This document shows, one piece after another, positions 1-64,000 of a DNA stretch of 64,000 nucleotides. The translations under genes were made by a program, and so were the position numbers. The stretch spans positions 1 through 64,000 of the forward strand of contig CAUJDN010000029.1 of NCBI GenBank assembly GCA_963169195.1, in the 5' to 3' direction. Every line of letters begins with the position of its first letter. Positions within the stretch are counted from its first letter, which is position 1. The notes beneath the pieces are model-generated. The model searched no databases. It saw nothing but the letters and a program-made list of their open reading frames with translations, and had not been told where the DNA came from. This stretch comes from Acidobacteriota bacterium (lineage in GTDB: Bacteria > Acidobacteriota > Vicinamibacteria > Vicinamibacterales > UBA2999).

Positions 1-795
1 GACATTGAACGTCTCATTCGGTTCCGGCAGCTTGTCCCCGAGCACCGGCACGCTGATGGTCGTGCTCGTGACCCCGGCGGTGAAGGTCAAGGTGCCAGAG
101 CGCGAGCGATAGTCCGTGCCGGCGGCAGCCGTGCCATTGGAGGTCGCGTAGTTCACCGCCACGCTCTGGGTGCTTGCGGCGGACAGGGTCACGGCGAACA
201 CCGCCGAGCGTTGGCCGCTGTTGCCTTCCACGATCGACACGTCATTGATCGACAGCGTCAGCACCGGGGTCACCGTGATCGTCACCGTCGCCGGCGCGCT
301 CGTCGTCGTGCCATCGCTCACCGTGAAGGTGAAGCTGTCGCTGCCGGTGAAGTTCGCGTTCGGCGTGTAGGTCAGGGTTGGCGCGGTCCCCGTCAGCGTC
401 CCGTGGGCCGGCAGTGTCGCCACCACGTAGGCCAACGCGTCGCCATCAGGGTCGCTGCCGGTCAGCGTGATCGCCGTGGCGGTGTTCTGAGCAGTCGTGA
501 CCGATTGTGCGTTGGCTGTCGGCGTGCGGTTCACGTTCGTCACCGTCCACCCGAACGTCGTCTCGGCCGTCGCCGGCGGCTGCGCGTTGTCGCTCACCGT
601 CACCGTCACGGTGTACGTCCCCGCCGTCGCATATCCCAGCGTCCCGCTGATCACGCCCGAGCCGTCAATCGCCAGGCCCGTCGGCAATCCCGTCGCGCTG
701 TAAGTCAGCGTCGTCCCCGCATCCACGTCCGTCGCCTGGATCGGCAGGCTGATCGTCGCCCCTTCCGCGCTCGTCTGCGGCAGCACGAACGCTTC
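1..795 (-). CDS. Calx-beta / Ig-like repeat surface protein, fragment (both ends missing)
   Basis: One open minus-strand frame runs without a stop from about 795 to the left window edge. Read in order it shows a putative-Ig/cadherin-like module (ATGLPTGLAIDGSGVISGT), a module starting ANAQSVTTAQNTATAITL with a bacterial Ig-like end (NFTGSDSFTFTVSDG), and a Calx-beta domain (INDVSIVEGNSG then NYATSNGTAAAGTDY). Such modules build large secreted or surface adhesins. The 3' end lies outside the window. The 5' end is lost at about 790, where the sequence turns into a sulfotransferase reading the other way, so no start codon or signal peptide exists here. The domain assignment is firm; the role of the whole protein cannot be judged. 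Confidence 0.75.
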
Positions 796-1221
796 ACGGC
801 CATTCACGCCCGTGACCCGTTCGGTCTTCGCTACATGGCGTGGCTGGGGCATTTCGAGTTCGGGCGCCTGCACCGCCCGATCGATTTCGACGGCTGGACC
901 GACGCCGCACCCTCGGGGCCGACAACGGCCGGCTACTGGCTGACGTACTGGGTCGCCGCGAATGAAGTGCTCCTGCGGGAGGCTGGGCCGAACGTCGGTT
1001 TCTTCGACTACGATCGGGCCTGCGCCGCGCCCGGGCCCATGCTCGAGGCACTGGGCCGCTGGCTGGCGCTGGAGGACGTGTCGCCGCTGACCGGGCAGGC
1101 CGCTCGCTTCGTCGCCCCGCCAGCGTACCAGGCCCTGACCGGCGAGGCGGATGCTCTGCAGGCACGAGCCCGCGTCCTCTTCGAGTCGCTGCAGGAACGC
1201 TCGCTCGGTCCGTCCTGCTGA
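781..1221 (+). pseudogene. Sulfotransferase-family C-terminal fragment
   Basis: From about 781 the plus strand reads like the last ~146 residues of a bacterial sulfotransferase (QHERFTAIHARDPFGLRYM, then YWLTYWVAANEVLL and VGFFDYDRAC), ending in TGA at 1219-1221. The N-terminal PAPS-binding loop of this family (about 300 residues) is missing. Upstream sequence in this frame is only the antisense of the Calx-beta gene. The fragment and that gene lose their 5' ends at the same spot, so this looks like a rearrangement breakpoint or an assembly join, not a working gene. Confidence 0.6.
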
Positions 1222-1425
1222 CGGCAGCGCCCCCGCCGGGCAGCGCGACCACGCTCGCATCGCCAGTCGCCGCGCGGGAACGGCCCGCCTGCGGTTCGCG
1301 ACTCTGCTACGCTGTGGCGCGTGTTGCGCGGTCCGCCCGCAGAGCGCCTCGCCGACCGGCTCGCGGCGGCCGGTGCCCCTGAGCAGGCTGCGAACCGAAG
1401 AGGATCGCCCCCCAAGGAGACGCTC

Positions 1426-3213
1426 ATGGTCGCGTCGCGCGTCGTGTTCCAGTCCTGCGTGATGATCGGTGCCCTGCTGGCCCTCGCTCCGGCCCCTGCC
1501 GGGCAGGGCAGGGCGGCGCCGCCACTGTCGTTCGATCGGTACCACGGCTACGAGGAGACGGCGAACCTCCTCCGCGCGTGGGCCTCGGCTCATCCGACAC
1601 TCGCCCGCGTGTACTCGATCGGCAAGGACTTCAAGGGCTACGACACCTGGCTGATCGAGATCACCAACCAGCGCCTCGGCCAGGCTGCCGGGAAGCCGGC
1701 CTTCTGGGCGGACGGCAACATCGACGCCGACGAGCCGTCGTCGACCGAAGTCATTCTGCATCTCGCCGAGCGCCTGCTCTCGCGCTACGGCACGGACCCC
1801 GAGATCACCCGACTCGTCGACACGACCACGTTCTACCTCGTCCCGATCTCCAACCCGTACATGGCCGATCTCTACGTCTCCACCCCGATGACGGGCATCG
1901 TCTCGAGCATCAACGCGCGCCCGCGCGACGACGACGGCGACGGCCGCCTGGACGAGGATCCGCCGGACGACGTGGACGGGGACGGGCAGATCCTGCAGAT
2001 GCGCGTGCGCGATCCGCGCGGCACCTTCCGCGTGCATGCGAGGGATCCGCGGTTGCTGATGCGGGTCCGGGCCGACGAGACCGGCGAGTGGACCGTGCAC
2101 ACCGAAGGCCTGGACAACGACGGCGACGGCCAGTTCAACGAGGACTGGATTGGCGGCGTCGATCTCAACCGGAACTTCCCGTTCGACTGGCAGCCCGAGT
2201 GGATCCAGGAGGGCTCCGGCCAGTACCCGCTGTCGGAGCCCGAGTCGCGCAACATCGTCGAGTTCATCGTCGGACACCCGAATATCGGGTTCGTCGTCAA
2301 CGGCCACTCGGGACCGGATGACGGGCTCCTGTATCGGCCGTACGGGTCGCGGCCGGACACGGCGATTCCGCGACAGGACTTCCTCACGATGGCGACGTTC
2401 GGAGAGAAGTTCGCGAGCCTGAGCGGCGGGCTGCGGACGCTGCCGCCCTATGGCGCGGAGGCCGAGCGGCGTTTCGGCCCGGGACGAAAGGTGTACGGCC
2501 GGGGCTTCATGCTGGAGTGGGCCTACGAGATGGCAGGCGCCTTCTCGTTCGTGGCCGAGCACGGGATCATCCCGGGCGACGCCGATCGCGACGGGCGGGT
2601 GACGGACGAGGAGCTGATCCGGGTGTCCGACGCGGAGTTCGGCGGCAGGCTGTTCGTGGACTGGAAGCCGTTCAGACACCCGACGCTCGGCGACGTCGAG
2701 ATCGGCGGGTTCGTGAAGTTCACGAAGCCGAATCCGCCGCCGGGGCGCCATCTCGAAAGGCTGGTCCAGATCTACGGGGCGATGTACGAGTACTGGGCCG
2801 CGACGCTGCCGCGCGTCGCCGTCACGGTCGATCCGCCACGTCGTTCACCCCCCGGGCACCACGTCGTGCGGGCGGTGATCGAGAACGAGGGCATGCTTCC
2901 GACCAACGTGACCCGGAAGGCGATTGAGAATGGATACGCGGACGCAGTCGTGGTGACGATCGACACGAGTGCGAACGTGGACGTCGTCGCCGGGGACGCG
3001 CGCGTGAAGGTCGGACATCTCCAGGGGCGGGCGTTCCAGTATCGGCGGGCGCTGTCGTCGGGCCTGGCGGCTGGCGAGCAGGTGTCGCAGGCGCTGTCGT
3101 GGGTCGTTCGCGTGCGCGACACGCAGCCGGGGTGGGTGGAGGTGACGGCCCGATCGGCGAAGGCCGGTGTGGCGCGTCAGCGCGTGGGCCTGGATGTCAC
3201 GCCCGGCCGGTAG
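1426..3213 (+). CDS. Secreted M14-type carboxypeptidase, variant zinc motif
   Basis: A 595-residue protein. The ATG at 1426 follows AAGGAGA and gives a clean signal peptide (residues 1-30, hydrophobic core CVMIGALLALAPAP); the longer frame upstream lacks these signals. The M14 fold is shown by a substrate-binding segment GVDLNRNFPFDW, a third zinc-ligand region NGHSGPDDGLLYRPYG (His294) and a late catalytic-Glu-like segment AGAFSFVAEHG (Glu378). The first zinc motif, normally HxxE, reads D100-A-D-E103, so the histidine is replaced by Asp (codon GAC). Two acidic DxDxDG-like insertions (about residues 165-190 and 225-235) may bind calcium. It probably trims peptides in the periplasm or outside the cell, but activity is uncertain given D100. 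Confidence 0.8.
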   Translation: MVASRVVFQSCVMIGALLALAPAPAGQGRAAPPLSFDRYHGYEETANLLRAWASAHPTLARVYSIGKDFKGYDTWLIEITNQRLGQAAGKPAFWADGNIDADEPSSTEVILHLAERLLSRYGTDPEITRLVDTTTFYLVPISNPYMADLYVSTPMTGIVSSINARPRDDDGDGRLDEDPPDDVDGDGQILQMRVRDPRGTFRVHARDPRLLMRVRADETGEWTVHTEGLDNDGDGQFNEDWIGGVDLNRNFPFDWQPEWIQEGSGQYPLSEPESRNIVEFIVGHPNIGFVVNGHSGPDDGLLYRPYGSRPDTAIPRQDFLTMATFGEKFASLSGGLRTLPPYGAEAERRFGPGRKVYGRGFMLEWAYEMAGAFSFVAEHGIIPGDADRDGRVTDEELIRVSDAEFGGRLFVDWKPFRHPTLGDVEIGGFVKFTKPNPPPGRHLERLVQIYGAMYEYWAATLPRVAVTVDPPRRSPPGHHVVRAVIENEGMLPTNVTRKAIENGYADAVVVTIDTSANVDVVAGDARVKVGHLQGRAFQYRRALSSGLAAGEQVSQALSWVVRVRDTQPGWVEVTARSAKAGVARQRVGLDVTPGR

Positions 3214-3387
3214 GACGGGCTGCCGGCGTGTGCCGCGCCCGCCCGCGCCGTCCTCACCAGGTGAGCGCGTCCACCTCGCCGTGGACAACTCTCATCAGGA
3301 ATGTGCAGAGGCCCCCGACCTCCGCTGCCCGAACCCGCCCCGCAACCGGGTGAGGGTTGACCCTGTCTGAAGGCCAGGGAGATCACG

Positions 3388-3765
3388 ATGGGGCATTCAC
3401 TGGGAGACGGCATCATCGTCCTGGCGCTGGTCAGTGCGGTCGTCGCGTATTGGTACTTCAGGCACGTGGAGCGGAGCCGCCGCCTGCAGATCGTTCACCA
3501 GGAACGTCTCGCGGCGATGGAGAAGGATGTTCCGCTGCCCGAGCTTCCGCTGGATCCGCCGCGGGCGCCGCGCGCACCGGACCCGCATGCCGTGCTGATC
3601 CACGGAATCGTGTGGGTGGCGTTTGGCCTGGGTGGCATGCTGGCGGCCCACCTGGTCGACGCGCAATGGAACGGACGGGCCCTGTGGCCGTTGCTGCTGC
3701 CCCTGTTCTTCCTCGGCGTCGGACTGGTGTTGTACTACGCCCTTGCCTCGAATCGAGCCCGTTGA
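3388..3765 (+). CDS. Small three-span membrane protein, DUF6249-like
   Basis: A 125-residue protein with three hydrophobic segments (about 8-24, 70-88 and 99-118) and a proline-rich cytoplasmic or periplasmic stretch between the first two. The ATG at 3388 follows an AGGGAG site. Its 3' end overlaps the proposed start of the ECF sigma factor, and a small membrane protein follows, so the three form one unit. Small DUF6249-type membrane proteins are often encoded next to ECF sigma genes. No catalytic motif is visible, and a role in sensing or relaying an envelope signal is inference only. Confidence 0.7.
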   Translation: MGHSLGDGIIVLALVSAVVAYWYFRHVERSRRLQIVHQERLAAMEKDVPLPELPLDPPRAPRAPDPHAVLIHGIVWVAFGLGGMLAAHLVDAQWNGRALWPLLLPLFFLGVGLVLYYALASNRAR

Positions 3766-4345
3766 GCCCGTCTCGTACGACCGGCAGACGGACGAGTGGC
3801 TGGCCGCGCGGTGCGTCGAAGCGGCCGACGAAGAGGCTTTCGCGGAGATCGTCCGGCGCTACCGCGGACCTGTATATCGTCTGGCCGTCTCGGTGCTCGG
3901 CCAGGCCTTCGTGGCCGACGCCGAGGACGTCGCGCAGGACGTGCTGGTGCGCCTGCACCACGCGCTTCCATCGTTTCGAGGCAACGCGCGCTTCGGGACC
4001 TGGGTCTACCGGATCACCCTCAATCAGGCGCTCAACGCGAAGGCGCGTGCCCGCTACCGCGTGCCGCACGTGGGCGACCAGGCGCTGCATGCGATGCGCT
4101 CCCCGGGAGTCGGGCCGGACGAGCGGCTCCGGGACGAGCAGCGCCGGCAGGCGATCCTGGCCGGCGTGAGCGAACTGCCGGAAGTGTACCAGGCAGCGTT
4201 GAGGCTGCACTACTGGCTGGGCACCAGCGTGCGCGACATCGCCGACATGCTCGACGTACCCGAGAACACCGTGAAGTCGTACCTGCACCGGGCCCGGCGG
4301 CTGCTGCAGGGGATCCTGACCGAGCGAGGATTCGATGCACGATGA
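3743..4345 (+). CDS. ECF-type RNA polymerase sigma factor
   Basis: About 200 residues with the two ECF regions. Region 2 covers about residues 30-100 (AFAEIVRRYRGPVYRLAV, AEDVAQDVLVRLHHAL, then FRGNARFGTWVYRITLNQAL). Region 4 covers about 140-190 (LPEVYQAALRLHYWLG, then VRDIADMLDVPENTVKSYL). No ATG is available; the TTG at 3743 is chosen because it gives the usual family length. It lies inside the end of the preceding membrane gene, which suggests coupled translation. The 3' end overlaps the next gene by 11 bases. It would direct transcription of a small regulon, probably held in check by one of its membrane neighbours. Confidence 0.85.
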   Translation: MPRIEPVEPVSYDRQTDEWLAARCVEAADEEAFAEIVRRYRGPVYRLAVSVLGQAFVADAEDVAQDVLVRLHHALPSFRGNARFGTWVYRITLNQALNAKARARYRVPHVGDQALHAMRSPGVGPDERLRDEQRRQAILAGVSELPEVYQAALRLHYWLGTSVRDIADMLDVPENTVKSYLHRARRLLQGILTERGFDAR

Positions 4346-4622
4346 CGAGATGATGGATGGCCTGCTGAGGCGTGCCATGGCGTCCGAAGCGCCAGCGCTT
4401 TCGCCCGGGTTCGATGCCGCCGTCCTTCGGCGCGCGCGCCCCCGCCGGCTGTCGCGCCTGGGCCGAATCGTGATGGTGACGTACAGCCTTGCGGCCGCGA
4501 CTGCGACCGCGTGGCTGACACGGGGCCTGGAGCCCGTTGTCGTCGGGGCGGGCCTCACGATCGGGCTGTCGATGCTCGTGGTCGGGAGCGCCTACGCCCG
4601 GCAGCTGGTCAGCCGCGAGTGA
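4335..4622 (+). CDS. Small membrane protein, putative anti-sigma factor
   Basis: A 95-residue protein whose ATG lies inside the last codons of the sigma gene. The acidic N-terminus (MHDDEMMDGLLRRAM) would sit in the cytoplasm, followed by a basic linker and two hydrophobic segments (about 48-62 and 69-85). This size, topology and overlap are typical of membrane anti-sigma factors of ECF systems, but there is no zinc-binding HxxxCxxC motif. The assignment rests on context. Its 3' end overlaps the convergent regulator gene by 14 bases. Confidence 0.6.
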   Translation: MHDDEMMDGLLRRAMASEAPALSPGFDAAVLRRARPRRLSRLGRIVMVTYSLAAATATAWLTRGLEPVVVGAGLTIGLSMLVVGSAYARQLVSRE

Positions 4623-6546
4623 CTCGCGCCGGGTGCGTCCGTCCGATTCCCACCTGGTCGAGGATGGCCACGAAGCGCGGGTCCGACCGCAGGCGCTCCC
4701 ACTCGGGATCGACCCGCAGGTAGAGCACCGTCTCGTCTCGACGCTCGTACGCCGTGCGCAGCCACCGCAGCGCCTCGGCGTCGTGGCCGAGCGCGGCGTG
4801 GAAGAGGCCGCGGTAGTACGCGGGACGCGGATAGAACTCCGCGAGCTCGAGCTGCCGCAGGCCGTACGCGTGCGTGTCCCCCTGCCGGGCAGCCGCGGCC
4901 AGGCGGGAGGCCAGCTGGTCCAACCCGCGGCGGTCGGGATGGTATCCGCGCTTGAGCGCCTCCGCCGCTTCGCCGAGCCTGCCCTGGCGCCAGTAGGCGA
5001 GGCTCAGGAACATGCCGTTGAAGGCGGAGTCGATGGCGTGGGCGGCCTCGTATTCGTCGATCGCCTCGTCGAATCGCCCGGCCTGCTGGTAGGTCTGGCC
5101 CGCCTGGTGGTGCATGACCGCGGCCAGCGGATCCAGCGCGAGCGCGAGCCGGATCTCGGCGACGGCCTCGTCGAAGCGACCTTCGAGGGCCAGCAGCTCC
5201 GCGTACCACTGGTGGGCCGTCGCATAGCTCGGGTTCAGATCGATGGCGCGCCGGAAGCCGCGCTCGGCGCCGTCGAAGTCCCAGTCGAGGTACATCCGCA
5301 CGTAGGCGGACGAGTTGTGCGCCTCTGCCAGCGCGGGATCCAGCGCCAGGGCCCTGGCGGCGGCATCCCGCGCCCTGGGATAGGCCTCCTCCTGCGTCAT
5401 GCCGGTTCCCACGTGGAACGGCATGACCAGGTAGCAGTCTGCCAACGCGGCGTGGGCGGGCGCATAACCCGGGTCCTTCGAGATGGCCCGCTGGAAATCC
5501 TCGACGGCCCGGAGCAGCCCGTCGGTGTGTCGGGTGTGCCAGCGGGCGCGTCCCGCGAGGTAGGCCCGGTGCGCTTCGGGGTCCACCGGCCTTGCCGTCG
5601 GGCCACCGCCCGGGGCCGGTCGCAGCTTCAGCCGCACCGCTCCCGCGACGTCCCGGGCGATGTCGTCCTGCAGCTGCAGCACGTCGCGCTCGTCGGCCTG
5701 GTAGCTCTCGGCCCACAGGTGCCGGTCCGAGGCGCCGAGCACGAGCTGTGTGGTCACGCGGAGGTGACGGCCGGCGCGCAGGACCGAGCCCTCGAGCACC
5801 GCATCCACCCCGAGATCGGCCGCAACCTTCGGCAGCGGCTCCCGGGTGTCCTTGTATCGCATGGCCGATGTGCGCGACGTCACGCGCACGCCTTCCAGCG
5901 AGGCCAGGCGGGTGATCAACTCCTCGGTCATGCCATCGGCGAAGACCTGGTCGTCTGAATCGCCTGAGAGGTTCTTCAGCGGCAGGACGGCCATGGACCG
6001 GATCGAGGGCGAATCGAGCGGGACATCGGCGGCCGGGGCCGGCCGCGAGGTTGGGATCGACAGGGCGGCGATGGCTGTGGCGGCGCCTCCGAGGAGGCCG
6101 GCCCAGGCGGCGCGCCGGGGGCGCCAGGCGCGATGCTTCGTCGCCGTGAGGCGAAGACTGGTCTCCGCACGTGCGGGGACGATCTCGGCTGTCGTGACCG
6201 GCGCGATGAATCGATAGCCGCGGCGAGGGACGGTCTCGATGAACCGGGGATTCTCCGACGAGTCCCCCAGCGCGGCGCGCAGCTTCTTGATCGCCGCGTT
6301 CAGGCCGTCGTCGAAGTCCACGTAGGTCCCTGCCGGCCACAACGCCGCGCGCAGCTCGCCGCGTGTCACCAGCTCACCGGGGCGCTCGGCCAGCAGCGTG
6401 AGGATCCGGAGCGGCTGGTCCTGCAGGTGCACGCGCCGCCCGGCGCGCAGCAGCTCTCCGACGTCGCTGTTCAACTCGAACAGGCCGAAGCGCAGCGGAG
6501 GACGGCCTCGCGCTTCCATGGTGTGCCGCCTGGGAGGAGCCGCCAT
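4609..6546 (-). CDS. Winged-helix DNA-binding / TPR transcriptional regulator (CadC/ToxR-like)
   Basis: A 645-residue protein with an OmpR-type winged helix at about residues 15-115 (RFGLFELNSDVGELL, PGELVTRGELRAALW, ETVPRRGYRFIAPV), one membrane-spanning segment at about 145-170, a TolB/FlgO-like domain (SIRSMAVLPLKNLSGD through ADLGVDAVLEGSV), and TPR repeats from about 320 to the end. This architecture is very common in acidobacteria and resembles CadC: a membrane-bound factor that binds DNA without phosphorylation. The target is unknown. The ATG at 6519 (MEARGRP) is an equally plausible start, since residues 1-9 look non-conserved. It converges with the sigma unit. Confidence 0.85.
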   Translation of the reverse strand: MAAPPRRHTMEARGRPPLRFGLFELNSDVGELLRAGRRVHLQDQPLRILTLLAERPGELVTRGELRAALWPAGTYVDFDDGLNAAIKKLRAALGDSSENPRFIETVPRRGYRFIAPVTTAEIVPARAETSLRLTATKHRAWRPRRAAWAGLLGGAATAIAALSIPTSRPAPAADVPLDSPSIRSMAVLPLKNLSGDSDDQVFADGMTEELITRLASLEGVRVTSRTSAMRYKDTREPLPKVAADLGVDAVLEGSVLRAGRHLRVTTQLVLGASDRHLWAESYQADERDVLQLQDDIARDVAGAVRLKLRPAPGGGPTARPVDPEAHRAYLAGRARWHTRHTDGLLRAVEDFQRAISKDPGYAPAHAALADCYLVMPFHVGTGMTQEEAYPRARDAAARALALDPALAEAHNSSAYVRMYLDWDFDGAERGFRRAIDLNPSYATAHQWYAELLALEGRFDEAVAEIRLALALDPLAAVMHHQAGQTYQQAGRFDEAIDEYEAAHAIDSAFNGMFLSLAYWRQGRLGEAAEALKRGYHPDRRGLDQLASRLAAAARQGDTHAYGLRQLELAEFYPRPAYYRGLFHAALGHDAEALRWLRTAYERRDETVLYLRVDPEWERLRSDPRFVAILDQVGIGRTHPARVTRG

Positions 6547-6726
6547 TCTACCACCCGGGCACCTCCGCCGGAGTCGGGTCGTTCCACACGCGAACCTGCT
6601 GAGGGGGCGGGAGTTGGCAGGTCAGCACGATTTCGGGAGCAGGTCGGTTGACCAGCGCCGCCGCGCGGGCGACGCTTCGCGGCGCGTGCCCGGGCCCCGA
6701 TTCGAGACGGGCCGCAGGAGGCTGTC

Positions 6727-9324
6727 ATGTTCGCAGCATCTTTACGGTGGACCATCTTCCTGGCGCCGGCGCTGCCGGCGGTGCTGCTGTCCAGCGAGGC
6801 GTCTGCGCCAGATCGCACGGCTGCCCAGGATCCCTCGATCGTCATCAGGGACGGGCTGATCGATGGACAGTTCCACGCCTGCCCCGACTTCGTCCTCGAC
6901 CTCGGAATCTTCGACGTGGACATCCCGGACCCGGCCTGGGCCCTGGTGGATCAGTCGAGGACCACGCGCTTCCGTTCCGCCAGCGGGCGCGTGACCCAGA
7001 GCTACTTCGCCTGGGAGGACTATCCCGACGTCCACGATTCCCATGACGTGGTCATGGAGTTTCGCGTGGACCCCGTTCCGGACCCGGCCCATCCGGACCT
7101 GCCGATTCTCTCCAATGCGGGCATCGACCACGACGGTGACCAGCCCGCCCAGAGCGATGGCCTGACCGCCAACGTGAACTACGCCCCCGACACGCTCCAC
7201 GTGGAGTGGGAAGGCGGGATCCTCGCGAACCAGTACACCGGCGACGGCCGCTTCTTCCCGAAGTGGGCCTGGCCTAGCGTGGGCGACCGCGTGTGGGTGA
7301 ACGGCTACTGGATCTTCGATTGCGGTCATCCGAGGAAGCTGCCGTTCACCGAGGCGGAGCTGGAGACCTGCCGTCTGCGGATCCTGACGTTGGGGCCGCA
7401 GTACGTCTACCCCCGCGACTGCCAGGTGGTCACGCCGAAGAGAGGCCAGCCGACGGAGATTCATCCCATCAGGGCGATCGCGTCCATGCGGCAGCAGGTG
7501 GCGACGCCCCCGGATTCGACCGGCCCGATCCCGGTCACCGCAACCGATCTCCACATCCATGGCCGCGCCGGCGTCGTGACCGACCTCCTGGAGTGCGGCG
7601 GAGGCGTGATCCTGGACGACCGCACCTGCGGAACCCGCTCGGGCCGGACACCGGTGGGTTGTGACACCGACAACCCCGCCTACCCCTGCCACGACATCGC
7701 GCTGGACCACCTCGGGGTGCCCATCGCCGAGGACTTCGAGTTCGACATCTGCACGCCGCCGCGACCGTCGCCGGGACTCTTGCTCACGAAGTGGTGGGAG
7801 GCCGGCCCAGGCGACACGGTGCCCGGGCGTCCGCCGATTCTGCAGGCCGTCCCGGTCGACGACCCGCTCGTCGATCCCTGCAACAGCCCCGAGTACGGGC
7901 CCGAGAAGATCCACGTGACGATACCGCTCGCCGGCAGCGGTGTCACGCCGGACAGCGTCTACGCGCGCCGGATCTACGCCGGCTGGACCGCGCCCTCGCG
8001 CATGCGCCGCTTCCGGGTCACGCTCGACCAGATGCGCCTCTACGACGACAACGACGGTGCCATCTGGAAGTACACGTCGGAACTGACCGGCGACGATGAC
8101 GACTGCGAGTGCTCCTTCTTCTGGATGAACGTGGACCGGGCGCCGAGCGAGTGGATCCGGCTCTCGGACCATACCTCCGGAAACATGGACGATTACCGTG
8201 GCGACCCGCAGAACGGAGGTCCAATGGACTTCGCGGGAGCGGTCTTCGACTTTCAGCTGCGCGATGGGCAGCCGTTCACCATCCGCGCCAACGGCTTCGA
8301 CGGCGGGCCGAGTGAAGGCGCCTGGGAGCCCGGACAGGACTGCCTGGACGATCACGTCGCCCACCACGACTTCGGGGACCACGTGCCGTTCGACTACTGC
8401 TTCGCGAAGCTGGCGACGGATTCCGGGTCGCCGAACCAGGACCCCTTCAAGGATCTGACCGCGACGTTCGGCCCCGATAACGGATACGGCGTGGGCACGC
8501 GAGTCCTTCCGTCAGCACCGACGGAGGTCCGGGTGCTCGAATACCGGCCCCCGCTCGGATACGTGCCCATCGACGTGGTGATGAGCGAGTACGAACTCGT
8601 CGTGACCATCGAGGAACTGCCCGCCGACAGCGACGGCGACGGACTGCTGGACACCACGGAGACGACTGGCACCAACCCAACCAACCCCCTCGATGCCGAC
8701 ACGGACGGCGACGGTCTGCAGGACGGCGAGGAAGACGCCGACCACGACGGCGGAATGGACCCCGGGGAGACCAATCCCAACGATCCCGACACCGAGGACG
8801 ACGGCCTGCTGGACGGGTGCGAGGTCAACGGCAGCAACGCGACGGATCCCCTCGATCCCGACACGGATGACGACGGGCTCACCGACGGTGCGGAGGACGC
8901 CGACCGCGACTGCGCCCGGGATGCCGGCGAGACGGATCCGACCGACCCCGACAGCGACGACGACGATCTGGGCGACGGGCTGGAGGTCGACGCGGGCACC
9001 GATCCGCTCGACGCCGACAGCGACGGCGACGGGATACCGGACGGTGAGGACGTCGAGTTCATCCAGAACATCGTCAGCGGGCTGCCCGTGACCGTCTTCA
9101 AGGGGGCCGGCAATCAGACCGCGATGCTCGCGCTCCTCGACGCGATTGAGCGGCGGATCGCTGGCGGGGACACGGCACAGGCGCTCAACCTGCTGGGAAC
9201 CCTGCGACTGCGGGTGGACGGCTGCGGGACGGCGGCCGACGGAAACGACTGGATTCAGGAGTGTGCCGCACAGGTCCGGGTCCGGTCCCTCATCGACCTG
9301 TTGGTCGCGAACCTGAGCGGCTGA
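6727..9324 (+). CDS. Secreted protein with C-terminal thrombospondin type 3-like calcium repeats
   Basis: An 865-residue protein. The ATG at 6727 follows AGGAGG, and residues 1-28 form a signal peptide. The first ~620 residues are a cysteine-containing region I do not recognise, rich in aromatic and acidic residues. From about 634 to 776 there is a run of TSP3-like repeats with the DxDxDGxxD pattern (DSDGDGLLD, DADTDGDGLQDGEED, DPDTDDDGLTDGAED, DADSDGDGIPDGEDV), which bind calcium and usually act as a stiff spacer. A ~90-residue helical tail follows, of a type often found after such repeats. Probably an extracellular protein; its function is unknown. Confidence 0.75.
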   Translation: MFAASLRWTIFLAPALPAVLLSSEASAPDRTAAQDPSIVIRDGLIDGQFHACPDFVLDLGIFDVDIPDPAWALVDQSRTTRFRSASGRVTQSYFAWEDYPDVHDSHDVVMEFRVDPVPDPAHPDLPILSNAGIDHDGDQPAQSDGLTANVNYAPDTLHVEWEGGILANQYTGDGRFFPKWAWPSVGDRVWVNGYWIFDCGHPRKLPFTEAELETCRLRILTLGPQYVYPRDCQVVTPKRGQPTEIHPIRAIASMRQQVATPPDSTGPIPVTATDLHIHGRAGVVTDLLECGGGVILDDRTCGTRSGRTPVGCDTDNPAYPCHDIALDHLGVPIAEDFEFDICTPPRPSPGLLLTKWWEAGPGDTVPGRPPILQAVPVDDPLVDPCNSPEYGPEKIHVTIPLAGSGVTPDSVYARRIYAGWTAPSRMRRFRVTLDQMRLYDDNDGAIWKYTSELTGDDDDCECSFFWMNVDRAPSEWIRLSDHTSGNMDDYRGDPQNGGPMDFAGAVFDFQLRDGQPFTIRANGFDGGPSEGAWEPGQDCLDDHVAHHDFGDHVPFDYCFAKLATDSGSPNQDPFKDLTATFGPDNGYGVGTRVLPSAPTEVRVLEYRPPLGYVPIDVVMSEYELVVTIEELPADSDGDGLLDTTETTGTNPTNPLDADTDGDGLQDGEEDADHDGGMDPGETNPNDPDTEDDGLLDGCEVNGSNATDPLDPDTDDDGLTDGAEDADRDCARDAGETDPTDPDSDDDDLGDGLEVDAGTDPLDADSDGDGIPDGEDVEFIQNIVSGLPVTVFKGAGNQTAMLALLDAIERRIAGGDTAQALNLLGTLRLRVDGCGTAADGNDWIQECAAQVRVRSLIDLLVANLSG

Positions 9325-9329
9325 GGCCC

Positions 9330-9400
9330 ATGGGGCGCGTCCAGATCCACGTCGTCGCCCTCGTGGACGATGCGGTTCCGGATGGCCGACTGGACCGCGT
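9330..9400 (-). pseudogene. HepT (HEPN, DUF86) C-terminal remnant
   Basis: About 22 codons on the minus strand read AVQSAIRNRIVHEGDDVDLD, closely matching RNRIVPEYDDVDLD in the intact HepT gene at 11624-11986, also at DNA level. The rest of the gene is gone and the flanks are frame-broken. It lies just past the end of the Mod gene on the same strand, suggesting a second HepT copy once followed the operon. It keeps the family histidine of the RX4H motif but has Gly where the modified tyrosine should be, the reverse of the intact copy. Confidence 0.6.
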
Positions 9401-9573
9401 CCGCGCTGCAGGTTGAGCACGCCGGGCAGTAGATCACGAGGGGAACGGGGGCGGCCGCGCCCCGAGGTTGACGCCATGGCCGCACACCGACGCCTGGCGC
9501 GGGACCGCTGATGACCGGGGAAGAACATGTACTTGAAGGCGCGAAGCAGTGACCCGCGAACCGATCCGGATCC

Positions 9574-11649
9574 TCAGACGGTCCCGATCACCAGCACCTC
9601 CTCGCCCAGCATGTCCGTGATCTTCACGGCCACCGTCGTCTCGCCGGGCGGGGCTGGCAGGTCGTAGCGTGCCTGCACGAATTCGGTCTTCTTCTCGGGG
9701 ATGTCCGCGAGCGCGACGGTGAACACCGCGCCTTCGTAGGCGGGGTCGATCATGATGCTGTCGACCATGGCGCGCCAGTCGTCGATGACGGGCTGCACGA
9801 CGCCGGCCTGCGAGCGAAGCCGCTCGACGATGGTCGGCGAGATGAAGTCCGTCACCTCCACGACCACCCGATCCTTCCTGCGGGCGATGCTGATCCTGGC
9901 CTTCGCGGGCGTGTGCGACAGGAAGCCGCCATGCTTCGGGTCCGACCGCAGTTCCACGACCTCGATGCGGTTGATGGCGGCCTTGCCCTTGCGCAGGCGG
10001 TTCCACTCGTCCACGGCGGCCCTGGCGGCCATCTCCATGCCCAGGCAGACCAGCAGCACGCCGCGGTCCTCGTCCGGCCGGCTGGCCAGCTCCTGCTTCA
10101 CCAGGTCGACGTCCACGGGCGACAGCGGGTGGTTGAACGGCGTGATCTTGACGAGCTGCTTCCCGCGCGTGCCGTCGAAGAACCGATCCGTGCGCGTCCG
10201 CTGCACGCCGAGGAACTCGCAGGCCAGCGCCACCGCCTCGTTGTGCTGGATCTGGAGGTCGTAGTCGTTCACCCGGTAGACGGCCAGCGACAACGGCCCG
10301 TGCGCAGGTTCCTCGCCGTCGTCGAACAGCTTCTTGTTCCGCGCACGCTCCTTCAATCCGCGCGCCTGCTCCTCAATGATCGGCTGCAGCCGCTTCATCG
10401 TCGTCTGGATGGCACCCTTGTTGATATCGCAGCCAATCCAGCGCCGCCCCAGCTTCTGCGCGACTGCAGCGGTGGTGCCGGAGCCGATGAAGCAGTCGAG
10501 GACCAAGTCGCCCGGATTCGAGTTGATCGCGAGAATTCGCTCCAGAAGCTCTGAAGGCTTCTCGGTGGGGTAGTGCGCCTCTCCCCGTCGCTGGAGGCCA
10601 CGTACCATCTTGATGTCGTCCCACCAGTCCTGTAGAGGTACACCTTTGCTCTCGTCGAGATAGCGCTTGCGGTACGGAATGCCCGACTCACTGTAAACAA
10701 GTAACCCTTTGGCCTCGAGTGCCTCCATCCGCTTCTGACTGTAGCGCCAAGCACGAGTGATGCCCTTCCACGTGAACACAGGGTTGCCTTTGATGGCGCC
10801 GCCGGGGCCAGAGATGTCGGCCTTGTTGAACCGGCGGCCCGTGCCCTCTTCGACGTTGCGATACCAAGCGTCAATTGTCGACTGAGGGAGGGGACGGAAA
10901 ACGTCATTCCACGTCGAATCGTCACTGTTCCGGTAGACGAACAGCATGTCGTGAACGGTGCCGAAATGTTTGGCCCCTTGGCCGACGTCGCTATGGGCGT
11001 CGGAACGCTTCCAGACCACTTGGTTTACGAAGCGATCTGGTCCGAAGACCTCATCCGCAACGAGCTTCAAGAAGTGCCCTCTGGTCGGGTCGCAATGCAG
11101 CCACAGCGTGCCGCTCTCGGCGAGCAACTCCTTCAACAGCAGCAGCCGCTCGTACATGAACTGCAGGTAGTTGTCGTTTGCCCAGATGTCCGTGTACTGA
11201 ATCTGCTCGCCCAGGGAGTAGGTCTCGCCGTCCACCTTCATCGAACCCTTCGGCCCGCGCAGGCTGACCTTCCGCACGTAGTCCGCGCCCGAGTCGAAGG
11301 GTGGGTCGATGTAGACGAGCTGCACCTGGCCGCGATAGCCATTGGCCAGCAGCCAGGCGAGGACGTCCTTGTTGTCGCCGTGGAACAGCAGGTTCGGCGC
11401 GTCGCGATCGGCCGACCCCTCGGCGTCGATGCGTTCGACGAGCTGCGCCGGGTAGGCCCGCACATGGCCCAGGGGGTGCTTGCCCACCCACGTCAGCATC
11501 GGCCGGCCCTTCGCGGCGGCGATCTTCACCGTCGCCGGCCTCGCCGGCTCGGCCGCAGGCTGGGCCGGAGCGGTTGCCGCCGGGCTCTCCGCCGCGGGCT
11601 TCGTTCGCGCCGCGGCGCGGGCCTTAGTCCTGACCGTCTTCTTCGCCAT
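9574..11649 (-). CDS. mod: Type III restriction-modification methyltransferase (Mod)
   Basis: A 691-residue adenine-specific DNA methyltransferase of the beta class. The catalytic DPPY-type motif comes first (VYIDPPFDSG, Asp115-Phe118) and the SAM-binding motif later (LDCFIGSGTTAA, Phe387-Thr393), the order expected of type III Mod enzymes. The target-recognition region would lie between them, and an unassigned C-terminal region follows. The ATG at 11649 has a GGAG upstream and starts inside the last 26 bases of hepT, so the two are probably translationally coupled. An upstream alternative start at 11682 is less likely. The Ala/Pro-rich N-terminal tail (residues 8-45) is unusual. It would methylate the site cut by the Res protein encoded first in the operon. 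Confidence 0.9.
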   Translation of the reverse strand: MAKKTVRTKARAAARTKPAAESPAATAPAQPAAEPARPATVKIAAAKGRPMLTWVGKHPLGHVRAYPAQLVERIDAEGSADRDAPNLLFHGDNKDVLAWLLANGYRGQVQLVYIDPPFDSGADYVRKVSLRGPKGSMKVDGETYSLGEQIQYTDIWANDNYLQFMYERLLLLKELLAESGTLWLHCDPTRGHFLKLVADEVFGPDRFVNQVVWKRSDAHSDVGQGAKHFGTVHDMLFVYRNSDDSTWNDVFRPLPQSTIDAWYRNVEEGTGRRFNKADISGPGGAIKGNPVFTWKGITRAWRYSQKRMEALEAKGLLVYSESGIPYRKRYLDESKGVPLQDWWDDIKMVRGLQRRGEAHYPTEKPSELLERILAINSNPGDLVLDCFIGSGTTAAVAQKLGRRWIGCDINKGAIQTTMKRLQPIIEEQARGLKERARNKKLFDDGEEPAHGPLSLAVYRVNDYDLQIQHNEAVALACEFLGVQRTRTDRFFDGTRGKQLVKITPFNHPLSPVDVDLVKQELASRPDEDRGVLLVCLGMEMAARAAVDEWNRLRKGKAAINRIEVVELRSDPKHGGFLSHTPAKARISIARRKDRVVVEVTDFISPTIVERLRSQAGVVQPVIDDWRAMVDSIMIDPAYEGAVFTVALADIPEKKTEFVQARYDLPAPPGETTVAVKITDMLGEEVLVIGTV

Positions 11650-11986
11650 CGGGCTCCGGAGGGGTGAGCGCGTCGAGCGCAACCATCAACTCTGGCAGAT
11701 CCTTCGACACCACCGTCCACACCGAATCCAGATCCACATCGTCGTACTCGGGGACGATGCGGTTCCGGAGCCCGATGATGGCCGGCCACTGCACCTCGCG
11801 GTGGGCCTCGCGAAAGGCCGCGGACACCCGCCTGCACGCCTCGCCGATGAGCGTGAGCTGGTAGAGCACCGCCGACTGGCGCAGATCGTCGGCGAGGAAC
11901 GCCTCCTGGTCGATGTCGGCGACGAAGCGCTGGATGGCGCGGGCCGACTGGACGATGTCGGCGATGTGCGCGAGGTCTCTATCCAT
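11624..11986 (-). CDS. hepT: HepT-like HEPN protein (DUF86) with altered RX4H motif
   Basis: A 120-residue all-helical HEPN protein of the HepT/DUF86 family, the ribonuclease toxin of HepT-MntA systems. Family features are the helix with LTLIGEACRRVS (residues 44-55) and the segment LRNRIVPEYDDVD (73-85). The catalytic motif should be RX4H; here R74 is followed by P79 instead of His. The tyrosine of the RX4HXY motif, which MntA enzymes modify with AMP, is kept (Y81). The gene overlaps the preceding Res-MNT gene by 8 bases and the following mod gene by 26, so it sits inside a restriction-modification operon. RNase activity is doubtful; it may act as a regulatory or binding partner. Confidence 0.85.
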   Translation of the reverse strand: MDRDLAHIADIVQSARAIQRFVADIDQEAFLADDLRQSAVLYQLTLIGEACRRVSAAFREAHREVQWPAIIGLRNRIVPEYDDVDLDSVWTVVSKDLPELMVALDALTPPEPDGEEDGQD

Positions 11987-14927
11987 GAATCACGCGGGCC
12001 GAGTCGAGGATCGCACGCCGGCGCATCCAGTTGCGGCTCTGTTCCACAGCCTTGCGGCTGACGAGGTCCACGTCACGGCCGACGATGGCCCGCAGATCCT
12101 CGGTCATGTCGTGCAGCGCCAGCCCGGGAGCGGAGGTGCCGGGCGCCAGGGTGTAGAGGAAGTCCACGTCGCTGTCCGGGCGGAAGTCGGACCGCAGCGC
12201 CGACCCGAAGACCTCCAGTTGCTGCACGCCCCACTTGCGGCAGAACCCGGCCAGGCGGTCGCGGTCCAGCGGGATCGGGAGGTAGAACTCCTCGCGCTCG
12301 GCGAACTGCAGGACGGGGGACATGCGATCGAAGGGCACCTGGTCGGTGGCCGTGAAGATCATCTCGTACTTCACCCGATCCGGGTTCAGGTCTTCCCATG
12401 CCCGCACGGCCATCGCCTTCCGTCCCTGCTGGCCGTCCACCGGGTCGTCCTTCGACCGCAGGCTCTTGATCTCCACGATCATCACCCGGCCAGAGCCGGG
12501 TGGGTCCTCGGCGTGCCGCGGCTTCTTCCGGATGATGAAGTCGGGTGTGTAGCGGTGCCACCGGCCGTCCTCGGTCCTGTACTCGACGAAGAAGTCGGTC
12601 TTGGCCGGGTCGGTCAGCCCGCCGGTGAAGTAGATGTCCTCCACCTCCCAGAGCTTCACGTTGAGCTGCGCGAGCAGCTTCTCGAAGAAGTCCTGCTCGG
12701 GCTTGGAATCGAAGTCGAGCGGGGAATAGTAGAAGCCGAGGTTCCGGCGGTTCCGGTCCTTCCAATCGTCCCAGCTGAGGAGGTACTGCTCCTGATCGAC
12801 GCGGTAGTTGATCTCGGTGGTGTAGACGCGGCGTCCCTTGTCGTCGGTGGCCTGGACGAAGCCCTCGGGCTTGACGAGCGCCAGCGCCACTTCGACGCGC
12901 TCCTCGTAAACGTCGTAGTGGCAGACCTGGGCTTCGATCTGTTCCGACAACCCATCGAGCGCAGGCCCTGGCACCTCGCCGCCGGGATAGAGCTCGCGGA
13001 GTTGTCCGGCCAGCTCGAGGGGATCCAGGCGATAGCGAGCGCTCAGCTCGCAGGCGGCAGCGAAGACGTCCAGGGTCTGCTCGGCGACGTCCACCGACTC
13101 GCTCGCCGACACTGGCCGCAGGGCGCGCCTCGACCCTCGCCGGGCATCCAACGTCATCGTGGTTCGCGTTCCCTGCCTGGTCTCGACCGACGGTGCGGTC
13201 AACACGAGCGGTGTGTCGCCGGCCGGCTTGCGGACAACGCGGCGCTCCGTACGCGTCAGCACGAGCGGCGGCACCTTTACCCGGCGCAGCACCAGTGTCG
13301 CCCTCCGGCGTTGCGCGTTCGCGGTCCCCAACGTGGCGATCTTCTCGCCATAGGTCTCGCCCAGCTGCCGGTCGAGCACGCCGTAGTTCTCTTCCGACAG
13401 GTAGATCCGGGCCTTGTGCGTGTTGCCGGGCACCTGCCGGAGGCAGCGCGTGGCCGCCTGCAGCACGAAGTTGTTCGACGATTTCAGCTTGCGCGCCAGC
13501 GCGCACGCGAACAGGCTCGGGCAGTTCCAGCCTTCCGTGCCCTTGTTCACCAGCAGGATGACGCGCTCGGGCTGGGCGGGATCGTTGAGGCGGTTGAAGG
13601 CGTCCTCGTCGCGGGCCTTCGTCAAGGCCTGGTCCGAGGTGTTCACCAGCACCAGGCTGGGGCTCAGGCCGAGACGGGCCAGCGTGGCGTCGACGACCGG
13701 CCGCATCGCCGCCAGGTCGTCGGTTTGCGGAAAGTAGATGGCCAGCCGTGCCGGCGCCCCGTTCGGCAGGTGGACGTCGCGGTAGTCGCGGAAGAAGCCC
13801 TCGACCACCTGCGCGACGTACTCCTCGGTGTCGACCGACCCGAACGTCACGATGTTGTCGGAGACGTCCTTGAGGATGCCCTCGCGGATGCCCTCCGACA
13901 GCCCGTACCAGATGACGACGTCCAGCAGCGGCTGGCGATTGAAGTAGGGCGTGCCGGTCGTGTTGACGACGACGATGAGATTCGTCTGCGCGTGGAGGTA
14001 GTCCACGGTCTTGCGGACCTTCTTCAGCTCGGTGTCCATCGACTGCCCGTAGGTGTGATGGGCCTCGTCCGAGAACACCGCGAGGTGAGGGAGGGCGGCA
14101 ATGGCCTGCAGGCGGCGGTTGGCCACCTCCTGTCGGGCCTCGTCCAGCTTGAGGGGCGAGAGCAGCGGCCCGATGTCCGCCTTTCGCACCGTCTCCTTCT
14201 GGATGCGGATCTTCTCGGTGTTGGTGACGACGACGTTGAAGAGCGAGCCCGGGATCACCGGAATCGTGCTCTCGCCATCGCGTGTGAAGGTGAATTTCAC
14301 CGAGGCGGCAAACGTCTTGTGGAAGCGCGGCGGCAGGATGCGGTCGTAGGGCGCCGACAGCAGTTCGCGGAGCGATTCGAGAATCACCTTGCCGGGCGCG
14401 AAGACGAGCGCGTTCTGGACGAAGTCGCCCTCCGGGTGCTCGTCCGCCATGGCGAACTCGGTGGCGATGATGGCGGCGATGAGGATGGTCTTGCCCGCGC
14501 CCATGGCGAGGGCCATGATGTAGCTCGGATAGTCGAGCGTCAGCGTTTCGCGCAGGGCCTCCAGCTTGTACCGCTTCACCTGCGCATCGTCTGTCCGGAC
14601 GCGGTCGAGAAGGCCGTCGGTCCCGACATCAAGGGCCAGATTCTTCAGATCGGGGTGAGACAGCCCCAGGCCATCGAGGAGCTGGGCATTGTTGGGGAAG
14701 GCGTCGCGATACAGATCCAGCATCCCGGGCGTGCCGCGCACGATGCGGAGGTACCAGTACGTCTCGAGCGCACGCAGTTGGGGCGTTCGAAGGAATCGAA
14801 CCTGCCCCGAATCGTCCGATCCCGCGGCGAATTCGAGGATCTCCGCGACGGCCGGAAACGTGTCGGAAGGGTAGTGCGCCGCGCGCCAGGCATCGATTTC
14901 TGCGGCCAGCCTCTCGTGCAGCGTCAC
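11979..14927 (-). CDS. res: Type III restriction Res subunit with fused C-terminal MntA-like nucleotidyltransferase
   Basis: A 982-residue protein. The N-terminal two thirds is a superfamily 2 helicase: Walker A AMGAGKT (K146), DEAH box FSDEAHHTYG (287-290), TGTPYFNR, and a C-terminal helicase half ending near NFVLQAATRCLRQVPG. A PD-(D/E)XK nuclease follows (YTPDFII, then MIVEIKS). Residues ~870-982 form a minimal nucleotidyltransferase: G908-S909, then S919-D920-x-D922 (FGSALRSDFRPDSDVDF) and VDLV, all active-site acids present. This is the MntA antitoxin fold, here in frame with Res. A TAGAAT -10-like box ends 6 bases before the GTG start, suggesting a leaderless transcript. It would cut DNA with Mod and may AMPylate the adjacent HepT. 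Confidence 0.88.
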   Translation of the reverse strand: MTLHERLAAEIDAWRAAHYPSDTFPAVAEILEFAAGSDDSGQVRFLRTPQLRALETYWYLRIVRGTPGMLDLYRDAFPNNAQLLDGLGLSHPDLKNLALDVGTDGLLDRVRTDDAQVKRYKLEALRETLTLDYPSYIMALAMGAGKTILIAAIIATEFAMADEHPEGDFVQNALVFAPGKVILESLRELLSAPYDRILPPRFHKTFAASVKFTFTRDGESTIPVIPGSLFNVVVTNTEKIRIQKETVRKADIGPLLSPLKLDEARQEVANRRLQAIAALPHLAVFSDEAHHTYGQSMDTELKKVRKTVDYLHAQTNLIVVVNTTGTPYFNRQPLLDVVIWYGLSEGIREGILKDVSDNIVTFGSVDTEEYVAQVVEGFFRDYRDVHLPNGAPARLAIYFPQTDDLAAMRPVVDATLARLGLSPSLVLVNTSDQALTKARDEDAFNRLNDPAQPERVILLVNKGTEGWNCPSLFACALARKLKSSNNFVLQAATRCLRQVPGNTHKARIYLSEENYGVLDRQLGETYGEKIATLGTANAQRRRATLVLRRVKVPPLVLTRTERRVVRKPAGDTPLVLTAPSVETRQGTRTTMTLDARRGSRRALRPVSASESVDVAEQTLDVFAAACELSARYRLDPLELAGQLRELYPGGEVPGPALDGLSEQIEAQVCHYDVYEERVEVALALVKPEGFVQATDDKGRRVYTTEINYRVDQEQYLLSWDDWKDRNRRNLGFYYSPLDFDSKPEQDFFEKLLAQLNVKLWEVEDIYFTGGLTDPAKTDFFVEYRTEDGRWHRYTPDFIIRKKPRHAEDPPGSGRVMIVEIKSLRSKDDPVDGQQGRKAMAVRAWEDLNPDRVKYEMIFTATDQVPFDRMSPVLQFAEREEFYLPIPLDRDRLAGFCRKWGVQQLEVFGSALRSDFRPDSDVDFLYTLAPGTSAPGLALHDMTEDLRAIVGRDVDLVSRKAVEQSRNWMRRRAILDSARVIHG

Positions 14928-14965
14928 CGGGGTATTCTACGGTAGCCAGCCATGGGAGAATCCCG

Positions 14966-15649
14966 ATGAATCCTTCGTGCGCCCTTCGTGTTCCTCGTGG
15001 TCTTCGTGGTTTCCTTCTCGCCTGTTGCAGCGTGGCGGCGGTCACCCTCGCCGCACAGACCGGGCCGCCGGTGGATCCGAAGGCCACGCGCCAGGCCGAT
15101 CTCGTGGAGCTGGTGAAGCTGGATCCCACCATCGAGCTCGACATCCGCTATGCGGGCACGAACAACTTCCTGGGCGAGCCGGTGTATCCCGAGGCGCGTG
15201 CGTTTCTCCAGCGGCCCGCGGCCGAGGCGCTGCTGGCGGCACACAAGGATCTGGCCCGGCACGGCTACGGCCTGCTCATCCACGACGGCTATCGCCCCTG
15301 GGCCATCACGAAGCTGTTCTGGGACATGACCAGCGGAGCGCAGCGCGAGTTCGTCGCGGACCCGAAGAGCGGATCGAAGCACAATCGCGGCTGCGCCGTG
15401 GACCTGACGCTGTACGACCTGGCGCTGGGGACGGCTGTCGAGATGCCGGGCGGGTACGACGAGATGACGCGCCGCTCGTACCCGGACTACCTGGGCGGAC
15501 CTCCCGAAGCGCGCGGCAAGCGGGACCTGCTGCGCCAGGTGATGGAGCGCCACGGCTTCACCGTGGAGCCGAACGAGTGGTGGCACTTCAACTACCGGGA
15601 GTGGGAGCAGTATCCCATCCTCGACATCCCCTTCTCGGCCATCCGCTGA
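14966..15649 (+). CDS. Secreted D-Ala-D-Ala dipeptidase (VanX/M15D family)
   Basis: A 227-residue zinc dipeptidase. The metal site is complete: SKHNRGCAVD gives His139 and Asp146, and EWWHF gives catalytic Glu204 and ligand His207. The early segment LDIRYAGTNNFLG and the stretch HDGYRPWAITKLF are also family hallmarks. A signal peptide covers residues 1-29, so it acts in the periplasm on peptidoglycan-derived D-Ala-D-Ala, more likely in cell-wall recycling than vancomycin resistance, since no vanHA genes are near. The ATG follows GGGAG. The DNA coding the signal peptide contains a CTTCGTG-type repeat seen elsewhere in the window. A tandem repeat tract follows the stop. Confidence 0.88.
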   Translation: MNPSCALRVPRGLRGFLLACCSVAAVTLAAQTGPPVDPKATRQADLVELVKLDPTIELDIRYAGTNNFLGEPVYPEARAFLQRPAAEALLAAHKDLARHGYGLLIHDGYRPWAITKLFWDMTSGAQREFVADPKSGSKHNRGCAVDLTLYDLALGTAVEMPGGYDEMTRRSYPDYLGGPPEARGKRDLLRQVMERHGFTVEPNEWWHFNYREWEQYPILDIPFSAIR

Positions 15650-15670
15650 CGAAGAAGAGGCCGAAGCGTC

Positions 15671-15731
15671 CAAGCCCTCAAGCCCTCAAGCCCTCAAGCC
15701 CTCAAGCCCCAAGCCCCAAGCCCCAAGCCCC
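15671..15731 (+). repeat. CAAGCCC(T) tandem repeat tract 3' of the dipeptidase gene
   Basis: Eight-base units CAAGCCCT repeat four times, then pass into seven-base AAGCCCC units. The tract starts 22 bases after the dipeptidase stop and runs up to the stop codon of the convergent amidohydrolase. The unit reads CAAGCCC in the sense direction of the dipeptidase, as in the tract after addA at 58139-58221. Confidence 0.9.
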
Positions 15732-17059
15732 TACTGCCGCGTTGCGCGCGAGCGCGGCGTATCCAGGCTCACCGGCCAGCCGTGCACGAAGACGTGCTTT
15801 ACCTCCGCCTTTTCGTCGAAGAGATCGCCCGAGGTCAGCACGAGGTTGGCGAGCTTGCCGACCTCGATGGAGCCCATTCGGTCCGCCACGCCGGCCATCC
15901 GCGCGGCGTCCAGGGTGAGCGCGGCCAGCGCGCGTTCGCGCGCAAGGCCCTGCTGCACGGCCCTTGCGGCGTTCTTCACGACGTCCGTCGGATTCTCCAG
16001 CCCGGCCGAGGCGAAGGCGAAGGGCACGCCCGCCTTGGCCAGTGACGCGCCCGTCGCGGGCGCCTGCGCCCTGGCTCGAAGCGTGGGCAGCGGCTCGTCG
16101 GCGTCCGGCGCGAGCGACTCGGGACGCGTCGGGTAGTTCAGGCTCAGCACGACGCGGGCGTCCGCGGCCTTCAACTCGTCCACCACCAGGCCCGCCTCGC
16201 GGCCGCCGGTGACCATCGGCTGCAGCGAGAAGCTCTTCGCCATCTCCAGCGCGCGCAGGATCTCGGCCGCCGTGTCGGCCTGGAACGCCACGGGCAGGTG
16301 TCCGGCCAGCGCGGGCTGCAGCGCGTCGAGCGCGGGGTCGTACGCGGCACCGGCGGCGGGCGCGTTGGCCGCGCGCCCGTAGTGCTGGCCGTCGAGCAGC
16401 GCCTGGCGCACGAAGGCGATGACGCCCATCAGGGAGTTCGGATACGCGTTGCCGCCGGCGGGGCGCTCCGAGAAGGTCACGTGCAGCGCCACGGGTGAGC
16501 GCAGGACCAGCGGCTGCTTTCGCGGATCGGCCACGGCGCCAATCTGGGGATCGTCGGGCGGCAGGGCCGTCGTGATGAGCGCGCTCTGGCCGCGGATGGC
16601 ATCGCCGTTCGGCGTGGCGAGGATGGCCGTGATGCCGGCGGCGGCGGCGCGCGCCAGCGCAGGCGAGGCGGGGTCCACGACGTCCGCCGCACGGAAGTGC
16701 GCCCGCCGCAGGTAGTCGGCCTTCACGCGCTCGACGTCCTCGGTGGTGCGGGGATTCTCGGCGCGGGGCGCGGGCGGCAGCGCGAGGCCGGCCGCGCTGC
16801 CCATGTCGATCAGGCCGGGATAGACGGTCAGTCCGGCGCCATCGACGACCTGTGCGCCGGGAGGCACGGCCACGCCCGCGCCGACGGCGGCGATGAGGCC
16901 GTCGCGGACCACCACCGTGCCGCCCTCGATCACCGGGCCCGACACGGGCACGATGCGCGCGCCCCGGATGGCGTGGAGCGCGCCTTGCGCGCGAAGGCCC
17001 GGCGCCAGCAGGACCGCGGCGCCGATCAGGAGAAGGACGGATCGAAGCGGCGCGCTCAC
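15731..17059 (-). CDS. Secreted amidohydrolase-like protein without the HxH metal motif
   Basis: A 442-residue protein of the amidohydrolase superfamily. The GTG at 17059 overlaps the TGA of the upstream gene (GTGA) and gives a signal peptide (LRSVLLLIGAAVLLAPGLRA). The N-terminal beta-sandwich (GARIVPVSGPVIEGGTVVV) and the C-terminal EVGKLANLVLTSGDLF segment are typical. The metal-binding site normally read as GLIDxHxH is GLIDMGSA, so both histidines are missing, and no compensating cluster is obvious. It probably no longer hydrolyses by the standard mechanism. It is co-transcribed with the 881-residue amidohydrolase, to whose degenerate second half it is similar, and may be a partner subunit. 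Confidence 0.8.
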   Translation of the reverse strand: MSAPLRSVLLLIGAAVLLAPGLRAQGALHAIRGARIVPVSGPVIEGGTVVVRDGLIAAVGAGVAVPPGAQVVDGAGLTVYPGLIDMGSAAGLALPPAPRAENPRTTEDVERVKADYLRRAHFRAADVVDPASPALARAAAAGITAILATPNGDAIRGQSALITTALPPDDPQIGAVADPRKQPLVLRSPVALHVTFSERPAGGNAYPNSLMGVIAFVRQALLDGQHYGRAANAPAAGAAYDPALDALQPALAGHLPVAFQADTAAEILRALEMAKSFSLQPMVTGGREAGLVVDELKAADARVVLSLNYPTRPESLAPDADEPLPTLRARAQAPATGASLAKAGVPFAFASAGLENPTDVVKNAARAVQQGLARERALAALTLDAARMAGVADRMGSIEVGKLANLVLTSGDLFDEKAEVKHVFVHGWPVSLDTPRSRATRQ

Positions 17060-19701
17060 GGCTGCCTCCCGTTGGTCGTCACGGTCGTCGGCTGGGGGCG
17101 GCTGCGCCACTTGTCGTAGAGATCCGTGTGCACGCTCGCGGGCCCGACGTCCCTGCCCGCGATGAACACGCGCGGCACGGGCGTGCGTATCTCGAGCGGG
17201 TCACCCTGCCAGATGGCGAGGTTCGCCAGCTTGCCGGGCTCGAGCGTGCCGACGCGATCCGCCACGCCCAGGATCTCCGCGGCGTCCACGGTGATCGCGC
17301 GCAGCGCCTGCTCGCGGGACAGTCCCCATGCCACGGAGATGCCGGCCTCGTACGGAATCAGCCGCACGTTGGTGTAGCCACCGCTGCCGAACGCGAACCG
17401 CACGCCGGCCTTCGCCAGCTCGCCGGCGGCCCTGTAGGTGGCCGCGTGATGCGCGTCCTCGCGCGCGGGCAGCGTCAGCACCGAGCCCAGGACGACGGGC
17501 ACGTTCCGCTCCTTCAGGAGCGCCCCCGCCAGCGGCGCCTCGAGGCCACCGGTGATCACCACACGCACGCGGGCGCGGTCGCCGAAGGCCACCGCGTCGC
17601 GGATGTCGCTCTCCGCGTTGGCCTGCACGAAGAGCGGCTGCCGGCCCTCGACGACGGGCACCAGCGCCTCGAGATTCCAGTCGGTCCGGCGCTCGGAGGC
17701 CGGCACGCGCGCGTAGGCGCGGGCGCGGGCCAGCACGTCCTCCAGCGTCCTGAGACGACCATCCCGCTCGCGCTTCAGTTCCTCGTACTTCCGGGCGGGT
17801 CCCTGCTGTGGCCCGAAGCCACGCGAGGCGAGGGTTGGAAACTGGACGCTCACGCCGGCCACCGGCTTCAGCGTGGCCTCCTCCCACGTCCAGCCGTCCA
17901 GGTTCATCACCGCGACCTGACCGCCGACGAGCCCGCCGGCCGGGACGACGGCAACGGACGTGACGCCATTGACGCGCGCGACCGCGATGGCGTCGCTGTC
18001 GGCCTTGTACGCCACCTGCGCCTTCACCGCCGCATTGACCTCCAGCATCTCCCGCACATCGTCGAAGCCGCCGGCCCCCGGTTCGGCGATGCCGATGGTC
18101 GTGCGTGCGTCGATGAAGCCGGGGTACACCTCGCCGCCCCTGGCGTCGATGACCTGCGCGCCCTCGGGTGGCGGCACCGTGCCGGCCTCGATCCGCGCGA
18201 TGACGCCGCCCCGGATGAGGATGGCGCCCCGCTCGATGGCGGGCCCCGTCATGGTGTGGATGCGCGCGTTGACGATGGCGACCGACGGACCGGACGCGGG
18301 CACGGGCGCCAGCGCGGGCTGCGGCGGAGCGGGTATCGGCCCCCCCGGCGAGAGCTGCAGGGTGTCCGGCGTCCCGGCCGGCCGACGCTCCGCGGCGACC
18401 AGCCGCGTCTTCTCGCTCCGCTCCTCGGTCAGTCTCCGCTCGTCGGCCTCGCGGTCGTAGGCGACGCGCCCGTCGATGTAGACCTGGTCGACGATGGCGT
18501 ACGTGCTGAGCGGGTGCCTGTTCCAGATGACGACGTCGGCATCCTTCCCGGGCTCGAGCGATCCGACGCGGTTGTCGATGCGGAGTTGCCGCGCCGGATT
18601 GATGGTGACGAGCGAGAGCGCCTCGTCTTCGGTGAGCCCGCCCCAGTGGACGGTCTTGGCCGCCTCGGTGTTCAGGCGCCTCGCGTGCTCGGCGCTGTCG
18701 GAGTTGATCGAGACCAGCACGCCGCGCCGCACCATCAGCGCGGCGTTGTACGGCATCGAGTCCTCGGCTTCGATCTTGCCCACCCACCAGTCGGACCAGG
18801 TCGAGGCGCCGGCGCCGTGCGCGGCGATCTCGTCGGCGAACTTGTAGCCTTCCACCACGTGCTGGAGCGTGGCCACCTTGAAGCCGAACTCCTCGGCGAG
18901 GCGCAGGAGCATCAGGTGCTCGTCGGCCCGGTACCCGTGGGCGTGGACGAGCCGCCGGCCCTCGAGGATCTCGACCAGCGGATCGAGCTGCAGGTCGCGC
19001 CTCGGCGGCGCCAGCGAGGGGTTGGCCTTGCGCGCGGTCTCGTAGGCGTGCCACTGCTTTTGGTAGGCCTTCGCGCGCGTGAACGCGTCGCGGATGACGT
19101 ACTCGACGCCGGGTCGCGTCGCCGGATATCGTCGCGGCGTCGCCTGCGCGCCCGCGCCGGGTCGCTTCGGGTTCTCGCCGAGGGCGAACTTGATGCCCGG
19201 CATGGCCCCCTCGAGCAGCAGATCGCGCGGGCGGACGGCGCCCCACCGCAGCTTGATGACGGCGTTCCCGCCGCCGATGGGGTTGGCGCTGCCGTGCAGG
19301 ACGTTCGCCACCGTGAGACCGCCCGCGAGATCGCGGTAGATGTTCACGTCGGTGGGATCGAGGACGTCCAGGATGCCCGTCATCGAGCTGACCGTCGTGC
19401 CGCCCTCATTGATCGATGCGGCGGCGATGTGCGAGTGCGCGTCGATGAGCCCGGGCGTGACGAAGCGCCCGGCGGCGTCCACGATCTCCGCCCCTGGCGG
19501 AATGGTGGTCCCGGGCCCGCCGACCGCCGAGATGCGCCCGCCGCGCATCACCACGACCCCGTTCGGGATCGTGCCGCGGGTGACGGTGAACACCGTCGCG
19601 CCCCGAATGGTCACCACGGGGGCGTCCTGCGCCGCCTCCATCCCCGGCCGCGCCGCGAACACCAACAAAGACAACACCACGACCGCCATCGTGCGCGTCA
19701 T
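17056..19701 (-). CDS. Secreted double-domain amidohydrolase (active N half, degenerate C half)
   Basis: An 881-residue protein. The ATG at 19701 has GGGGAG seven bases upstream and gives a signal peptide (residues 1-24). The first half (about 28-450) is an imidazolonepropionase-like amidohydrolase with the metal motif PGLIDAHSH (His89, His91), later ligands in LVHAHGY and LQHVVEGYK, and an Asp in VSINSDSAEH. After a proline-rich linker (about 460-480) a second amidohydrolase unit starts (IVNARIHTMTGP), but its metal motif reads PGFIDARTT and lacks both histidines. The substrate is unknown; related secreted enzymes act on imides or peptides. It overlaps the following amidohydrolase gene, giving three amidohydrolase folds in a row. 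Confidence 0.85.
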   Translation of the reverse strand: MTRTMAVVVLSLLVFAARPGMEAAQDAPVVTIRGATVFTVTRGTIPNGVVVMRGGRISAVGGPGTTIPPGAEIVDAAGRFVTPGLIDAHSHIAAASINEGGTTVSSMTGILDVLDPTDVNIYRDLAGGLTVANVLHGSANPIGGGNAVIKLRWGAVRPRDLLLEGAMPGIKFALGENPKRPGAGAQATPRRYPATRPGVEYVIRDAFTRAKAYQKQWHAYETARKANPSLAPPRRDLQLDPLVEILEGRRLVHAHGYRADEHLMLLRLAEEFGFKVATLQHVVEGYKFADEIAAHGAGASTWSDWWVGKIEAEDSMPYNAALMVRRGVLVSINSDSAEHARRLNTEAAKTVHWGGLTEDEALSLVTINPARQLRIDNRVGSLEPGKDADVVIWNRHPLSTYAIVDQVYIDGRVAYDREADERRLTEERSEKTRLVAAERRPAGTPDTLQLSPGGPIPAPPQPALAPVPASGPSVAIVNARIHTMTGPAIERGAILIRGGVIARIEAGTVPPPEGAQVIDARGGEVYPGFIDARTTIGIAEPGAGGFDDVREMLEVNAAVKAQVAYKADSDAIAVARVNGVTSVAVVPAGGLVGGQVAVMNLDGWTWEEATLKPVAGVSVQFPTLASRGFGPQQGPARKYEELKRERDGRLRTLEDVLARARAYARVPASERRTDWNLEALVPVVEGRQPLFVQANAESDIRDAVAFGDRARVRVVITGGLEAPLAGALLKERNVPVVLGSVLTLPAREDAHHAATYRAAGELAKAGVRFAFGSGGYTNVRLIPYEAGISVAWGLSREQALRAITVDAAEILGVADRVGTLEPGKLANLAIWQGDPLEIRTPVPRVFIAGRDVGPASVHTDLYDKWRSRPQPTTVTTNGRQP

Positions 19702-19732
19702 AATCGTGCTCCCCAAGACCCCAAGACTCCTG

Positions 19733-21739
19733 TCACTTGCTCGTCGCCGTCTCGCCCCAGATGTGCTTGCCGAAGAACTCCCAGTTCTGCTCCATGGCCG
19801 CGCGGTTGGCCTTGGGCTTCGTCAGCCCGTGGCCGAAGCCCTTGAAGAGCGCCAGGCGGACCGGCACGTTCTGGTCCCGCAGGCCCTGGTACAGCTGGAA
19901 CGCGTTCGGCACCGGCACCCGTGCGTCCTGGTCGCCGTGCTGGATGAGCGTCGGCGTCTTCGCCTGCTTGATGTAGGTCATGGGCGACGTGTCGGCGTAG
20001 ATCTTCGGGTCGTCCCAGGGCGTGGCTTTCAGGTACTGCCGCGTGAACGGGTGGATGTCGGTGTTCGCGTAGTAGGTCATCCAGTCCGAGATGCCGGCGC
20101 CCACCGAGATGGCCTTGAAGCGATCCGCGTGGCGCGTGGTGAGGAATGCCGAGATGTAGCCGCCCTGGCTCCACCCCATGCTGCCCACGCGCGAGCCGTC
20201 CACCAGGCCCTGCGCCACCAGGTGGTCGATGCCGGAGAGCACGTCCCACGCGTCGCCAATCCCCAGGTTGCGCACGTTGAGCGACCGGAACGTCTCGCCG
20301 TAGCCGGCGCTGCCGCGGTAGTTCGGCTCGAGCACCAGCGCGCCCCGGGTGAGGAACGCGTCAATCGGGTAGGCGCTGGCGCTCGCGTACGGCTGCGGTC
20401 GCGACACGCCCGTCGGCCCCCCGTGGATGACCACCAGCAGGGGATAACGCCGCCCGGCCTGGAAATCCGACGGCTTGTGCAGCACGCCCTCGATCTCGGC
20501 GCCGTCCTGGCTCTTCCAGCGGATGACCTCGCGCGCGTGTGCCGGGAAGGCCGCGAGTTGCGCCTGCATGTCGCTCACCCGTCGGGCCCCGGCGAGCGCG
20601 CTCACCGCGCCCACGTGCACGTCCGGGAAGGCCGAGGGGCCGGAGGCGACGAAGGCCACGCGCGTGCCGTCCCTGGACGGCGAGAACTGCATGGCGATCC
20701 AGGTGTCGCCGGCCTGGTGCTTCCGGATGTTGCGTGAGGCCGGATCCAGCGTGAAGAGGGCGGTATAGGTGCGCTGGGAGGCGGAGAAGTGTATGCCCGC
20801 AGGCGTCCACGCGATGAGCGACGGGTCCTCGTCGAACGCGTCGGTGAGGCTCTCCACCTTCGCCTGTCCAGGCGTCACCACGGCGATCACGCTGTTCTGG
20901 AAGTAGAAGAACGGCTTCGCCATGGACGACTGGAAGGCCAGGCGGCTGCCGTCCGGCGACCAGCGCGGGTTGGCGTCGGGCCCGGCCTGGGCGACCACCG
21001 CCGTGCGCGTGCCGGACGCGACGTCCACGACCGAGATGTCGGCGGAGCCGCCGTCGGATGGGTCGCTCGTGACACGGTGATCGAACGCGAGTCGCGCGCC
21101 GTCCGGCGACCAGTCGAACGCTCCCACGACGAACGCGCCCGAGGTGAGCGCGCGCGCCTTCTTCGACGCAAGGTCCAACACGTGCAGGTGCGTGTACCGT
21201 TGATCCTCGTCCTCGAGCTCCACTTCGGCCCAGCGCTTTTCGCGCGCCTTCATCGCGTCGGTGACGGGATCCTGCGCCGTGAAGGCAATCGACTTGCCGT
21301 CGGGCGACCACGCGAAGCTGTTCACGCCCTCCTCCAGCGTCGTCAGCTTCTCGGCCTCGCCGCCCCGGATGTCGATGCGGTAGATCTGGCGCCTGCCGTC
21401 GCGGTCCGAGATGAACGCGAGCGTGTGGTTGTCCGGCGCCCATGCCGGCTGCTGGCTCGACTTCGGCGCGTTGGTCAACTGGCGCGGCTCGCCCGCGGCC
21501 GCCTCCGCCAGCCAGATCTCGGTCTCGTACGCGTTCTGGTCCCAGTTGGCCTCGCGGACGGTGTAGGCCACCAGCCGCCCGTCGGGTGACAGGGCGGGCG
21601 AGCCCACCCGCTTCAGGCCGATCACGTCGTCGATGGACGGTGAGGGCTGCGGGGCCTGGGCGCGCGGCCCGGCGCCCCACACGACCCCGAAGACGAGCAT
21701 GCCGGCGAAGGCGAGAGCGGGCTGGACGGGACGCTTCAT
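19733..21739 (-). CDS. Secreted S9 prolyl oligopeptidase / acylaminoacyl-peptidase
   Basis: A 668-residue serine peptidase. The ATG at 21739 follows GAGG; residues 1-29 are a signal peptide. Residues ~35-400 form a beta-propeller of TolB-like WD40/PD40 blades (VGSPALSPDGRLVAYTV, NSFAWSPDGKSIAFTA). The C-terminal alpha/beta hydrolase carries the triad: Ser524 in GWSQGG, Asp in HGDQDARVP and His in GFGHGL. It likely removes residues from short peptides in the periplasm. It lies 31 bases downstream of... no gene on its strand and 31 bases before the amidohydrolase start, so the three minus-strand genes may form one unit for degrading peptide-like compounds. Confidence 0.9.
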   Translation of the reverse strand: MKRPVQPALAFAGMLVFGVVWGAGPRAQAPQPSPSIDDVIGLKRVGSPALSPDGRLVAYTVREANWDQNAYETEIWLAEAAAGEPRQLTNAPKSSQQPAWAPDNHTLAFISDRDGRRQIYRIDIRGGEAEKLTTLEEGVNSFAWSPDGKSIAFTAQDPVTDAMKAREKRWAEVELEDEDQRYTHLHVLDLASKKARALTSGAFVVGAFDWSPDGARLAFDHRVTSDPSDGGSADISVVDVASGTRTAVVAQAGPDANPRWSPDGSRLAFQSSMAKPFFYFQNSVIAVVTPGQAKVESLTDAFDEDPSLIAWTPAGIHFSASQRTYTALFTLDPASRNIRKHQAGDTWIAMQFSPSRDGTRVAFVASGPSAFPDVHVGAVSALAGARRVSDMQAQLAAFPAHAREVIRWKSQDGAEIEGVLHKPSDFQAGRRYPLLVVIHGGPTGVSRPQPYASASAYPIDAFLTRGALVLEPNYRGSAGYGETFRSLNVRNLGIGDAWDVLSGIDHLVAQGLVDGSRVGSMGWSQGGYISAFLTTRHADRFKAISVGAGISDWMTYYANTDIHPFTRQYLKATPWDDPKIYADTSPMTYIKQAKTPTLIQHGDQDARVPVPNAFQLYQGLRDQNVPVRLALFKGFGHGLTKPKANRAAMEQNWEFFGKHIWGETATSK

Positions 21740-21939
21740 CACGACACCTCGGTGCGGGATTGTACGTCGTCAGCGGCGGCCGTGGATCTCACGAGCTGCG
21801 GCTTCGCGGAGCGGCTGCGCGTCGGTCCCGGCGACTGGCGCCCCGGCTTGACAGCAGGCCCGGCCCGGCGGGAGAGTGCTGAAGAGGTGGTTCCCGGCAT
21901 GTCCGCAGCCTGGTGACACCGAATCGAGGAGCCGAGACG

Positions 21940-22296
21940 ATGCGCAACCGGATTGCGTGGGCGTGTGCCACGGTCCTGGCCGTGGCGATGGCCGTGCCGG
22001 CGCTTGCCGCCGACGTGACGATCACGGGGGAAGTGGTGGACATCGCCTGCGCGACCAGCAAGGGCGAAGGTGGCCGGGGCGACGGCCACGCCGCGTGCGC
22101 CCTGTCGTGCGCGAAGCGCGGCCAGCCCGTGGGCGTCCTCACCGACGACGCGATCTACGAAGTCACCGGCGACTTCGCGGCCAACAACAACGCGAAGCTG
22201 CTGGACTTCATCGCCAAGGTGGTCACGGTCACCGGCGAGATCACCGAGCAGGACGGGAAGACGCTGCTGAATATCAGGACGATCAGGGCGAACTGA
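21940..22296 (+). CDS. Small secreted cysteine-containing protein of unknown function
   Basis: A 118-residue protein with a signal peptide (residues 1-23, ending ALAA). The mature part has a conserved-looking pattern VVDIACATSKG...HAACALSCAKRGQPVGVLTDD, followed by a small beta domain ending VTVTGEITEQDGKTLLNI. Three of its cysteines are spaced like a metal- or disulfide-forming site. Small secreted proteins with this pattern recur in many environmental bacteria without a known role. The ATG at 21940 follows GAGGAG. It is transcribed divergently from the S9 peptidase. Confidence 0.7.
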   Translation: MRNRIAWACATVLAVAMAVPALAADVTITGEVVDIACATSKGEGGRGDGHAACALSCAKRGQPVGVLTDDAIYEVTGDFAANNNAKLLDFIAKVVTVTGEITEQDGKTLLNIRTIRAN

Positions 22297-22369
22297 TCGC
22301 GTCGGGAGTCGGGACGCGAGATCCCGAGCCCGGCGGGTGCCCCCGGCCTCAGGGTAGAATCCGGTCGTC

Positions 22370-24160
22370 ATGGTGCCACCCGGCACGCGCCTGGGGCCAT
22401 ACGAGATCCTCGCCAGCCTGGGCGAGGGCGGCATGGGCGAGGTGTATCACGCCCGCGATACGCGCCTGGCCCGGGCGGTCGCCATCAAGGTACTGCCCGC
22501 CGACTTCTCGCAGGATGCCGACCGGCGCGCCCGGTTCGAGCGCGAGGCACGCGCGGTGGCGGCGCTGTCGCACCCGCACATCTGCCGGCTGTTCGACGTG
22601 GGCCGGGACCACGGTGTCGACTACCTCGTGATGGAGCTCATCGAGGGCGAGTCGCTGGCCGACCGGCTGGGCCGGGGACCGCTGTCGCTGGTCGAGCTCA
22701 TCACCCTCGGCACGCAGATCGCCGAGGCGCTCGACTGCGCCCACCGCGCAGGCGTCGTCCACCGCGACGTGAAGCCCGCCAACATCATGGTGTCCGGCGC
22801 CGGGGCCACGCTCATGGACTTCGGCCTCGCGCGTACCGAGGTGCCCGTCGCGGTGAGGTACCACGACGGTCAGACGATGGCGCCGCGCACGTCGGCACCT
22901 GTGACGGCCCACGGCACCATCGTCGGCACGATTCACTACATGTCGCCCGAGCAGCTCGACGGCCGCCAGGCCGACGCCCGCAGCGACGTCTGGGCACTGG
23001 GGTGCGTCCTCTACGAGATGGCCACCGGCCGGCGGGCCTTCGACGGCTCGGCGCCGGCCACGATCATCGCGGCGATCCTGCGGGAGGATCCGCGCCCGAT
23101 CTCCGAAACCGCGTCCGTCATGCCGTCCGCCCTGGATCACGTCGTGCGCACGTGCCTGGCCCGGGACCCGGAGCAGCGCTGGCAGCGGGCCAGGGACGTG
23201 GCGCTGGCCCTCCGGGGGATTACGGCGGAGGACCGTGGCGCCGCGGCCGCCCAGGCGGACACCCTGGTCGAACGGTCGTTCGTGCTGACGGCCCGGCACG
23301 TGCGCCAGCTGTCGGAGCGGAACCCTCGGCTGGTGGGCTACACGCTGAACTACCTGGACAACGGCGCCACATCCGACATCCTGGTCGTCTTCCTTCACGG
23401 CATTGGCGCGGACGCGAGCCGCTTCGAGCCCGTGCTGCGGGCCCTGCCGCAGCGGGCCGTGGCCGTCACCCTCGTCGGATTCGGGCGGCGCGAGCGGAAC
23501 CGCCCGACGCTGGCGTTCGACGACCACTCGCGCGTGCTGCGCGTGCTGCTGCGGCACATCGCGGACGAGTGCCGGCCGACGCACATCGTGCTCGTCGGCC
23601 ACTCGGCAGGGGCCGACCACCTGCTCCGCATGCTCCACGACGAGCCCGGCGCCGGCGTGGATGTGGCCGGCCTGGTGGCGCTCGGGCCCAACGTCAGCCT
23701 CGACACGTGCTTCGCCAGCCGGTTGTACGCCAGGATCGACGCGGGCGACCCGGCGGGCACGCTCGCCATCCTCAAGTCGCTCGCCCAGGGCATCGAGTCC
23801 CTCGAGACGTGGCTGGTCGTCCAGAACTACTTCTCGCAGATGTTCCTCGCCATGGGGTCGGAACTCGAACCGCTCCGCCGCTACGCGGCCGATCTGGTCG
23901 ATCCGTTCCTGCGGCCGGGCGACCCCCTGGCGGAGTGGTACCTGTCCGCGCGGAAGCGCGTCCCGCACGTGCGCCTGGTCTTCTCGAACGAAGAGACCGC
24001 GGCGGCCGAGGCCCTCCTCGCCCGGCACCTCGAGAGCAACGCTTTCGGCGACGACTTCACGGAGGACTCGTTCGTGGTCGAACGCGTCCATCATCTCTCC
24101 CTGTTGGAGCCTGACCTGATCCTGCGGCACGTCAGGGAGGTCATCGCGTCGCTCGGGTAG
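22370..24160 (+). CDS. Ser/Thr protein kinase fused to an alpha/beta hydrolase
   Basis: A 596-residue cytoplasmic protein. Residues ~10-285 are a complete Hanks-type kinase: P-loop GEGGMGEV (18-25), K40 in VAIKVLP, catalytic HRDVKPAN (D133), MDFGLAR, and GTIHYMSPEQLDGRQADARSDVWALG. Instead of the usual membrane helix and sensor domain, residues ~320-596 form an alpha/beta hydrolase with a nucleophile elbow GHSAG (Ser412), oxyanion region FLHGIGAD and a late His in VERVHHLSL. No membrane segment is present. The hydrolase could sense a small molecule or act as an esterase whose activity the kinase controls; both are inference. No partner gene is visible beside it. Confidence 0.85.
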   Translation: MVPPGTRLGPYEILASLGEGGMGEVYHARDTRLARAVAIKVLPADFSQDADRRARFEREARAVAALSHPHICRLFDVGRDHGVDYLVMELIEGESLADRLGRGPLSLVELITLGTQIAEALDCAHRAGVVHRDVKPANIMVSGAGATLMDFGLARTEVPVAVRYHDGQTMAPRTSAPVTAHGTIVGTIHYMSPEQLDGRQADARSDVWALGCVLYEMATGRRAFDGSAPATIIAAILREDPRPISETASVMPSALDHVVRTCLARDPEQRWQRARDVALALRGITAEDRGAAAAQADTLVERSFVLTARHVRQLSERNPRLVGYTLNYLDNGATSDILVVFLHGIGADASRFEPVLRALPQRAVAVTLVGFGRRERNRPTLAFDDHSRVLRVLLRHIADECRPTHIVLVGHSAGADHLLRMLHDEPGAGVDVAGLVALGPNVSLDTCFASRLYARIDAGDPAGTLAILKSLAQGIESLETWLVVQNYFSQMFLAMGSELEPLRRYAADLVDPFLRPGDPLAEWYLSARKRVPHVRLVFSNEETAAAEALLARHLESNAFGDDFTEDSFVVERVHHLSLLEPDLILRHVREVIASLG

Positions 24161-24232
24161 GGCCAGTCGCTTGACATCGCGGCCCGCGGGGTGTATTCAC
24201 GACCACGTCACCCGTCTGGACTGGAGGTCCGC

Positions 24233-25015
24233 ATGTCCATCGTGTGCCCCGTGGGTTTCGACGTCGCCACCCTTCGGACGGAAGTGCAGACGATGTACGC
24301 ACGGGTGGCGGAGACACCTCGAGGCGAGTTCCACTTCCACCGCGGGCCCGAGTACGCCGCACGGCAGCTCGGGTACGATCCGGCCGAACTCGCGGCGCTG
24401 CCCGCGGAGGTCAGCGCCTCCTTTGCCGGCGTGGCCAACCCGCACGCGATCGGCCGTGTCCCCGAGGGAGCGGTCGTGGTCGACGTGGGTTGCGGGGCGG
24501 GCATGGACCTCCTGGTGGCCGCGCGCCGCGTCGGCCCTCTCGGCCGGGCCATCGGCGTCGACATGACCGAAGCCATGCGGCAGCGCGCGAGAACGGGCGC
24601 CCGGGCGGCCGGCCTCGCCAACGTCGAGGTCCGCGAAGGCGACGCCACGCGCCTCCCGATCGAGGATCACACCGTCGACGTCGTCATCTCGAACGGCGTC
24701 CTGAACCTGGTCCCCGACAAGAGCCGGGCCGTGGCCGAGATCGCACGCGTGCTGAAGCCCGGCGGCCGCGTGCAGATCGGCGACATCATCATCGGCGAAG
24801 TCCTGCCGGACGACGCGCTTCGGGACATCGATCTCTGGACCGGTTGAATCGCCGGCGCTCTGCTGGAAGCAGAGATGATCGACGTGTTCGAGCAGGCGGG
24901 GTTCCTGCAGCCGCGCATCGTCGCGCGGTTCGACTGCTTCGAGGGGACGACCAAGGAGCGCACGGCGCGCCGCTACGGCGTGGTCGGGGTGAACGTCCTG
25001 GCGGAGCGGCCGTAA
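24233..25015 (+). CDS. ArsM-like SAM methyltransferase, candidate selenoprotein (in-frame TGA at residue 205)
   Basis: Read through the TGA at 24845-24847 this is a 260-residue SAM-dependent methyltransferase. The ATG at 24233 has GGAGG five bases upstream. SAM motif I is VVDVGCGAGMD (82-91), followed by GVDMTEAM and SNGVLNLVPDK. The TGA falls where arsenite-methyltransferase-like proteins have a conserved cysteine (LWTG-TGA-IAGALLEAEM). The frame then continues with family-like sequence (RFDCFEGTTKERTARRYGV, Cys235) to TAA at 25015. A perfect six-pair hairpin starts 11 bases after the TGA, as expected for a bacterial SECIS. Sec205 would sit at the likely arsenic/metalloid-binding position. 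The alternative is a nonsense mutation giving a truncated 204-residue product. Confidence 0.8.
24848..24877 (+). promoter_or_regulatory. SECIS-like hairpin after the in-frame TGA
   Basis: CTCTGC (24858-24863) pairs perfectly with GCAGAG (24869-24874) around a five-base loop TGGAA. The loop starts 16 bases after the TGA and has G as its second base. Bacterial SECIS elements that recruit SelB have a short upper stem, an apical loop with G in the first two positions, and a 16-37 base distance, so all criteria are met. Lower-stem pairing is weak. Confidence 0.7.
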
Positions 25016-25030
25016 GAGGCCGCGGACGGG

Positions 25031-25118
25031 GAGAACCTGAGAACCTCAGAACCTCAGAACCTCAGAACCCCAGAACCTCAGAACCCCAGAACCTCAGAAC
25101 CCCAGAACCAGAGAAACC
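25031..25118 (+). repeat. GAACCTCA / GAACCCCA octamer tract 3' of the methyltransferase gene
   Basis: About ten eight-base units, GAACCTCA alternating with GAACCCCA, start 15 bases after the TAA stop. The same unit, in sense orientation to its gene, follows the minus-strand gene at 41513-42541. The tract ends just before a strong terminator hairpin. Confidence 0.9.
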
Positions 25119-25121
25119 GAC

Positions 25122-25158
25122 ACGGGCTCGCGCAAGAAACCCGCGCGAGCCCGTTCTT
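25122..25158 (+). terminator. Rho-independent terminator of the methyltransferase transcript
   Basis: ACGGGCTCGCGC (25122-25133) pairs without mismatch with GCGCGAGCCCGT (25143-25154) around a nine-base loop, and TTCTT follows. It lies after the octamer tract and before the TonB gene. Confidence 0.85.
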
Positions 25159-25247
25159 CATGTACGGGTGTCTAACCCACTCGAGAGCGCGAGATCGGCC
25201 GATCGCCGCGTCGCATGAACTGTCCTCTCTCTCGAAAGGAGACCGGC

Positions 25248-25952
25248 ATGCCTCGCGATCTGTTCGGCGATATCGAACGCCCCACCGCGCGCGTCGGGAC
25301 GCGGAGCCGCTACACGGTTCCGCTTTCCCTGGCGGCGCACGCGGTGGCCATCCTGGCCATCGTTGGCGCCACGGTCCTCGGCCCCGTTGTCCTTCCCGGC
25401 CTTGCCAGCTCCGACATCGTGTACACGACCATCACGTTGCCGCCGGCGCCACCGCCGCCGGCCCCACCGGCACCGCGGGATTCCGCGGCTCCGCCCCCGA
25501 ACCCGAACGCCGCGCCGACGGCGGCGCCCGAGGGGATTGCGCCCGAGCCTGTCCGGCCCGCGGACGCCTGGCCTTCAGATGAGCCCGTTACCGGGATCGT
25601 GCCCGGCGCGAGCACCATCGACACGGTGATGGGCGAGCCGCCGCCGCCTCCGCCGGTGCCCCAGGTCCCGGTGCCGGTGGGGGGGAACATCCGGCCGCCG
25701 ACGAAGGTGCGGGACGTTCCACCGGTCTACCCCGCCATCGCGCAGGCGGCGCGCGTGCAGGGCATCGTGATCCTCGAGGCGACGATCGGCGTGGACGGCG
25801 TCGTGCAGTCCGCCCGGGTCCTGCGCTCCATCCCGCTGCTGGACGACGCGGCGCTGGCCGCCGTGCGCCAGTGGCGCTACACGCCGACGCTGCTGAACGG
25901 TACGCCCGTGCCCGTCGTGATGACCGTGACCGTGAACTTCCAGCTGCGGTAG
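25248..25952 (+). CDS. TonB-like energy transducer
   Basis: A 234-residue protein with TonB architecture: a short cytoplasmic N-terminus, one membrane helix (about residues 28-50, AAHAVAILAIVGATVLG), a long proline-rich periplasmic spacer (about 65-160), and a C-terminal TonB domain (RDVPPVYPAIAQAARVQGIVI through AALAAVRQWRYTPT, ending VNFQLR). It would pass energy from an ExbBD motor to outer-membrane receptors. No exbB, exbD or receptor gene is nearby, so it may serve receptors elsewhere. The ATG at 25248 follows AAAGGAG and is preferred to the in-frame ATG at 25215. A TTCGAAGCACGG repeat tract starts right after the stop. Confidence 0.88.
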   Translation: MPRDLFGDIERPTARVGTRSRYTVPLSLAAHAVAILAIVGATVLGPVVLPGLASSDIVYTTITLPPAPPPPAPPAPRDSAAPPPNPNAAPTAAPEGIAPEPVRPADAWPSDEPVTGIVPGASTIDTVMGEPPPPPPVPQVPVPVGGNIRPPTKVRDVPPVYPAIAQAARVQGIVILEATIGVDGVVQSARVLRSIPLLDDAALAAVRQWRYTPTLLNGTPVPVVMTVTVNFQLR

Positions 25953-25956
25953 GAGG

Positions 25957-26030
25957 GAACACGGGGGTTCGAAGCACGACGGGTTCGAAGCACGGAGGGG
26001 TTCGAAGCACGGGGGGCGAAGCACGGCGGG
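25957..26030 (+). repeat. GGTTCGAAGCACGG tandem tract 3' of the TonB gene
   Basis: Four to five imperfect units of about 15-17 bases with the core GGTTCGAAGCACGG begin directly after the TonB stop. The core holds the palindrome TTCGAA. The same unit in the opposite direction follows metK at 26170-26304. Confidence 0.85.
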
Positions 26031-26169
26031 TCCAACGCAAGGGACGCTCAGAGGGCGGGACGTTCAGTTGGGGACCGTCGCTCCATCCGCTTCGATCCGA
26101 TGCCGACATCGGCACTCCGTCCATGACCTTGTTGTACCGCACGAGCGTGCCCGGGGCCAACCCCGTCAC

Positions 26170-26304
26170 CCCCGTGCTTCGAACCCCCGTGCTTCGAACC
26201 CTCCGTGCTTCGAACCCCCGTGCTTCGAACCCCCGTGCTTCGAACCCCTCCGTGCTTCGAACCCCCGTGCTTCGAACCCTCCGTGCTTCGAACCCCCCGT
26301 GCTA
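26170..26304 (-). repeat. GGTTCGAAGCACGG tandem tract 3' of metK
   Basis: Eight units of 15-17 bases with core GTGCTTCGAAC on the plus strand (GTTCGAAGCAC in the metK sense direction). The first unit overlaps the metK TAG stop (GTAGCACGG). With the TonB tract it forms an inverted pair around about 140 bases of otherwise unassigned DNA. Of the 349 bases between the two genes, these tracts fill more than half. Confidence 0.85.
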
Positions 26305-27471
26305 CACCGCCTTCTGTAGCGCCGCGACCTTGTTCGTCGCTTCCCAGGTGAGGTCCTTGTCGTTCTTCCCGAAGTGGCCGTAGTTGGTCGTCTTCGAGTA
26401 GATGGGGCGCCGCAGGTTCAGCTGGGCGATGATCTCGGCCGGCTGGAAGCTGAAGACCTTGTTGATGGCCCGGATGATCCGCTGGTCCGGCACGACGCCG
26501 GTGCCGAACGTGTCCACGTGCACGCTCACCGGATCGGGGTGCCCGATGGCGTACGCGAACTGGATCTCGCACTTCGCCGCGAGCCCCGCGGCCACGACGT
26601 TCTTCGCGACCCAGCGGCCCATGTACGCCGCGCTGCGGTCCACCTTCGTCGGATCCTTGCCCGAGAACGCGCCGCCGCCGTGCCGGCCCATGCCGCCGTA
26701 GCTGTCCACGATGATCTTGCGCCCCGTGAGGCCCGAGTCGCCCTGCGGCCCGCCGATGACGAAGCGGCCGGTAGGGTTGATCAGGAACTCGGTCTCCGGC
26801 GTGAGCATCTTCGCGGGGAGCACCTTGCGGATGACCTCCTCGATGCAGAACGCCTCGATCGCCTCGTGGGAGGCGTCCGCCGCGTGCTGCGTCGAGATGA
26901 CGACGTTCGAGATGGCGACGGGCCTGCCGTTCTCGTAGACGACCGAGACCTGCGACTTGGCGTCGGGCCGCAGCCACGCCACCTTGCCCTGCTTGCGGAT
27001 CTTCGTGAGCTGCCGGCCGAGGCGGTGCGCGAACATGATGGGCGCCGGCATCAGCTCCGGCGTCTCGTTGCTGGCGTAGCCGAACATCAGGCCCTGGTCG
27101 CCGGCCCCCTGCTTGGCGGTCTTCTTGCCGGCGGCCCTGCGCGCGTCCACGCCCTGCGCGATGTCGGGCGACTGCTGCGTGACCAGCACGTTCACGAACA
27201 CGCGATCCGCGTGGAACACGTCATCGTCGTTCACGTAGCCGATCTCGCGGATGGCATCGCGCGCGATCTTGACGAAGTCGAGCTTCGCCTTCGTCGTGAT
27301 CTCGCCGCCGATGACGACGACGTTCGACTTGACGAACGTCTCGCAGGCCACGCGGCTGGTCCGATCCTGCGCGAGGCACGCGTCGAGGACCGCATCCGAA
27401 ATCGTGTCGGCGACCTTGTCGGGATGACCCTCGCCGACGGATTCCGAGGAGAAGATGTATCGGTTGCCCAT
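26302..27471 (-). CDS. metK: S-adenosylmethionine synthase
   Basis: A 389-residue enzyme of normal length that makes SAM from methionine and ATP in the cytoplasm. All three MetK hallmarks are present: GHPDK near the N-terminus ([18 protein letters not shown]), [12 protein letters not shown] (about 121-132), and the phosphate-binding loop [19 protein letters not shown] (about 265-283). It stands alone and is convergent with the TonB gene. A consensus-like promoter and a leader of about 125 bases with mutually exclusive hairpins precede it, so its expression is probably controlled by transcription attenuation. The stop codon lies inside the first unit of the TTCGAAGCACGG tract. Confidence 0.97.
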
Positions 27472-27483
27472 TCACACTCCAAC

Positions 27484-27597
27484 AAAAAGGCCCGCGTTGG
27501 TCGCGGGCCTGGATCTCGCGACTTAGACAGTTCCCGCGTCCAGAGCGGGGCTGGACGCGATGCGGCCCTCAAGTCGGGGAAATCGCCGCACAAACGA
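27484..27597 (-). promoter_or_regulatory. metK leader with terminator / antiterminator pair (candidate riboswitch or attenuator)
   Basis: In the metK sense direction the leader shows three structures. The first is a stem in 27561-27590 (TGCGG with CCGCA). The second is a perfect nine-pair hairpin, CGCGTCCAG with CTGGACGCG (27535-27559). The third is a terminator, GGCCCGCG with CGCGGGCC (27489-27509), followed by TTTTTG only 12 bases before metK. GTCGCG (27517-27522) can instead pair with CGCGAC (27500-27505), which overlaps the terminator's 5' arm. No minus-strand gene lies upstream that would need terminating. No SAM-I or SAM-II consensus was recognised. Confidence 0.65.
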
Positions 27598-27603
27598 CCC
27601 TGT

Positions 27604-27632
27604 AGTATCGCCCGCTGGTCTTCGGCTGTCAA
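27604..27632 (-). promoter_or_regulatory. Sigma-70-type promoter of metK
   Basis: On the minus strand TTGACA (27627-27632) and GATACT (27604-27609) are 17 bases apart. The -35 is a perfect consensus, and the -10 matches four of six positions. Transcription would begin near 27597, giving a leader of about 125 bases before metK. Confidence 0.7.
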
Positions 27633-27753
27633 ACCCGGACAGGCCCTGCCTGGCCAGCATTTGGAGGCGGGTCCGGGCCTGCCGCCCGGCCAGACAACCC
27701 CAGGGGTCAAGAGCCCGGACCTCCGGCCGATAACCGGTTCTAAGGAGGGCCCT

Positions 27754-28635
27754 GTGCCGGACACCCCGGGGTCGCCCATCATGTCCTGGATTGCTCGCGC
27801 TCGCACCATGACCGCCGCCGTGGTGGCCACCGCCCTGTGGCCGCCGGTCACTACGCGCGCGCAGGCGACGGCACGCTGGGCCGTCTGCTACAGCGATCAG
27901 GCGGCGGCCGACGAGTTGGCGCGCTACGACCTGGTCGTGCTGGACCCGGACCGCCACCCCCCACTGGCGTCGCTCAGGGATCGCGGGCGCACGGTGCTCG
28001 CCTACCTGTCGCTGACGCAGATGGATCGGACGCGCGCGGCGTTCCCGGCGCTGCTCGAAGCCGACGTCATCCTGCATCGGCACGCGGTCTGGACCGGCGC
28101 CCACTACATCGACTTCCGCCATCCGGAGTGGAGCCGCCTCGTGCTCGACGATCTGGTGCCCCGCGCCCTCGCCGCGGGGTTCACCGGCCTGTTCCTCGAC
28201 ACGCTCGACGATGCCGGGTTCCTGGAGGAGCAGGACGCGAGCCGATACGCCGGGATGCGCGAAGCCGCGATTCGGCTCGTGCGGGCGATCCGGCACCGCT
28301 TTCCGGGCATCGTGCTCATGGTGAACCGTGGTTACGCACTGCTGCCCGACATTGCCCGCGAGATCGACATCCTCCTCGGCGAGTCGGTGGTGACGACCTA
28401 TGATGCCGCCCGCGACACTTACGTGCGCCTCCCGGAGGCCGATGTGGCGTGGCAGGTGGAGCGGCTGCGCCGCGGGCCGGTCCTCAACCCGCGGCTGCAG
28501 GTCTTCACGCTCGACTACTGGGATCCAGCTGACGCCGACGGCGTCCGCCGCGTCTACCGCGAGCAGCGGTCGAACGGCTTCGTGCCCTACGTCTCGACTC
28601 CGGCGCTCGACCGGCTGATCGACGAGCCGCGATGA
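27754..28635 (+). CDS. pelA1: PelA N-terminal part: GH114 glycoside hydrolase
   Basis: A 293-residue secreted protein of the GH114 (spherulin-4/endo-alpha-1,4-polygalactosaminidase) family, matching the hydrolase domain of PelA. The GTG at 27754 follows AAGGAGG at ideal spacing. Residues ~10-36 form a signal peptide, cut near TRAQA. The barrel shows LARYDLVVLDPD, TVLAYLSLTQ, YIDFRHPEW, GLFLDTLDDAG (likely catalytic Asp) and IVLMVNRGYALL. In Pseudomonas this activity is part of one large periplasmic PelA; here it is a separate gene that overlaps the deacetylase gene by four bases (ATGA). It would trim Pel polymer in the periplasm. Confidence 0.85.
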   Translation: MPDTPGSPIMSWIARARTMTAAVVATALWPPVTTRAQATARWAVCYSDQAAADELARYDLVVLDPDRHPPLASLRDRGRTVLAYLSLTQMDRTRAAFPALLEADVILHRHAVWTGAHYIDFRHPEWSRLVLDDLVPRALAAGFTGLFLDTLDDAGFLEEQDASRYAGMREAAIRLVRAIRHRFPGIVLMVNRGYALLPDIAREIDILLGESVVTTYDAARDTYVRLPEADVAWQVERLRRGPVLNPRLQVFTLDYWDPADADGVRRVYREQRSNGFVPYVSTPALDRLIDEPR

Positions 28636-30848
28636 TGCGTGCGGGGGTTCTCGGGATGGCCGTCGTGACGGCCCTCGGCCTCGCGCCGGCGGCGCCGGAC
28701 TCCAGCCTGCGGAGCGGGAGTGGCCCGGTACGCCGGTCCGTGCTCGCTCTGTACGACAGCGCGCGCGCCCCCGAACCGCGCGCCACCATCGTGCACGCCC
28801 TCGCCGAGATGCCGCTCAATCACCTGGGCCTGATCGTCCGGTACCACGATCTGCGGCAGGGCCTGCCCGGCCCCGATGCCCTTCGCGGCGTGCGCGGCGT
28901 CGTCACATGGTTCGAGAGCGACTCCATCCCGAATCCGCGCGCGTACCTGCGCTGGGTCGAGACGCTGGCGTCGTCGGGCATCCCACTGGCCTCGCTCGGC
29001 GCGCTCGGGGGCACCAGGGATGAACGTGGGCAGCCGATGCCGCTCGACGAGGTCAACCGCGCCTTTGAACGCCTGGGTTGGCGGTTCGAGGGCGGGTGGC
29101 ACACCACGACCACCGGCGCCGCCTTCAGCGTCAGCGAGCCCGGCCTCATCGGATTCGAACGGCCGCTGCCGCGGCTCGTTCCTCCCTATGCGACGGTGCA
29201 CGCGACCGCCCCCGACGCGCACGTCGCGCTTCGGGTGTCGGCGCGCCATCGGCCCCTCGGAGCCTCCGATCTGGTGATCGTCAGCCCGCGCGGTGCGTTC
29301 GTGGCACCGGGCTACGCCTACTTCTCGGACCGCGTCGGGGCGCGCGAGTTCCGCCAGTGGTACGTCAACCCGTTCGCGCTCTTCCGCATCGTGTTCCGGA
29401 CCGACGACATCCCCAAGCCTGACACGACGACCGTGTCCGGGCGGCGGATCTACTACAGCCACATCGACGGCGATGGATGGCGGAACCTGACACAGATCGA
29501 GCCGCATCGGAGCCGCTACGTGATCGCCGCCAGGGTCGTCCTCGACGAGGTCGTACGCAAGTACCCGGACCTGCCGGTGGCCGTGGCTCCGATCGTCGGC
29601 GACCTGGATCCGGAGTGGCACGGCACCGCCGAAAGCCTTGACATCGCCCGACAGCTCTTCGAGCTGCCGCACGTCGAGCCCGCGGTCCACACCTACAGCC
29701 ATCCCCTGGACTGGGCGCGCTTCGACACGCGCGCCGGTCGGCGCGTCACGCCGGTCGGCGCACGGGGCCCGGACGTCCTCACCGGTGAGGCATACGAGAA
29801 GCCCCGTGTCTACGACACCCGGCCGTTCAGCCTCCGCACGGAGGTGGAGGAGGCGGCGGCGTTCGTCGACGCGCTGCTGCCGCCCGGAAAGAGGGTGCGG
29901 TTGCTGCAGTGGAGCGGCGACACGCGACCGTTCGAGGAGGCACTGGTGCGCGTGAAACGCGCCGGCCTGGCGAACATCAACGGCGGCGACACGCGCTTCG
30001 ATCGCGAGTTCCCGTCCGCGGCGTGGGTCTCGCCCCTCGGTGCCTGGATCGGGCGCGAGCTGCAGGTCTACGCGTCCAACAGCAACGAGAACACGTACAC
30101 GGATCTGTGGCGCGACCGGTTCTTCGGCTTCTCGTTCCTCTCGCGCACGGTACGGAACACCGGGGAGCCGCGCCGGCTCAAGCCGTTCAACGTGTACTAC
30201 CACATGTATTCCGGCGAGCGGCTGTCCAGCCTCAATGCCGTGAAGGCGAACCTGGACTTCGCCCGCACCCTCCCGCTCGCACCCGTCGACGCCAGCCGCT
30301 TCAGCCGCATCGTCGAAGGGTTCTTCTCGACGGCGTTGGAGCCCGCAGGGCCGCGCCGCTGGCGCGTGCGTGACCGCGGCGCGTTGCAGACGATCCGTTT
30401 CGACGGTCCGGCGGCGACTCGTGTTGATTTCGCCGCATCGGTCGGCGTCATCGGTCAGCGGCACGAGCTGGGGAGCCTTTTCGTCGCCCTGGACGAGGCC
30501 GTCGAGACGCCGATCATCGCGCTCACGCCGGTCGCCGACCCCGCGGGCGCGCGGCCCGACCCGGGACCGTATCTCGTCGAGTCTCGCTGGCGCGTCCACG
30601 ACGTGCAGCGGGCCGCCGACCGCCTGCGCTTCGTGTCGGAAGGGTACGGGGCGGGGGAAGCGCTGTGGCACTGGCCTGGGGTGGACGCGACGACCGTGGT
30701 CTGGCGAACGGCGAGGGGCCGCTCCGGGCGTGCCGTGGTGCGGCCTGATGGGTCCGGCCGGCTGGCGCTCGGCCTGCCGGCGCTCGACGGCGAACCGGTC
30801 GAGGTGACCATCACGGCCGCAGGACGGGAGCCCCATGGCGTCCGGTGA
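28632..30848 (+). CDS. pelA2: PelA C-terminal part: polysaccharide deacetylase
   Basis: A 738-residue secreted protein with a signal peptide at residues 1-20. It corresponds to PelA without its hydrolase domain. The deacetylase site is visible: SHIDGDGW (Asp279/Asp281) and the metal motif H353-TYS-H357 in VHTYSHPLDW, followed by LQWSGDTRP and ASNSNENTYTD. C-terminal beta-rich regions follow. It would remove acetyl groups from N-acetylgalactosamine-rich Pel polymer in the periplasm, making it cationic. It starts inside the last codons of the GH114 gene and ends 14 bases inside pelB, so translation is coupled. The split of PelA into two polypeptides is the unusual point. Confidence 0.85.
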   Translation: MMRAGVLGMAVVTALGLAPAAPDSSLRSGSGPVRRSVLALYDSARAPEPRATIVHALAEMPLNHLGLIVRYHDLRQGLPGPDALRGVRGVVTWFESDSIPNPRAYLRWVETLASSGIPLASLGALGGTRDERGQPMPLDEVNRAFERLGWRFEGGWHTTTTGAAFSVSEPGLIGFERPLPRLVPPYATVHATAPDAHVALRVSARHRPLGASDLVIVSPRGAFVAPGYAYFSDRVGAREFRQWYVNPFALFRIVFRTDDIPKPDTTTVSGRRIYYSHIDGDGWRNLTQIEPHRSRYVIAARVVLDEVVRKYPDLPVAVAPIVGDLDPEWHGTAESLDIARQLFELPHVEPAVHTYSHPLDWARFDTRAGRRVTPVGARGPDVLTGEAYEKPRVYDTRPFSLRTEVEEAAAFVDALLPPGKRVRLLQWSGDTRPFEEALVRVKRAGLANINGGDTRFDREFPSAAWVSPLGAWIGRELQVYASNSNENTYTDLWRDRFFGFSFLSRTVRNTGEPRRLKPFNVYYHMYSGERLSSLNAVKANLDFARTLPLAPVDASRFSRIVEGFFSTALEPAGPRRWRVRDRGALQTIRFDGPAATRVDFAASVGVIGQRHELGSLFVALDEAVETPIIALTPVADPAGARPDPGPYLVESRWRVHDVQRAADRLRFVSEGYGAGEALWHWPGVDATTVVWRTARGRSGRAVVRPDGSGRLALGLPALDGEPVEVTITAAGREPHGVR

Positions 30849-33800
30849 CGTTGCCGCGCCCGCCCGCATGCGCGCCGACCTCCGACGCTACCAGTATGGC
30901 GCGGTCCTGCTGGCCCTGCTGGCCCTGGCGCTCGGCGGGCTGCTGCTCCCGCGCGGCGACGAGCTGCTCCTGATTCACGTGAGGAACCACGACATCGCTC
31001 GTGCCCGGGCGATGCTCGCCGACGCGAGCCGCCAGGAGGTGACCACCACGGCGTCGGTAGTGGCCCACAACGAACTGCACCTGATGGAGGGACGGGTGGA
31101 CGAGGCGCTGGCCACCCTCGAGTCCTACGCCGCGGCGAATCCCTCGAACGTCCCGGCCTGGAGGCGGCTGGCGCGCATGTATGCCGACGCGCAGCGGCTG
31201 GACGACGAGGTCAAGGCGCTGGCGAGGGTGTACGAGCTGGAGCCGTCAGCCGATCTCGCCCGCACGCTCGGCACGTTGTATCGCTGGATCGGTGACGAGA
31301 CCGCCGAGTGCGCCCTCCTGCTCGACCTCGTGAGCAGTGGCGAGGCGACAGCCGACGAGCACGTCCGCGGCGCGCGGCTGGCGGCGGCTCTCGGCGACGG
31401 CGACGGTGCCCTCGACGCCCTCGAGCGATTTCGCCGTTCGCAACCGGGCGCCATCGACTACCCCGCCCTGGAGCTGTATGCCAGCCTGCTCGTCGAGCAC
31501 AAGGGACTGGCCGCGCTCGGCCCGATGATCGAGCCGCTGCCCGTCGTCCAGGCCGATCCCGAAGTGCTGCTCCTTCTGGCGCGGGCGCTCTCATCCTGGG
31601 GGCGGCCGGACGCGGCGGTCGCGCTGTTCGATCGGCCGCCGGGCGTCGAGGTGCCGCCGGACCGGCTGGCGCTGCAGGCTCGCATCGCAATCGGCACGTC
31701 CGAGGCGCACGCCACGGCGCGCAAACTCGCCGGCCGGCAGTCGCTCACCGGCGAGGCGCTCGCCGCGGTCGTTGACCTCCTGTTGTCGGTGAGCGACTAC
31801 GAGACGCTGACGACCGTACTGGCGCGTGCCTCGCGGCCGGTCGACGCTTTACTGGTCGGACGGGCCATTGGCCACGCCGCGTCGGCTGGTGCGACAGGGG
31901 TCGCGATCGACCTCATCGCGCGCTTCGGCGACGCCGGCCTCGCCGATTGGCCCATGCTGGGCCTCGCGCTCTCCATGGAGCGTGGCGACGAGGAGGCGGC
32001 GCGCCGCTGGATAGTGGCGATCGACCGCGGCTCGCCGACCGCGGAGGAGTCGGCGGCCGTCGCGCAGGCGGAGGTGCGGCTTGGCCGGCACGAGCAGGCG
32101 TTCGTGCGCCTGGCAGCGCTCGCCCCTTCCCGCGAGACGCCAGCATGGGCGCTGACCGATCTGGCGAACGCCGCGGTCGCTGTCGGTCGTGTCGACGAAG
32201 CGCTGACGACGCTGGCCGCGTCGGCGGCGCCGACGGCAGGCTACGCCTGGGCGACGCTGACGGCCCGGGCGGGCGAGGCCGACGATATCACGCGCTGGCT
32301 CGCATCGCCGGCCGGCCGTGCGGCGGAGCCCGGGACGCTGCGCGACGTGTACTACCTGCTGGCCGATCGCGGGCACTCCGACGTCGCGATCGCGGTGGCG
32401 GAGCAGCTGTTCGCGCAGAACCGGACGGCCGGGAGCGGCCGGCTGCTCGGCGAGGCGCTGCTCGCCGCCAACCGTCCGGTCGAGGCGCTGGCGCCCCTGA
32501 AGCTCGCGAGCGCCACCGTCGCCGAAGCGCGGCGGGCCTACGAAGCAGCACTGGTGGGGGCGCTGCAGGCGGGCGCCTCCGTTCACGCCGAAGCGGTCAC
32601 AGCGCTCTCCCGCGGCCTTGGTGAGTCGAGCCCGTCGAGCGATCGCCGTGCCTTGATCGTGGAAGGACTGTGGATCGCAGGCGAGCGGTCGGCGATCCAC
32701 GAGCACGTCCTCGCCCTCGCCGCCGCCGATCTTCCGCGGTGGCTGAGCGTGCTCGTCGAGACCGCCGGCAGCACCGACGACGGCGGTCGCGCCATGGCGC
32801 TCGTGGCCGCCAGCCTGGACGAGGACTCGTCCGCGGCCCCAGCCGCCGCTGCGGCACGCTGGCGGAGCGATCGCGTTCAGGCGCTCATGGCGCTGGGCGC
32901 ACCGGACGCCGTCCTCCTGCCGCACCTGCGCCGTCAGGCGGAGGACGTCGGCGGCAGCTGGGTGTTTGCGTACGACGAGCGGCTGGCCGCGGCGGGCCTT
33001 CGCGCCGAACAGGTGTCGCTGTGGAGCATGGTCGGGCGATCGGCCGCCTCGGGAGTCGAGCTGCGCCGTGGCGCCGCCGCTCGTCTCGTGGAGCTCGACG
33101 CGGTCGCCCCGGCCACGGCCGTGCTCGCGGATCTCGCCGACGATGCCGGCCCGGCGGACCCGGATGTCGTGCAGCTGGTGGCGCTCTGGGGCGCCGTGGC
33201 CGATGCCCACGCGCGGGCGTGGCTGCTGGCGCGGCTGCAGCGCGCGAGCCCGGCTGACCAGCCGGCCTGGATCGCGCACCTTCTCCAGACCGGTGGCGCC
33301 TCGCTCGTCGTCGCGGCGATGCCAGGGCTGCCCCGAGGCGCGACACCGGCGCTCGTCGACGCCTGGCTCGCGGCGCACGCGACGTCGATGGATCGGGCGC
33401 ACCTCGCCGGCGCGCTGCAGCAGATCCTGCTCCAGCCGTCGCCGTCGACGAGGGACCTGCGCGCGGCGGCGCGCACCGCCCTCGCGCACGAGCTGCCAGG
33501 CCTGGCGGCTGACGCCTACACGCTCGTCGTCGCCCGCGATCCCTCGGATGGCGAGGCGCTGCGGTGGCTCGGTGCGCTGGCCTTCTACGACGGGCGCACG
33601 CGGACGGCCCGGGCATGGCTCGAGCGATACGTGGCCGGCGGCGGCGGCGAGCCGGAGAGCCTCTACCAGCTCGGCGAGATCGCGCGATCCGACGGCGACC
33701 TTTCGCGGGCCCGCGGCTTCTTCGATCGCGCGCGGGCGGCGCTCGATGCCCGCGCGCAGGGCGACGTGGACCAGGCCCTGCTGGCCAATACGCTCGTGCG

Positions 33801-35127
33801 GCTCGAGGACCGGGCGGCCGCGCGCGCCGTCTTCGACCGGCTGCTGGCGGAGGCGCCTGCCCGTGACCACGTGCGGGCCGATTACGGGGCCGCGCTGCTG
33901 GCGTGGGGCGAGGTGGGCGCCGCGCGCGCCGTGCTCGACCTGGCGCCGACACCGGCGGACGCGACCGACGCGAGCCGGGCCAGCGGCCGGCGGCGGCTGG
34001 ACCTGTTGCGCACGCAGGCCCTCACCGAGTCGGGCCGGTACGCGGAGGCCCTGCGGGTGCTGGAGGCGCTCGAGACCCGCGTTCCGACCGATCCCGACGT
34101 GCTGGTGACCCGTGCGGGCTTCGATCACGTCCGCGGGAGGGCGGCGGCGGCGGATCGGGCCGTGGCGCGTGCCGTCGAGGCGGCGCCGCAGCGAGAGGAC
34201 ATCGAGCGACAGCTCATCGCCCGCGCCCAGCAACGCTCGCCGCGGGCCGGCATCGAGACGGAGCGTCGGGTGATCACCGGCGGCTGGGAGGAGCAGTACG
34301 TCCGCGCGAGCGCGCAGACCGGGCCGATCGCCGACGCGCCGGTGGCCGTCACCCTGGAGCGGCTGCGGCTCAGCGCACGCCAGGTCCGTGGGGCGCAAGG
34401 CTCCGTCGCGCCGCTCGAGACGGAACTCAGCCGGTTCGATGCCAGCGCCACGTGGCGCGTCGGCGCCGACACGCTCGTCGGCGGAGCCGTGTTCGGCACC
34501 GGCCGCGGTGTGGGAGCCGGCGTCCGGCTCACCCGCGACGACCTCCGCGGCCGCTCGGAGCTGCTTGGCGAGGCGGGACGTCCCTTCTGGGAATTCCTCG
34601 AAACGGCCGCTGACGATGGCCGCCGCGATCGAATTGCCGTGCAGCGCCAGTGGCGGTTCCGGCCCGATACCGCCGCATGGATCTACGGCGGGTGGCATCG
34701 CTACCGCGTGGCGGCCGGCGCGCACACCGATTCTGCGGCACTCACACTGGGTGTGGTGCACACCGTTCGAGGCGCGCGGCCCTCGCTGGCGCTGCAGTAC
34801 GGCCTCGACAAGGAACAGCGACTCGGCGCGACGCTCGTGGCGACGTCGGACGGCAGCGTCTTCATGCCGATCCCGCTGATGAGCCGCGAGGTTCATCTGC
34901 TCGGGGCCGTGGTGCGAACCGGTCTGGAAGCCGGGTGGCAGTTCGAGGGAGCCGGCGGCTACACGGTCGATCGGCTTGGCGGACGGGGCGGGTTCTTCAC
35001 CGCGCGCCTGACGCCGCCGCCGGCCGCCCGCACCGGCGTCGAGCTCTGGGCCGAGCATCGCCTGTTCGTCCTCGCGACCTCGCAGCGCGTGTTTCGCGCC
35101 GGCGCCCGGCTCAAGGTGCGGTTCTGA
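30835..35127 (+). CDS. pelB: PelB: TPR scaffold and outer-membrane Pel export porin
   Basis: A 1430-residue protein, longer than Pseudomonas PelB (about 1190). A single N-terminal membrane helix (about residues 16-34) is followed by a very long array of helical TPR-type repeats (to about 1130), then a region of alternating beta strands to the end (EEQYVRASAQTGPIADAP, GADTLVGGAVFGTGRGVG, and a terminal RLKVRF ending in Phe, as in outer-membrane barrels). PelB holds PelA on its TPRs and exports polymer through its barrel. The ATG at 30835 follows GGGAG and overlaps pelA2. The extra length is all in the repeat region. Confidence 0.88.
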   Translation: MASGDVAAPARMRADLRRYQYGAVLLALLALALGGLLLPRGDELLLIHVRNHDIARARAMLADASRQEVTTTASVVAHNELHLMEGRVDEALATLESYAAANPSNVPAWRRLARMYADAQRLDDEVKALARVYELEPSADLARTLGTLYRWIGDETAECALLLDLVSSGEATADEHVRGARLAAALGDGDGALDALERFRRSQPGAIDYPALELYASLLVEHKGLAALGPMIEPLPVVQADPEVLLLLARALSSWGRPDAAVALFDRPPGVEVPPDRLALQARIAIGTSEAHATARKLAGRQSLTGEALAAVVDLLLSVSDYETLTTVLARASRPVDALLVGRAIGHAASAGATGVAIDLIARFGDAGLADWPMLGLALSMERGDEEAARRWIVAIDRGSPTAEESAAVAQAEVRLGRHEQAFVRLAALAPSRETPAWALTDLANAAVAVGRVDEALTTLAASAAPTAGYAWATLTARAGEADDITRWLASPAGRAAEPGTLRDVYYLLADRGHSDVAIAVAEQLFAQNRTAGSGRLLGEALLAANRPVEALAPLKLASATVAEARRAYEAALVGALQAGASVHAEAVTALSRGLGESSPSSDRRALIVEGLWIAGERSAIHEHVLALAAADLPRWLSVLVETAGSTDDGGRAMALVAASLDEDSSAAPAAAAARWRSDRVQALMALGAPDAVLLPHLRRQAEDVGGSWVFAYDERLAAAGLRAEQVSLWSMVGRSAASGVELRRGAAARLVELDAVAPATAVLADLADDAGPADPDVVQLVALWGAVADAHARAWLLARLQRASPADQPAWIAHLLQTGGASLVVAAMPGLPRGATPALVDAWLAAHATSMDRAHLAGALQQILLQPSPSTRDLRAAARTALAHELPGLAADAYTLVVARDPSDGEALRWLGALAFYDGRTRTARAWLERYVAGGGGEPESLYQLGEIARSDGDLSRARGFFDRARAALDARAQGDVDQALLANTLVRLEDRAAARAVFDRLLAEAPARDHVRADYGAALLAWGEVGAARAVLDLAPTPADATDASRASGRRRLDLLRTQALTESGRYAEALRVLEALETRVPTDPDVLVTRAGFDHVRGRAAAADRAVARAVEAAPQREDIERQLIARAQQRSPRAGIETERRVITGGWEEQYVRASAQTGPIADAPVAVTLERLRLSARQVRGAQGSVAPLETELSRFDASATWRVGADTLVGGAVFGTGRGVGAGVRLTRDDLRGRSELLGEAGRPFWEFLETAADDGRRDRIAVQRQWRFRPDTAAWIYGGWHRYRVAAGAHTDSAALTLGVVHTVRGARPSLALQYGLDKEQRLGATLVATSDGSVFMPIPLMSREVHLLGAVVRTGLEAGWQFEGAGGYTVDRLGGRGGFFTARLTPPPAARTGVELWAEHRLFVLATSQRVFRAGARLKVRF

Positions 35128-35128
35128 C

Positions 35129-36562
35129 ATGACGGCCCCACCTCTCTGGCCGCCCGATCACGCGGGTTCCGCCGAAGCCGCGGCGGCGCCGGTCACGCTG
35201 CCGGCGCCGCAGCCCACGGCGTGGTGGCGGTCGGCCGCCGAGGCCGGACTGTTCGTGGGTGTCGTCCTCGTTCTCGATGCCTTGTGGGGCGCGGGCGACC
35301 GATTCGCGCGGATCGAGCCGCACCCGTTCTGGGCCATCGTCCTGCTGATGGCGGTGCAGTACGGCACGCGGGAAGCGCTGACCGCGACCGCCGTGAGCAC
35401 GGTGGCGCTGCTGGCGGGCAACATGCCGTCGGCGACGCTGGACGTGAACGTGCACGACTACGGCGTTCAGGTGCTGCGCACGCCCCTGCTCTGGATGGTG
35501 GCGTCGGTCCTGCTCGGCGAGCTGCGGATGCGTCATCGCCAGCAGCAGGTCGAGGCGCACGAGGAACTGCGGAAGGCGGCGCGCCGCGTCAGCCTGCTGT
35601 CGCGGGCCCACGGCGAGTTGACCACGGCCAAGGAGCGGCTCGAGACGAGGCTCGCGGGCCAGCTCGGCACGGCCACCGGTCTGTTCGCGGCGGCACGCCG
35701 GCTCGAGACGCTGGACCCCGGTGAGGTCCTCGCGGGCGCGTCCGAGCTGGTGTCGGTGGCGCTGCACGCGCGTTCCTATTCCATCTACCTGCTCGAGGGC
35801 GACGCGCTGGTGCTCGCCGCCGGTCGGGGCTGGTCCGACCAGCACCCGGTCGCGCAGCGCTATCCCGGCACGGCGACGCTCTTCCGCGAGGTCGTGGCCG
35901 CGCAGCACTTCGTCTCGGTGGCGACGCCCGAGGGCGAAACCGTGCTGAACGGCGACGGGTTGATGGCCGGACCGCTCGTGGATCCGGAGTCGGGTCGCCT
36001 GCTCGGGATGCTGAAGATCGAGGACATGACGTTCCTCGACTTCAACCTGAGCAGCGTCCAGACGTTCAGGACGCTGTGCGAATGGGTCGCCGCGGCCTAC
36101 AGCCAGGCGCTCGCGTACCAGGCCAACCGGATCCAGGACGAGCGCACCCGGCTGTACGCGATGAAATACCTGGACCGGCAGACAGGCTACGTCACCGAGC
36201 TCGCGCTCCGCTTCGGCTTCGACCTGTCGCTCCTGTTGTTCCGGGTGGAGGTCGACGAGCTGACCGAGACGCAGCGGCTGGCGATCCCGGCAGCGCTCGG
36301 CGAGGCTGCCCGGCAGGTGCTGCGCCGCACCGATCTCGTGTTCAGTCACGAGCCGCCCGGCACCGGCTTCGCCGTGCTGCTGCCCGGTGCGCCGCCGGAG
36401 AGCGTCGCCATCGTCGTCGGCAAGCTGCGCGAGCGGCTCGCGGAGTGCTGCGGGTACCCGGTGAACTGCCGGACCGAGGTGCGGGCGCTGTGCCGCGCCG
36501 GCGACGGCGCGGCACGGGATCGGCTGCGGGCCACCGCGGGCGTCGAGCACTGGGTCGCCTGA
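35129..36562 (+). CDS. pelD: PelD: membrane c-di-GMP receptor (GAF plus degenerate GGDEF)
   Basis: A 477-residue inner-membrane protein. Hydrophobic segments lie at about 36-55, 65-85, 88-103 and 113-128, then a coiled coil (about 135-180), a GAF domain (about 190-330) and a GGDEF-like domain (about 345-470). The catalytic GGDEF signature is lost (EPPGTG in its place), but the inhibitory-site motif R399-R-T-D402 sits five residues before it, exactly where GGDEF proteins bind c-di-GMP. PelD switches on the Pel synthase when c-di-GMP is high. The gene starts two bases after the pelB stop. Confidence 0.92.
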   Translation: MTAPPLWPPDHAGSAEAAAAPVTLPAPQPTAWWRSAAEAGLFVGVVLVLDALWGAGDRFARIEPHPFWAIVLLMAVQYGTREALTATAVSTVALLAGNMPSATLDVNVHDYGVQVLRTPLLWMVASVLLGELRMRHRQQQVEAHEELRKAARRVSLLSRAHGELTTAKERLETRLAGQLGTATGLFAAARRLETLDPGEVLAGASELVSVALHARSYSIYLLEGDALVLAAGRGWSDQHPVAQRYPGTATLFREVVAAQHFVSVATPEGETVLNGDGLMAGPLVDPESGRLLGMLKIEDMTFLDFNLSSVQTFRTLCEWVAAAYSQALAYQANRIQDERTRLYAMKYLDRQTGYVTELALRFGFDLSLLLFRVEVDELTETQRLAIPAALGEAARQVLRRTDLVFSHEPPGTGFAVLLPGAPPESVAIVVGKLRERLAECCGYPVNCRTEVRALCRAGDGAARDRLRATAGVEHWVA

Positions 36563-36563
36563 C

Positions 36564-37631
36564 ATGGAGCCGAACGTCGAGTCCGGCGCCGCGATGTCGC
36601 CCGAGGGGGTTCCGGCCGGGAGCCAGGCTACTGCTGCCTGCGCGGCCGTCGCGGTGGTGGCGCTGGCAGTCGAGGCGGCGCTCGTGGCCGCGGTCGGGTC
36701 CGGGACGAGCATCCGGGCGGCGGTGGCCGGCCACGTGCTGCTCGGGGGCGCCCTGGCGGTCCACGCGCGGCGGGCGCGGACCGGCCGCCGCGGCGCGGTG
36801 CTGCTCCTCGTCGGCACGCTCGCCTTCGGTCCGTTCGGACCGCTCGGCGTGTTGCTGCTGGCCGTGCTCGAACGGCGCCACGCGCGCCATGCCACGTCCA
36901 TCGAGGCGTGGCACGACATGCTCTTCCCGCCGCACGGTGTCGATCCGCGAGCCGAGCTGTGGCGACGGATCGGGCAGCGGGCGAGCGATCGTGCGCCGGA
37001 GTCGCACGTGACCCCGTTTCTGGACGTGCTTGCCTTCGGGTCCATCCCGCAGCGCCAGGCGGTGATCGCGATCATCGCACAGCAGTTCCATCCCGCCTTT
37101 GCGTCGGCGCTGAAGGCGGCGCTGAGGGATGAGCACAACGTCGTGCGGGTCCAGGCGGCGACGGCCATCGCCCGCATCGAGCGGGAGTTCCTCGAACGCA
37201 CCGTGGAACTGGAGGAGGCGGCCGCCGGTGGCGATGGCCCGGCGGTGCTGGCGCTGGCGCGCCACTACGACGGCCAGGCCTTTGCCGGCCTGCTGGATCC
37301 GGCCCGCGAACAGGCCTGCCAGGTCAGTGCCGCCGAGAGGTACGCCGCGTATCTCGCCTCACATCCCGCTGATGACGAGGCGCGCTTCCATCTGGCCCGC
37401 CTGGCGCAGCGGCGACGACGGTGGCCCGAGGCGGAAGCGCTGCTGCGCCCCCTCGCCGACGCCGGCCATCCCAGGGCGCGTGTCTGGCTGATGGAGAACC
37501 TGTTCGCGCAGCGGCGCTACCGGGAGTTGCGCGAGCTGGCGGCGATGCCGGGCCCGCACTCGGACGACGCCGCACCGATCGAGGTGAGCTCGGCGGTGGC
37601 GCTCTGGGCGCAGAAGGAGTGTCTGGCGTGA
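36564..37631 (+). CDS. pelE: PelE: membrane TPR subunit of the Pel synthase
   Basis: A 355-residue protein with two hydrophobic segments (about 25-50 and 70-95) and a cytoplasmic helical repeat region. It contains a PelE-like segment, PRAELWRRIGQRASDR through IPQRQAVIAIIAQQFHPAFASALKAALRDEHNVVRVQAATAI (seen at about 128-190), then TPR-like repeats. PelE links PelD and PelF at the inner membrane. Position, length and topology fit; sequence recognition is weaker than for the neighbours. Its TGA overlaps the GTG start of pelF (GTGA). Confidence 0.85.
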   Translation: MEPNVESGAAMSPEGVPAGSQATAACAAVAVVALAVEAALVAAVGSGTSIRAAVAGHVLLGGALAVHARRARTGRRGAVLLLVGTLAFGPFGPLGVLLLAVLERRHARHATSIEAWHDMLFPPHGVDPRAELWRRIGQRASDRAPESHVTPFLDVLAFGSIPQRQAVIAIIAQQFHPAFASALKAALRDEHNVVRVQAATAIARIEREFLERTVELEEAAAGGDGPAVLALARHYDGQAFAGLLDPAREQACQVSAAERYAAYLASHPADDEARFHLARLAQRRRRWPEAEALLRPLADAGHPRARVWLMENLFAQRRYRELRELAAMPGPHSDDAAPIEVSSAVALWAQKECLA

Positions 37632-39127
37632 CCGGCGGGCGACAGGCCGACGTCTGCCTCGTCCTGGAGGGTACCTATCCGTACGTCACGGGCGGGGTCT
37701 CCAACTGGACGCACGACCTCATTCGTGCGCAGCACCACCTGGCCTTTCATCTGGTCGCCCTGGCGCCGCCGGGACCCGAGGGGCCGATGCGCTTCGAGCT
37801 GCCGCCGAACGTGATCGGCGTGACGCGGGTCGAGCTGCAGGCGCTCCCGGCTGGCGACGGGCGCGCACGCGGGCTCGCGCCGATCCTGTCGGTCCTCGAA
37901 GAATCGCTGATTCGGATGATGGACGACGGTGGACTGGACGACCTCGCGGCCATCCTCGACGGCCTGCGCCGCCTGGGGCCGGCGGCGGGCCGTGCGTCGC
38001 TGCTCGACTCCAGGGCGGCGTGGGACCTGCTGCGGCGCATGTGCGAGCGCCAGTGTCCGCGGGTCTCGTTCCTCGAGTACTTCTGGACATGGCGGACGAT
38101 CCTGAGCGGCCTCTGCTCGGTGCTGCTGGCGCCCCTCCCGCCCGCGCGCGTGTACCACGCGCTGTGCACCGGCTATGCCGGTCTGTACGCCGCCCGGGCC
38201 GCGCTCGAAACCACGCGGCCGGCGCTCCTCACCGAGCATGGCATCTACACGAACGAGCGGCGCATCGAGATCACGATGGCCGACTGGCTGCAGCGCGACG
38301 CGGCGCGGTCGCTCAGTATCGAACGGATGCACCGCGATCTGCGCGACCTGTGGATCGACACGTTCACGAGCTACTCGCGGGCGACCTATGCCGCCTGCAG
38401 CCGCATCATCACCCTGTACGAGGGCAACACCGAACTGCAGGTGCAGGACGGCGCGGATCCAGCCCGCATCACGGTGATCCCCAACGGCATTGCGGTCGCC
38501 GACCGACCGCCGGCGGAACGCGCAAGGACGGCGCCACCGACGGTGGCGCTCATCGGCCGGGTCGTGCCGATCAAGGACGTCAAGACGTTCCTGCGCGCCG
38601 CGGCCATCCTCCGCGAGTTCGTCCCCGACGTCCGCGTCTGGGTGCTGGGCCCGCTCGACGAGGACCCCGACTACGTGGCGGAGTGCCGGCAGCTCCTCGC
38701 CCGGCTCGATCTCGATCAGACGGTGGAGTTCAAGGGGCGTGTGGTGCTCGATGACTACTACCCGCAGATCGACGTGCTCGTGCTGACGAGCGTGAGCGAA
38801 GCGCAGCCGCTCGTGATTCTGGAGGGCGCGGCGGCCGGGGTGCCGAGCGTGGCGACCGACGTCGGCGCCTGCCGCGAGATGATCCTCGGGCGCAGCGACG
38901 AGACGCCGCCGCTCGGGGAAGCCGGCGCGGTGACGCCGCTCGCCAGCCCGGCTGCCACGGCCGACGCGGTGCGCCGTCTCCTGACCGACGGTGCGCTCTA
39001 CCGTCGCTGCCGCGAGGCGGCCCGGGCGCGGGTTCGCGCCTCCTACGACAAGGGCCAGCTCGATCGCGCGTATGCCGCGCTCTACGAGACGCACATGGCG
39101 CCGTTGCCCGCGCCGGTGGGGGCGTGA
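37628..39127 (+). CDS. pelF: PelF: family 4 glycosyltransferase polymerising Pel
   Basis: A 499-residue cytoplasmic GT4 glycosyltransferase. The PelF N-terminal signature is clear (LVLEGTYPYVTGGVSNWTH), and the donor-binding half shows VALIGRVVPIKDVKTFL, VWVLGPLDEDPDYV and the EX7E-type region ILEGAAAGVPSVATDVGACREMI. PelF uses UDP-GalNAc to build the polymer. The GTG at 37628, with AAGGAG seven bases upstream, overlaps the pelE stop and is preferred to longer frames. The product would be passed to PelG for transport. Confidence 0.95.
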   Translation: MTGGRQADVCLVLEGTYPYVTGGVSNWTHDLIRAQHHLAFHLVALAPPGPEGPMRFELPPNVIGVTRVELQALPAGDGRARGLAPILSVLEESLIRMMDDGGLDDLAAILDGLRRLGPAAGRASLLDSRAAWDLLRRMCERQCPRVSFLEYFWTWRTILSGLCSVLLAPLPPARVYHALCTGYAGLYAARAALETTRPALLTEHGIYTNERRIEITMADWLQRDAARSLSIERMHRDLRDLWIDTFTSYSRATYAACSRIITLYEGNTELQVQDGADPARITVIPNGIAVADRPPAERARTAPPTVALIGRVVPIKDVKTFLRAAAILREFVPDVRVWVLGPLDEDPDYVAECRQLLARLDLDQTVEFKGRVVLDDYYPQIDVLVLTSVSEAQPLVILEGAAAGVPSVATDVGACREMILGRSDETPPLGEAGAVTPLASPAATADAVRRLLTDGALYRRCREAARARVRASYDKGQLDRAYAALYETHMAPLPAPVGA

Positions 39128-39128
39128 C

Positions 39129-40613
39129 GTGGCCGGCATCGGCTTCGTCCTCGACCGGCTGACCTCGCGTGGCGACCTGATCGGGCTCGCCCGGGGGTAC
39201 GCCCACGCCGCCGTGTCCACCTCAGGCGGCTGGCTGTTCACCATCGTCGCGCTGTCGCTCGTCACGTACTTCGGCCCCAGCTTCGCCAGCTATGCCGATC
39301 TCAGCACGTTCCGGCTGATCGTCGTCTACAACTTCGCCTTCTCGCTGGTGCTGAGCGGCCCGGTGGTGCTGGTGCTGACCCGCTACCTGTCGGATCAGAT
39401 CTTCGCCCGCTCGGTCCGGGGCGTGCCGGGCATGGTGATCGGCGGGATCATCGTGAGCCTCCTCGTGGCCGCGCCCCTCGCCGTGCCCTTCTACTTCTGG
39501 TACGTGGACCTGACACCGGCGGCGCGCATCGGCGCGTGGATCGGGTACGCGCTGGTCAGCAGCATCTGGGTGCTGGGCGTCTTCCTGAGCACACTGAAGG
39601 AGTACGCGGCGGTGACGCGCACCTTCGGGATCGGCATGATCGTCGCGCTCAGCAGCGCCTACGTCGCGGGGCCCAACGCCGGCGTCGGGGGGATGCTGCT
39701 CGGCTTCGACGTCGGTCTCGCGTACATCGTCTTCGCCCTGGTGGCGCGCGTGTTCGCGGAGTTCCCCTTCGGGATCGAGCGGCCGTTCGCGTTCCTGCCC
39801 TACTTCCGCTCGCACCCGGCACTGGCCGCCGGCGGCGGACTCTATTTCGCCGGCATCTGGATCGACAAATGGCTGATGTGGACGGCGCCGGAGCGGCACC
39901 GGCTCGACGCCGGCCTCGTCTCGTACCCGGATTACGACAGCGCGCTGTTCCTCGCCGCACTGACCATCGTCCCGTCGATGGCCATCTTCGTGGTGAACAT
40001 CGAGACGCGGTTCTTCGAGCAGTACCACCGGTTCTATCGCGCGATCGGATCGCACGCGACGCTGGCGCGCATCCGCGAGAACCAGGCCGCGCTCGTCGAC
40101 GCGGTCTTCCTCGGCTCGCGCCAGCTGGTGCTGCCTCAGGCGGCGCTCGCGCTGGCGTGCATCGTGCTGGCGCCCGCGCTCTTCACCGCGCTCGATATTC
40201 CATACGGCCAGCTGGCGATCTTCCGCATCGCATGCCTGGGTGCCCTCTTCCAGCTGTTCTTCATGCTGTTGACGGTCGTCCTGGCTTACCTGGACCTTCA
40301 CCGCCTGACGCTCGGATTGCACGCGCTGTTTCTCGTCACGAACTTCACCGCGACAGCGCTCACCATCCGCCTCGGCTTCCCGTACTACGGCTATGGATAC
40401 TTCGTCGCGTCGGTATTGGCGTTTCTCGCGGCCTGCTGGGTGACGTTCCGCTGCCTCGACGACCTGCCGTATCACGCGTTCGTCACCGGCAACGCGTCCA
40501 TCGACCCGGGAGCCAGGACCGGACCGGCGCCAGCGATCGCGCCGGCCCAGGCCGTCGAATCAGAAGCCGAACGCCGCGCCCACCGTGGCGCGCCAGAAGG
40601 AGAAGTCGCCTAG
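39129..40613 (+). CDS. pelG: PelG: membrane transporter subunit of the Pel synthase
   Basis: A 494-residue polytopic protein (about 12 hydrophobic segments) of the MOP flippase-like PelG family. It opens with a PelG-like N-terminus (GIGFVLDRLTSRGDLIG, then GYAHAAVSTSGGWLFTI) and contains YFAGIWIDKWLMW, as in PelG proteins. With PelD, PelE and PelF it moves the growing chain across the inner membrane. The GTG at 39129 begins two bases after the pelF TGA. It is the last gene of the operon; a hairpin at 40709-40737 follows. Confidence 0.92.
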   Translation: MAGIGFVLDRLTSRGDLIGLARGYAHAAVSTSGGWLFTIVALSLVTYFGPSFASYADLSTFRLIVVYNFAFSLVLSGPVVLVLTRYLSDQIFARSVRGVPGMVIGGIIVSLLVAAPLAVPFYFWYVDLTPAARIGAWIGYALVSSIWVLGVFLSTLKEYAAVTRTFGIGMIVALSSAYVAGPNAGVGGMLLGFDVGLAYIVFALVARVFAEFPFGIERPFAFLPYFRSHPALAAGGGLYFAGIWIDKWLMWTAPERHRLDAGLVSYPDYDSALFLAALTIVPSMAIFVVNIETRFFEQYHRFYRAIGSHATLARIRENQAALVDAVFLGSRQLVLPQAALALACIVLAPALFTALDIPYGQLAIFRIACLGALFQLFFMLLTVVLAYLDLHRLTLGLHALFLVTNFTATALTIRLGFPYYGYGYFVASVLAFLAACWVTFRCLDDLPYHAFVTGNASIDPGARTGPAPAIAPAQAVESEAERRAHRGAPEGEVA

Positions 40614-40708
40614 CTCGAAATCCTCGAAGAAACCGAGATCACTCCGCCGGCGGAAGGCGGCGGCCGCGGAGCCCGACGGGGACGCAGACGTGGTGCCGGG
40701 GGGGCGGA

Positions 40709-40737
40709 AAGGCAGAAGGCTGAAGGCCGTCTGCCTT
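40709..40737. terminator. Palindromic hairpin between convergent pelG and phosphatase genes
   Basis: AAGGCAGA (40709-40716) pairs perfectly with TCTGCCTT (40730-40737), and the loop can form a further GGC/GCC stem. There is no long T run, but the place between two converging stops suggests a bidirectional terminator. Confidence 0.5.
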
Positions 40738-40742
40738 CTGTC

Positions 40743-41267
40743 CTACTGCCTGTGGGAGGCGATGTACTCGAGCGCGAACTTCTCCAGACCTGGCGCCGAC
40801 AGGCCGATGGCCTTTGCCTCCGCCGTCGCCTTGTCTACAGCCCAGCCATCCTGCAGCACCCGCTTCACCAGCCACATCGCGCCCACGCGATTCGCCGACG
40901 CGCAGTGGACGTAGACCGGCTGGTTGGCCGTGTCCGAGATCACGCCGAGGAACTGGTCGACGACCGCCGGATCCGGTGCGTTCCCCGAGAACGGCAGGTG
41001 GAAGTAGTTCAGGCCGAGCGCCTTGGCCGTCGCCTGATTCTCCGCGATATTGGCCCCGTTCTCGCTCGCCATGCGCAGGTTGATCACCGACCTGAAGCCG
41101 TCGGCCTTCAACCCCTCGAGGGCCGACGTCTCGGTGGCGCCGCCGCAGGCGACGACGGCATCGACCTTCGTGTAGTTCGAGATGCCCGCGCGCGTCTGCT
41201 TCTCCTGCGCGGCGGCCACGGTCGTGGCGAAGACGAGTGCGACGATGGTGGCGGGGACGAAGCGCAT
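40743..41267 (-). CDS. Secreted tyrosine-phosphatase-like protein (DUF442-type)
   Basis: A 174-residue protein. The ATG at 41267 has GGAGGG six bases upstream and gives a signal peptide (residues 1-20, ending VAAAQ). The C-terminal part has a phosphatase-like loop VYVHCASANRVGAMW, a CX4R arrangement as in DUF442/BLH-type proteins instead of the classic CX5R, preceded by LKADGFRSVINLRMASENG and NYFHLPFSG. Substrate unknown; periplasmic location follows from the signal. A TACAAT -10-like box lies about 27 bases upstream. Confidence 0.78.
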   Translation of the reverse strand: MRFVPATIVALVFATTVAAAQEKQTRAGISNYTKVDAVVACGGATETSALEGLKADGFRSVINLRMASENGANIAENQATAKALGLNYFHLPFSGNAPDPAVVDQFLGVISDTANQPVYVHCASANRVGAMWLVKRVLQDGWAVDKATAEAKAIGLSAPGLEKFALEYIASHRQ

Positions 41268-41293
41268 GCGGAACCCTCCCGGGAACGGGTCCA

Positions 41294-41299
41294 TTGTAC
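41294..41299 (-). promoter_or_regulatory. Possible -10 box of the phosphatase gene
   Basis: TACAAT on the minus strand (five of six matches to TATAAT) lies 27 bases before the start codon. A good -35 is not seen at the right distance, so this is tentative. Confidence 0.4.
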
Positions 41300-41304
41300 C
41301 TGCG

Positions 41305-41335
41305 AAAAAGAGCCACGGCCCGTCGGAGCCGTGGC
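41305..41335 (-). terminator. Rho-independent terminator of the glycine-zipper gene transcript
   Basis: In the minus direction GCCACGGC pairs perfectly with GCCGTGGC (41312-41319 with 41328-41335), followed by CTTTTT. It lies downstream of the 41513-42541 gene, after its octamer repeat tract, the same gene-tract-terminator order as at 25031-25158. Confidence 0.8.
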
Positions 41336-41352
41336 GACTGGTGGAGGGGGTG

Positions 41353-41448
41353 TTCGAGGTTCTGGGGTTCTGGGGTTCTGAGGTTCTGAGGTTCTGGGGT
41401 TCTGGGGTTCTGGGGTTCTGAGGTTCGGAGGTTCTCGGGGTTCGGAGG
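41353..41448 (-). repeat. CAGAACCC/CAGAACCT octamer tract 3' of the glycine-zipper gene
   Basis: About eleven eight-base units. In the minus direction, the sense of the preceding gene, they read CAGAACCTCAGAACCC, the same family and orientation as the tract after the ArsM-like gene (25031-25118). Confidence 0.88.
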
Positions 41449-41512
41449 TGCTCCGCGCTCCGGGTCTCGAAGCCGCTCCTCTCCCGACGCCATCGACAGC
41501 GCCCGTCCCGCG

Positions 41513-42541
41513 CTACTCCCTCGGCACGGTCACGGTGAGGGGCTGCTGCACGCGGACGGTGACGCTGGTGCCGCCGGGCAGCGTGGCCGGGTTGGGGTCG
41601 TTGGTCATGGCCGCCGCGGTGCCGCCCGCCGCGCCGACGCCGGCGCCGATGGCCGCGCCGCGGCCGCCGCCGAGGATGGCGCCGAGGATGGCGCCGCCGA
41701 TGGCCGCGCCGCCGACCTTGGCCGCGGTTTCGCGCGAGGGCGACTCGCCCTCACGGACCACCGCATCGGTGCGGATGGCCAGCTGTGTGCCGTCCGTGAG
41801 CGTGACGGTGTGGAACCGCACGGCCAGTCGCGCCTTGCCCTTCATCTTGCCGCCCCGCTCCACCTCCGTCACCGATCCGGTGACGATGGCGCCGGCCGGG
41901 ATGGCGGTGCGGGCGCCCACGCGCACGTCGCGCGTGACGCGGGCCGTGACCTTGTCCTCGACCCGGGCCGTGTCGCTCGTGACCGTGCGCTCCACCTGGA
42001 TGCCCAGCACGGAATCGGCCGGGACCTGCAGGTCGATGTACTCAGGGGCCGGCGGCGCGGCGGGCGGCTCTGCCACTTCGGCCACGACCACTGGAGGCGC
42101 CTCGGGCTCGACGGGCGCCCGCGTCTCCCACATCGAACCGGTGTTCTCAGGCAGCGGCGCCGGCGCGGGCTCGGCCGCGGGTGGTGGTGTACGAGCCGGT
42201 GCTGCCTCCGCGCGCCGGGTCTCGAGCCGCGGGGCGGGACGGCTGGGCGCGGGCTGACGGGTGCTGGGAGCCGGCGCCGCCTTCCGAGGCACCGGGGCCG
42301 CCTCGGCCACCGGGGGCGTCGCGCGGGGGACCGGCGATTCCGCCGGGGCCGGCGTGATGACCCCTTCCGATTCGGTGACCGCGGCGGGAGCCCCCGGTGC
42401 CGGTGCCGCGACGGGCGCCGCCGACGGCGTGTCGGCAGCAACCGCCGGCTGGCCGTAGCGGACGGCCAGGAAGCCGCCCAGCCCGGCTGCCGCCAGGCAG
42501 CCAACCGTCAGCGCGGCAAAGACCAGCTTGTTGATACCCAT
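41513..42541 (-). CDS. Membrane-anchored proline-rich protein with glycine-zipper tail
   Basis: A 342-residue protein. The ATG follows AAGGAG. One N-terminal membrane helix (about residues 5-27) is followed by a long Ala/Pro-rich spacer (about 35-165), a beta-rich domain (IDLQVPADSVLGIQVERTV through RLAVRFHTVTLTDGTQLAI, resembling TrbI/VirB10-like or SH3-like folds), and a glycine-zipper segment (GGAAIGGAILGAILGGGRG, about 280-315) that could insert into a membrane. Function not recognised; it is likely an envelope protein spanning the periplasm. An octamer repeat tract and a terminator follow it. Confidence 0.7.
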   Translation of the reverse strand: MGINKLVFAALTVGCLAAAGLGGFLAVRYGQPAVAADTPSAAPVAAPAPGAPAAVTESEGVITPAPAESPVPRATPPVAEAAPVPRKAAPAPSTRQPAPSRPAPRLETRRAEAAPARTPPPAAEPAPAPLPENTGSMWETRAPVEPEAPPVVVAEVAEPPAAPPAPEYIDLQVPADSVLGIQVERTVTSDTARVEDKVTARVTRDVRVGARTAIPAGAIVTGSVTEVERGGKMKGKARLAVRFHTVTLTDGTQLAIRTDAVVREGESPSRETAAKVGGAAIGGAILGAILGGGRGAAIGAGVGAAGGTAAAMTNDPNPATLPGGTSVTVRVQQPLTVTVPRE

Positions 42542-43025
42542 CGCGGAAACTCCTTCGCTACCGGCGACAGAGCAAGGGGCATGCCCGCTCAGAATGGCGG
42601 ATCCGCGTCAGTTTAGCGGGATTAGGGCCCGGTTTCGTCGTTGGGGTGTCACCTGCAGGTGAAAGGTGTCACCCGGGTGGGGGCGGGTGCGGGCGGGTGC
42701 GCCGCTGGCGACCGCCCGCGCCCTCAGCGCATCCCGATCGCGGCGGAGCTCGGCTGCCACTCAAGAGCCGCGAGCGGCCGCGTGAACGTCAGGGGCAGCC
42801 AAGTGCGTCGGAGAACGATCCTGACGACGCCGCGCCGGGTGAGGCGTGAACCGGCGCGGACGTCGTCAGACCCGGGCCCTGGCGTCCTCGGCCACGGCAC
42901 GGGCGTGCACGGCAGTGGCAGTCTGCCGCGCAGTTTCACAGGCGCCCGGCATCCAGCCGTTCATGCCCTCAGGGCGCACACCCATCCTGGGAGGATCCTA
43001 GCGGGCGCCCAGGTCCGGAGGCTTC
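42542..43025. other. Long intergenic region before the two-component genes
   Basis: About 480 bases without a convincing gene. Near the left end is an imperfect GGTGTCACC duplication (about 42646-42674, each followed by a CCTG- or CGGG-type arm). Otherwise I see only GC-rich sequence with no coding pattern. The response-regulator boxes lie at its right end. Confidence 0.5.
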
Positions 43026-43062
43026 AAGAGGTCGCAAAGAGGTCGTTAAGAGGTGGTAAAAA
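43026..43062 (+). promoter_or_regulatory. Three 11-bp direct repeats (OmpR/PhoB-type boxes) upstream of the histidine kinase
   Basis: AAGAGG starts at 43026, 43037 and 43048, exactly 11 bases apart, in the consensus AAGAGGTSGYW. Eleven-base direct repeats are the usual binding pattern of OmpR/PhoB-family regulators. A TAAAAA stretch (43057-43062) could be the -10. The likely binder is the response regulator encoded at 44769-45497, giving autoregulation. Confidence 0.7.
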
Positions 43063-43111
43063 CGCTGCAGGCCCCGATGGGAGCGGGGCCGGCTTGCTAC
43101 CATCCATCCTC

Positions 43112-44755
43112 GTGGGAACGCCTGGGGCGTGGCTCGCTCGCCGGGGCACGCTCGTCCTCGTCGTCGCCATCGGCCTGCTGCTGCCCGCGCTGGCCGTGCT
43201 GCAGTATCGATGGACCGGTGAGCTGACCCAGCTCGAGCAGCTGCGCGCGCGGAACAACCTGTCGGCCGCGGCCCAGCAGTTCTCCACGCAGTTCGATGCG
43301 ATGCTGGCCGGCATCTACGCCGAGTTCCACGACCGCTTCGCCGGCGAAGGCTCCGACGATGTGCACGCGCCGTTGCCGGTGCTGCCGGGCGGCGTGAAGC
43401 ACGAGGCGCTGGCCCGCCAGGTCCTCGTCGTGGATCGCCTGACGGACGGCACCCTCGCTGTCCACGAGATGGGCGCCGGGGGCGACGCGGAGCGATCCGT
43501 CGCGGTGCCGCCATGGCTCGACGCGCGCGCCCTGCAGCGGACGCTGCTCGACGAGGTGCCTGCGCTGGTCGTGCGCCGAAGCGGCCCCGTGCCGAACCGC
43601 TGGATTGTCGTCGTGCTCGACATGGACCGCATCACGACCGACCTGCTGCCGGCGCTCATCGCCGGCTGTGTCGAGGGCGGGATTCCGGTGGCGTACGACG
43701 TCCTGATCAACCGCGACGACGAGCCGGCGCGGGTGCTCTACGCGTCGCGCGCGGGGCTGTCGGCGACGGACTTCGATTCGTGGATCACGATGGCGCCGCT
43801 CTTCGCGGTGCACGGGCGCGATCTCTCGCCGGTGACCGCGCGCGGGCTGATGCCCGACGCCGCCGCGCACCGCTGGCGCTTCTTCATCAAGGGACAGGAG
43901 GGCGCGCTCGAGGCGGCCGTCGGCGCCGCGCGCCTGCGCAACCTGGGCATCGGCGCCGGCGTGCTGGCGCTGCTCGCGCTCAGTATCGGCCTGCTCGTCG
44001 CCTCGGTACGCCGCGAGCAGCGCGGCGTGCGGGACCAGCTCGAGCTGGTCGCGCGCATGTCGCACGAGCTGCGCACGCCGCTGGCCACCATCACGTGCGC
44101 GGGCGAGAACCTGGCCGACGCCGTGGTGGACAGCCCCGTCGAGGCGCGGCAGTACGGGCGCATCATCCAGCAGGAAGGACGGCGGCTGAACAAGACGATC
44201 GCCGACATCCTGCTCTGCTGCCGCCTGCAGATCCGTGCCGACGCCGCGCTCAACCTGGCGCCGACCGATGTCGGTGGCGTGATCGATCAGGCCGTCGCCG
44301 ACAGCTTGATGGTGGCCAGCGCCGATGCCGCTCCCGTCGAACGTGCCATCGAGCCGTGCCTGCCGCAGGTGATGGCCGACGGCGAGGCGCTGCGCGTGGC
44401 GATCAAGAACCTCGTGGTGAACGCCATCCGCCACGGGAAGGGCGGTCCCGTCCGCGTGTCGGCGTGCGCGAGCCGCGCCGATGGCGCCGAGATCGTCGTC
44501 GACGTCGAGGACGAAGGCCCCGGTATCCCGGAGGACGAGCTCCCGCGGGTGTTCGACTCGTTCTTCCGCGGCCGGATGGCCCGCGACGGCCAGGTGGAGG
44601 GGAGCGGCATCGGCCTGAGCGTGGTCTACCACGTGGCCCGCGCGCACGGGGGCCAGGTGCGCGCCTCGCGCGTGCAGCCGCACGGCACGCGGTTCACGCT
44701 CGTCCTGCCCGCGCTCGGCCGCCCCGCGGCGCGTCGCAGCGGCTCGGCGGCGTGA
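43112..44755 (+). CDS. Membrane sensor histidine kinase
   Basis: About 547 residues. Two membrane helices (about 10-32 and 282-305) bracket a ~250-residue periplasmic sensor region that I do not recognise. The cytoplasmic part has HisKA (RMSHELRTPLATI, phospho-acceptor His318) and HATPase_c (NLVVNAIRHGKG, VEDEGPGIPEDELPRVFDSF, GSGIGLSVV). The GTG at 43112 is chosen because it starts shortly before the first membrane helix; TTG at 43094 is possible. It is encoded just before its response regulator, and the pair is preceded by 11-bp direct repeats. Confidence 0.88.
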   Translation: MGTPGAWLARRGTLVLVVAIGLLLPALAVLQYRWTGELTQLEQLRARNNLSAAAQQFSTQFDAMLAGIYAEFHDRFAGEGSDDVHAPLPVLPGGVKHEALARQVLVVDRLTDGTLAVHEMGAGGDAERSVAVPPWLDARALQRTLLDEVPALVVRRSGPVPNRWIVVVLDMDRITTDLLPALIAGCVEGGIPVAYDVLINRDDEPARVLYASRAGLSATDFDSWITMAPLFAVHGRDLSPVTARGLMPDAAAHRWRFFIKGQEGALEAAVGAARLRNLGIGAGVLALLALSIGLLVASVRREQRGVRDQLELVARMSHELRTPLATITCAGENLADAVVDSPVEARQYGRIIQQEGRRLNKTIADILLCCRLQIRADAALNLAPTDVGGVIDQAVADSLMVASADAAPVERAIEPCLPQVMADGEALRVAIKNLVVNAIRHGKGGPVRVSACASRADGAEIVVDVEDEGPGIPEDELPRVFDSFFRGRMARDGQVEGSGIGLSVVYHVARAHGGQVRASRVQPHGTRFTLVLPALGRPAARRSGSAA

Positions 44756-44768
44756 CGTGGGGGCCCCG

Positions 44769-45497
44769 ATGACCCCGGTCGATCCCGCCCGCATCCTGCT
44801 GGTGGACGACGAGCCGGGCCTGCGCAAGATGCTCTCGGACCGCCTGCGGGCCGAAGGCTATGCGGTCGAGACCGCCGCGGATGGCCGGGCAGGCAGCTCC
44901 CTGGCGCGCAGCGGCGCGTACGACCTCGTGATCCTGGACCTGAACCTGCCCCTGAAGGACGGCCTCGAGATCTGCCGCGACATCCGGAGCGCGGGCATGG
45001 AGACCGCCGTGCTGATGCTGACGGCGCGCGACGCCACCGCCGACAAGGTCGTGGGCCTCAAGAGCGGTGCGGACGACTACATGACAAAGCCCTTCGAGAG
45101 CGCCGAGCTGCTGGCGCGCATCGAGGCGCTGCTGCGGCGGGGCCGGGCCGGGCGCAGCGAACCTGCGGAGTACGCGTTCGGCGACGTCGTGGTGCGGCCG
45201 GTCAGCGGGCTCGTGCTGAAGGACGGCAAACCGGTGCGGCTGTCGGCGCAGGAGCTGAAGCTGCTGACCTATCTCGTGCGCCACGCGGGCGTGCTGTTCT
45301 CTCGGGATCAGCTGCTGGACGCCGTGTGGGGCTACCAGGCCACGCCCGAGACGCGCACCGTGGACGTGCACGTCAGCTGGCTGCGGCAGAAGCTCGAGCC
45401 CGAGCCCCACAACCCCCGCTACATCGTCACGGTGTTCGGCGTGGGTTACCGGTTCCAGGGGGATGAGGGGGGAGAGGGCGGCGCTTTCGCGCCGTAG
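44769..45497 (+). CDS. OmpR/PhoB-family response regulator
   Basis: A 242-residue regulator with a receiver domain (acidic pocket DDE at 13-15, phospho-acceptor Asp57 in LVILDLNLP, Lys in YMTKPF) and a C-terminal winged helix (VRLSAQELKLLTYLVRHAG, RTVDVHVSWLRQKL, FGVGYRF). It is the partner of the kinase gene that ends 13 bases upstream. The ATG at 44769 is preferred to a GTG four codons earlier. It is the likely binder of the 43026-43058 repeats. Confidence 0.93.
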   Translation: MTPVDPARILLVDDEPGLRKMLSDRLRAEGYAVETAADGRAGSSLARSGAYDLVILDLNLPLKDGLEICRDIRSAGMETAVLMLTARDATADKVVGLKSGADDYMTKPFESAELLARIEALLRRGRAGRSEPAEYAFGDVVVRPVSGLVLKDGKPVRLSAQELKLLTYLVRHAGVLFSRDQLLDAVWGYQATPETRTVDVHVSWLRQKLEPEPHNPRYIVTVFGVGYRFQGDEGGEGGAFAP

Positions 45498-45499
45498 GC

Positions 45500-45640
45500 C
45501 TCGCGGCTGGCGCCGCTCGGTGGGAGTGCCCACACGCCACCGGCGTGCCCCCCGCGCGTGAGCGCGGCCCACGCGGCGGAGCCGCGCCCACCGTGCGCAG
45601 CACGGCCTGTTCGGAGCCGCGCCTGCCCGCACAGCGTGGC
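45500..45640. repeat. Cluster of short palindromes after the response regulator
   Basis: Several small perfect hairpins lie in a row, such as CGCGGC-GGA-GCCGCG and CCGTGC-GCA-GCACGG, with GTGGG/CCCAC arms. A similar cluster follows the LOG gene (58820-58935). They resemble REP-type intergenic palindromes; no gene is seen in this stretch. Confidence 0.5.
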
Positions 45641-45649
45641 CGGCTCGCC

Positions 45650-46972
45650 CTACGCCCTCGCCACCTCGTGGCCGGCGAGCGGCGCAGGCGTTCCACCCTC
45701 CTCCGCCTTCCAGACGACGATGTTGCCCCCGGCGCGCTTGCCCTCGTAGAGCCGCATGTCGGCCATGCGCACGAGCTCCTCCAGGCGCTCGAAGTCGCCG
45801 TCCTCCGGGTAGCAGGCGATGCCGACCGTGACGGTGATGGTGCCCCACGGATAGGGCGGCGACGCGAAGGCGCACGTTTCGCGCAGGCGCACCTGCACGC
45901 GCTGGGCCAGCGCGAGCGCGTCGTCGCCGTGCGTGCGCGGCAGCGCGATGACGAACTCGTCTCCGCCGTAGCGGCAGGCGATGTCGGCCGCGCGCACCTC
46001 CGCCCCGAGCGTCTCGCCCATCAGCGTCAGCACGCGGTCGCCTTCGAGATGGCTGAACCGATCGTTGATGCTCTTGAAATGATCGCCATCGACGATCATC
46101 AGGCTCAGGGGCTCGTCGTACCGGCGCGCGTGCGCCAGCGCCTGCGGCACGACTTCGTCGAAGTGCAGCCGGTTGTACAGGCCCGTCAGCGTGTCGTGGA
46201 TCATCCGGCGCCGCGCGAGCTCGTACTTCTGCCGGTAGGTGAGGAGCTGGAAGACGTCGGCCACGTCGCCCTCCCCGGCCGTCACGCCGCGAGGCTCGAT
46301 GAACCGCACGTAGCCCCAGAGCACGGTCCCGTAGAAGAGCGTGGCGCCGGCCTTGGCCAGCAGGCCGTCCAGGACGGTCCGTCCGAACCCCTCCGTGCCG
46401 TAGGACAGGAAGCCCACGAACAGGAGGTTGTCGAACGCGACGATGACGAGCAGCGACGCGAGGATGCGGAGGAAGAACCAGGGGACGTGCCGGCTGATGA
46501 ACTCGTAGACGAGGATGATCCCGATGACGTCGACGAAGAGCAGGGTCGCGCCGACCATGGCGACCTTCGCGTGATTGACGAATTCCTCAGCGCCCAGTGC
46601 GGCGCCGTCCACGCCGCCGGGGAGTACGAAGTGGGCGCTCACCAGCAGGGACACGAGCGTGAGGCCCGCGTTGGCCAGCACCAGGCCGTAGACCAGCTTG
46701 CGGGCCTCGGTGGCGTCCTCCTTCAGGTAGACCAGGAGCACGGCGAAGATGTTCGCCGTGAACATCACCGAAGAGGCGGGGTAGAGGACGAAGCCGGGCC
46801 ACAGCTCGACCTGCACCGACAGGGTGGCCTCGAGGTACTGGAACCCGCCCATCACGATGTAGAGCGGGGACAGGCCCAGCACGCTGCGGGCACGGAAGAG
46901 GGCCAGCACGAGCGCGGCCATCACCGACGCCTCGAGCACGAGCAGGCCGAACTGCGAACCGTTCATGGGCAT
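45650..46972 (-). CDS. Membrane diguanylate cyclase
   Basis: About 440 residues. The N-terminal ~250 residues contain six or more membrane helices, and residues ~285-430 form a GGDEF domain (DTLTGLYNRLHFDEV, LMIVDGDHFKSINDRF, signature G336-GDEF-340). The inhibitory site RAAD lies five residues before the signature, so product inhibition is expected. It makes c-di-GMP, the ligand of PelD encoded about 9 kb away on the other strand. The ATG at 46972 (or 46966) is chosen because the longer frame adds a non-hydrophobic leader. Its signal is unknown. Confidence 0.9.
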   Translation of the reverse strand: MPMNGSQFGLLVLEASVMAALVLALFRARSVLGLSPLYIVMGGFQYLEATLSVQVELWPGFVLYPASSVMFTANIFAVLLVYLKEDATEARKLVYGLVLANAGLTLVSLLVSAHFVLPGGVDGAALGAEEFVNHAKVAMVGATLLFVDVIGIILVYEFISRHVPWFFLRILASLLVIVAFDNLLFVGFLSYGTEGFGRTVLDGLLAKAGATLFYGTVLWGYVRFIEPRGVTAGEGDVADVFQLLTYRQKYELARRRMIHDTLTGLYNRLHFDEVVPQALAHARRYDEPLSLMIVDGDHFKSINDRFSHLEGDRVLTLMGETLGAEVRAADIACRYGGDEFVIALPRTHGDDALALAQRVQVRLRETCAFASPPYPWGTITVTVGIACYPEDGDFERLEELVRMADMRLYEGKRAGGNIVVWKAEEGGTPAPLAGHEVARA

Positions 46973-47090
46973 CGGCGGCGGGCCGGTGCGGACACCGAAG
47001 GGGAAGAGAGCGGAATTATAGCGCCAGCCGGACCGGCGGTAATATGCGGGTGGCACTCATTCCGATTTCGCATCCCCAGAGGAGGCCCCG

Positions 47091-50068
<2,978 letters not shown>

Positions 50069-50069
<1 letters not shown>

Positions 50070-51205
50070 TGTGTGCCGGCAAGAGGCAATCGTCAGTGGA
50101 CCCTCTCGTTCTCGGCGTGGCCCTGACGGCGGCGCTGGCCTTCGCGGCAGCACCAGCGGAGGCGGCGCCGGATTTCTCGAAGACGGAAATCCGCGTCTCC
50201 TCCGAGGCGCCGCTCGAGGCGGAGACGGTCACCTTCACCGTGGCGTTGCGCAACAGCGGTCCGGAGGACGCCGGGTCGGTCTACTTCACGGCGGAGTGGC
50301 CGCTCATGGGCTTCCTGGTGGATGCGTCGGGTTTCGATGGCGCCGAGGTCGATCACGCGGCTCGCACCCTGGCGATGACCTTTCCGCTGGAGGCCGGCGC
50401 CGAGCGGACGTTCGCCGTCCGCGTGCTGGCGCCGCGCGACTCCGGTGGTGACGCCCTCACCCTGGCCATCAGGGCCGCCCACTTCGCGAGCGGCACCGAG
50501 CATTGGGACCGGCGCACCGTGACCGTCGAGACGCGCACGGGCACCGGAGGGGTCAGGATCGCCGGCCTTCGCATCACGCCCGCGGGACTCGCCACGCTCG
50601 GCGTGATCGCGTTCGGCGTGATCCTGTGGATGGCGGTCACGCTCGTCGCTGCGCGCCGACCACAGGCGGGGACGGCGTCCGCCTTCGCGCGGCTCGTCGG
50701 GCCCGGCGGGGCCGTCATGGCCGTCACCTTCTCGATCGGCTTCTGGATCCTCTTCGGCGCCATGGCCTGGCGCGACTACCGGTCGCTCACGTCGTGGCCG
50801 GAGACCACGTGCACCATCCTCGGCGGCCGGCTGACGGCGAACGGCACGACACGGCCCGGACGAACCGGCGTCAGCAGCGGAGCACCGCGTGACGACACGA
50901 ACTATGTGCCGGTGCTCGGCCTGAGCTACATGGCCGGGGATCGCCTGACCTATTCGTCCGGCTACGACACCGGCTCGCGGCTGGGCGTGGGCGGTCGCCG
51001 CGGCCGCCTCGACGAGCTCGGCGGGTGGACGATCGGCGACTCGGTGCCCTGCTGGTACAACCCCGTCGATCCGCTCGACGTCGTCGTCGTGAACGGATTC
51101 GGCGGGGCCTACCTCTTCGCGTTGTTTCCGCTGCCGGTGTTCCTCATCGGCGCCGCGCGCCTCCGGTCCCTCGTCCGCGCCGATGCGACCGGCGCCGTCC
51201 ATTGA
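50069..51205 (+). CDS. DUF3592-containing membrane protein with N-terminal CARDB-like domain
   Basis: About 378 residues. A signal peptide (about 12-38) precedes a beta-sandwich segment like CARDB/DUF11 (ETVTFTVALRNSGPEDAGSVYF), a membrane helix (about 180-200), another (about 222-245), a DUF3592 region (SWPETTCTILGG through WTIGDSVPCWYNPVDP) and a C-terminal helix. The ATG overlaps the preceding stop (TGATG). Function unknown. It is flanked by a 17-base near-identical direct repeat (50055-50071 and 51191-51207), so it and the preceding gene both end with codons for GAVH. Confidence 0.7.
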
Positions 51206-51255
51206 TGATGGCCGATTGATGAGCCGCCCGATCGTCAATCGGCCATCGCCAATGG
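51199..51255. repeat. 21-bp inverted repeat across the addB start
   Basis: CCATTGATGATGGCCGATTGA (51199-51219) and its complement (51235-51255) match at 19 of 21 positions around a 15-base spacer. In RNA this would form a strong hairpin holding the stop of the DUF3592 gene in one arm and the addB ATG (51252) in the other. Confidence 0.75.
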
Positions 51256-54200
51256 ACAGCGGCCCGGACAGCCTCCTCTTCGTGCACTCCTCGGCCGCGG
51301 CCCGGCTGGCGGCCGCGGAGGCGTTCGTGCTCCGTCACGCAGAGGCCGCGCAAACCGTCCTCGTCATCGGCGCGTCGCGCGCGGCGGCCGACGAGCTGGT
51401 GGCGCGCGCGGCCCTTGCGCGGGGTGGGTTCGTCGGGGTCTCGCGTGCGGGAATCGGCGAGCTGGCCACTCGCCTGGCGCTGCCACATCTGGCGGCGAAA
51501 GGCCTGCTGCCCACCCTTGCCCTTGGCGACGAGGCGGTCGCAGCCCGGGCGACCTTCGAGAGCGTCGCGAGCGGGGATCTGAGGTATTTCGAGCCCGTGG
51601 CCGGCCTGCCCGGCTTTCCTCGTGCCCTCGGCCGGACGCTCGCCGAGATCCGGATGGCCGGGCTCGGGCCCGGCGGGCTCCGCGGCGACGAGGCCGTGGC
51701 CGATCTGGCGCGGCTGCTCGACCACGCGAACGACGAGCGGCGCCGTGCGGGCGCGGTGGATTACGCGGAGCTGCTCGCCACGGCGGCCGACGCCGCGGGC
51801 CGTCCCGGCTCACCGGTCAGGGACGCGCACGTGCTGCTGCTCGACGTGTCCGCTTCGTCGGCCGCGGAGGCGCGGCTCGTCGAGGCGCTGGCGGCGAGCG
51901 CCAGGTCGTTCCTGGCCACGATTCCCGCCGGCGACGCGCGCACGCGGCTGGCACTGCAGTCGATGGCCGTGGCCTCGGCGGAGCCGGCGGCCGCGCCCGC
52001 AGGGGCCCTGCAGCACCTCCAGCGATTCCTGTTCTCACCGGAGGCGCCCCCCGCAGGCGCCGAAGACGAGTCCGTCGTGATCTTCTCTGCGCCGGGAGAA
52101 GGCCGCGAGGCCGTGGAGGTGGCGCGGCGCATCCTCGAGGAGGCGGCGCGCGGCGTGCCCTTCGACGAGATGGCCGTCCTGCTGCGCGCGCCGCAGACGT
52201 ACCTGAGCCTGTTCGAACATGCGCTCGACCGTGCCGGCGTGCCCGCCTGGTATCACCGCGGCACCAGGCGGCCCGATCCGGCGGGGCGTGCGCTGCTTGC
52301 CCTGATCGCGTGTGCGGAAGAGGGGCTCTCGGCGCGCCGCTTCGCGGAGTACGTGTCCCTGGGGCAGGTGCCGACAGGTGCGGACGGGCCTGCCGCGCCG
52401 AAGCTCGCCACCGACGCCTCGCGAGCGGAGGCGGGGAGCTGGAGTCCCGCGCTGGACGAAACGGTGGACGCCATCGTCCCCGCGCGCGACCGCGTGGACG
52501 AGGTGCAGCCCGAAGAGGAGCGGCGCGCGCAGGCGGCGCGCGGCGAGACCGCGCGCGAGGTCGCCGGGACGCTGCGCGCGCCGTGGCGCTGGGAGCACCT
52601 GATTGTCGAGGCGGCCGTGATTGGCGGCATCGACCGCTGGCGCCGGCGGTTGTCCGGCCTCGAGTGTGACTATGCCGCGCGGCTGCGCGAGGTGGAGTCC
52701 GAGGATCCGCAGTCGTCGCGGACGCGCGCGCTCCGGCGCGATACCGAGCAGCTCCGTGCGCTGCAGGCCTTCGCGCTGCCCGTGCTCGGCGAGATGGCGG
52801 CATGGCCCGGCGAGCAGCGCTGGGGCGACTGGCTGCACGCGCTCACGACGCTGGCGCCCGCCGTGCTGGCGCAGCCCGCGCGCGTGCTGCGCGTGCTGCA
52901 GGAGCTGGCGCCGCTCTCGGCCATCGGTCCCGTGACCCTCCGCGAAGTGCGCGAGGTGCTGGCGCCGCGCCTCTCCACGCTCACCCACGAGCCGCCGCGG
53001 CGCCGCTTCGGACGCGTGTTCGTCGGCACGCCGCACGCCGCGCGCGGCCGCGCCTTTCGCGTGGTGTTCGTCCCGGGGCTGGCCGAGCGGATCTTCCCGC
53101 AGCGCATCCGCGAGGACGCGCTGCTGCTGGACCACCGGCGCGAAGGGCTGGGCGAGGTGCTGGCCCGCCAGCCCGAGCGGGCCGCCGACGAGCGCCTGCA
53201 GCTGCTGCTGGCGGCCGGCGCGGCACGCGATCGGCTGTACATCTCGTATCCGCGCCTCGAGCTGAACGAATCGCGGCCGCGCGTGCCGTCGTTCTACGTG
53301 CTCGACATCGTGCGCGCCATCGAAGGCGTCATCCCCTCGGCCTCGCGCGTCGCCGAGCGGGCGTACCGCGCGGGCGGCTCGCGCCTCGCATGGCCGGCGC
53401 CGGACGAGGCTTCCCGGGCCATCGACGTGTTCGAGCACGATCTGTCCACGATCGGGGCGCTGCTCGCCTCGCGCGACCCGCTGGCCGTGAAGGGCCGTGC
53501 GCGCTATCTCTACGAGCTCAGCCCCGATCTGCAGCGCTCGCTCACGACGCGCTGGATGCGGTGGCATCGCCGCCAGTGGGACACCGCCGACGGCCTCGTC
53601 CGTACCATGCCCGACACGACGGCGCCCGCCCTCGCACGCCAGCGGCTGGGCGCGCGTCCCTATTCGCTGACGGCCCTGCAGCGCTTCGCGGCCTGCCCGT
53701 ACCAGTTCGTGCTGGCCGCCATCTACCGGCTGGCGCCGCTCGAGGCGCCCGCGCCCCTGCAGAAGCTGGACCCCCTCACGCGCGGCGACCTCTTCCACCG
53801 CATGCAGGCGCACGCGCTCCGCAAGCTGCAGTCGATGCACCTGCTGCCGCTCTCGACCGAGACCCTGCCGCGCGCCCGGAAGCTGCTCGAATGGTCGGTC
53901 ACCGAGGTGGAGAAGGCGGCCCACGACGATCTCGCGCCCGCCATCGAGCGCGTGTGGCGGGACGAGATGGCCGCGATGAGCCGAGACCTGAAGATCTGGC
54001 TCGAGGGCCTCGCCGCCGAGGGCGCGGAGTGGACGCCGGAGCGCTTCGAGCTGGCCTTCGGGCTCGACGACCGCGGCGATCGGGACCCGGCCAGTTCGCC
54101 CGAGCCCGCCCGCGTGGACGGGCGCTTCCTGCTCCGGGGATCCATCGACATGGTGGAGCGGCATCGCCAGACCGGGATGCTCCGGGTCACGGATCACAAG

Positions 54201-54581
54201 ACGGGGAAGAACCGCACCGAGGCCGGCACCACCATCGTCGCCGGCGGCCGGGTGCTGCAGCCGGTCATCTACGGACTCGCGCTCGAGGCGATGTCGCCGG
54301 AGCACAGGGTCTACTCGGGTCGCCTGTCGTTCTGCACCACGGCCGGCGGCTTCAGCCAGCACGAGATCCCGCTCCTCGACACCGCGCGCCGGATCGCACT
54401 CCAGGTGCTCGAGATCGTGGATCGCAGCGTGGAGCACGGCCTGCTGGCCGCACGGCCGGATCGGGAGGCCTGTGCCTGGTGCGACTTCACCGCGGTGTGC
54501 GGGCGGGACGAGGAGCGGCGCACGCGGCGGAAGGATCCCACGCGCTTCGCGGACCTCGACGCCCTGAGGGGCCTGCCATGA
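51252..54581 (+). CDS. addB: AddB-like helicase/nuclease subunit with PD-(D/E)XK and Fe-S cluster
   Basis: A 1109-residue AddB/RexB-type subunit of the double-strand-break repair helicase-nuclease. The N-terminal helicase-like part lacks a clear Walker A motif. The C-terminal RecB-like nuclease (about 800-1100) has RGSIDMVERH and RVTDHKTGKN for the metal site. Four cysteines for an iron-sulphur staple lie at FAACPYQF (Cys815) and CAWCDFTAVC near the end. The start is uncertain: ATG 51252 or 51219, both in a strong inverted repeat. The stop overlaps addA (ATGA), so the two subunits are made together. Confidence 0.85.
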   Translation: MDSGPDSLLFVHSSAAARLAAAEAFVLRHAEAAQTVLVIGASRAAADELVARAALARGGFVGVSRAGIGELATRLALPHLAAKGLLPTLALGDEAVAARATFESVASGDLRYFEPVAGLPGFPRALGRTLAEIRMAGLGPGGLRGDEAVADLARLLDHANDERRRAGAVDYAELLATAADAAGRPGSPVRDAHVLLLDVSASSAAEARLVEALAASARSFLATIPAGDARTRLALQSMAVASAEPAAAPAGALQHLQRFLFSPEAPPAGAEDESVVIFSAPGEGREAVEVARRILEEAARGVPFDEMAVLLRAPQTYLSLFEHALDRAGVPAWYHRGTRRPDPAGRALLALIACAEEGLSARRFAEYVSLGQVPTGADGPAAPKLATDASRAEAGSWSPALDETVDAIVPARDRVDEVQPEEERRAQAARGETAREVAGTLRAPWRWEHLIVEAAVIGGIDRWRRRLSGLECDYAARLREVESEDPQSSRTRALRRDTEQLRALQAFALPVLGEMAAWPGEQRWGDWLHALTTLAPAVLAQPARVLRVLQELAPLSAIGPVTLREVREVLAPRLSTLTHEPPRRRFGRVFVGTPHAARGRAFRVVFVPGLAERIFPQRIREDALLLDHRREGLGEVLARQPERAADERLQLLLAAGAARDRLYISYPRLELNESRPRVPSFYVLDIVRAIEGVIPSASRVAERAYRAGGSRLAWPAPDEASRAIDVFEHDLSTIGALLASRDPLAVKGRARYLYELSPDLQRSLTTRWMRWHRRQWDTADGLVRTMPDTTAPALARQRLGARPYSLTALQRFAACPYQFVLAAIYRLAPLEAPAPLQKLDPLTRGDLFHRMQAHALRKLQSMHLLPLSTETLPRARKLLEWSVTEVEKAAHDDLAPAIERVWRDEMAAMSRDLKIWLEGLAAEGAEWTPERFELAFGLDDRGDRDPASSPEPARVDGRFLLRGSIDMVERHRQTGMLRVTDHKTGKNRTEAGTTIVAGGRVLQPVIYGLALEAMSPEHRVYSGRLSFCTTAGGFSQHEIPLLDTARRIALQVLEIVDRSVEHGLLAARPDREACAWCDFTAVCGRDEERRTRRKDPTRFADLDALRGLP

Positions 54582-57500
54582 GCCCGCCGCCCGAGAACCG
54601 CGAGGCCATCGCGAGCGACCTCGGACGCACGCTGGTCGTCGAGGCCGCCGCCGGCACCGGCAAGACCACCGAGCTGGTCGGCCGCATCGTCCGCCTCCTC
54701 GAGGGCGACGTGGCCACCGTCGGCCAGATCGTCGCGGTCACCTTCAGCGAGAAGGCCGCCGGCGAGCTGAAGCTGCGCCTGCGCGAGGAGCTGGAACGCG
54801 CGCGAGGGCGCCACGCCGCCGGCACGCCGGAGGCGGCGCGGCTGGCGCAGGCGGTGTACGACTTCGAGGAGGCGCACGTCAGCACCATCCACGGGTTCTG
54901 CGCGGACCTGCTGCGGGAGCGGCCCGTCGAGTCGCGCGTGGATCCCGCGTTCATCGTGCTCACCGAGGGGCAGGCGGCCCAGCTCTTCGCCGAGGCGTTC
55001 GACGCGTGGCTGCACGCGCAGCTGGCCGATCCCGGGGAGGGCGTGCGTCGGTCGCTGCGCCGTCCCACCCGATGGAGCCCGGACGACGACGAGGAGAACG
55101 GGCCCGTCGATCGGCTGCGGCGCGCGGCCTGGGATCTGACCGAGTGGCGCGACCACGACGCCGCCTGGACGCGGCCGTCCTGGGATCGGCGCACGAGCCT
55201 CATCGCGCTGGTGGACGAGCTGCGTGACTTCGCGCGGACGAGCGGCCGGCCGCTGAAGAAGGGCGACAACTTCTCGGCGGACACGCTCCCGGCGAGGCGC
55301 GCCAGCGCCGAGATCGAGCGCCTGCGCGAGATGGGCCACGAGGAGCTGGACGCCTGGGAGGCGGCCCTCGTCACGCTCGCGGAGGACCAGGACTTCGCAC
55401 GGCCGCGCAAGGGCTCGGGCGCCGCGTTCGCGGCGGGCGTGAGCCGGCAGGAGGCCCTCGACGCGCATGCCCGGCTGCTCGACCGCCTGGCCCGGTTCCG
55501 CGCGGACGCCAACGCGGATCTCGCGGCGTTGCTGCGCGAGGAGATGCGCGACTGCCTGGCGCAGTACGAGGCGCGGAAGCTCAAGGCCGGCGCGCTCGAC
55601 TTCCTCGACCTGCTGATCAAGGCGCGCGACCTGGTCCGCGACAATGCCGACGTGCGCGCGGCGTTCCAGCGCCGCTTCCGCGTGCTGCTGGTGGACGAGT
55701 TCCAGGACACCGATCCGCTGCAGGCCGATCTGATCCTGCTGCTGGCCGGCGCGGCCGGCGCCCGCGGCCCGCGCACGAGGCCGGGCGCGCTGTTCATCGT
55801 CGGCGATCCGAAGCAGTCCATCTACCGGTTCCGGCGCGCCGACGTGGGCGCATACGCGCGCATCGCGGACGGCCTGTCGATGGAGGGCGCGCTGCAGGTG
55901 ACGCTGCAGACGTCGTACCGCGCGGTGCCCGCCATTCAGCACTTCGTGAACGCGGCGTTCCGCCCGGAGATGACGGGCGACACCGCCACGCTGCAGGCGC
56001 ACTATGTGCCGCTCAGGGCACACCGGGCGGATCATCCGGATCAGCCGGCCATCGTGGCCCTGCCGATGTCGGCGCCGTACGGGCGGCGCGACGTGACGCA
56101 GGGGGCGCTGGCCGAGTGCCAGCCGCGCGCCATCGGCGAGTTCGTCCGCTGGCTCGTGTCGCCCGAGTGCGCCTGGACGGTGGAGGTCCCGGATCCCTCG
56201 AACGGCGACGCGCGCACCCGGCGGCGCATCGCGCCGCGCGATGTCTGCCTGCTCTTCCGCCGCTTCCTGCACTTCGGCGAGGACGTGACGCGCGACTACG
56301 TCGAGGCGCTCGAGTCCCGAGGCGTGCCGCACCTGCTCGTCGGCGGCAAGAGCTTCCACGAGCGCGAGGAAGTGGACGCCATGCGCACGGCGCTCACGGC
56401 CATCGAGTGGCCGGAGGACGAGCTGTCGGTCTACGCCACGGTCCGCGGCCCTCTGTTCGCGGTGGGCGAGGAGGAGCTGCTCGAGTACCACGCGGTCGCG
56501 GGCGGATTCCATCCTTATCGGGTGCCGCAGGATCTGCCGGAGCGGCTGCAGCCGGTGGCCCAGGCGCTCGGGACGTTGCGCGAGCTGCACGCGTCGCGGA
56601 ACTACCGTCCCGTGGCCGACACCATCGGGCGGCTCATCGCCGCCACGCGCGCGCACGCCGGCTTCATCCTGTGGCGCGGCGGCGAGCAGGTGCTGGCCAA
56701 CGTGCTCCATGTCCCGGATCTCGCGCGGCGCTACGAGGCCGAGGGCGGGCTGTCGTTCCGCGGATTCGTGGACCGGCTGCGCGACGCGGCCCGCTCCGTC
56801 GAGGCGCCCGAGGCGCCGATCCTCGAAGAGGGCAGCGAGGGCGTGCGCCTCATGACCGTCCACAAGGCGAAGGGGCTGGAGTTCCCGGTGGTGATTCTCG
56901 CCGACATCGGGTGCAAGCTGAGCCTGGACGAGGCCTCGCGACACCTGGACTCGTCGCGAAACCTCTGCGCGATTCGCATCGGCGGGTGGGCGCCGCTCGA
57001 TCTCATCGAGCACAACGCCGAGGAGGCCGCCCGCGACGCCGCCGAGGGCGTGCGGCTGGCCTACGTGGCCGCCACGCGCGCGCGCGACCTGCTGGTCGTG
57101 CCCGCCGTGGGCGATGGCCCGTACGACAAGGGCTGGCTGCGGCCGCTCAACCGCGCGCTGTATCCGCCGGTCGACGGGCGGCAGGATCCGGGTACCGCGC
57201 CGGGCGTGCCGGCGTTCAAGGGCAAGGACACCGTGCTCGTGCGCCCCGACGGCCAGCAGCCCGACGCGTCCACCGTGAGGCCGGGCGCCTATCGACTGCA
57301 GGATCCCGAGTCACGCCAGGACTACACGGTCATCTGGTGGGACCCGCTCCTGCTCGAGCACGAGGCCGACGACGGGCGTGGGCTGAGACGAGAGGACCTG
57401 ATCACGAAGGGCGCGGCGCCGGATCTCGTCGCGGCGGACCGCGCGGCGTTCGAGGCGTGGGCGATTCGTCGCGAAGCCACGCGGCAGGCGGGGGCCGTGC

Positions 57501-58072
57501 CGTCGGTCGTCGTTCAGACGGCCACCGAGTACGCCGCGCAGGCGGCGGCCGCGGGTGTCGCGGACGAAGCGGCGGACGCGGTCGCGGTGGAGGACGCCGG
57601 GGCCATGGAGGCGCGTCCCTCGGGGCGCCGCTTCGGCACGCTCGTGCACGCGATGCTGGCTGCCGTGCCGCTGGACGCCGGGATCGACGAGATCCGCGCC
57701 CTGGCGGAGCTGCACGCGAGGCTCCTCGGTGCGACGGACGAAGAGCGCGGCGTGGCCGCAATCACCGTCCACCGCGTGCTCGCGCACCCGAGGCTGGTCG
57801 CCGCGCGCGAGGCCCACGCCGCCGGCCGCCGCGTCTGGCGCGAGGTGCCGCTGTCAATCGTGCACCCTGCCCCCGCGCACCCTTCACCCGTGCTGGTGGA
57901 TGGCCAATGCGACCTCGCTTACGAGACCGTGGGCGGCTGGGTGGTGGTCGACTTCAAGACCGACGTGGTGATGGCGACCGACGAGGCCTATCGCCGGCAG
58001 GTCGCGCTTTACTGCGAGGCCCTCGCCCGCGCGACCGGTGCTCCCGCACGCGGCGTCCTGCTGCGCGTGTGA
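54578..58072 (+). CDS. addA: AddA-like UvrD/RecB helicase-nuclease subunit
   Basis: A 1164-residue SF1A helicase: Walker A AAAGTGKTTEL (K29), VAVTFSEKAAGELKLRL, HVSTIHGFCADLLRERP, Walker B LLVDEFQDTDPLQ, GDPKQSIYRFRRADV, VRLMTVHKAKGLEFPVVIL and AYVAATRARDLLVVP. A C-terminal PD-(D/E)XK nuclease shows RRFGTLVHAMLAAVP and VDGQCDLAYE...VVVDFKTD. With AddB it unwinds and trims broken DNA ends for RecA. It starts four bases inside addB. Repeat tracts of two kinds follow the stop. Confidence 0.93.
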   Translation: MSPPPENREAIASDLGRTLVVEAAAGTGKTTELVGRIVRLLEGDVATVGQIVAVTFSEKAAGELKLRLREELERARGRHAAGTPEAARLAQAVYDFEEAHVSTIHGFCADLLRERPVESRVDPAFIVLTEGQAAQLFAEAFDAWLHAQLADPGEGVRRSLRRPTRWSPDDDEENGPVDRLRRAAWDLTEWRDHDAAWTRPSWDRRTSLIALVDELRDFARTSGRPLKKGDNFSADTLPARRASAEIERLREMGHEELDAWEAALVTLAEDQDFARPRKGSGAAFAAGVSRQEALDAHARLLDRLARFRADANADLAALLREEMRDCLAQYEARKLKAGALDFLDLLIKARDLVRDNADVRAAFQRRFRVLLVDEFQDTDPLQADLILLLAGAAGARGPRTRPGALFIVGDPKQSIYRFRRADVGAYARIADGLSMEGALQVTLQTSYRAVPAIQHFVNAAFRPEMTGDTATLQAHYVPLRAHRADHPDQPAIVALPMSAPYGRRDVTQGALAECQPRAIGEFVRWLVSPECAWTVEVPDPSNGDARTRRRIAPRDVCLLFRRFLHFGEDVTRDYVEALESRGVPHLLVGGKSFHEREEVDAMRTALTAIEWPEDELSVYATVRGPLFAVGEEELLEYHAVAGGFHPYRVPQDLPERLQPVAQALGTLRELHASRNYRPVADTIGRLIAATRAHAGFILWRGGEQVLANVLHVPDLARRYEAEGGLSFRGFVDRLRDAARSVEAPEAPILEEGSEGVRLMTVHKAKGLEFPVVILADIGCKLSLDEASRHLDSSRNLCAIRIGGWAPLDLIEHNAEEAARDAAEGVRLAYVAATRARDLLVVPAVGDGPYDKGWLRPLNRALYPPVDGRQDPGTAPGVPAFKGKDTVLVRPDGQQPDASTVRPGAYRLQDPESRQDYTVIWWDPLLLEHEADDGRGLRREDLITKGAAPDLVAADRAAFEAWAIRREATRQAGAVPSVVVQTATEYAAQAAAAGVADEAADAVAVEDAGAMEARPSGRRFGTLVHAMLAAVPLDAGIDEIRALAELHARLLGATDEERGVAAITVHRVLAHPRLVAAREAHAAGRRVWREVPLSIVHPAPAHPSPVLVDGQCDLAYETVGGWVVVDFKTDVVMATDEAYRRQVALYCEALARATGAPARGVLLRV

Positions 58073-58074
58073 GG

Positions 58075-58123
58075 TGTCCACGAGGAACACGAAGCACACG
58101 ACGACACGAAGAACACTACGAAG
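58075..58123 (+). repeat. CACGAAG-type repeat patch after addA
   Basis: Variants of CACGAAGNACACGA repeat over about 50 bases directly after the addA stop. Related patches lie at 60735-60776 (same direction) and, inverted, within the signal-peptide codons of the dipeptidase gene at about 14980-15013. Confidence 0.7.
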
Positions 58124-58138
58124 TCAGGCTTCCAGGAC

Positions 58139-58221
58139 CTCAAGCCCCAAGCCCCAAGCCCCAAGCCCCAAGCCCCAAGCCCCAAGCCCCAAGCCCCCAA
58201 GACCCCAAGACCTCAAGACTA
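58139..58221 (+). repeat. AAGCCCC heptamer tract 3' of addA
   Basis: About nine heptamer units AAGCCCC followed by two AAGACCCC/AAGACCTC units, running up to 11 bases before the LOG start codon. The same unit family and sense orientation as the tract after the dipeptidase (15671-15731). Confidence 0.9.
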
Positions 58222-58231
58222 AGATCACCCC

Positions 58232-58813
58232 ATGCGCCGCCTCTGCGTGTTCTGTGGATCCTCCGCTGGTACCAACCCCGCCTACGCGGAAGCGGCCCGC
58301 CGGATGGGGCGCGAGCTCGTCGCGCGCGGGATCGGTCTGGTGTACGGCGGCGGTCACGTGGGCCTCATGGGCGTTGTGGCCGACGCGGTGCTCGAGGCCG
58401 GAGGGGAGGCGGTCGGCGTCATCCCGCACGCGCTGGCCGCGCGCGAGATCGCTCACCAGCGCCTGACGACGCTGCACGTGGTCGCCTCGATGCACGAGCG
58501 GAAGGCGATGATGGCCGACCTGGCCGACGCGTTCGTCGCCATGCCGGGCGGCTTCGGCACCTACGAGGAGCTGTTCGAGGCCATCACGTGGACGCAGCTG
58601 GGATTGCACAAGAAACCCTGCGGCCTGCTGAACGTGGCCGGGTTCTACGATGCGGTGGTCCGGTTCATCGACCACGCCGTGGCCGAGCAGTTCATCCGCC
58701 CGCAGCACCGGGCGGTGCTGCTGGTGGAGTCCGAGCCCGCCCGCCTGATCGATGCCCTGCAGGCGGTGACGCTGCCCGAGGTGCCGAAGTGGATCCGGCC
58801 GGATGAGGCTTGA
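58232..58813 (+). CDS. LOG-family phosphoribohydrolase (cytokinin riboside 5'-monophosphate type)
   Basis: A 193-residue Rossmann-like enzyme of the LOG/'lysine decarboxylase-like' family. The hallmark PGGFGTYEE is at 105-113, with VFCGSSAGTNPAY at the N-terminus and VYGGGHVGLMG at about 38-48. It splits a nucleoside 5'-monophosphate into free base and ribose 5-phosphate. In bacteria it often salvages nucleotides, so plant-hormone production should not be assumed. It is monocistronic, between two repeat patches. Confidence 0.92.
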   Translation: MRRLCVFCGSSAGTNPAYAEAARRMGRELVARGIGLVYGGGHVGLMGVVADAVLEAGGEAVGVIPHALAAREIAHQRLTTLHVVASMHERKAMMADLADAFVAMPGGFGTYEELFEAITWTQLGLHKKPCGLLNVAGFYDAVVRFIDHAVAEQFIRPQHRAVLLVESEPARLIDALQAVTLPEVPKWIRPDEA

Positions 58814-58819
58814 GGGGCC

Positions 58820-58935
58820 TCGCTTTGCTCGGTAGGCGCGGCTGCGCCGCGTGGGGTTTCCCACCCGATGGCCCACCGATCCGCGAAGCGGCGAGGCCCA
58901 CGGCGCACAGCGCCGCGCCGGCACCCGCCCGCACG
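58820..58935. repeat. Cluster of short palindromes after the LOG gene
   Basis: Small perfect hairpins such as CGCGGC-TGC-GCCGCG, GTGGG-GTTTC-CCCAC and CGGCGC-ACA-GCGCCG, similar in style to 45500-45640. Probably REP-like; no gene seen. Confidence 0.5.
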
Positions 58936-58955
58936 ATCTAACATCTAAAGGGCCA

Positions 58956-60725
58956 ATGACCCCCACGTTCCGCGCCGTGGCTCGTGCGTTCCTGACGGCA
59001 GTGTTGCTGCTGATCACCGCAGGCGCAGCTACGGCCCAGCTTCGACGCATCCCCGCGGAAATCACGCCCCTCATCGAGAGCGACGGCGTGCGCGCGGGTT
59101 CCACCGTGCGTGCCGCCATCGAGGTGGCGCTGCCCGAGAGCTTCCACGTCCAGTCGAACAAGCCGCGGGACCCCTCGCTCATCCCGACCGAGCTGACCAT
59201 CGACGCACCGGCGGGCGTCCAGGTCGAAGAGCTGGTGTTTCCGGTCGCGACCGACTTCAAGCAGGAAGGCCTGGATGAGCCGCTCCTGGTCTTCGATCAG
59301 GAGTTCACCATCGGTGTGCGGTTCAGTCTCTCCGCGAGCCTGCCGCCGGGGCGCGTTGTCGTGCCCGCGCGACTGCGCTACCAGGCGTGCGACGACACGA
59401 TGTGCTACGCGCCCAGCACCGCGGCGTTCGAGTGGACGCTCGACGCCGTGGCGGCGGGCGCCGCGGTCAAGCCACAGCACGCGGACGTGCTCGACACGAT
59501 CGCGTTCGGCACCGGCGAGAAGCCTGCTCAGGCCGCACCTGCAGCCGCCACGCCCGCCGCGCCTGCGGCCGGCGGCCCGGACGACGGGATCGCGCGGCTC
59601 GACAGGTTCACGGTGGTGTCGAGCACGGGCGGCTACCTCGGCACCGACGATTTCCTCACCTTCATCCGCAACGCCGAATCCGGGGTCACCGAGAAGGGGC
59701 TCCTCGAGGGGCGAGGGCCGCTGGCCATCCTGCTCATCGTGCTCGTCGGGGGGCTGGCGCTCAACCTGACGCCGTGCGTGCTGCCGATGATCCCCATCAA
59801 CCTGGCCATCATCGGCGCCGGCGCGCAGGCGTCGTCGCGCAGGCGCGGGTTCCTGCTCGGGCTCACCTACGGCGGCGCCATGGCCGTCGTCTACGGCGCG
59901 CTGGGGCTCATCGTCGTGCTCACGGCGAGCACGTTCGGCACCATCAACGCCTCGCCGTGGTTCAACCTCGGCATCGCGGTGTTGTTCGTGGCGCTCTCGC
60001 TCGCCATGTTCGACGTCTTCGAGATCGACTTCTCGCGCTTCTCGAGCAACATCGGCAGCGGCGCCGGCCGCGGCACGTTCCTGCTGGCCTTCACCATGGG
60101 CGCCGTGGCGGCGCTGCTGGCGGGCGCCTGCGTGGCGCCGGTGGTCATCCAGGTGGTGCTCTTCTCCAGCAACCTCTACGCGACGGGCACCACCATCGCG
60201 CTCGCGCTGCCGTTCTTCCTCGGCATCGGCATGGCCATCCCGTGGCCCATCGCCGGCGCGGGCCTGGCCTCGCTGCCGAAGCCCGGCCCGTGGATGGTGC
60301 GCGTGAAGCAGGCGTTCGGCGTGCTCATCCTCGGCACCGCGGTCTACTACGGTTATCTCGCGTACGGCCTCTTCGCCAACCGCTGGGTGGACGAGGGCGC
60401 TGTCGCGTCGAGCGTGGAGGAGATGCTGAAGGAAGGCTGGCACGCCTCGCTCGCCTCGGGCCTGGCGCAGGCGGAGCGCGAGGGCAAGCCGGTGCTCGTC
60501 GACATGTGGGCCACCTGGTGCAAGAACTGCCTGACGATGGACAAGACGACGCTCGTCGATCCGTCGGTGAAGCAGGCGCTGGACGGCTACGTGAAGATCA
60601 AGTTCCAGGCCGAGCAGCCGGACGAGCCGCCCGCGGTGGACGTGATGAAGCGCTTCAAGGCCGTGGGCCTGCCGGCGTACGTGATTCTCGAGCCTCGCGC
60701 CGCAGCCTCTGCGGCCGGCAACTGA
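58956..60725 (+). CDS. dsbD: DsbD-type thiol:disulfide interchange protein
   Basis: A 589-residue protein with a signal peptide (1-26), an N-terminal DsbD-alpha-like domain (about 35-165) with a Cys pair in [12 protein letters not shown], an eight-helix membrane domain with its two reactive cysteines (C274 in LTPCVLPM, C392 in GACVAP), and a C-terminal thioredoxin domain with C522-KN-C525 in WATWCKNC. It carries electrons from cytoplasmic thioredoxin to periplasmic partners. An Ala/Pro-rich linker (about 190-210) joins the first two domains. No cytochrome-c genes lie beside it. Confidence 0.92.
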
Positions 60726-60817
60726 AGCCGGGACGAGGAGACCACGAAGCCACGACGTTCACGAAGGACGCACGAGAAAGTCGGGGCGTGGACTCGTGTT
60801 TCCCCGGACCCCTTCAC

Positions 60818-60930
60818 GCGGCGTTGCTTCACCTCCGCCAGTTCGTCGAAGCCCTTGGCTTCTGGAACGACGCGAGAACCGCCGGGTCGTGCCGTCGCCG
60901 TGCACCGCGGCCACCGGCCGCTCCCCAATG
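60818..60930 (-). pseudogene. Decayed remnants of a Res C-terminus
   Basis: On the minus strand one frame reads [12 protein letters not shown] and another, to its right, [11 protein letters not shown]; they match [12 protein letters not shown] and ERWVAAVNADG near the end of the restriction gene at 62721-64000. Their order is shuffled relative to that gene, as if two degraded copies lie in tandem. The rest of the 317-base gap (60726-61042) holds a CACGAAG-type patch at 60735-60776 and nothing else I can name. Confidence 0.45.
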
Positions 60931-61042
60931 CGTTCGTGTGCGCTCCGCACGGCTGGTGTGTGGAACGCCGCGCGGGCATGTGCCGCCGTTCCGGGGGCCG
61001 CGTGGCACAATGCCCGGGCGGTCCCCGCACGAGGAGGAATCC

Positions 61043-62683
61043 ATGGCACGGACGCTTCGAGTCGGTCTTGTCGCGGCAGCGCTGGTAATGGCGCCGGGGC
61101 TGGGCCTGGCGCAGCCGCTGGGGACGTTCAGCTGGCAGCTGCAGCCGTACTGCAACCGGGTGACGGTGAGCGTGCGGCAGGACGGTGGGGTGTACACGCT
61201 GGACGGGTACGACGACTTGTGCGGCGCACTGCAGCGGGCGCCGCTGGTGGGGCTGGCAACGCTCAATCCGGACGGGTCGATCGGGTTCGGGCTGCACCTG
61301 GTGCTGCTGGACGGGACGCCGGTCCACGTGCAGGCGACGGTGGCCGTGAGCACGCTGGTCGGTCCGTGGAGCGACAGCGCGGGCCACGGCGGCACGCTGG
61401 TGTTCGGTGGGAGCACGCCGGGCCTGCCGGCGCGGCCGGCACCGGCGCCGCCGGGCGGCGGGGACATCACGGGGGTGACGGCGGGGACGGGGCTGACGGG
61501 CGGGGGCGCCAGTGGGGAGGTGACGCTGGCGGTGAACCCGGCGGTGGTGCAGAGCCGGGTGACGACGACGTGCGCGGCGGGGCAGGCGATCCGGAGCATC
61601 GCGGAGAGCGGGACGGCGGTGTGCGAGCCGATTCCGCCCCCTGCCGGCGGTGACATCACGGGGGTGACCGCGGGGACGGGTCTGACGGGCGGGGGCGCGA
61701 GCGGCGAGGTGACGCTGAGCGTGGCGCTGGCGGGCTCGGGCAACGCGGCCACGGTGGCGCGCAGCGACCACTCGCACGGGCTCGCCAATAACAACACGCG
61801 GGTTGGCGACCTGGCGCTGCCAGCGGTGACGTCCGGCCAGGCCAACACCGCCATGGGGTACGGCGCGCTGTACACGAACGCCGCGGGCTGGTTCAACACG
61901 GCCGTCGGGCAGGGCGCGCTCTCCGACACGACCGCGTCCAACAACACCGCGGTCGGCGCCAACGCGCTGGCGTTCGACACGACCGGCGCCAGCAACACCG
62001 CGGTTGGTACCGCCGCGCTCGAGGCGACCGAGGACGGCTCCAACAACACGGCTGTCGGCCGATGGGCGCTCCGCAACAACGTCTCCGGCACGGCCAATAT
62101 CGCCATCGGGCTCGACGCCGGCGCCGGGCTGTCCTCGGGTATCAACAACATCTACATCCAGGCGGAGGCCGGTGGCGCTGCCGAGTCGAGCACGCTGCGG
62201 GTGGGCAGGGAGGTCACGCGTGCGTTCGTGGCGGGCATTCGCGGCGTGACAACGGGCATGAACAACGCGGTGACGGTGGTCGTCGATTCGAATGGGCAGC
62301 TCGGCACGGTGTCGTCGAGCCGGCGCGCGAAGGACGACATCGCGGATCTGGGCGAGGCGAGCCGCGGGATCCTGAATCTGCGGCCGGTGCGCTTCACCTA
62401 CAGGCAGCCGTTCGCGGATGGCTCGACGCCGGTGCAGTACGGGCTGATCGCCGAGGAGGTGGCCGAGGTGTTGCCGGAGCTGGTGGCCCTCGGGGCGGAC
62501 GGGCAGCCGGAGACGGTGAAGTACCACGTGCTGCCGACGCTGCTGCTGGCTGAAGTGCAGCGGCTCGAGCGCGAGCGGGCGGCGGCGGCGGCGGAGCGCG
62601 TGGCGCTCGCGCGGCAGCTGGCCGAGCAGGCCCGCGAGCTGGCCGAGCTGCGCGCGCGACTCGAGGCGCGCAGCGGGCGATAG
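61043..62683 (+). CDS. Secreted fibre-like protein with S74 intramolecular chaperone domain
   Basis: A 546-residue protein. The ATG follows GAGGAGGAA; residues 1-23 are a signal peptide. A ~115-residue beta domain is followed by two copies of a module [20 protein letters not shown] (about 135-160 and 205-230), a repeat region with NTAVG-type turns (about 265-360) typical of trimeric beta-solenoid heads, and a C-terminal S74/endosialidase chaperone ([20 protein letters not shown] through [15 protein letters not shown], ending in a coiled coil). Such domains help trimers fold and then cut themselves off in phage fibres and some bacterial surface proteins. No phage genes surround it, so a bacterial surface fibre is likely. 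Confidence 0.8.
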
Positions 62684-62720
62684 CGCGTCAGTGAAGGGCG
62701 ATCGTGGCCGTGCGGACCCC

Positions 62721-64000
62721 TCACGCCGTATCGAGGATGTCCCGCACGGCTGCCGGCTTGCGCGCTATCGCGTAGCGCCACTCGCCATGCCGGCCGTCGG
62801 CGTTCACGGCGGCCACCCAGCGCTCGGCGGCCGCGGCCTTCACTTCGGCCAGCTCGTCGAAGCCTTTCGTCTCGACAATGAGGTGCACGGCCGGTTCACC
62901 GGCGAGGCGCACGATGAAGTCGGGCACGTAGTCGTGCGGCTGCCCGTTGTGCAGGTACGGAATCGCGAACCCGAGCCCGGCGTTCTTCACGAACGCCTCG
63001 ACCCTCGGATGGGTGTCGAGGATGTAGGCCGCCGACTGCTCCCACACCCTCGTATCCGCGACGACGTAGTTCAGGTGGCTCTTCACCGCCTCGCGCACGT
63101 CCTTGCTGGTCCAGTAGTCCACGTCGGCCGTGGCCCCCGGGCCGCGCGACGCCTCGTACCGCGGGATCTCGGGCGACTCTCCGGCCGTTGTATCGGGCCT
63201 GATGGCGGCGGTCAGCCGCTCGATCGCCCAGCCGTAGTACGGCGAGAGGAACGCGTCCACCTTCTCGGCCGGCTTGACCGGGACGACGCGCGTGTCGAAG
63301 TACTGCTGGACGATTCGCGCAATCTGCGGGAACAGCGCGTGCGCGGGCGCCTCGCAGCGGCCGCTGGTCACGTAGCTCTTCGTCAGCGCCGCGGCCATTT
63401 CGAAGACCAGCGCCTGCAGCCGCCTGCCTTCCCGGTACGGGCTCAGGTCCACGCGCTCGAGTCGGCCCGGCCCGGTCAACGACGCGCGCCCGGCGTTGTC
63501 CGGCAGCGACGCCTTCATCTCCACCTCGGGCGGGATCTTCAGCGGATCCAGGAACAGCGGCGGCACGGCATCCCAGTCCACCGTCACGCGGTTGCGGATG
63601 GCCTGCCGGTAGCCCTCGACGCGGGGGAAGCGAATCTCCATGTGCTTCCGGCCGGGCAGCGCGTACACGTGGTGCCGCTCCTTCGGCTTCGGCGGCGTCG
63701 CCGTGGGATTGGCCTTGAAGGGCACCACCTGGAACGGCACGCCGAAGATCTTCGCGACCTCCTCGGTCATCAATCCGTCGTCACCCACCTCATACGTGCG
63801 GCGGCGGAGGCCGCGGCCCACCACCTGCTCGCACAGCAGCTGTGACATGAACGGCCGCAGCCCGACGATGTGCGTGACGGTGCTGCAGTCCCAGCCCTCG
63901 GTGAGCATCCCCACCGAGACGATGCAGCGCACGTCACGGCCGGGCGGGTGCAGGGGCGCGGCGCGCTTCTCCGCGACCGCCTCGAAGCCCTCGGGGTACA
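62721..64000 (-). CDS. Type III-like restriction endonuclease subunit (3' part; 5' end beyond window)
   Basis: The C-terminal ~425 residues of a second restriction helicase-nuclease; the frame is still open at the right edge. Helicase motifs V and VI are present (VGMLTEGWDCSTVTHIVGL, LLCEQVVGRGLRRRTYE), then a long middle region and a PD-(D/E)XK-type nuclease ([25 protein letters not shown]). It resembles the BPTD_3080-type Res family and differs clearly from the Res at 11979-14927. Its methyltransferase partner must lie outside the window. Decayed copies of its 3' end may lie at 60818-60930. Confidence 0.85.
   Translation of the reverse strand, partial: YPEGFEAVAEKRAAPLHPPGRDVRCIVSVGMLTEGWDCSTVTHIVGLRPFMSQLLCEQVVGRGLRRRTYEVGDDGLMTEEVAKIFGVPFQVVPFKANPTATPPKPKERHHVYALPGRKHMEIRFPRVEGYRQAIRNRVTVDWDAVPPLFLDPLKIPPEVEMKASLPDNAGRASLTGPGRLERVDLSPYREGRRLQALVFEMAAALTKSYVTSGRCEAPAHALFPQIARIVQQYFDTRVVPVKPAEKVDAFLSPYYGWAIERLTAAIRPDTTAGESPEIPRYEASRGPGATADVDYWTSKDVREAVKSHLNYVVADTRVWEQSAAYILDTHPRVEAFVKNAGLGFAIPYLHNGQPHDYVPDFIVRLAGEPAVHLIVETKGFDELAEVKAAAAERWVAAVNADGRHGEWRYAIARKPAAVRDILDTA

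What the first reader, a model, noticed from the sequence alone, without database searches (positions are those of the whole stretch)
9574..14927. Restriction-modification operon with an embedded HepT-MntA module: Res-MNT fusion, HepT, Mod
The sequence shows a type III Res helicase-nuclease whose frame runs straight into a complete minimal nucleotidyltransferase (G908-S909, D920, D922), then an 8-base overlap with a HepT gene, then a 26-base overlap with Mod. MntA enzymes are known to AMPylate HepT RNase toxins as antitoxins. Having the antitoxin enzyme as a domain of the restriction subunit, with the toxin gene between res and mod, suggests (inference) that loss of restriction capacity or Res turnover could be sensed by HepT, or that AMPylation tunes the nuclease. 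I do not know of a described system with this layout.
Basis: partly seen in the sequence, partly recalled or inferred. Interest (0 to 1): 0.9.

Follow-up and report, generated by a model that had tools for sequence, protein, structure and literature searches.

The report
Restriction enzyme fused to toxin-silencing enzyme
In this soil-type acidobacterium, and in scattered other bacteria, the DNA-cutting part of a phage-defence system carries on its end the enzyme that normally keeps a cell-poisoning RNase switched off, and the RNase gene follows directly, which suggests that the cell's safety is tied to keeping its defence enzyme, although the RNase in this particular genome has lost a residue it probably needs.

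Summary
On the minus strand lie a 982-aa Res (SF2 helicase plus PD-(D/E)XK nuclease) ending in an intact minimal nucleotidyltransferase (MNT) domain, then hepT (8-nt overlap), then mod (26-nt overlap). The fusion is real and recurrent. All five genomes of the class that carry this Res (of 193 searched) have a C-terminal MNT fusion. Four are the window's type (Res-MNT + HepT + Mod) and one is a second type (a different MNT, followed by a PF05168 HEPN gene). Both types also occur outside the Acidobacteria, and two loci keep mntA and hepT as separate genes in the same res-mod gap. A HEPN gene follows the MNT in all 11 distinct loci. Most other relatives have no MNT; their gap is empty or holds Fic, VapBC-like or DUF1828 cargo. 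The likeliest reading is a type VII toxin-antitoxin module embedded in a type III-like R-M operon, its antitoxin tethered to Res as a guard or addiction device. Such embedding is already described; I found no description of the antitoxin-Res fusion. No activity was tested.

The parts
11979..14927 (-). res-mnt fusion gene, 982 aa (GTG start): type III-like Res with a C-terminal minimal nucleotidyltransferase
13293..14570 (-). SF2 helicase region of Res (about residues 120-545): Walker A MGAGKT 142-147, DEAH 287-290, TTGTP 323-327, all invariant or nearly invariant in the family
   Evidence: ResIII hit; conserved columns in 38 relatives; AF2 and Foldseek
12297..12704 (-). PD-(D/E)XK nuclease region of Res (about residues 742-877): D796, E819, K821 invariant
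   Evidence: invariant columns; model
11982..12263 (-). MNT (MntA-like) nucleotidyltransferase domain, residues 889-982
   Evidence: Pfam NTP_transf_2; PADLOC PDC-S09 E 9e-22; NCBIfam MntA model 30.5 bits, cut-off 60; AF2 discrete domain
12162..12206 (-). GSX10DXD adenylyltransferase motif G908-S909...D920-V-D922, intact
11979..11986 (-). 8-nt overlap of res-mnt stop and hepT start, suggesting translational coupling (inference)
11624..11986 (-). hepT, 120 aa, HEPN RNase toxin family PF01934
   Evidence: E 2.1e-24
11744..11767 (-). HepT motif R74-x4-P79-x-Y81: Arg and the AMP-acceptor Tyr kept, catalytic His replaced by Pro
11624..11649 (-). 26-nt overlap of hepT end and mod start
9574..11649 (-). 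mod, 691 aa, beta-class amino-methyltransferase (DPPF before FIGSG), nearest solved relative EcoP15I Mod

Best explanation
A type III-like restriction-modification operon (res, then mod) has taken up a type VII toxin-antitoxin module (mntA-hepT) between its two genes, and the antitoxin enzyme has become the C-terminal domain of Res. Shown here: the layout, intact Res, Mod and MNT motifs, and recurrence of the layout. Inferred from the known chemistry of MntA/HepT: the Res-borne MNT transfers AMP to Tyr81 of HepT as it is made and so silences it. The consequence of the fusion (inferred) is that silencing depends on full-length Res, so a cell that loses or truncates Res, or whose Res is sequestered or destroyed by a phage, cannot silence newly made HepT and stops growing. 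The module would thus be a guard or addiction device for the restriction subunit, comparable in outcome to PrrC with EcoprrI. In the window's own copy HepT has lost the catalytic His, so this copy may be a disarmed version, or toxic without catalysis.
For: Fused Res-MNT + HepT + Mod in the window, L036, L037, L038 and L050; fused Res-MNT of a second kind + PF05168 HEPN in L043, L049, L051 and L056 (Mod follows in three; the L051 contig ends before it); separate mntA and hepT in the same gap in L042 and L048. In the class, 5 of 5 genomes with this Res (of 193 searched) carry a fusion. Gene order is antitoxin first, toxin second, with overlapping genes, as in solo MNT-HEPN modules. The MNT motif GSX10DXD and acceptor Tyr are intact. 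MntA adenylylates the Tyr of RX4HXY in HepT (PMC7641770; PMC11586414). No conserved internal start, so the antitoxin is predicted to be made only as part of Res. The MNT is a discrete domain after the nuclease. PrrC in EcoprrI is the accepted precedent of an RNase held by an R-M system.
Against: HepT of the window has Pro for the catalytic His. AMPylation is covalent, so losing Res would not wake HepT that is already modified; only new HepT or a de-AMPylating step could act. Translational coupling means that an early frameshift in res would also lower HepT synthesis. The res-mod gap also accepts many unrelated cargo genes, so residence there alone does not show coupling. No AMPylation, toxicity or phage test exists for any member.
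Confidence: 0.45

Rival explanations
1. Passive cargo: the res-mod gap is an insertion slot for selfish toxin-antitoxin and other small modules. MNT-HEPN pairs land there like Fic or VapBC, and loss of the res stop codon fused the first gene to Res with little functional consequence.
For: Of about 65 relatives with complete Res and Mod downstream, roughly half have direct adjacency and half a gap. Gap cargo includes Fic (about 10 loci), DUF6978+DUF1828 (5), MazE/PIN (about 5), DUF3800, XRE-IrrE and AAA proteins. Two loci keep mntA unfused (L042, L048). DarTG2 sits likewise between hsdS and hsdR (PMC12255303).
Against: Only the MNT was found fused to Res. Two different MNT/HEPN classes are fused at the same place and kept without stops across phyla. 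All 5 genomes of the class with this Res have a fusion.
Confidence: 0.3
2. Domesticated modifier: the former toxin is now a non-catalytic partner or substrate-binding subunit, and the Res-borne MNT nucleotidylates Res, Mod or a phage factor to adjust restriction.
For: The window HepT lacks the catalytic His but keeps Arg and the acceptor Tyr. Anantharaman et al. propose that HEPN domains lacking RNase residues act as substrate-binding or regulatory partners of MNTs (PMC3710099).
Against: All six MNT-HepT relatives in the same operon layout keep the His, so loss of catalysis is not a feature of the architecture. No candidate target is known.
Confidence: 0.15
3. Decaying remnant in this genome only: the toxin was inactivated by mutation and the fused MNT is on the way out, so the window copy is simply a working R-M system with a dead appendage.
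For: H to P at the active site in the window alone; other genomes of the genus searched lack this Res.
Against: MNT motif, acceptor Tyr, reading frames and overlaps are intact; no stop or frameshift in about 2.9 kb. HEPN proteins without the motif can still be toxic (statement in PMC3710099). In Legionella the RX4HXY motif is argued not to be the catalytic site (PMC11586414).
Confidence: 0.25
4. Frame or assembly artefact: Res and MNT are separate in the organism.
For: GC-rich DNA gives long spurious open frames; for example a solo MNT elsewhere in this genome lies in a 975-aa open frame. The window is from a draft genome.
Against: Same fusion through the same junction in independent assemblies from several phyla; no alternative conserved start.
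Confidence: 0.02

Closest known systems
MntA-HepT (HEPN-MNT) type VII toxin-antitoxin system (Shewanella SO_3165/SO_3166, Legionella HEPN-MNT)
   Same: MNT with GSX10DXD followed by an overlapping HepT gene with Arg and acceptor Tyr; Pfam NTP_transf_2 and HepT-like PF01934
   Different: The antitoxin is the C-terminal domain of a restriction subunit; scores are below the NCBIfam equivalog cut-offs (30.5 and 42.5 against 60); the window HepT has P for the catalytic H
EcoprrI-PrrC (HEPN anticodon nuclease inside a type Ic R-M locus)
   Same: A HEPN RNase encoded inside an R-M operon and, by inference, kept quiet by it
   Different: PrrC is held by a non-covalent R-M complex and its own ABC ATPase domain; here silencing would be by AMPylation from a domain of Res
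Type III restriction-modification (EcoP15I and relatives)
   Same: Helicase-nuclease Res plus beta-class Mod, two-gene core; Mod matches EcoP15I Mod by sequence, Res matches EcoP15I Res by fold
   Different: res precedes mod, no detectable sequence match of Res to EcoP15I Res, extra module between the genes
PADLOC candidates PDC-S09 (MNT) and PDC-M05 (nucleotidyltransferase + HEPN), from the 'guilt-by-embedding' survey
   Same: The MNT domain matches PDC-S09 profiles (E 9e-22); that survey (known to me only through PMC12988326) found such genes embedded within defence systems
   Different: Listed as stand-alone single- or two-gene candidates; the HepT matched no PADLOC model
[quoted passage not shown]
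   Same: Toxin-antitoxin module nested between R-M genes
   Different: Type I R-M, a different toxin family (DarT), antitoxin not fused to an R-M subunit

Membership tests
Type VII toxin-antitoxin MntA-HepT | Antitoxin with MNT fold and GSX10DXD motif | tested here: met
Type VII toxin-antitoxin MntA-HepT | Toxin of HEPN/HepT family (PF01934) encoded directly downstream | tested here: met
Type VII toxin-antitoxin MntA-HepT | RX4HXY motif in the toxin | tested here: not met
   window has R74-x4-P79-x-Y81; met in all six relatives with the same module
Type VII toxin-antitoxin MntA-HepT | Toxicity of HepT and its neutralisation by AMPylation | not testable with these tools
   needs expression and mass spectrometry
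Type VII toxin-antitoxin MntA-HepT | Stand-alone two-gene module | tested here: not met
   MNT is a domain of Res; mntA is a separate gene in L042 and L048
Type III restriction-modification | Res: SF2 helicase motifs plus C-terminal PD-(D/E)XK | tested here: met
Type III restriction-modification | Mod: beta-class amino-methyltransferase related to EcoP15I Mod | tested here: met
   (4zcf_A, E 4.7e-19)
Type III restriction-modification | Res related to characterised type III Res | tested here: inconclusive
   no PDB sequence match for the Res part; fold match to EcoP15I Res 4zcf_C E 3.7e-8, TM 0.40 by target, but RadD and other SF2 enzymes rank equally or higher
Type III restriction-modification | Cleavage needing two inversely oriented sites, Mod2Res1 complex | not testable with these tools
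   biochemistry
PrrC-type R-M guardian | HEPN RNase gene inside an R-M operon | tested here: met
PrrC-type R-M guardian | ABC-ATPase-HEPN protein | tested here: not met
   HepT is a 120-aa single domain
PrrC-type R-M guardian | RNase released when the R-M enzyme is inhibited | not testable with these tools
   phage and anti-restriction experiment

The most novel reading that the evidence does not exclude
Full-length Res is needed to AMPylate and silence a co-translated RNase toxin, so restriction loss or inhibition is converted into growth arrest: Res carries its own covalent integrity check. This solution arose at least twice, with two different MNT/HEPN pairs, in one R-M family.
Probability: 0.35. 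Interest if true: 0.8.

Novelty: new variant of a known kind. Interest (0 to 1): 0.62.

Why it matters
It would join two defence layers, DNA restriction and RNase-driven growth arrest, in one polypeptide through a covalent modification. It would give a concrete, testable answer to how R-M systems resist loss and phage anti-restriction. The recurrence of two MNT/HEPN classes in the same slot, beside Fic (another AMPylating family) in about ten relatives, points to a res-mod slot in this R-M family that collects regulatory or toxin cargo and can be mined for new systems.

Tried and rejected
Frame artefact: rejected (same junction in independent assemblies). Separate internal start at Met869 for a free MNT: no support. 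An early thought that C52 of the same genome holds a second Res-MNT (975-aa frame): rejected, it is a solo MntA-HepT pair in a long spurious frame. One single origin for all fusions: the AU test does not firmly reject it (p 0.07, 57 log units worse), but the two MNT/HEPN classes differ, so two fusions are the minimum; F1 as one clade (p 0.62) and F2 as one clade (p 0.25) are not rejected. Promoter and terminator scan, Rfam and tRNA scans gave nothing useful. Fold search of the whole model was dominated by generic SF2 helicases. AF2 of the second fusion type was of low confidence. One relative in viral contigs, unfused. No paper found describing MNT fused to Res; the library lacks subscription papers and bioRxiv, and the Payne et al. 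2024 preprint on embedding could not be read.

Full report
Observation. On the minus strand of the window three genes overlap: res-mnt (14927..11979, GTG start, 982 aa), hepT (11986..11624, 120 aa) and mod (11649..9574, 691 aa), with overlaps of 8 and 26 nt. Pfam identifies ResIII at residues 120-327 and NTP_transf_2 at 895-979 of the first protein, HepT-like PF01934 in the second and N6_N4_Mtase in the third. The window is contig C29 of a 5.0-Mb draft genome. Its nearest relatives carrying the same operon are MAGs labelled Acidobacteria.

Integrity of the parts. Across 38 Res sequences the helicase motifs (MGAGKT 142-147, DEAH 287-290, TTGTP 323-327) and the nuclease residues D796, E819, K821 are invariant or nearly so and present in the window. 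At near-invariant columns the window deviates at 4 of 157 (Res) and 5 of 141 (Mod), and none of these is one of those Res motif residues. The MNT motif GSX10DXD is intact. HepT is not intact by its family standard. The RX4HXY motif, where H belongs to the RNase site and Y receives AMP in Shewanella (PMC7641770), reads R74-NRIV-P79-E-Y81. All six relatives with the same module keep H, and among 27 alignable other HepTs 26 have H and one has Y. The toxin of this copy may therefore be catalytically dead. Two cautions: HEPN proteins without the motif have been scored as toxic (statement in PMC3710099), and in Legionella the motif is argued not to be the catalytic site (PMC11586414).

Is the fusion real? 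The same protein, matched through the junction to the last residues, occurs in independent assemblies: G317/L036, G028/L038 and L037 (same coordinates and identity as G432/L116) at about 62% identity, and L050 (Actinobacteria MAG) at 59%. AlphaFold2 gives a model with mean pLDDT 83.6 and pTM 0.62 in which 889-981 is a well-predicted separate alpha/beta domain after the nuclease. No start-capable codon near the junction is conserved; L050 has none, and the window's Met869 belongs to the last helix of Res and lacks a Shine-Dalgarno-like sequence. So the antitoxin is predicted to exist only as part of Res.

How general is it? I scanned GTDB genomes with six peptides of the window Res (80 loci), then searched their open frames with profiles for Res, MNT, HepT and Mod. 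Three arrangements hold an MNT-HEPN module in the res-mod gap. (F1) Res-MNT fused, HepT (PF01934), Mod: window, L036, L037, L038, L050. (S) Res, separate MNT, HepT, Mod: L042 (Methylomirabilis, four-nt overlap of res and mnt) and L048 (Armatimonadota). (F2) Res fused to a different MNT, then a PF05168 HEPN gene, then Mod: L043, L049, L056, and L051 whose contig ends before mod. A HEPN gene follows in all 11 cases. In the window's class 5 of 193 genomes have this Res and all five carry a fusion, four F1 and one F2. In the wider phylum sample three further genomes have unfused Res. About half of the relatives with complete Res and Mod have mod directly after res. The other half have a gap, and besides MNT-HEPN it holds Fic proteins (about 10 loci), DUF6978 with DUF1828 (5), MazE/PIN pairs (about 5), DUF3800, XRE-IrrE or AAA proteins. 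The sample is biased towards Res sharing those six peptides, so these are not population frequencies.

Origins. In a Res tree the window groups with L036, L037 and L038 (SH-aLRT 99), F2 members L043, L049 and L051 group together (100), and presence of the module needs at least five changes. Topology tests do not reject one clade for F1 (p 0.62) or for F2 (p 0.25), and only marginally disfavour one clade for all fusions (p 0.07). Because F1 and F2 carry different MNT and HEPN families, at least two independent fusions are the minimum reading. F1 MNTs sit among solo acidobacterial MNTs (nearest L013 and L028, both followed by solo hepT), which supports recruitment of an ordinary toxin-antitoxin pair.

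Mechanism. The best-supported reading is a type VII toxin-antitoxin module embedded in a type III-like R-M operon, with the antitoxin enzyme tethered to Res. Shown: layout, motif integrity, recurrence, antitoxin-first order, no free antitoxin predicted. Known from the family: MntA adenylylates HepT at the Tyr next to the RNase motif. Inferred: silencing depends on full-length Res, so loss, truncation or inhibition of Res leaves newly made HepT active. That would guard restriction as PrrC guards EcoprrI and would punish loss of res. Weak points: AMPylation is stable, translational coupling limits HepT synthesis when res is broken early, and the local HepT lacks its His. The rivals are passive cargo in a permissive gap, a domesticated modifier, and decay of this copy; I give them 0.3, 0.15 and 0.25 (they overlap with each other and with the main reading, so they do not sum to one).

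Known and new. HEPN genes in R-M operons as a second, PrrC-like line were proposed in 2013, including clustering of PF05168 HEPN genes with R-M operons and fusions of HEPN domains (not MNT) to R-M helicases and nucleases (PMC3710099). MNT genes (PDC-S09) and nucleotidyltransferase-HEPN pairs (PDC-M05) are candidates from a 'guilt-by-embedding' survey (cited in PMC12988326), and the window MNT matches PDC-S09. DarTG2 sits between hsdS and hsdR (PMC12255303). MNT-HEPN fusions are reported as auxiliary effectors beside BREX (PMC12839542). I found no description of an antitoxin nucleotidyltransferase fused to a restriction subunit, within a library limited to open papers. I therefore rate it a new variant of a known kind. 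The R-M type itself is 'type III-like': Mod matches EcoP15I Mod, but Res has only a fold-level match shared with other SF2 enzymes, and res precedes mod.

Noticed in passing
L040, L068, L085, L105, L108 (res-mod gap): A conserved two-gene cargo DUF6978 + DUF1828 recurs between res and mod in Nitrospirota, Chloroflexota and WOR-3 relatives; looks like a further undescribed module of this slot.
   Followed up: partly
L041, L046, L054, L062, L072, L077, L078, L091, L103, L110 (mostly res-mod gap): Fic-domain proteins, another AMPylating family, are the commonest cargo of the slot, sometimes together with a MazE/PIN pair.
   Followed up: partly
G000 contigs C52 and C85 (L001, L002): The same genome has at least two stand-alone MntA-HepT pairs, and both of their HepTs keep the RX4HXY histidine; possible cross-talk with the Res-borne MNT.
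   Followed up: no
window 14966-15649 (+): A protein that looks like a VanX/DdpX-type D-Ala-D-Ala dipeptidase is divergent from res-mnt with only about 38 bp between the two starts; the res promoter must lie in or near that gap (no sigma-70-like match found).
   Followed up: no
window 6727-9324 (+): Secreted-looking 865-aa protein with a run of DxDxDG-type calcium-binding repeats downstream of mod, convergent to it.
   Followed up: no
window 11913-14945 (+): A 1010-aa open frame lies antisense to res-mnt; in such GC-rich DNA this is most likely a shadow frame, a reminder that frame openness alone is weak evidence here.
   Followed up: no
L092 / L011 (Aminicenantes): A Res relative carries an in-frame TAA that splits it at about residue 750, separating the nuclease part.
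   Followed up: no

What the first reader, a model, noticed from the sequence alone, without database searches (positions are those of the whole stretch)
24233..25015. ArsM-like methyltransferase with in-frame TGA and SECIS-like hairpin: candidate selenoprotein
The methyltransferase frame is interrupted only by TGA at residue 205, exactly where related arsenite-methyltransferase-like proteins have a conserved Cys. Family-like sequence with a second Cys continues for 55 codons. A perfect six-pair hairpin with loop TGGAA starts 11 bases after the TGA, and its loop is 16 bases away, meeting bacterial SECIS rules. Sec at a metalloid-binding position would be chemically meaningful.
Basis: partly seen in the sequence, partly recalled or inferred. 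Interest (0 to 1): 0.88.

Follow-up and report, generated by a model that had tools for sequence, protein, structure and literature searches.

The report
Selenocysteine-containing methyltransferase, cousin of ArsM
A soil-type Acidobacteriota genome carries a methyltransferase gene whose internal 'stop' codon is almost certainly read as selenocysteine; related selenoproteins are already catalogued, but this branch lacks two of the cysteines that grip arsenic and in its relatives sits among sulfur-handling genes, so its real substrate is an open and testable question.

Summary
The only interruption of the 260-codon frame at 24233-25015 is TGA at codon 205. The genome encodes SelA, SelB, SelD (itself with an in-frame TGA) and a UCA tRNA-Sec. 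In 32 homologues (identity down to about 46%) the codon is always TGA and the same hairpin is kept, with compensatory base changes; in 15 homologues with Cys there the hairpin is absent. Codons after the TGA evolve under purifying selection. The Sec aligns with Cys224 of the arsenite methyltransferase CmArsM.

Selenoprotein ArsM-like methyltransferases are already known (review PMC13188914; NCBIfam NF041536, NF041537, NF047649), so the kind is not new. This clade differs: the CmArsM Cys72 and Cys174 positions are Val/Ile/Thr and Gly, it has one Sec and no extra C-terminal domain, and it misses every arsenite-methyltransferase cut-off, which a second gene of the same genome passes. In relatives, Sec and Cys forms sit beside an ArsR-rhodanese regulator, a persulfide-dioxygenase-like protein and an MFS transporter. 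The substrate may therefore be reactive sulfur or another soft element rather than arsenite; this is untested.

The parts
24233..25015 (+). Selenoprotein methyltransferase gene, 260 residues with Sec205, TAA stop at 25013-25015
   Evidence: translation with TGA read through; class I SAM methyltransferase domains; 32 homologues with the same layout
24223..24228 (+). Shine-Dalgarno-like GGAGGT before the ATG
   Evidence: sequence; inference
24476..24508 (+). SAM-binding motif I region (residues 82-92)
   Evidence: Pfam Methyltransf_31/11/25 matches start here; D84, G86, G88, G90, D92 invariant in 31 sequences
24431..24433 (+). Val67, at the position of the arsenic-site Cys72 of CmArsM
   Evidence: alignment to PDB 4fr0, 4kw7 and the C72A mutant 5eg5; Val, Ile or Thr in all 31 full-length Sec homologues
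24695..24697 (+). Gly155 (SNGVLNL), at the position of the arsenic-site Cys174 of CmArsM
   Evidence: alignment; Gly in 31 of 31 Sec homologues
24845..24847 (+). TGA codon 205, read as selenocysteine; position of Cys224 of CmArsM
   Evidence: TGA in 32 of 32 clade members, TGC or TGT in 15 relatives; alignment to ArsM structures
24858..24874 (+). SECIS hairpin: arms 24858-24863 and 24869-24874, loop TGGAA 24864-24868 (the T-A pair can close a GGA loop)
   Evidence: matches the bacterial SECIS model in PMC13188914
24935..24937 (+). Cys235, a possible resolving Cys; conserved only in the HFHRG subclade
   Evidence: 14 of 31 Sec homologues
24245..24247 (+). Cys5, conserved in the HFHRG subclade
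   Evidence: 17 of 31 Sec homologues

Best explanation
This is a functional selenoprotein gene. The UGA at codon 205 is decoded as selenocysteine by SelB and tRNA-Sec, guided by the short hairpin 16 bases downstream, giving a 260-residue SAM-dependent methyltransferase. The protein is an ArsM paralogue that keeps only one of the reactive cysteines of ArsM, the substrate-side Cys224, and carries it as Sec. Supported by sequence comparison: Sec decoding, family, fold and residue correspondences. Inferred: the Sec selenolate receives or holds a soft substrate next to the SAM methyl group. Because Cys72 and Cys174 are missing, and because in relatives the gene sits with persulfide- and sulfide-handling genes, the acceptor may well be a reactive sulfur species (sulfide, persulfide or another thiol) or another soft element instead of the three-coordinate arsenite of classical ArsM. 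The confidence below is for the selenoprotein and ArsM-paralogue statement; for a sulfur acceptor I give about 0.3.
For: SelA 525 bits, SelB, SelD with in-frame TGA at its active site (MVSCAGUASK) and tRNA-Sec(UCA) in the same genome. TGA conserved in 32 of 32 homologues and the hairpin in 32 of 32, against 0 of 15 Cys forms. Covariation, including three re-paired positions in L073 and a G-C to C-G swap in L060. Purifying selection after the TGA. Tree: all 31 Sec rows and 4 Cys rows with SNG form one group, separated from SNC ArsM with support 100/99. Fold: ArsM structures rank first, Z 24.9. Sulfur context: a close ArsR-rhodanese regulator lies near the gene in 8 of the 8 genomes of the order where I saw both, five with Sec and three with Cys; persulfide-dioxygenase-like MBL, MFS, SQR-III-like, TusA and MddA neighbours.
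Against: No protein or 75Se data. The lone-sequence hairpin is not unusually stable. selA presence does not discriminate statistically, because most genomes of the order have it (19 of 22 against 102 of 140 over the cut-off, Fisher p = 0.29). In the window itself the sulfur-gene neighbours are absent and G000 has no match to the close ArsR-rhodanese, so the functional context is carried over from relatives. MddA adjacency was seen once and MddA does not track the gene. Sec and Cys forms are separated as single groups with only moderate support (64/80).
Confidence: 0.95

Rival explanations
1. Selenoprotein arsenite methyltransferase: the protein methylates As(III) or methylarsenite like ArsM, with Sec205 as the main ligand and other ligands from small thiols or from Cys5/Cys235.
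For: Nearest solved structures and HMMs are ArsM; known Sec-ArsM families carry Sec in the same UxxG motif (PMC13188914). An ArsR-type regulator and, in a Cys relative, a fused MerT-MerP-like part fit metal or metalloid handling.
Against: Cys72 and Cys174 positions are never Cys in the clade; score 217 against a cut-off of 263 for arsenite methyltransferase, while L018 of the same genome scores 365; neighbours point to sulfur.
Confidence: 0.3
2. Sec-dependent S-methyltransferase for sulfide, persulfide or a small thiol, part of a reactive-sulfur defence regulon.
For: ArsR-rhodanese near the gene in 8 of 8 genomes with both; ETHE1-like MBL, SQR-III-like, TusA, MddA 366 bits over its cut-off of 270, peroxiredoxin; H2S and thiol methylation by soluble SAM enzymes is established in other families (PMC12904073).
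Against: A relation to MddH or MddM was not tested, and MddA is an unrelated membrane enzyme; about half of the Sec loci examined, the window's included, lack these neighbours; ArsR-type regulators also sense metals.
Confidence: 0.3
3. Methylation of another soft element (mercury, tellurium, selenium or antimony species).
For: A Cys relative is fused to a MerTP-like part (82.8 bits, below that model's cut-off of 180); a haloarchaeal Cys relative lies near merB; Sec is a strong ligand for soft metals (general chemistry).
Against: Only isolated cases; most neighbourhoods have no metal genes that I identified.
Confidence: 0.2
4. The TGA is a nonsense mutation or a sequencing error and the gene is broken.
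For: Single-sequence folding is unremarkable.
Against: TGA in 32 homologues from many genomes and families, a covarying hairpin, purifying selection after the TGA.
Confidence: 0.01
5. UGA is reassigned genome-wide or is simply leaky.
For: None found.
Against: TGA ends 5 of the 8 complete called genes around it; one in-frame TGA per homologue, always at the Cys position and with a SECIS; complete Sec machinery.
Confidence: 0.01

Closest known systems
Arsenite methyltransferase selenoprotein (UxxG motif, NCBIfam NF008823, listed in PMC13188914 with Fomenko et al. 2007)
   Same: ArsM family, Sec in the same UxxG motif (here UIAG)
   Different: Window protein is below the NF008823 cut-off (217 against 263 bits) and lacks Cys at the Cys72 and Cys174 positions; whether the listed Sec protein has them was not tested
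NF041537 and NF041536, ArsM/AhpD and ArsM/DUF2284 selenoproteins, and NF047649 methyltransferase/UXPK-star double selenoprotein
   Same: Methyltransferase half aligns from residue 10 on (190-220 bits)
   Different: Those have two or three Sec and a longer C-terminal part; the window protein has one Sec and ends at residue 260; all three cut-offs (510, 575, 460) are missed
Classical ArsM / AS3MT (CmArsM 4fr0, CrArsM 5evj, human 8xt7)
   Same: Fold (Z 24.9, 2.8 A over 215 residues), SAM motif, C/U-x-x-G-A-L motif
   Different: Cys72 and Cys174 replaced, no C-terminal domain beyond the methyltransferase, Cys224 is Sec
Cys-containing SNG methyltransferases (L061, L062, L065, haloarchaeal P0002)
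   Same: Same SNG motif; the three Acidobacteriota forms have the same kinds of neighbours (ArsR-rhodanese or LysR, MBL, MFS) as the Sec forms
   Different: TGC instead of TGA and no hairpin (Acidobacteriota forms)
H2S/thiol S-methyltransferases MddA, MddH, MddM1/2
   Same: SAM-dependent; MddA is a neighbour in one locus
   Different: MddA is an unrelated membrane protein; MddH and MddM were not compared by sequence

Membership tests
Bacterial selenoprotein (SelB/SECIS type) | In-frame UGA at a position where homologues have Cys, open frame continuing after it | tested here: met
Bacterial selenoprotein (SelB/SECIS type) | SECIS: stem of 4-16 pairs, loop of 3-9 nt with G in its first two positions, 16-37 nt from the UGA, MFE at or below -7.5 | tested here: met
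   spacing 16-17, loop TGGAA or GGA, six to seven pairs; best local folds -14 to -24 kcal/mol, -17 for the window segment; model from PMC13188914
Bacterial selenoprotein (SelB/SECIS type) | SelA, SelB, SelD and tRNA-Sec in the genome | tested here: met
Bacterial selenoprotein (SelB/SECIS type) | Sec found in the protein | not testable with these tools
   needs mass spectrometry or 75Se
Arsenite methyltransferase ArsM/AS3MT | Class I SAM methyltransferase fold closest to ArsM | tested here: met
Arsenite methyltransferase ArsM/AS3MT | Conserved Cys at Cys72 and Cys174 (CmArsM) beside Cys224 | tested here: not met
   Val67 and Gly155; Val/Ile/Thr and Gly in all 31
Arsenite methyltransferase ArsM/AS3MT | NCBIfam NF008823 score at or above 263 bits | tested here: not met
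   217 bits; L018 of the same genome 365
Arsenite methyltransferase ArsM/AS3MT | Methylates As(III) | not testable with these tools
   enzyme assay needed
ArsM double selenoproteins NF041536/NF041537/NF047649 | Score over the curated cut-off and a second Sec in a C-terminal part | tested here: not met
   203, 220 and 190 bits against 575, 510 and 460; one TGA only; no member over the NF041536 cut-off in 396 genomes of the phylum
H2S/thiol S-methyltransferase (Mdd type) | Methylates H2S or methanethiol | not testable with these tools
   assay needed; only neighbour evidence

The most novel reading that the evidence does not exclude
The SNG clade is a separate, partly selenocysteine-based methyltransferase family that methylates reactive sulfur (sulfide, persulfide) instead of arsenite, within an ArsR-rhodanese/persulfide-dioxygenase regulon; it would be a selenoenzyme for S-methylation.
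Probability: 0.25. Interest if true: 0.8.

Novelty: new variant of a known kind. Interest (0 to 1): 0.55.

Why it matters
Standard gene calling with table 11 ends this gene after residue 204 and drops its reactive residue, here and in the other homologues. The clade keeps a single ArsM cysteine and turns it into Sec, which separates the role of the Cys224 position from arsenic chelation, and its relatives offer matched Sec and Cys versions in the same kind of operon. This makes a concrete question testable: what does a lone selenolate do next to SAM, and on which substrate.

Tried and rejected
Nonsense mutation and code reassignment: rejected by conservation and machinery. Single-sequence folding as evidence: not significant, not used. 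selA co-occurrence as evidence: consistent but not discriminating (Fisher p = 0.29). MddA co-occurrence across the order: over the cut-off in only 2 of the 22 Sec genomes, so the MddA adjacency in L094 is a single case. Search for one double-Sec ArsM family (NF041536) in 396 genomes of the phylum: none over the cut-off. The window's own neighbours (kinase/hydrolase fusion, TonB protein, metK) are not conserved with the gene, so I do not build on them. Rfam scan of 20-30 kb found nothing. The key paper on related selenoproteins (Haft and Tolstoy 2025) is not held, so its text was not read.

Full report
What is there. The frame 24233-25015 runs from an ATG with a Shine-Dalgarno-like GGAGGT to TAA, broken once by TGA at codon 205. 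Read through, it is a 260-residue class I SAM methyltransferase whose closest solved relatives are arsenite methyltransferases.

Does the genome decode Sec? Yes. G000 has SelB (the 632-aa gene is), tRNA-Sec with anticodon UCA confirmed by ARAGORN, SelA at 525 bits and SelD at 350 bits with its own in-frame TGA at the usual active-site position, MVSCAGUASK. All four score above their curated cut-offs.

Is the TGA conserved? In the order (162 genomes) the closest hits all carry one TGA in the frame; the next group of hits, classical ArsM and a few Cys sister forms, has no stop. Adding genomes of the wider phylum and genome-contig loci gives 32 distinct loci, including one Chloroflexota (L031), down to about 46% identity. 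All 32 have TGA at the homologous codon, inside LW-x-x-U-I-x-G; 15 relatives outside the Sec set have TGC or TGT. The one search hit in G035 is split over two frames and was left out of the alignments.

Is the hairpin a SECIS? It meets the published bacterial model (PMC13188914). On its own it does not fold unusually well (z -0.83). Across homologues it does what a functional stem should: the six core pairs are kept in 32 of 32 Sec sequences and in 0 of 15 Cys sequences; on 26 distinct rows 98.9% of cells pair, four of seven pairs show changes on both sides, and sliding the arm drops pairing to 31-58%. L073 has the stem GCCTTC/GAAGGC with loop CGTGT, L060 swaps G-C for C-G, and the loop-closing pair occurs as T-A, C-G, A-T and T-G. 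The stem also fixes codon choice: Ala at the fourth codon after the TGA is GCT in 31 of 31 and Ala at the eighth is GCA in 30 of 30, while these codons make up 7.9% and 7.4% of Ala elsewhere in the same genes. The counts are of related sequences, not of independent events.

Is the part after the TGA protein? Yes: median dN/dS after the TGA, with the SECIS left out, is 0.28 against 0.21 before it.

Co-occurrence with selA: 19 of 22 Sec-gene genomes are over the cut-off and two more have fragments; the exception, G033, is 81% complete. Because 121 of all 162 genomes have selA, this is consistent but not significant (p = 0.29). Three of the four genomes in which I noted full-length Cys sister forms (G023, G096, G102) have no selA match; G094 has one.

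Relation to ArsM. The tree puts the Sec sequences and four Cys sequences with the motif SNG in one group, apart from the SNC group of classical ArsM (support 100/99; the Sec/Cys split itself has only 64/80). AlphaFold gives pLDDT 83.9 and pTM 0.85, and ArsM structures rank first (Z 24.9, rmsd 2.8 A, 215 residues). In the alignments to CmArsM and its C72A mutant entry, Sec205 falls on the Cys of the ECLGGAL motif (Cys224; entry 5jx7 is titled C224A), but Val67 and Gly155 fall on Cys72 and Cys174 (the residue numbers of CmArsM rest on the entry titles and on my own knowledge), and neither position is ever Cys in the clade. The gene misses the NCBIfam arsenite methyltransferase cut-off (217 against 263), while a second gene of the same genome, L018, scores 365. 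So the window gene is an ArsM paralogue and not, by these criteria, the arsenite methyltransferase of this genome.

Context in relatives. In extended loci the gene is often next to an ArsR-type regulator fused to a rhodanese domain, an MBL protein whose nearest solved relatives include persulfide dioxygenases (its best NCBIfam hit is the related glyoxalase II, below cut-off) and an MFS transporter; single loci add an SQR-III-like enzyme (below that model's cut-off; a second partial copy by similarity in L097), a TusA-like protein (just over its cut-off), MddA (366 bits) and peroxiredoxin. The loci of the Cys forms (L112, L113, L114) share this setting. A search of the order for the regulator found 13 genomes with a copy at 69% identity or more; in the eight of these that also have a Sec or full-length Cys SNG methyltransferase hit on record, the two are on the same contig within about 2 kb (G028, G035, G032, G076, G011 with Sec; G094, G096, G102 with Cys). 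Such linkage is very unlikely by chance, and ArsR-type repressors that sense sulfane sulfur are known (PMC12423496, abstract). The window's own genome has no match to this regulator and none of the other partners next to the gene, so function is carried over by orthology only.

How it probably works. Supported by comparison: UGA decoding by a SECIS, ArsM-type fold and SAM site, one reactive Sec. Inferred: the selenolate, more nucleophilic and more easily ionised than a thiolate, holds or activates a soft acceptor near the SAM methyl group. With the two partner cysteines gone, multi-thiolate binding of As(III) as in ArsM is less likely; the neighbours favour reactive sulfur, and isolated cases (a MerTP-like fusion in L104; merB near a haloarchaeal Cys form) keep metals open. 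Cys5 and Cys235 could act as resolving partners in the window's subclade, but they are not conserved outside it.

Novelty. Sec in the UxxG motif of ArsM-like proteins is listed in a 2026 review, and NCBIfam has three related double- or triple-Sec families. New here, as far as I could test, are a single-Sec, stand-alone clade without the Cys72/Cys174 pair, its SECIS covariation, and its link with a sulfur-type regulon in relatives. I could not read the sequences of the published Sec-ArsM proteins, so part of this may already hold for them.

Noticed in passing
L104:5371-6999 (-) (G166): A Cys-type SNG methyltransferase is fused in frame to a MerT-like part and an HMA domain (MerTP-like, 82.8 bits, below cut-off), about 0.9 kb from a Sec-type copy in the same genome.
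   Followed up: partly
L026 (G000:C93:59054-59977, -): The genome's SelD is itself a selenoprotein candidate, with TGA in the active-site motif MVSCAGUASK.
   Followed up: partly
25032-25109, 25964-26030, 26168-26303: Short tandem arrays right after the gene and nearby: 8-base AGAACCTC (9.8 copies) and 15-31-base units with GTGCTTCGA or TTCGAAGCAC, on opposite strands.
   Followed up: no
22370-24160 (+): Upstream gene is a Ser/Thr protein kinase fused to an alpha/beta hydrolase.
   Followed up: partly
L103 (G370:C79) 6971-8485 (+): The Sec methyltransferase frame continues upstream without a stop into about 300 residues of another, unidentified domain; fusion or chance open frame.
   Followed up: no
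L089, L094, L103, L104: A bacterial-globin-like protein with a putative signal peptide recurs close to the methyltransferase in four loci from different families.
   Followed up: partly
L135, L137, L138 (haloarchaeal plasmids): Similar methyltransferases directly follow an OsmC-family gene; the one translated (L135, P0002) has SNG and Cys. L135 has merB a few genes away.
   Followed up: partly
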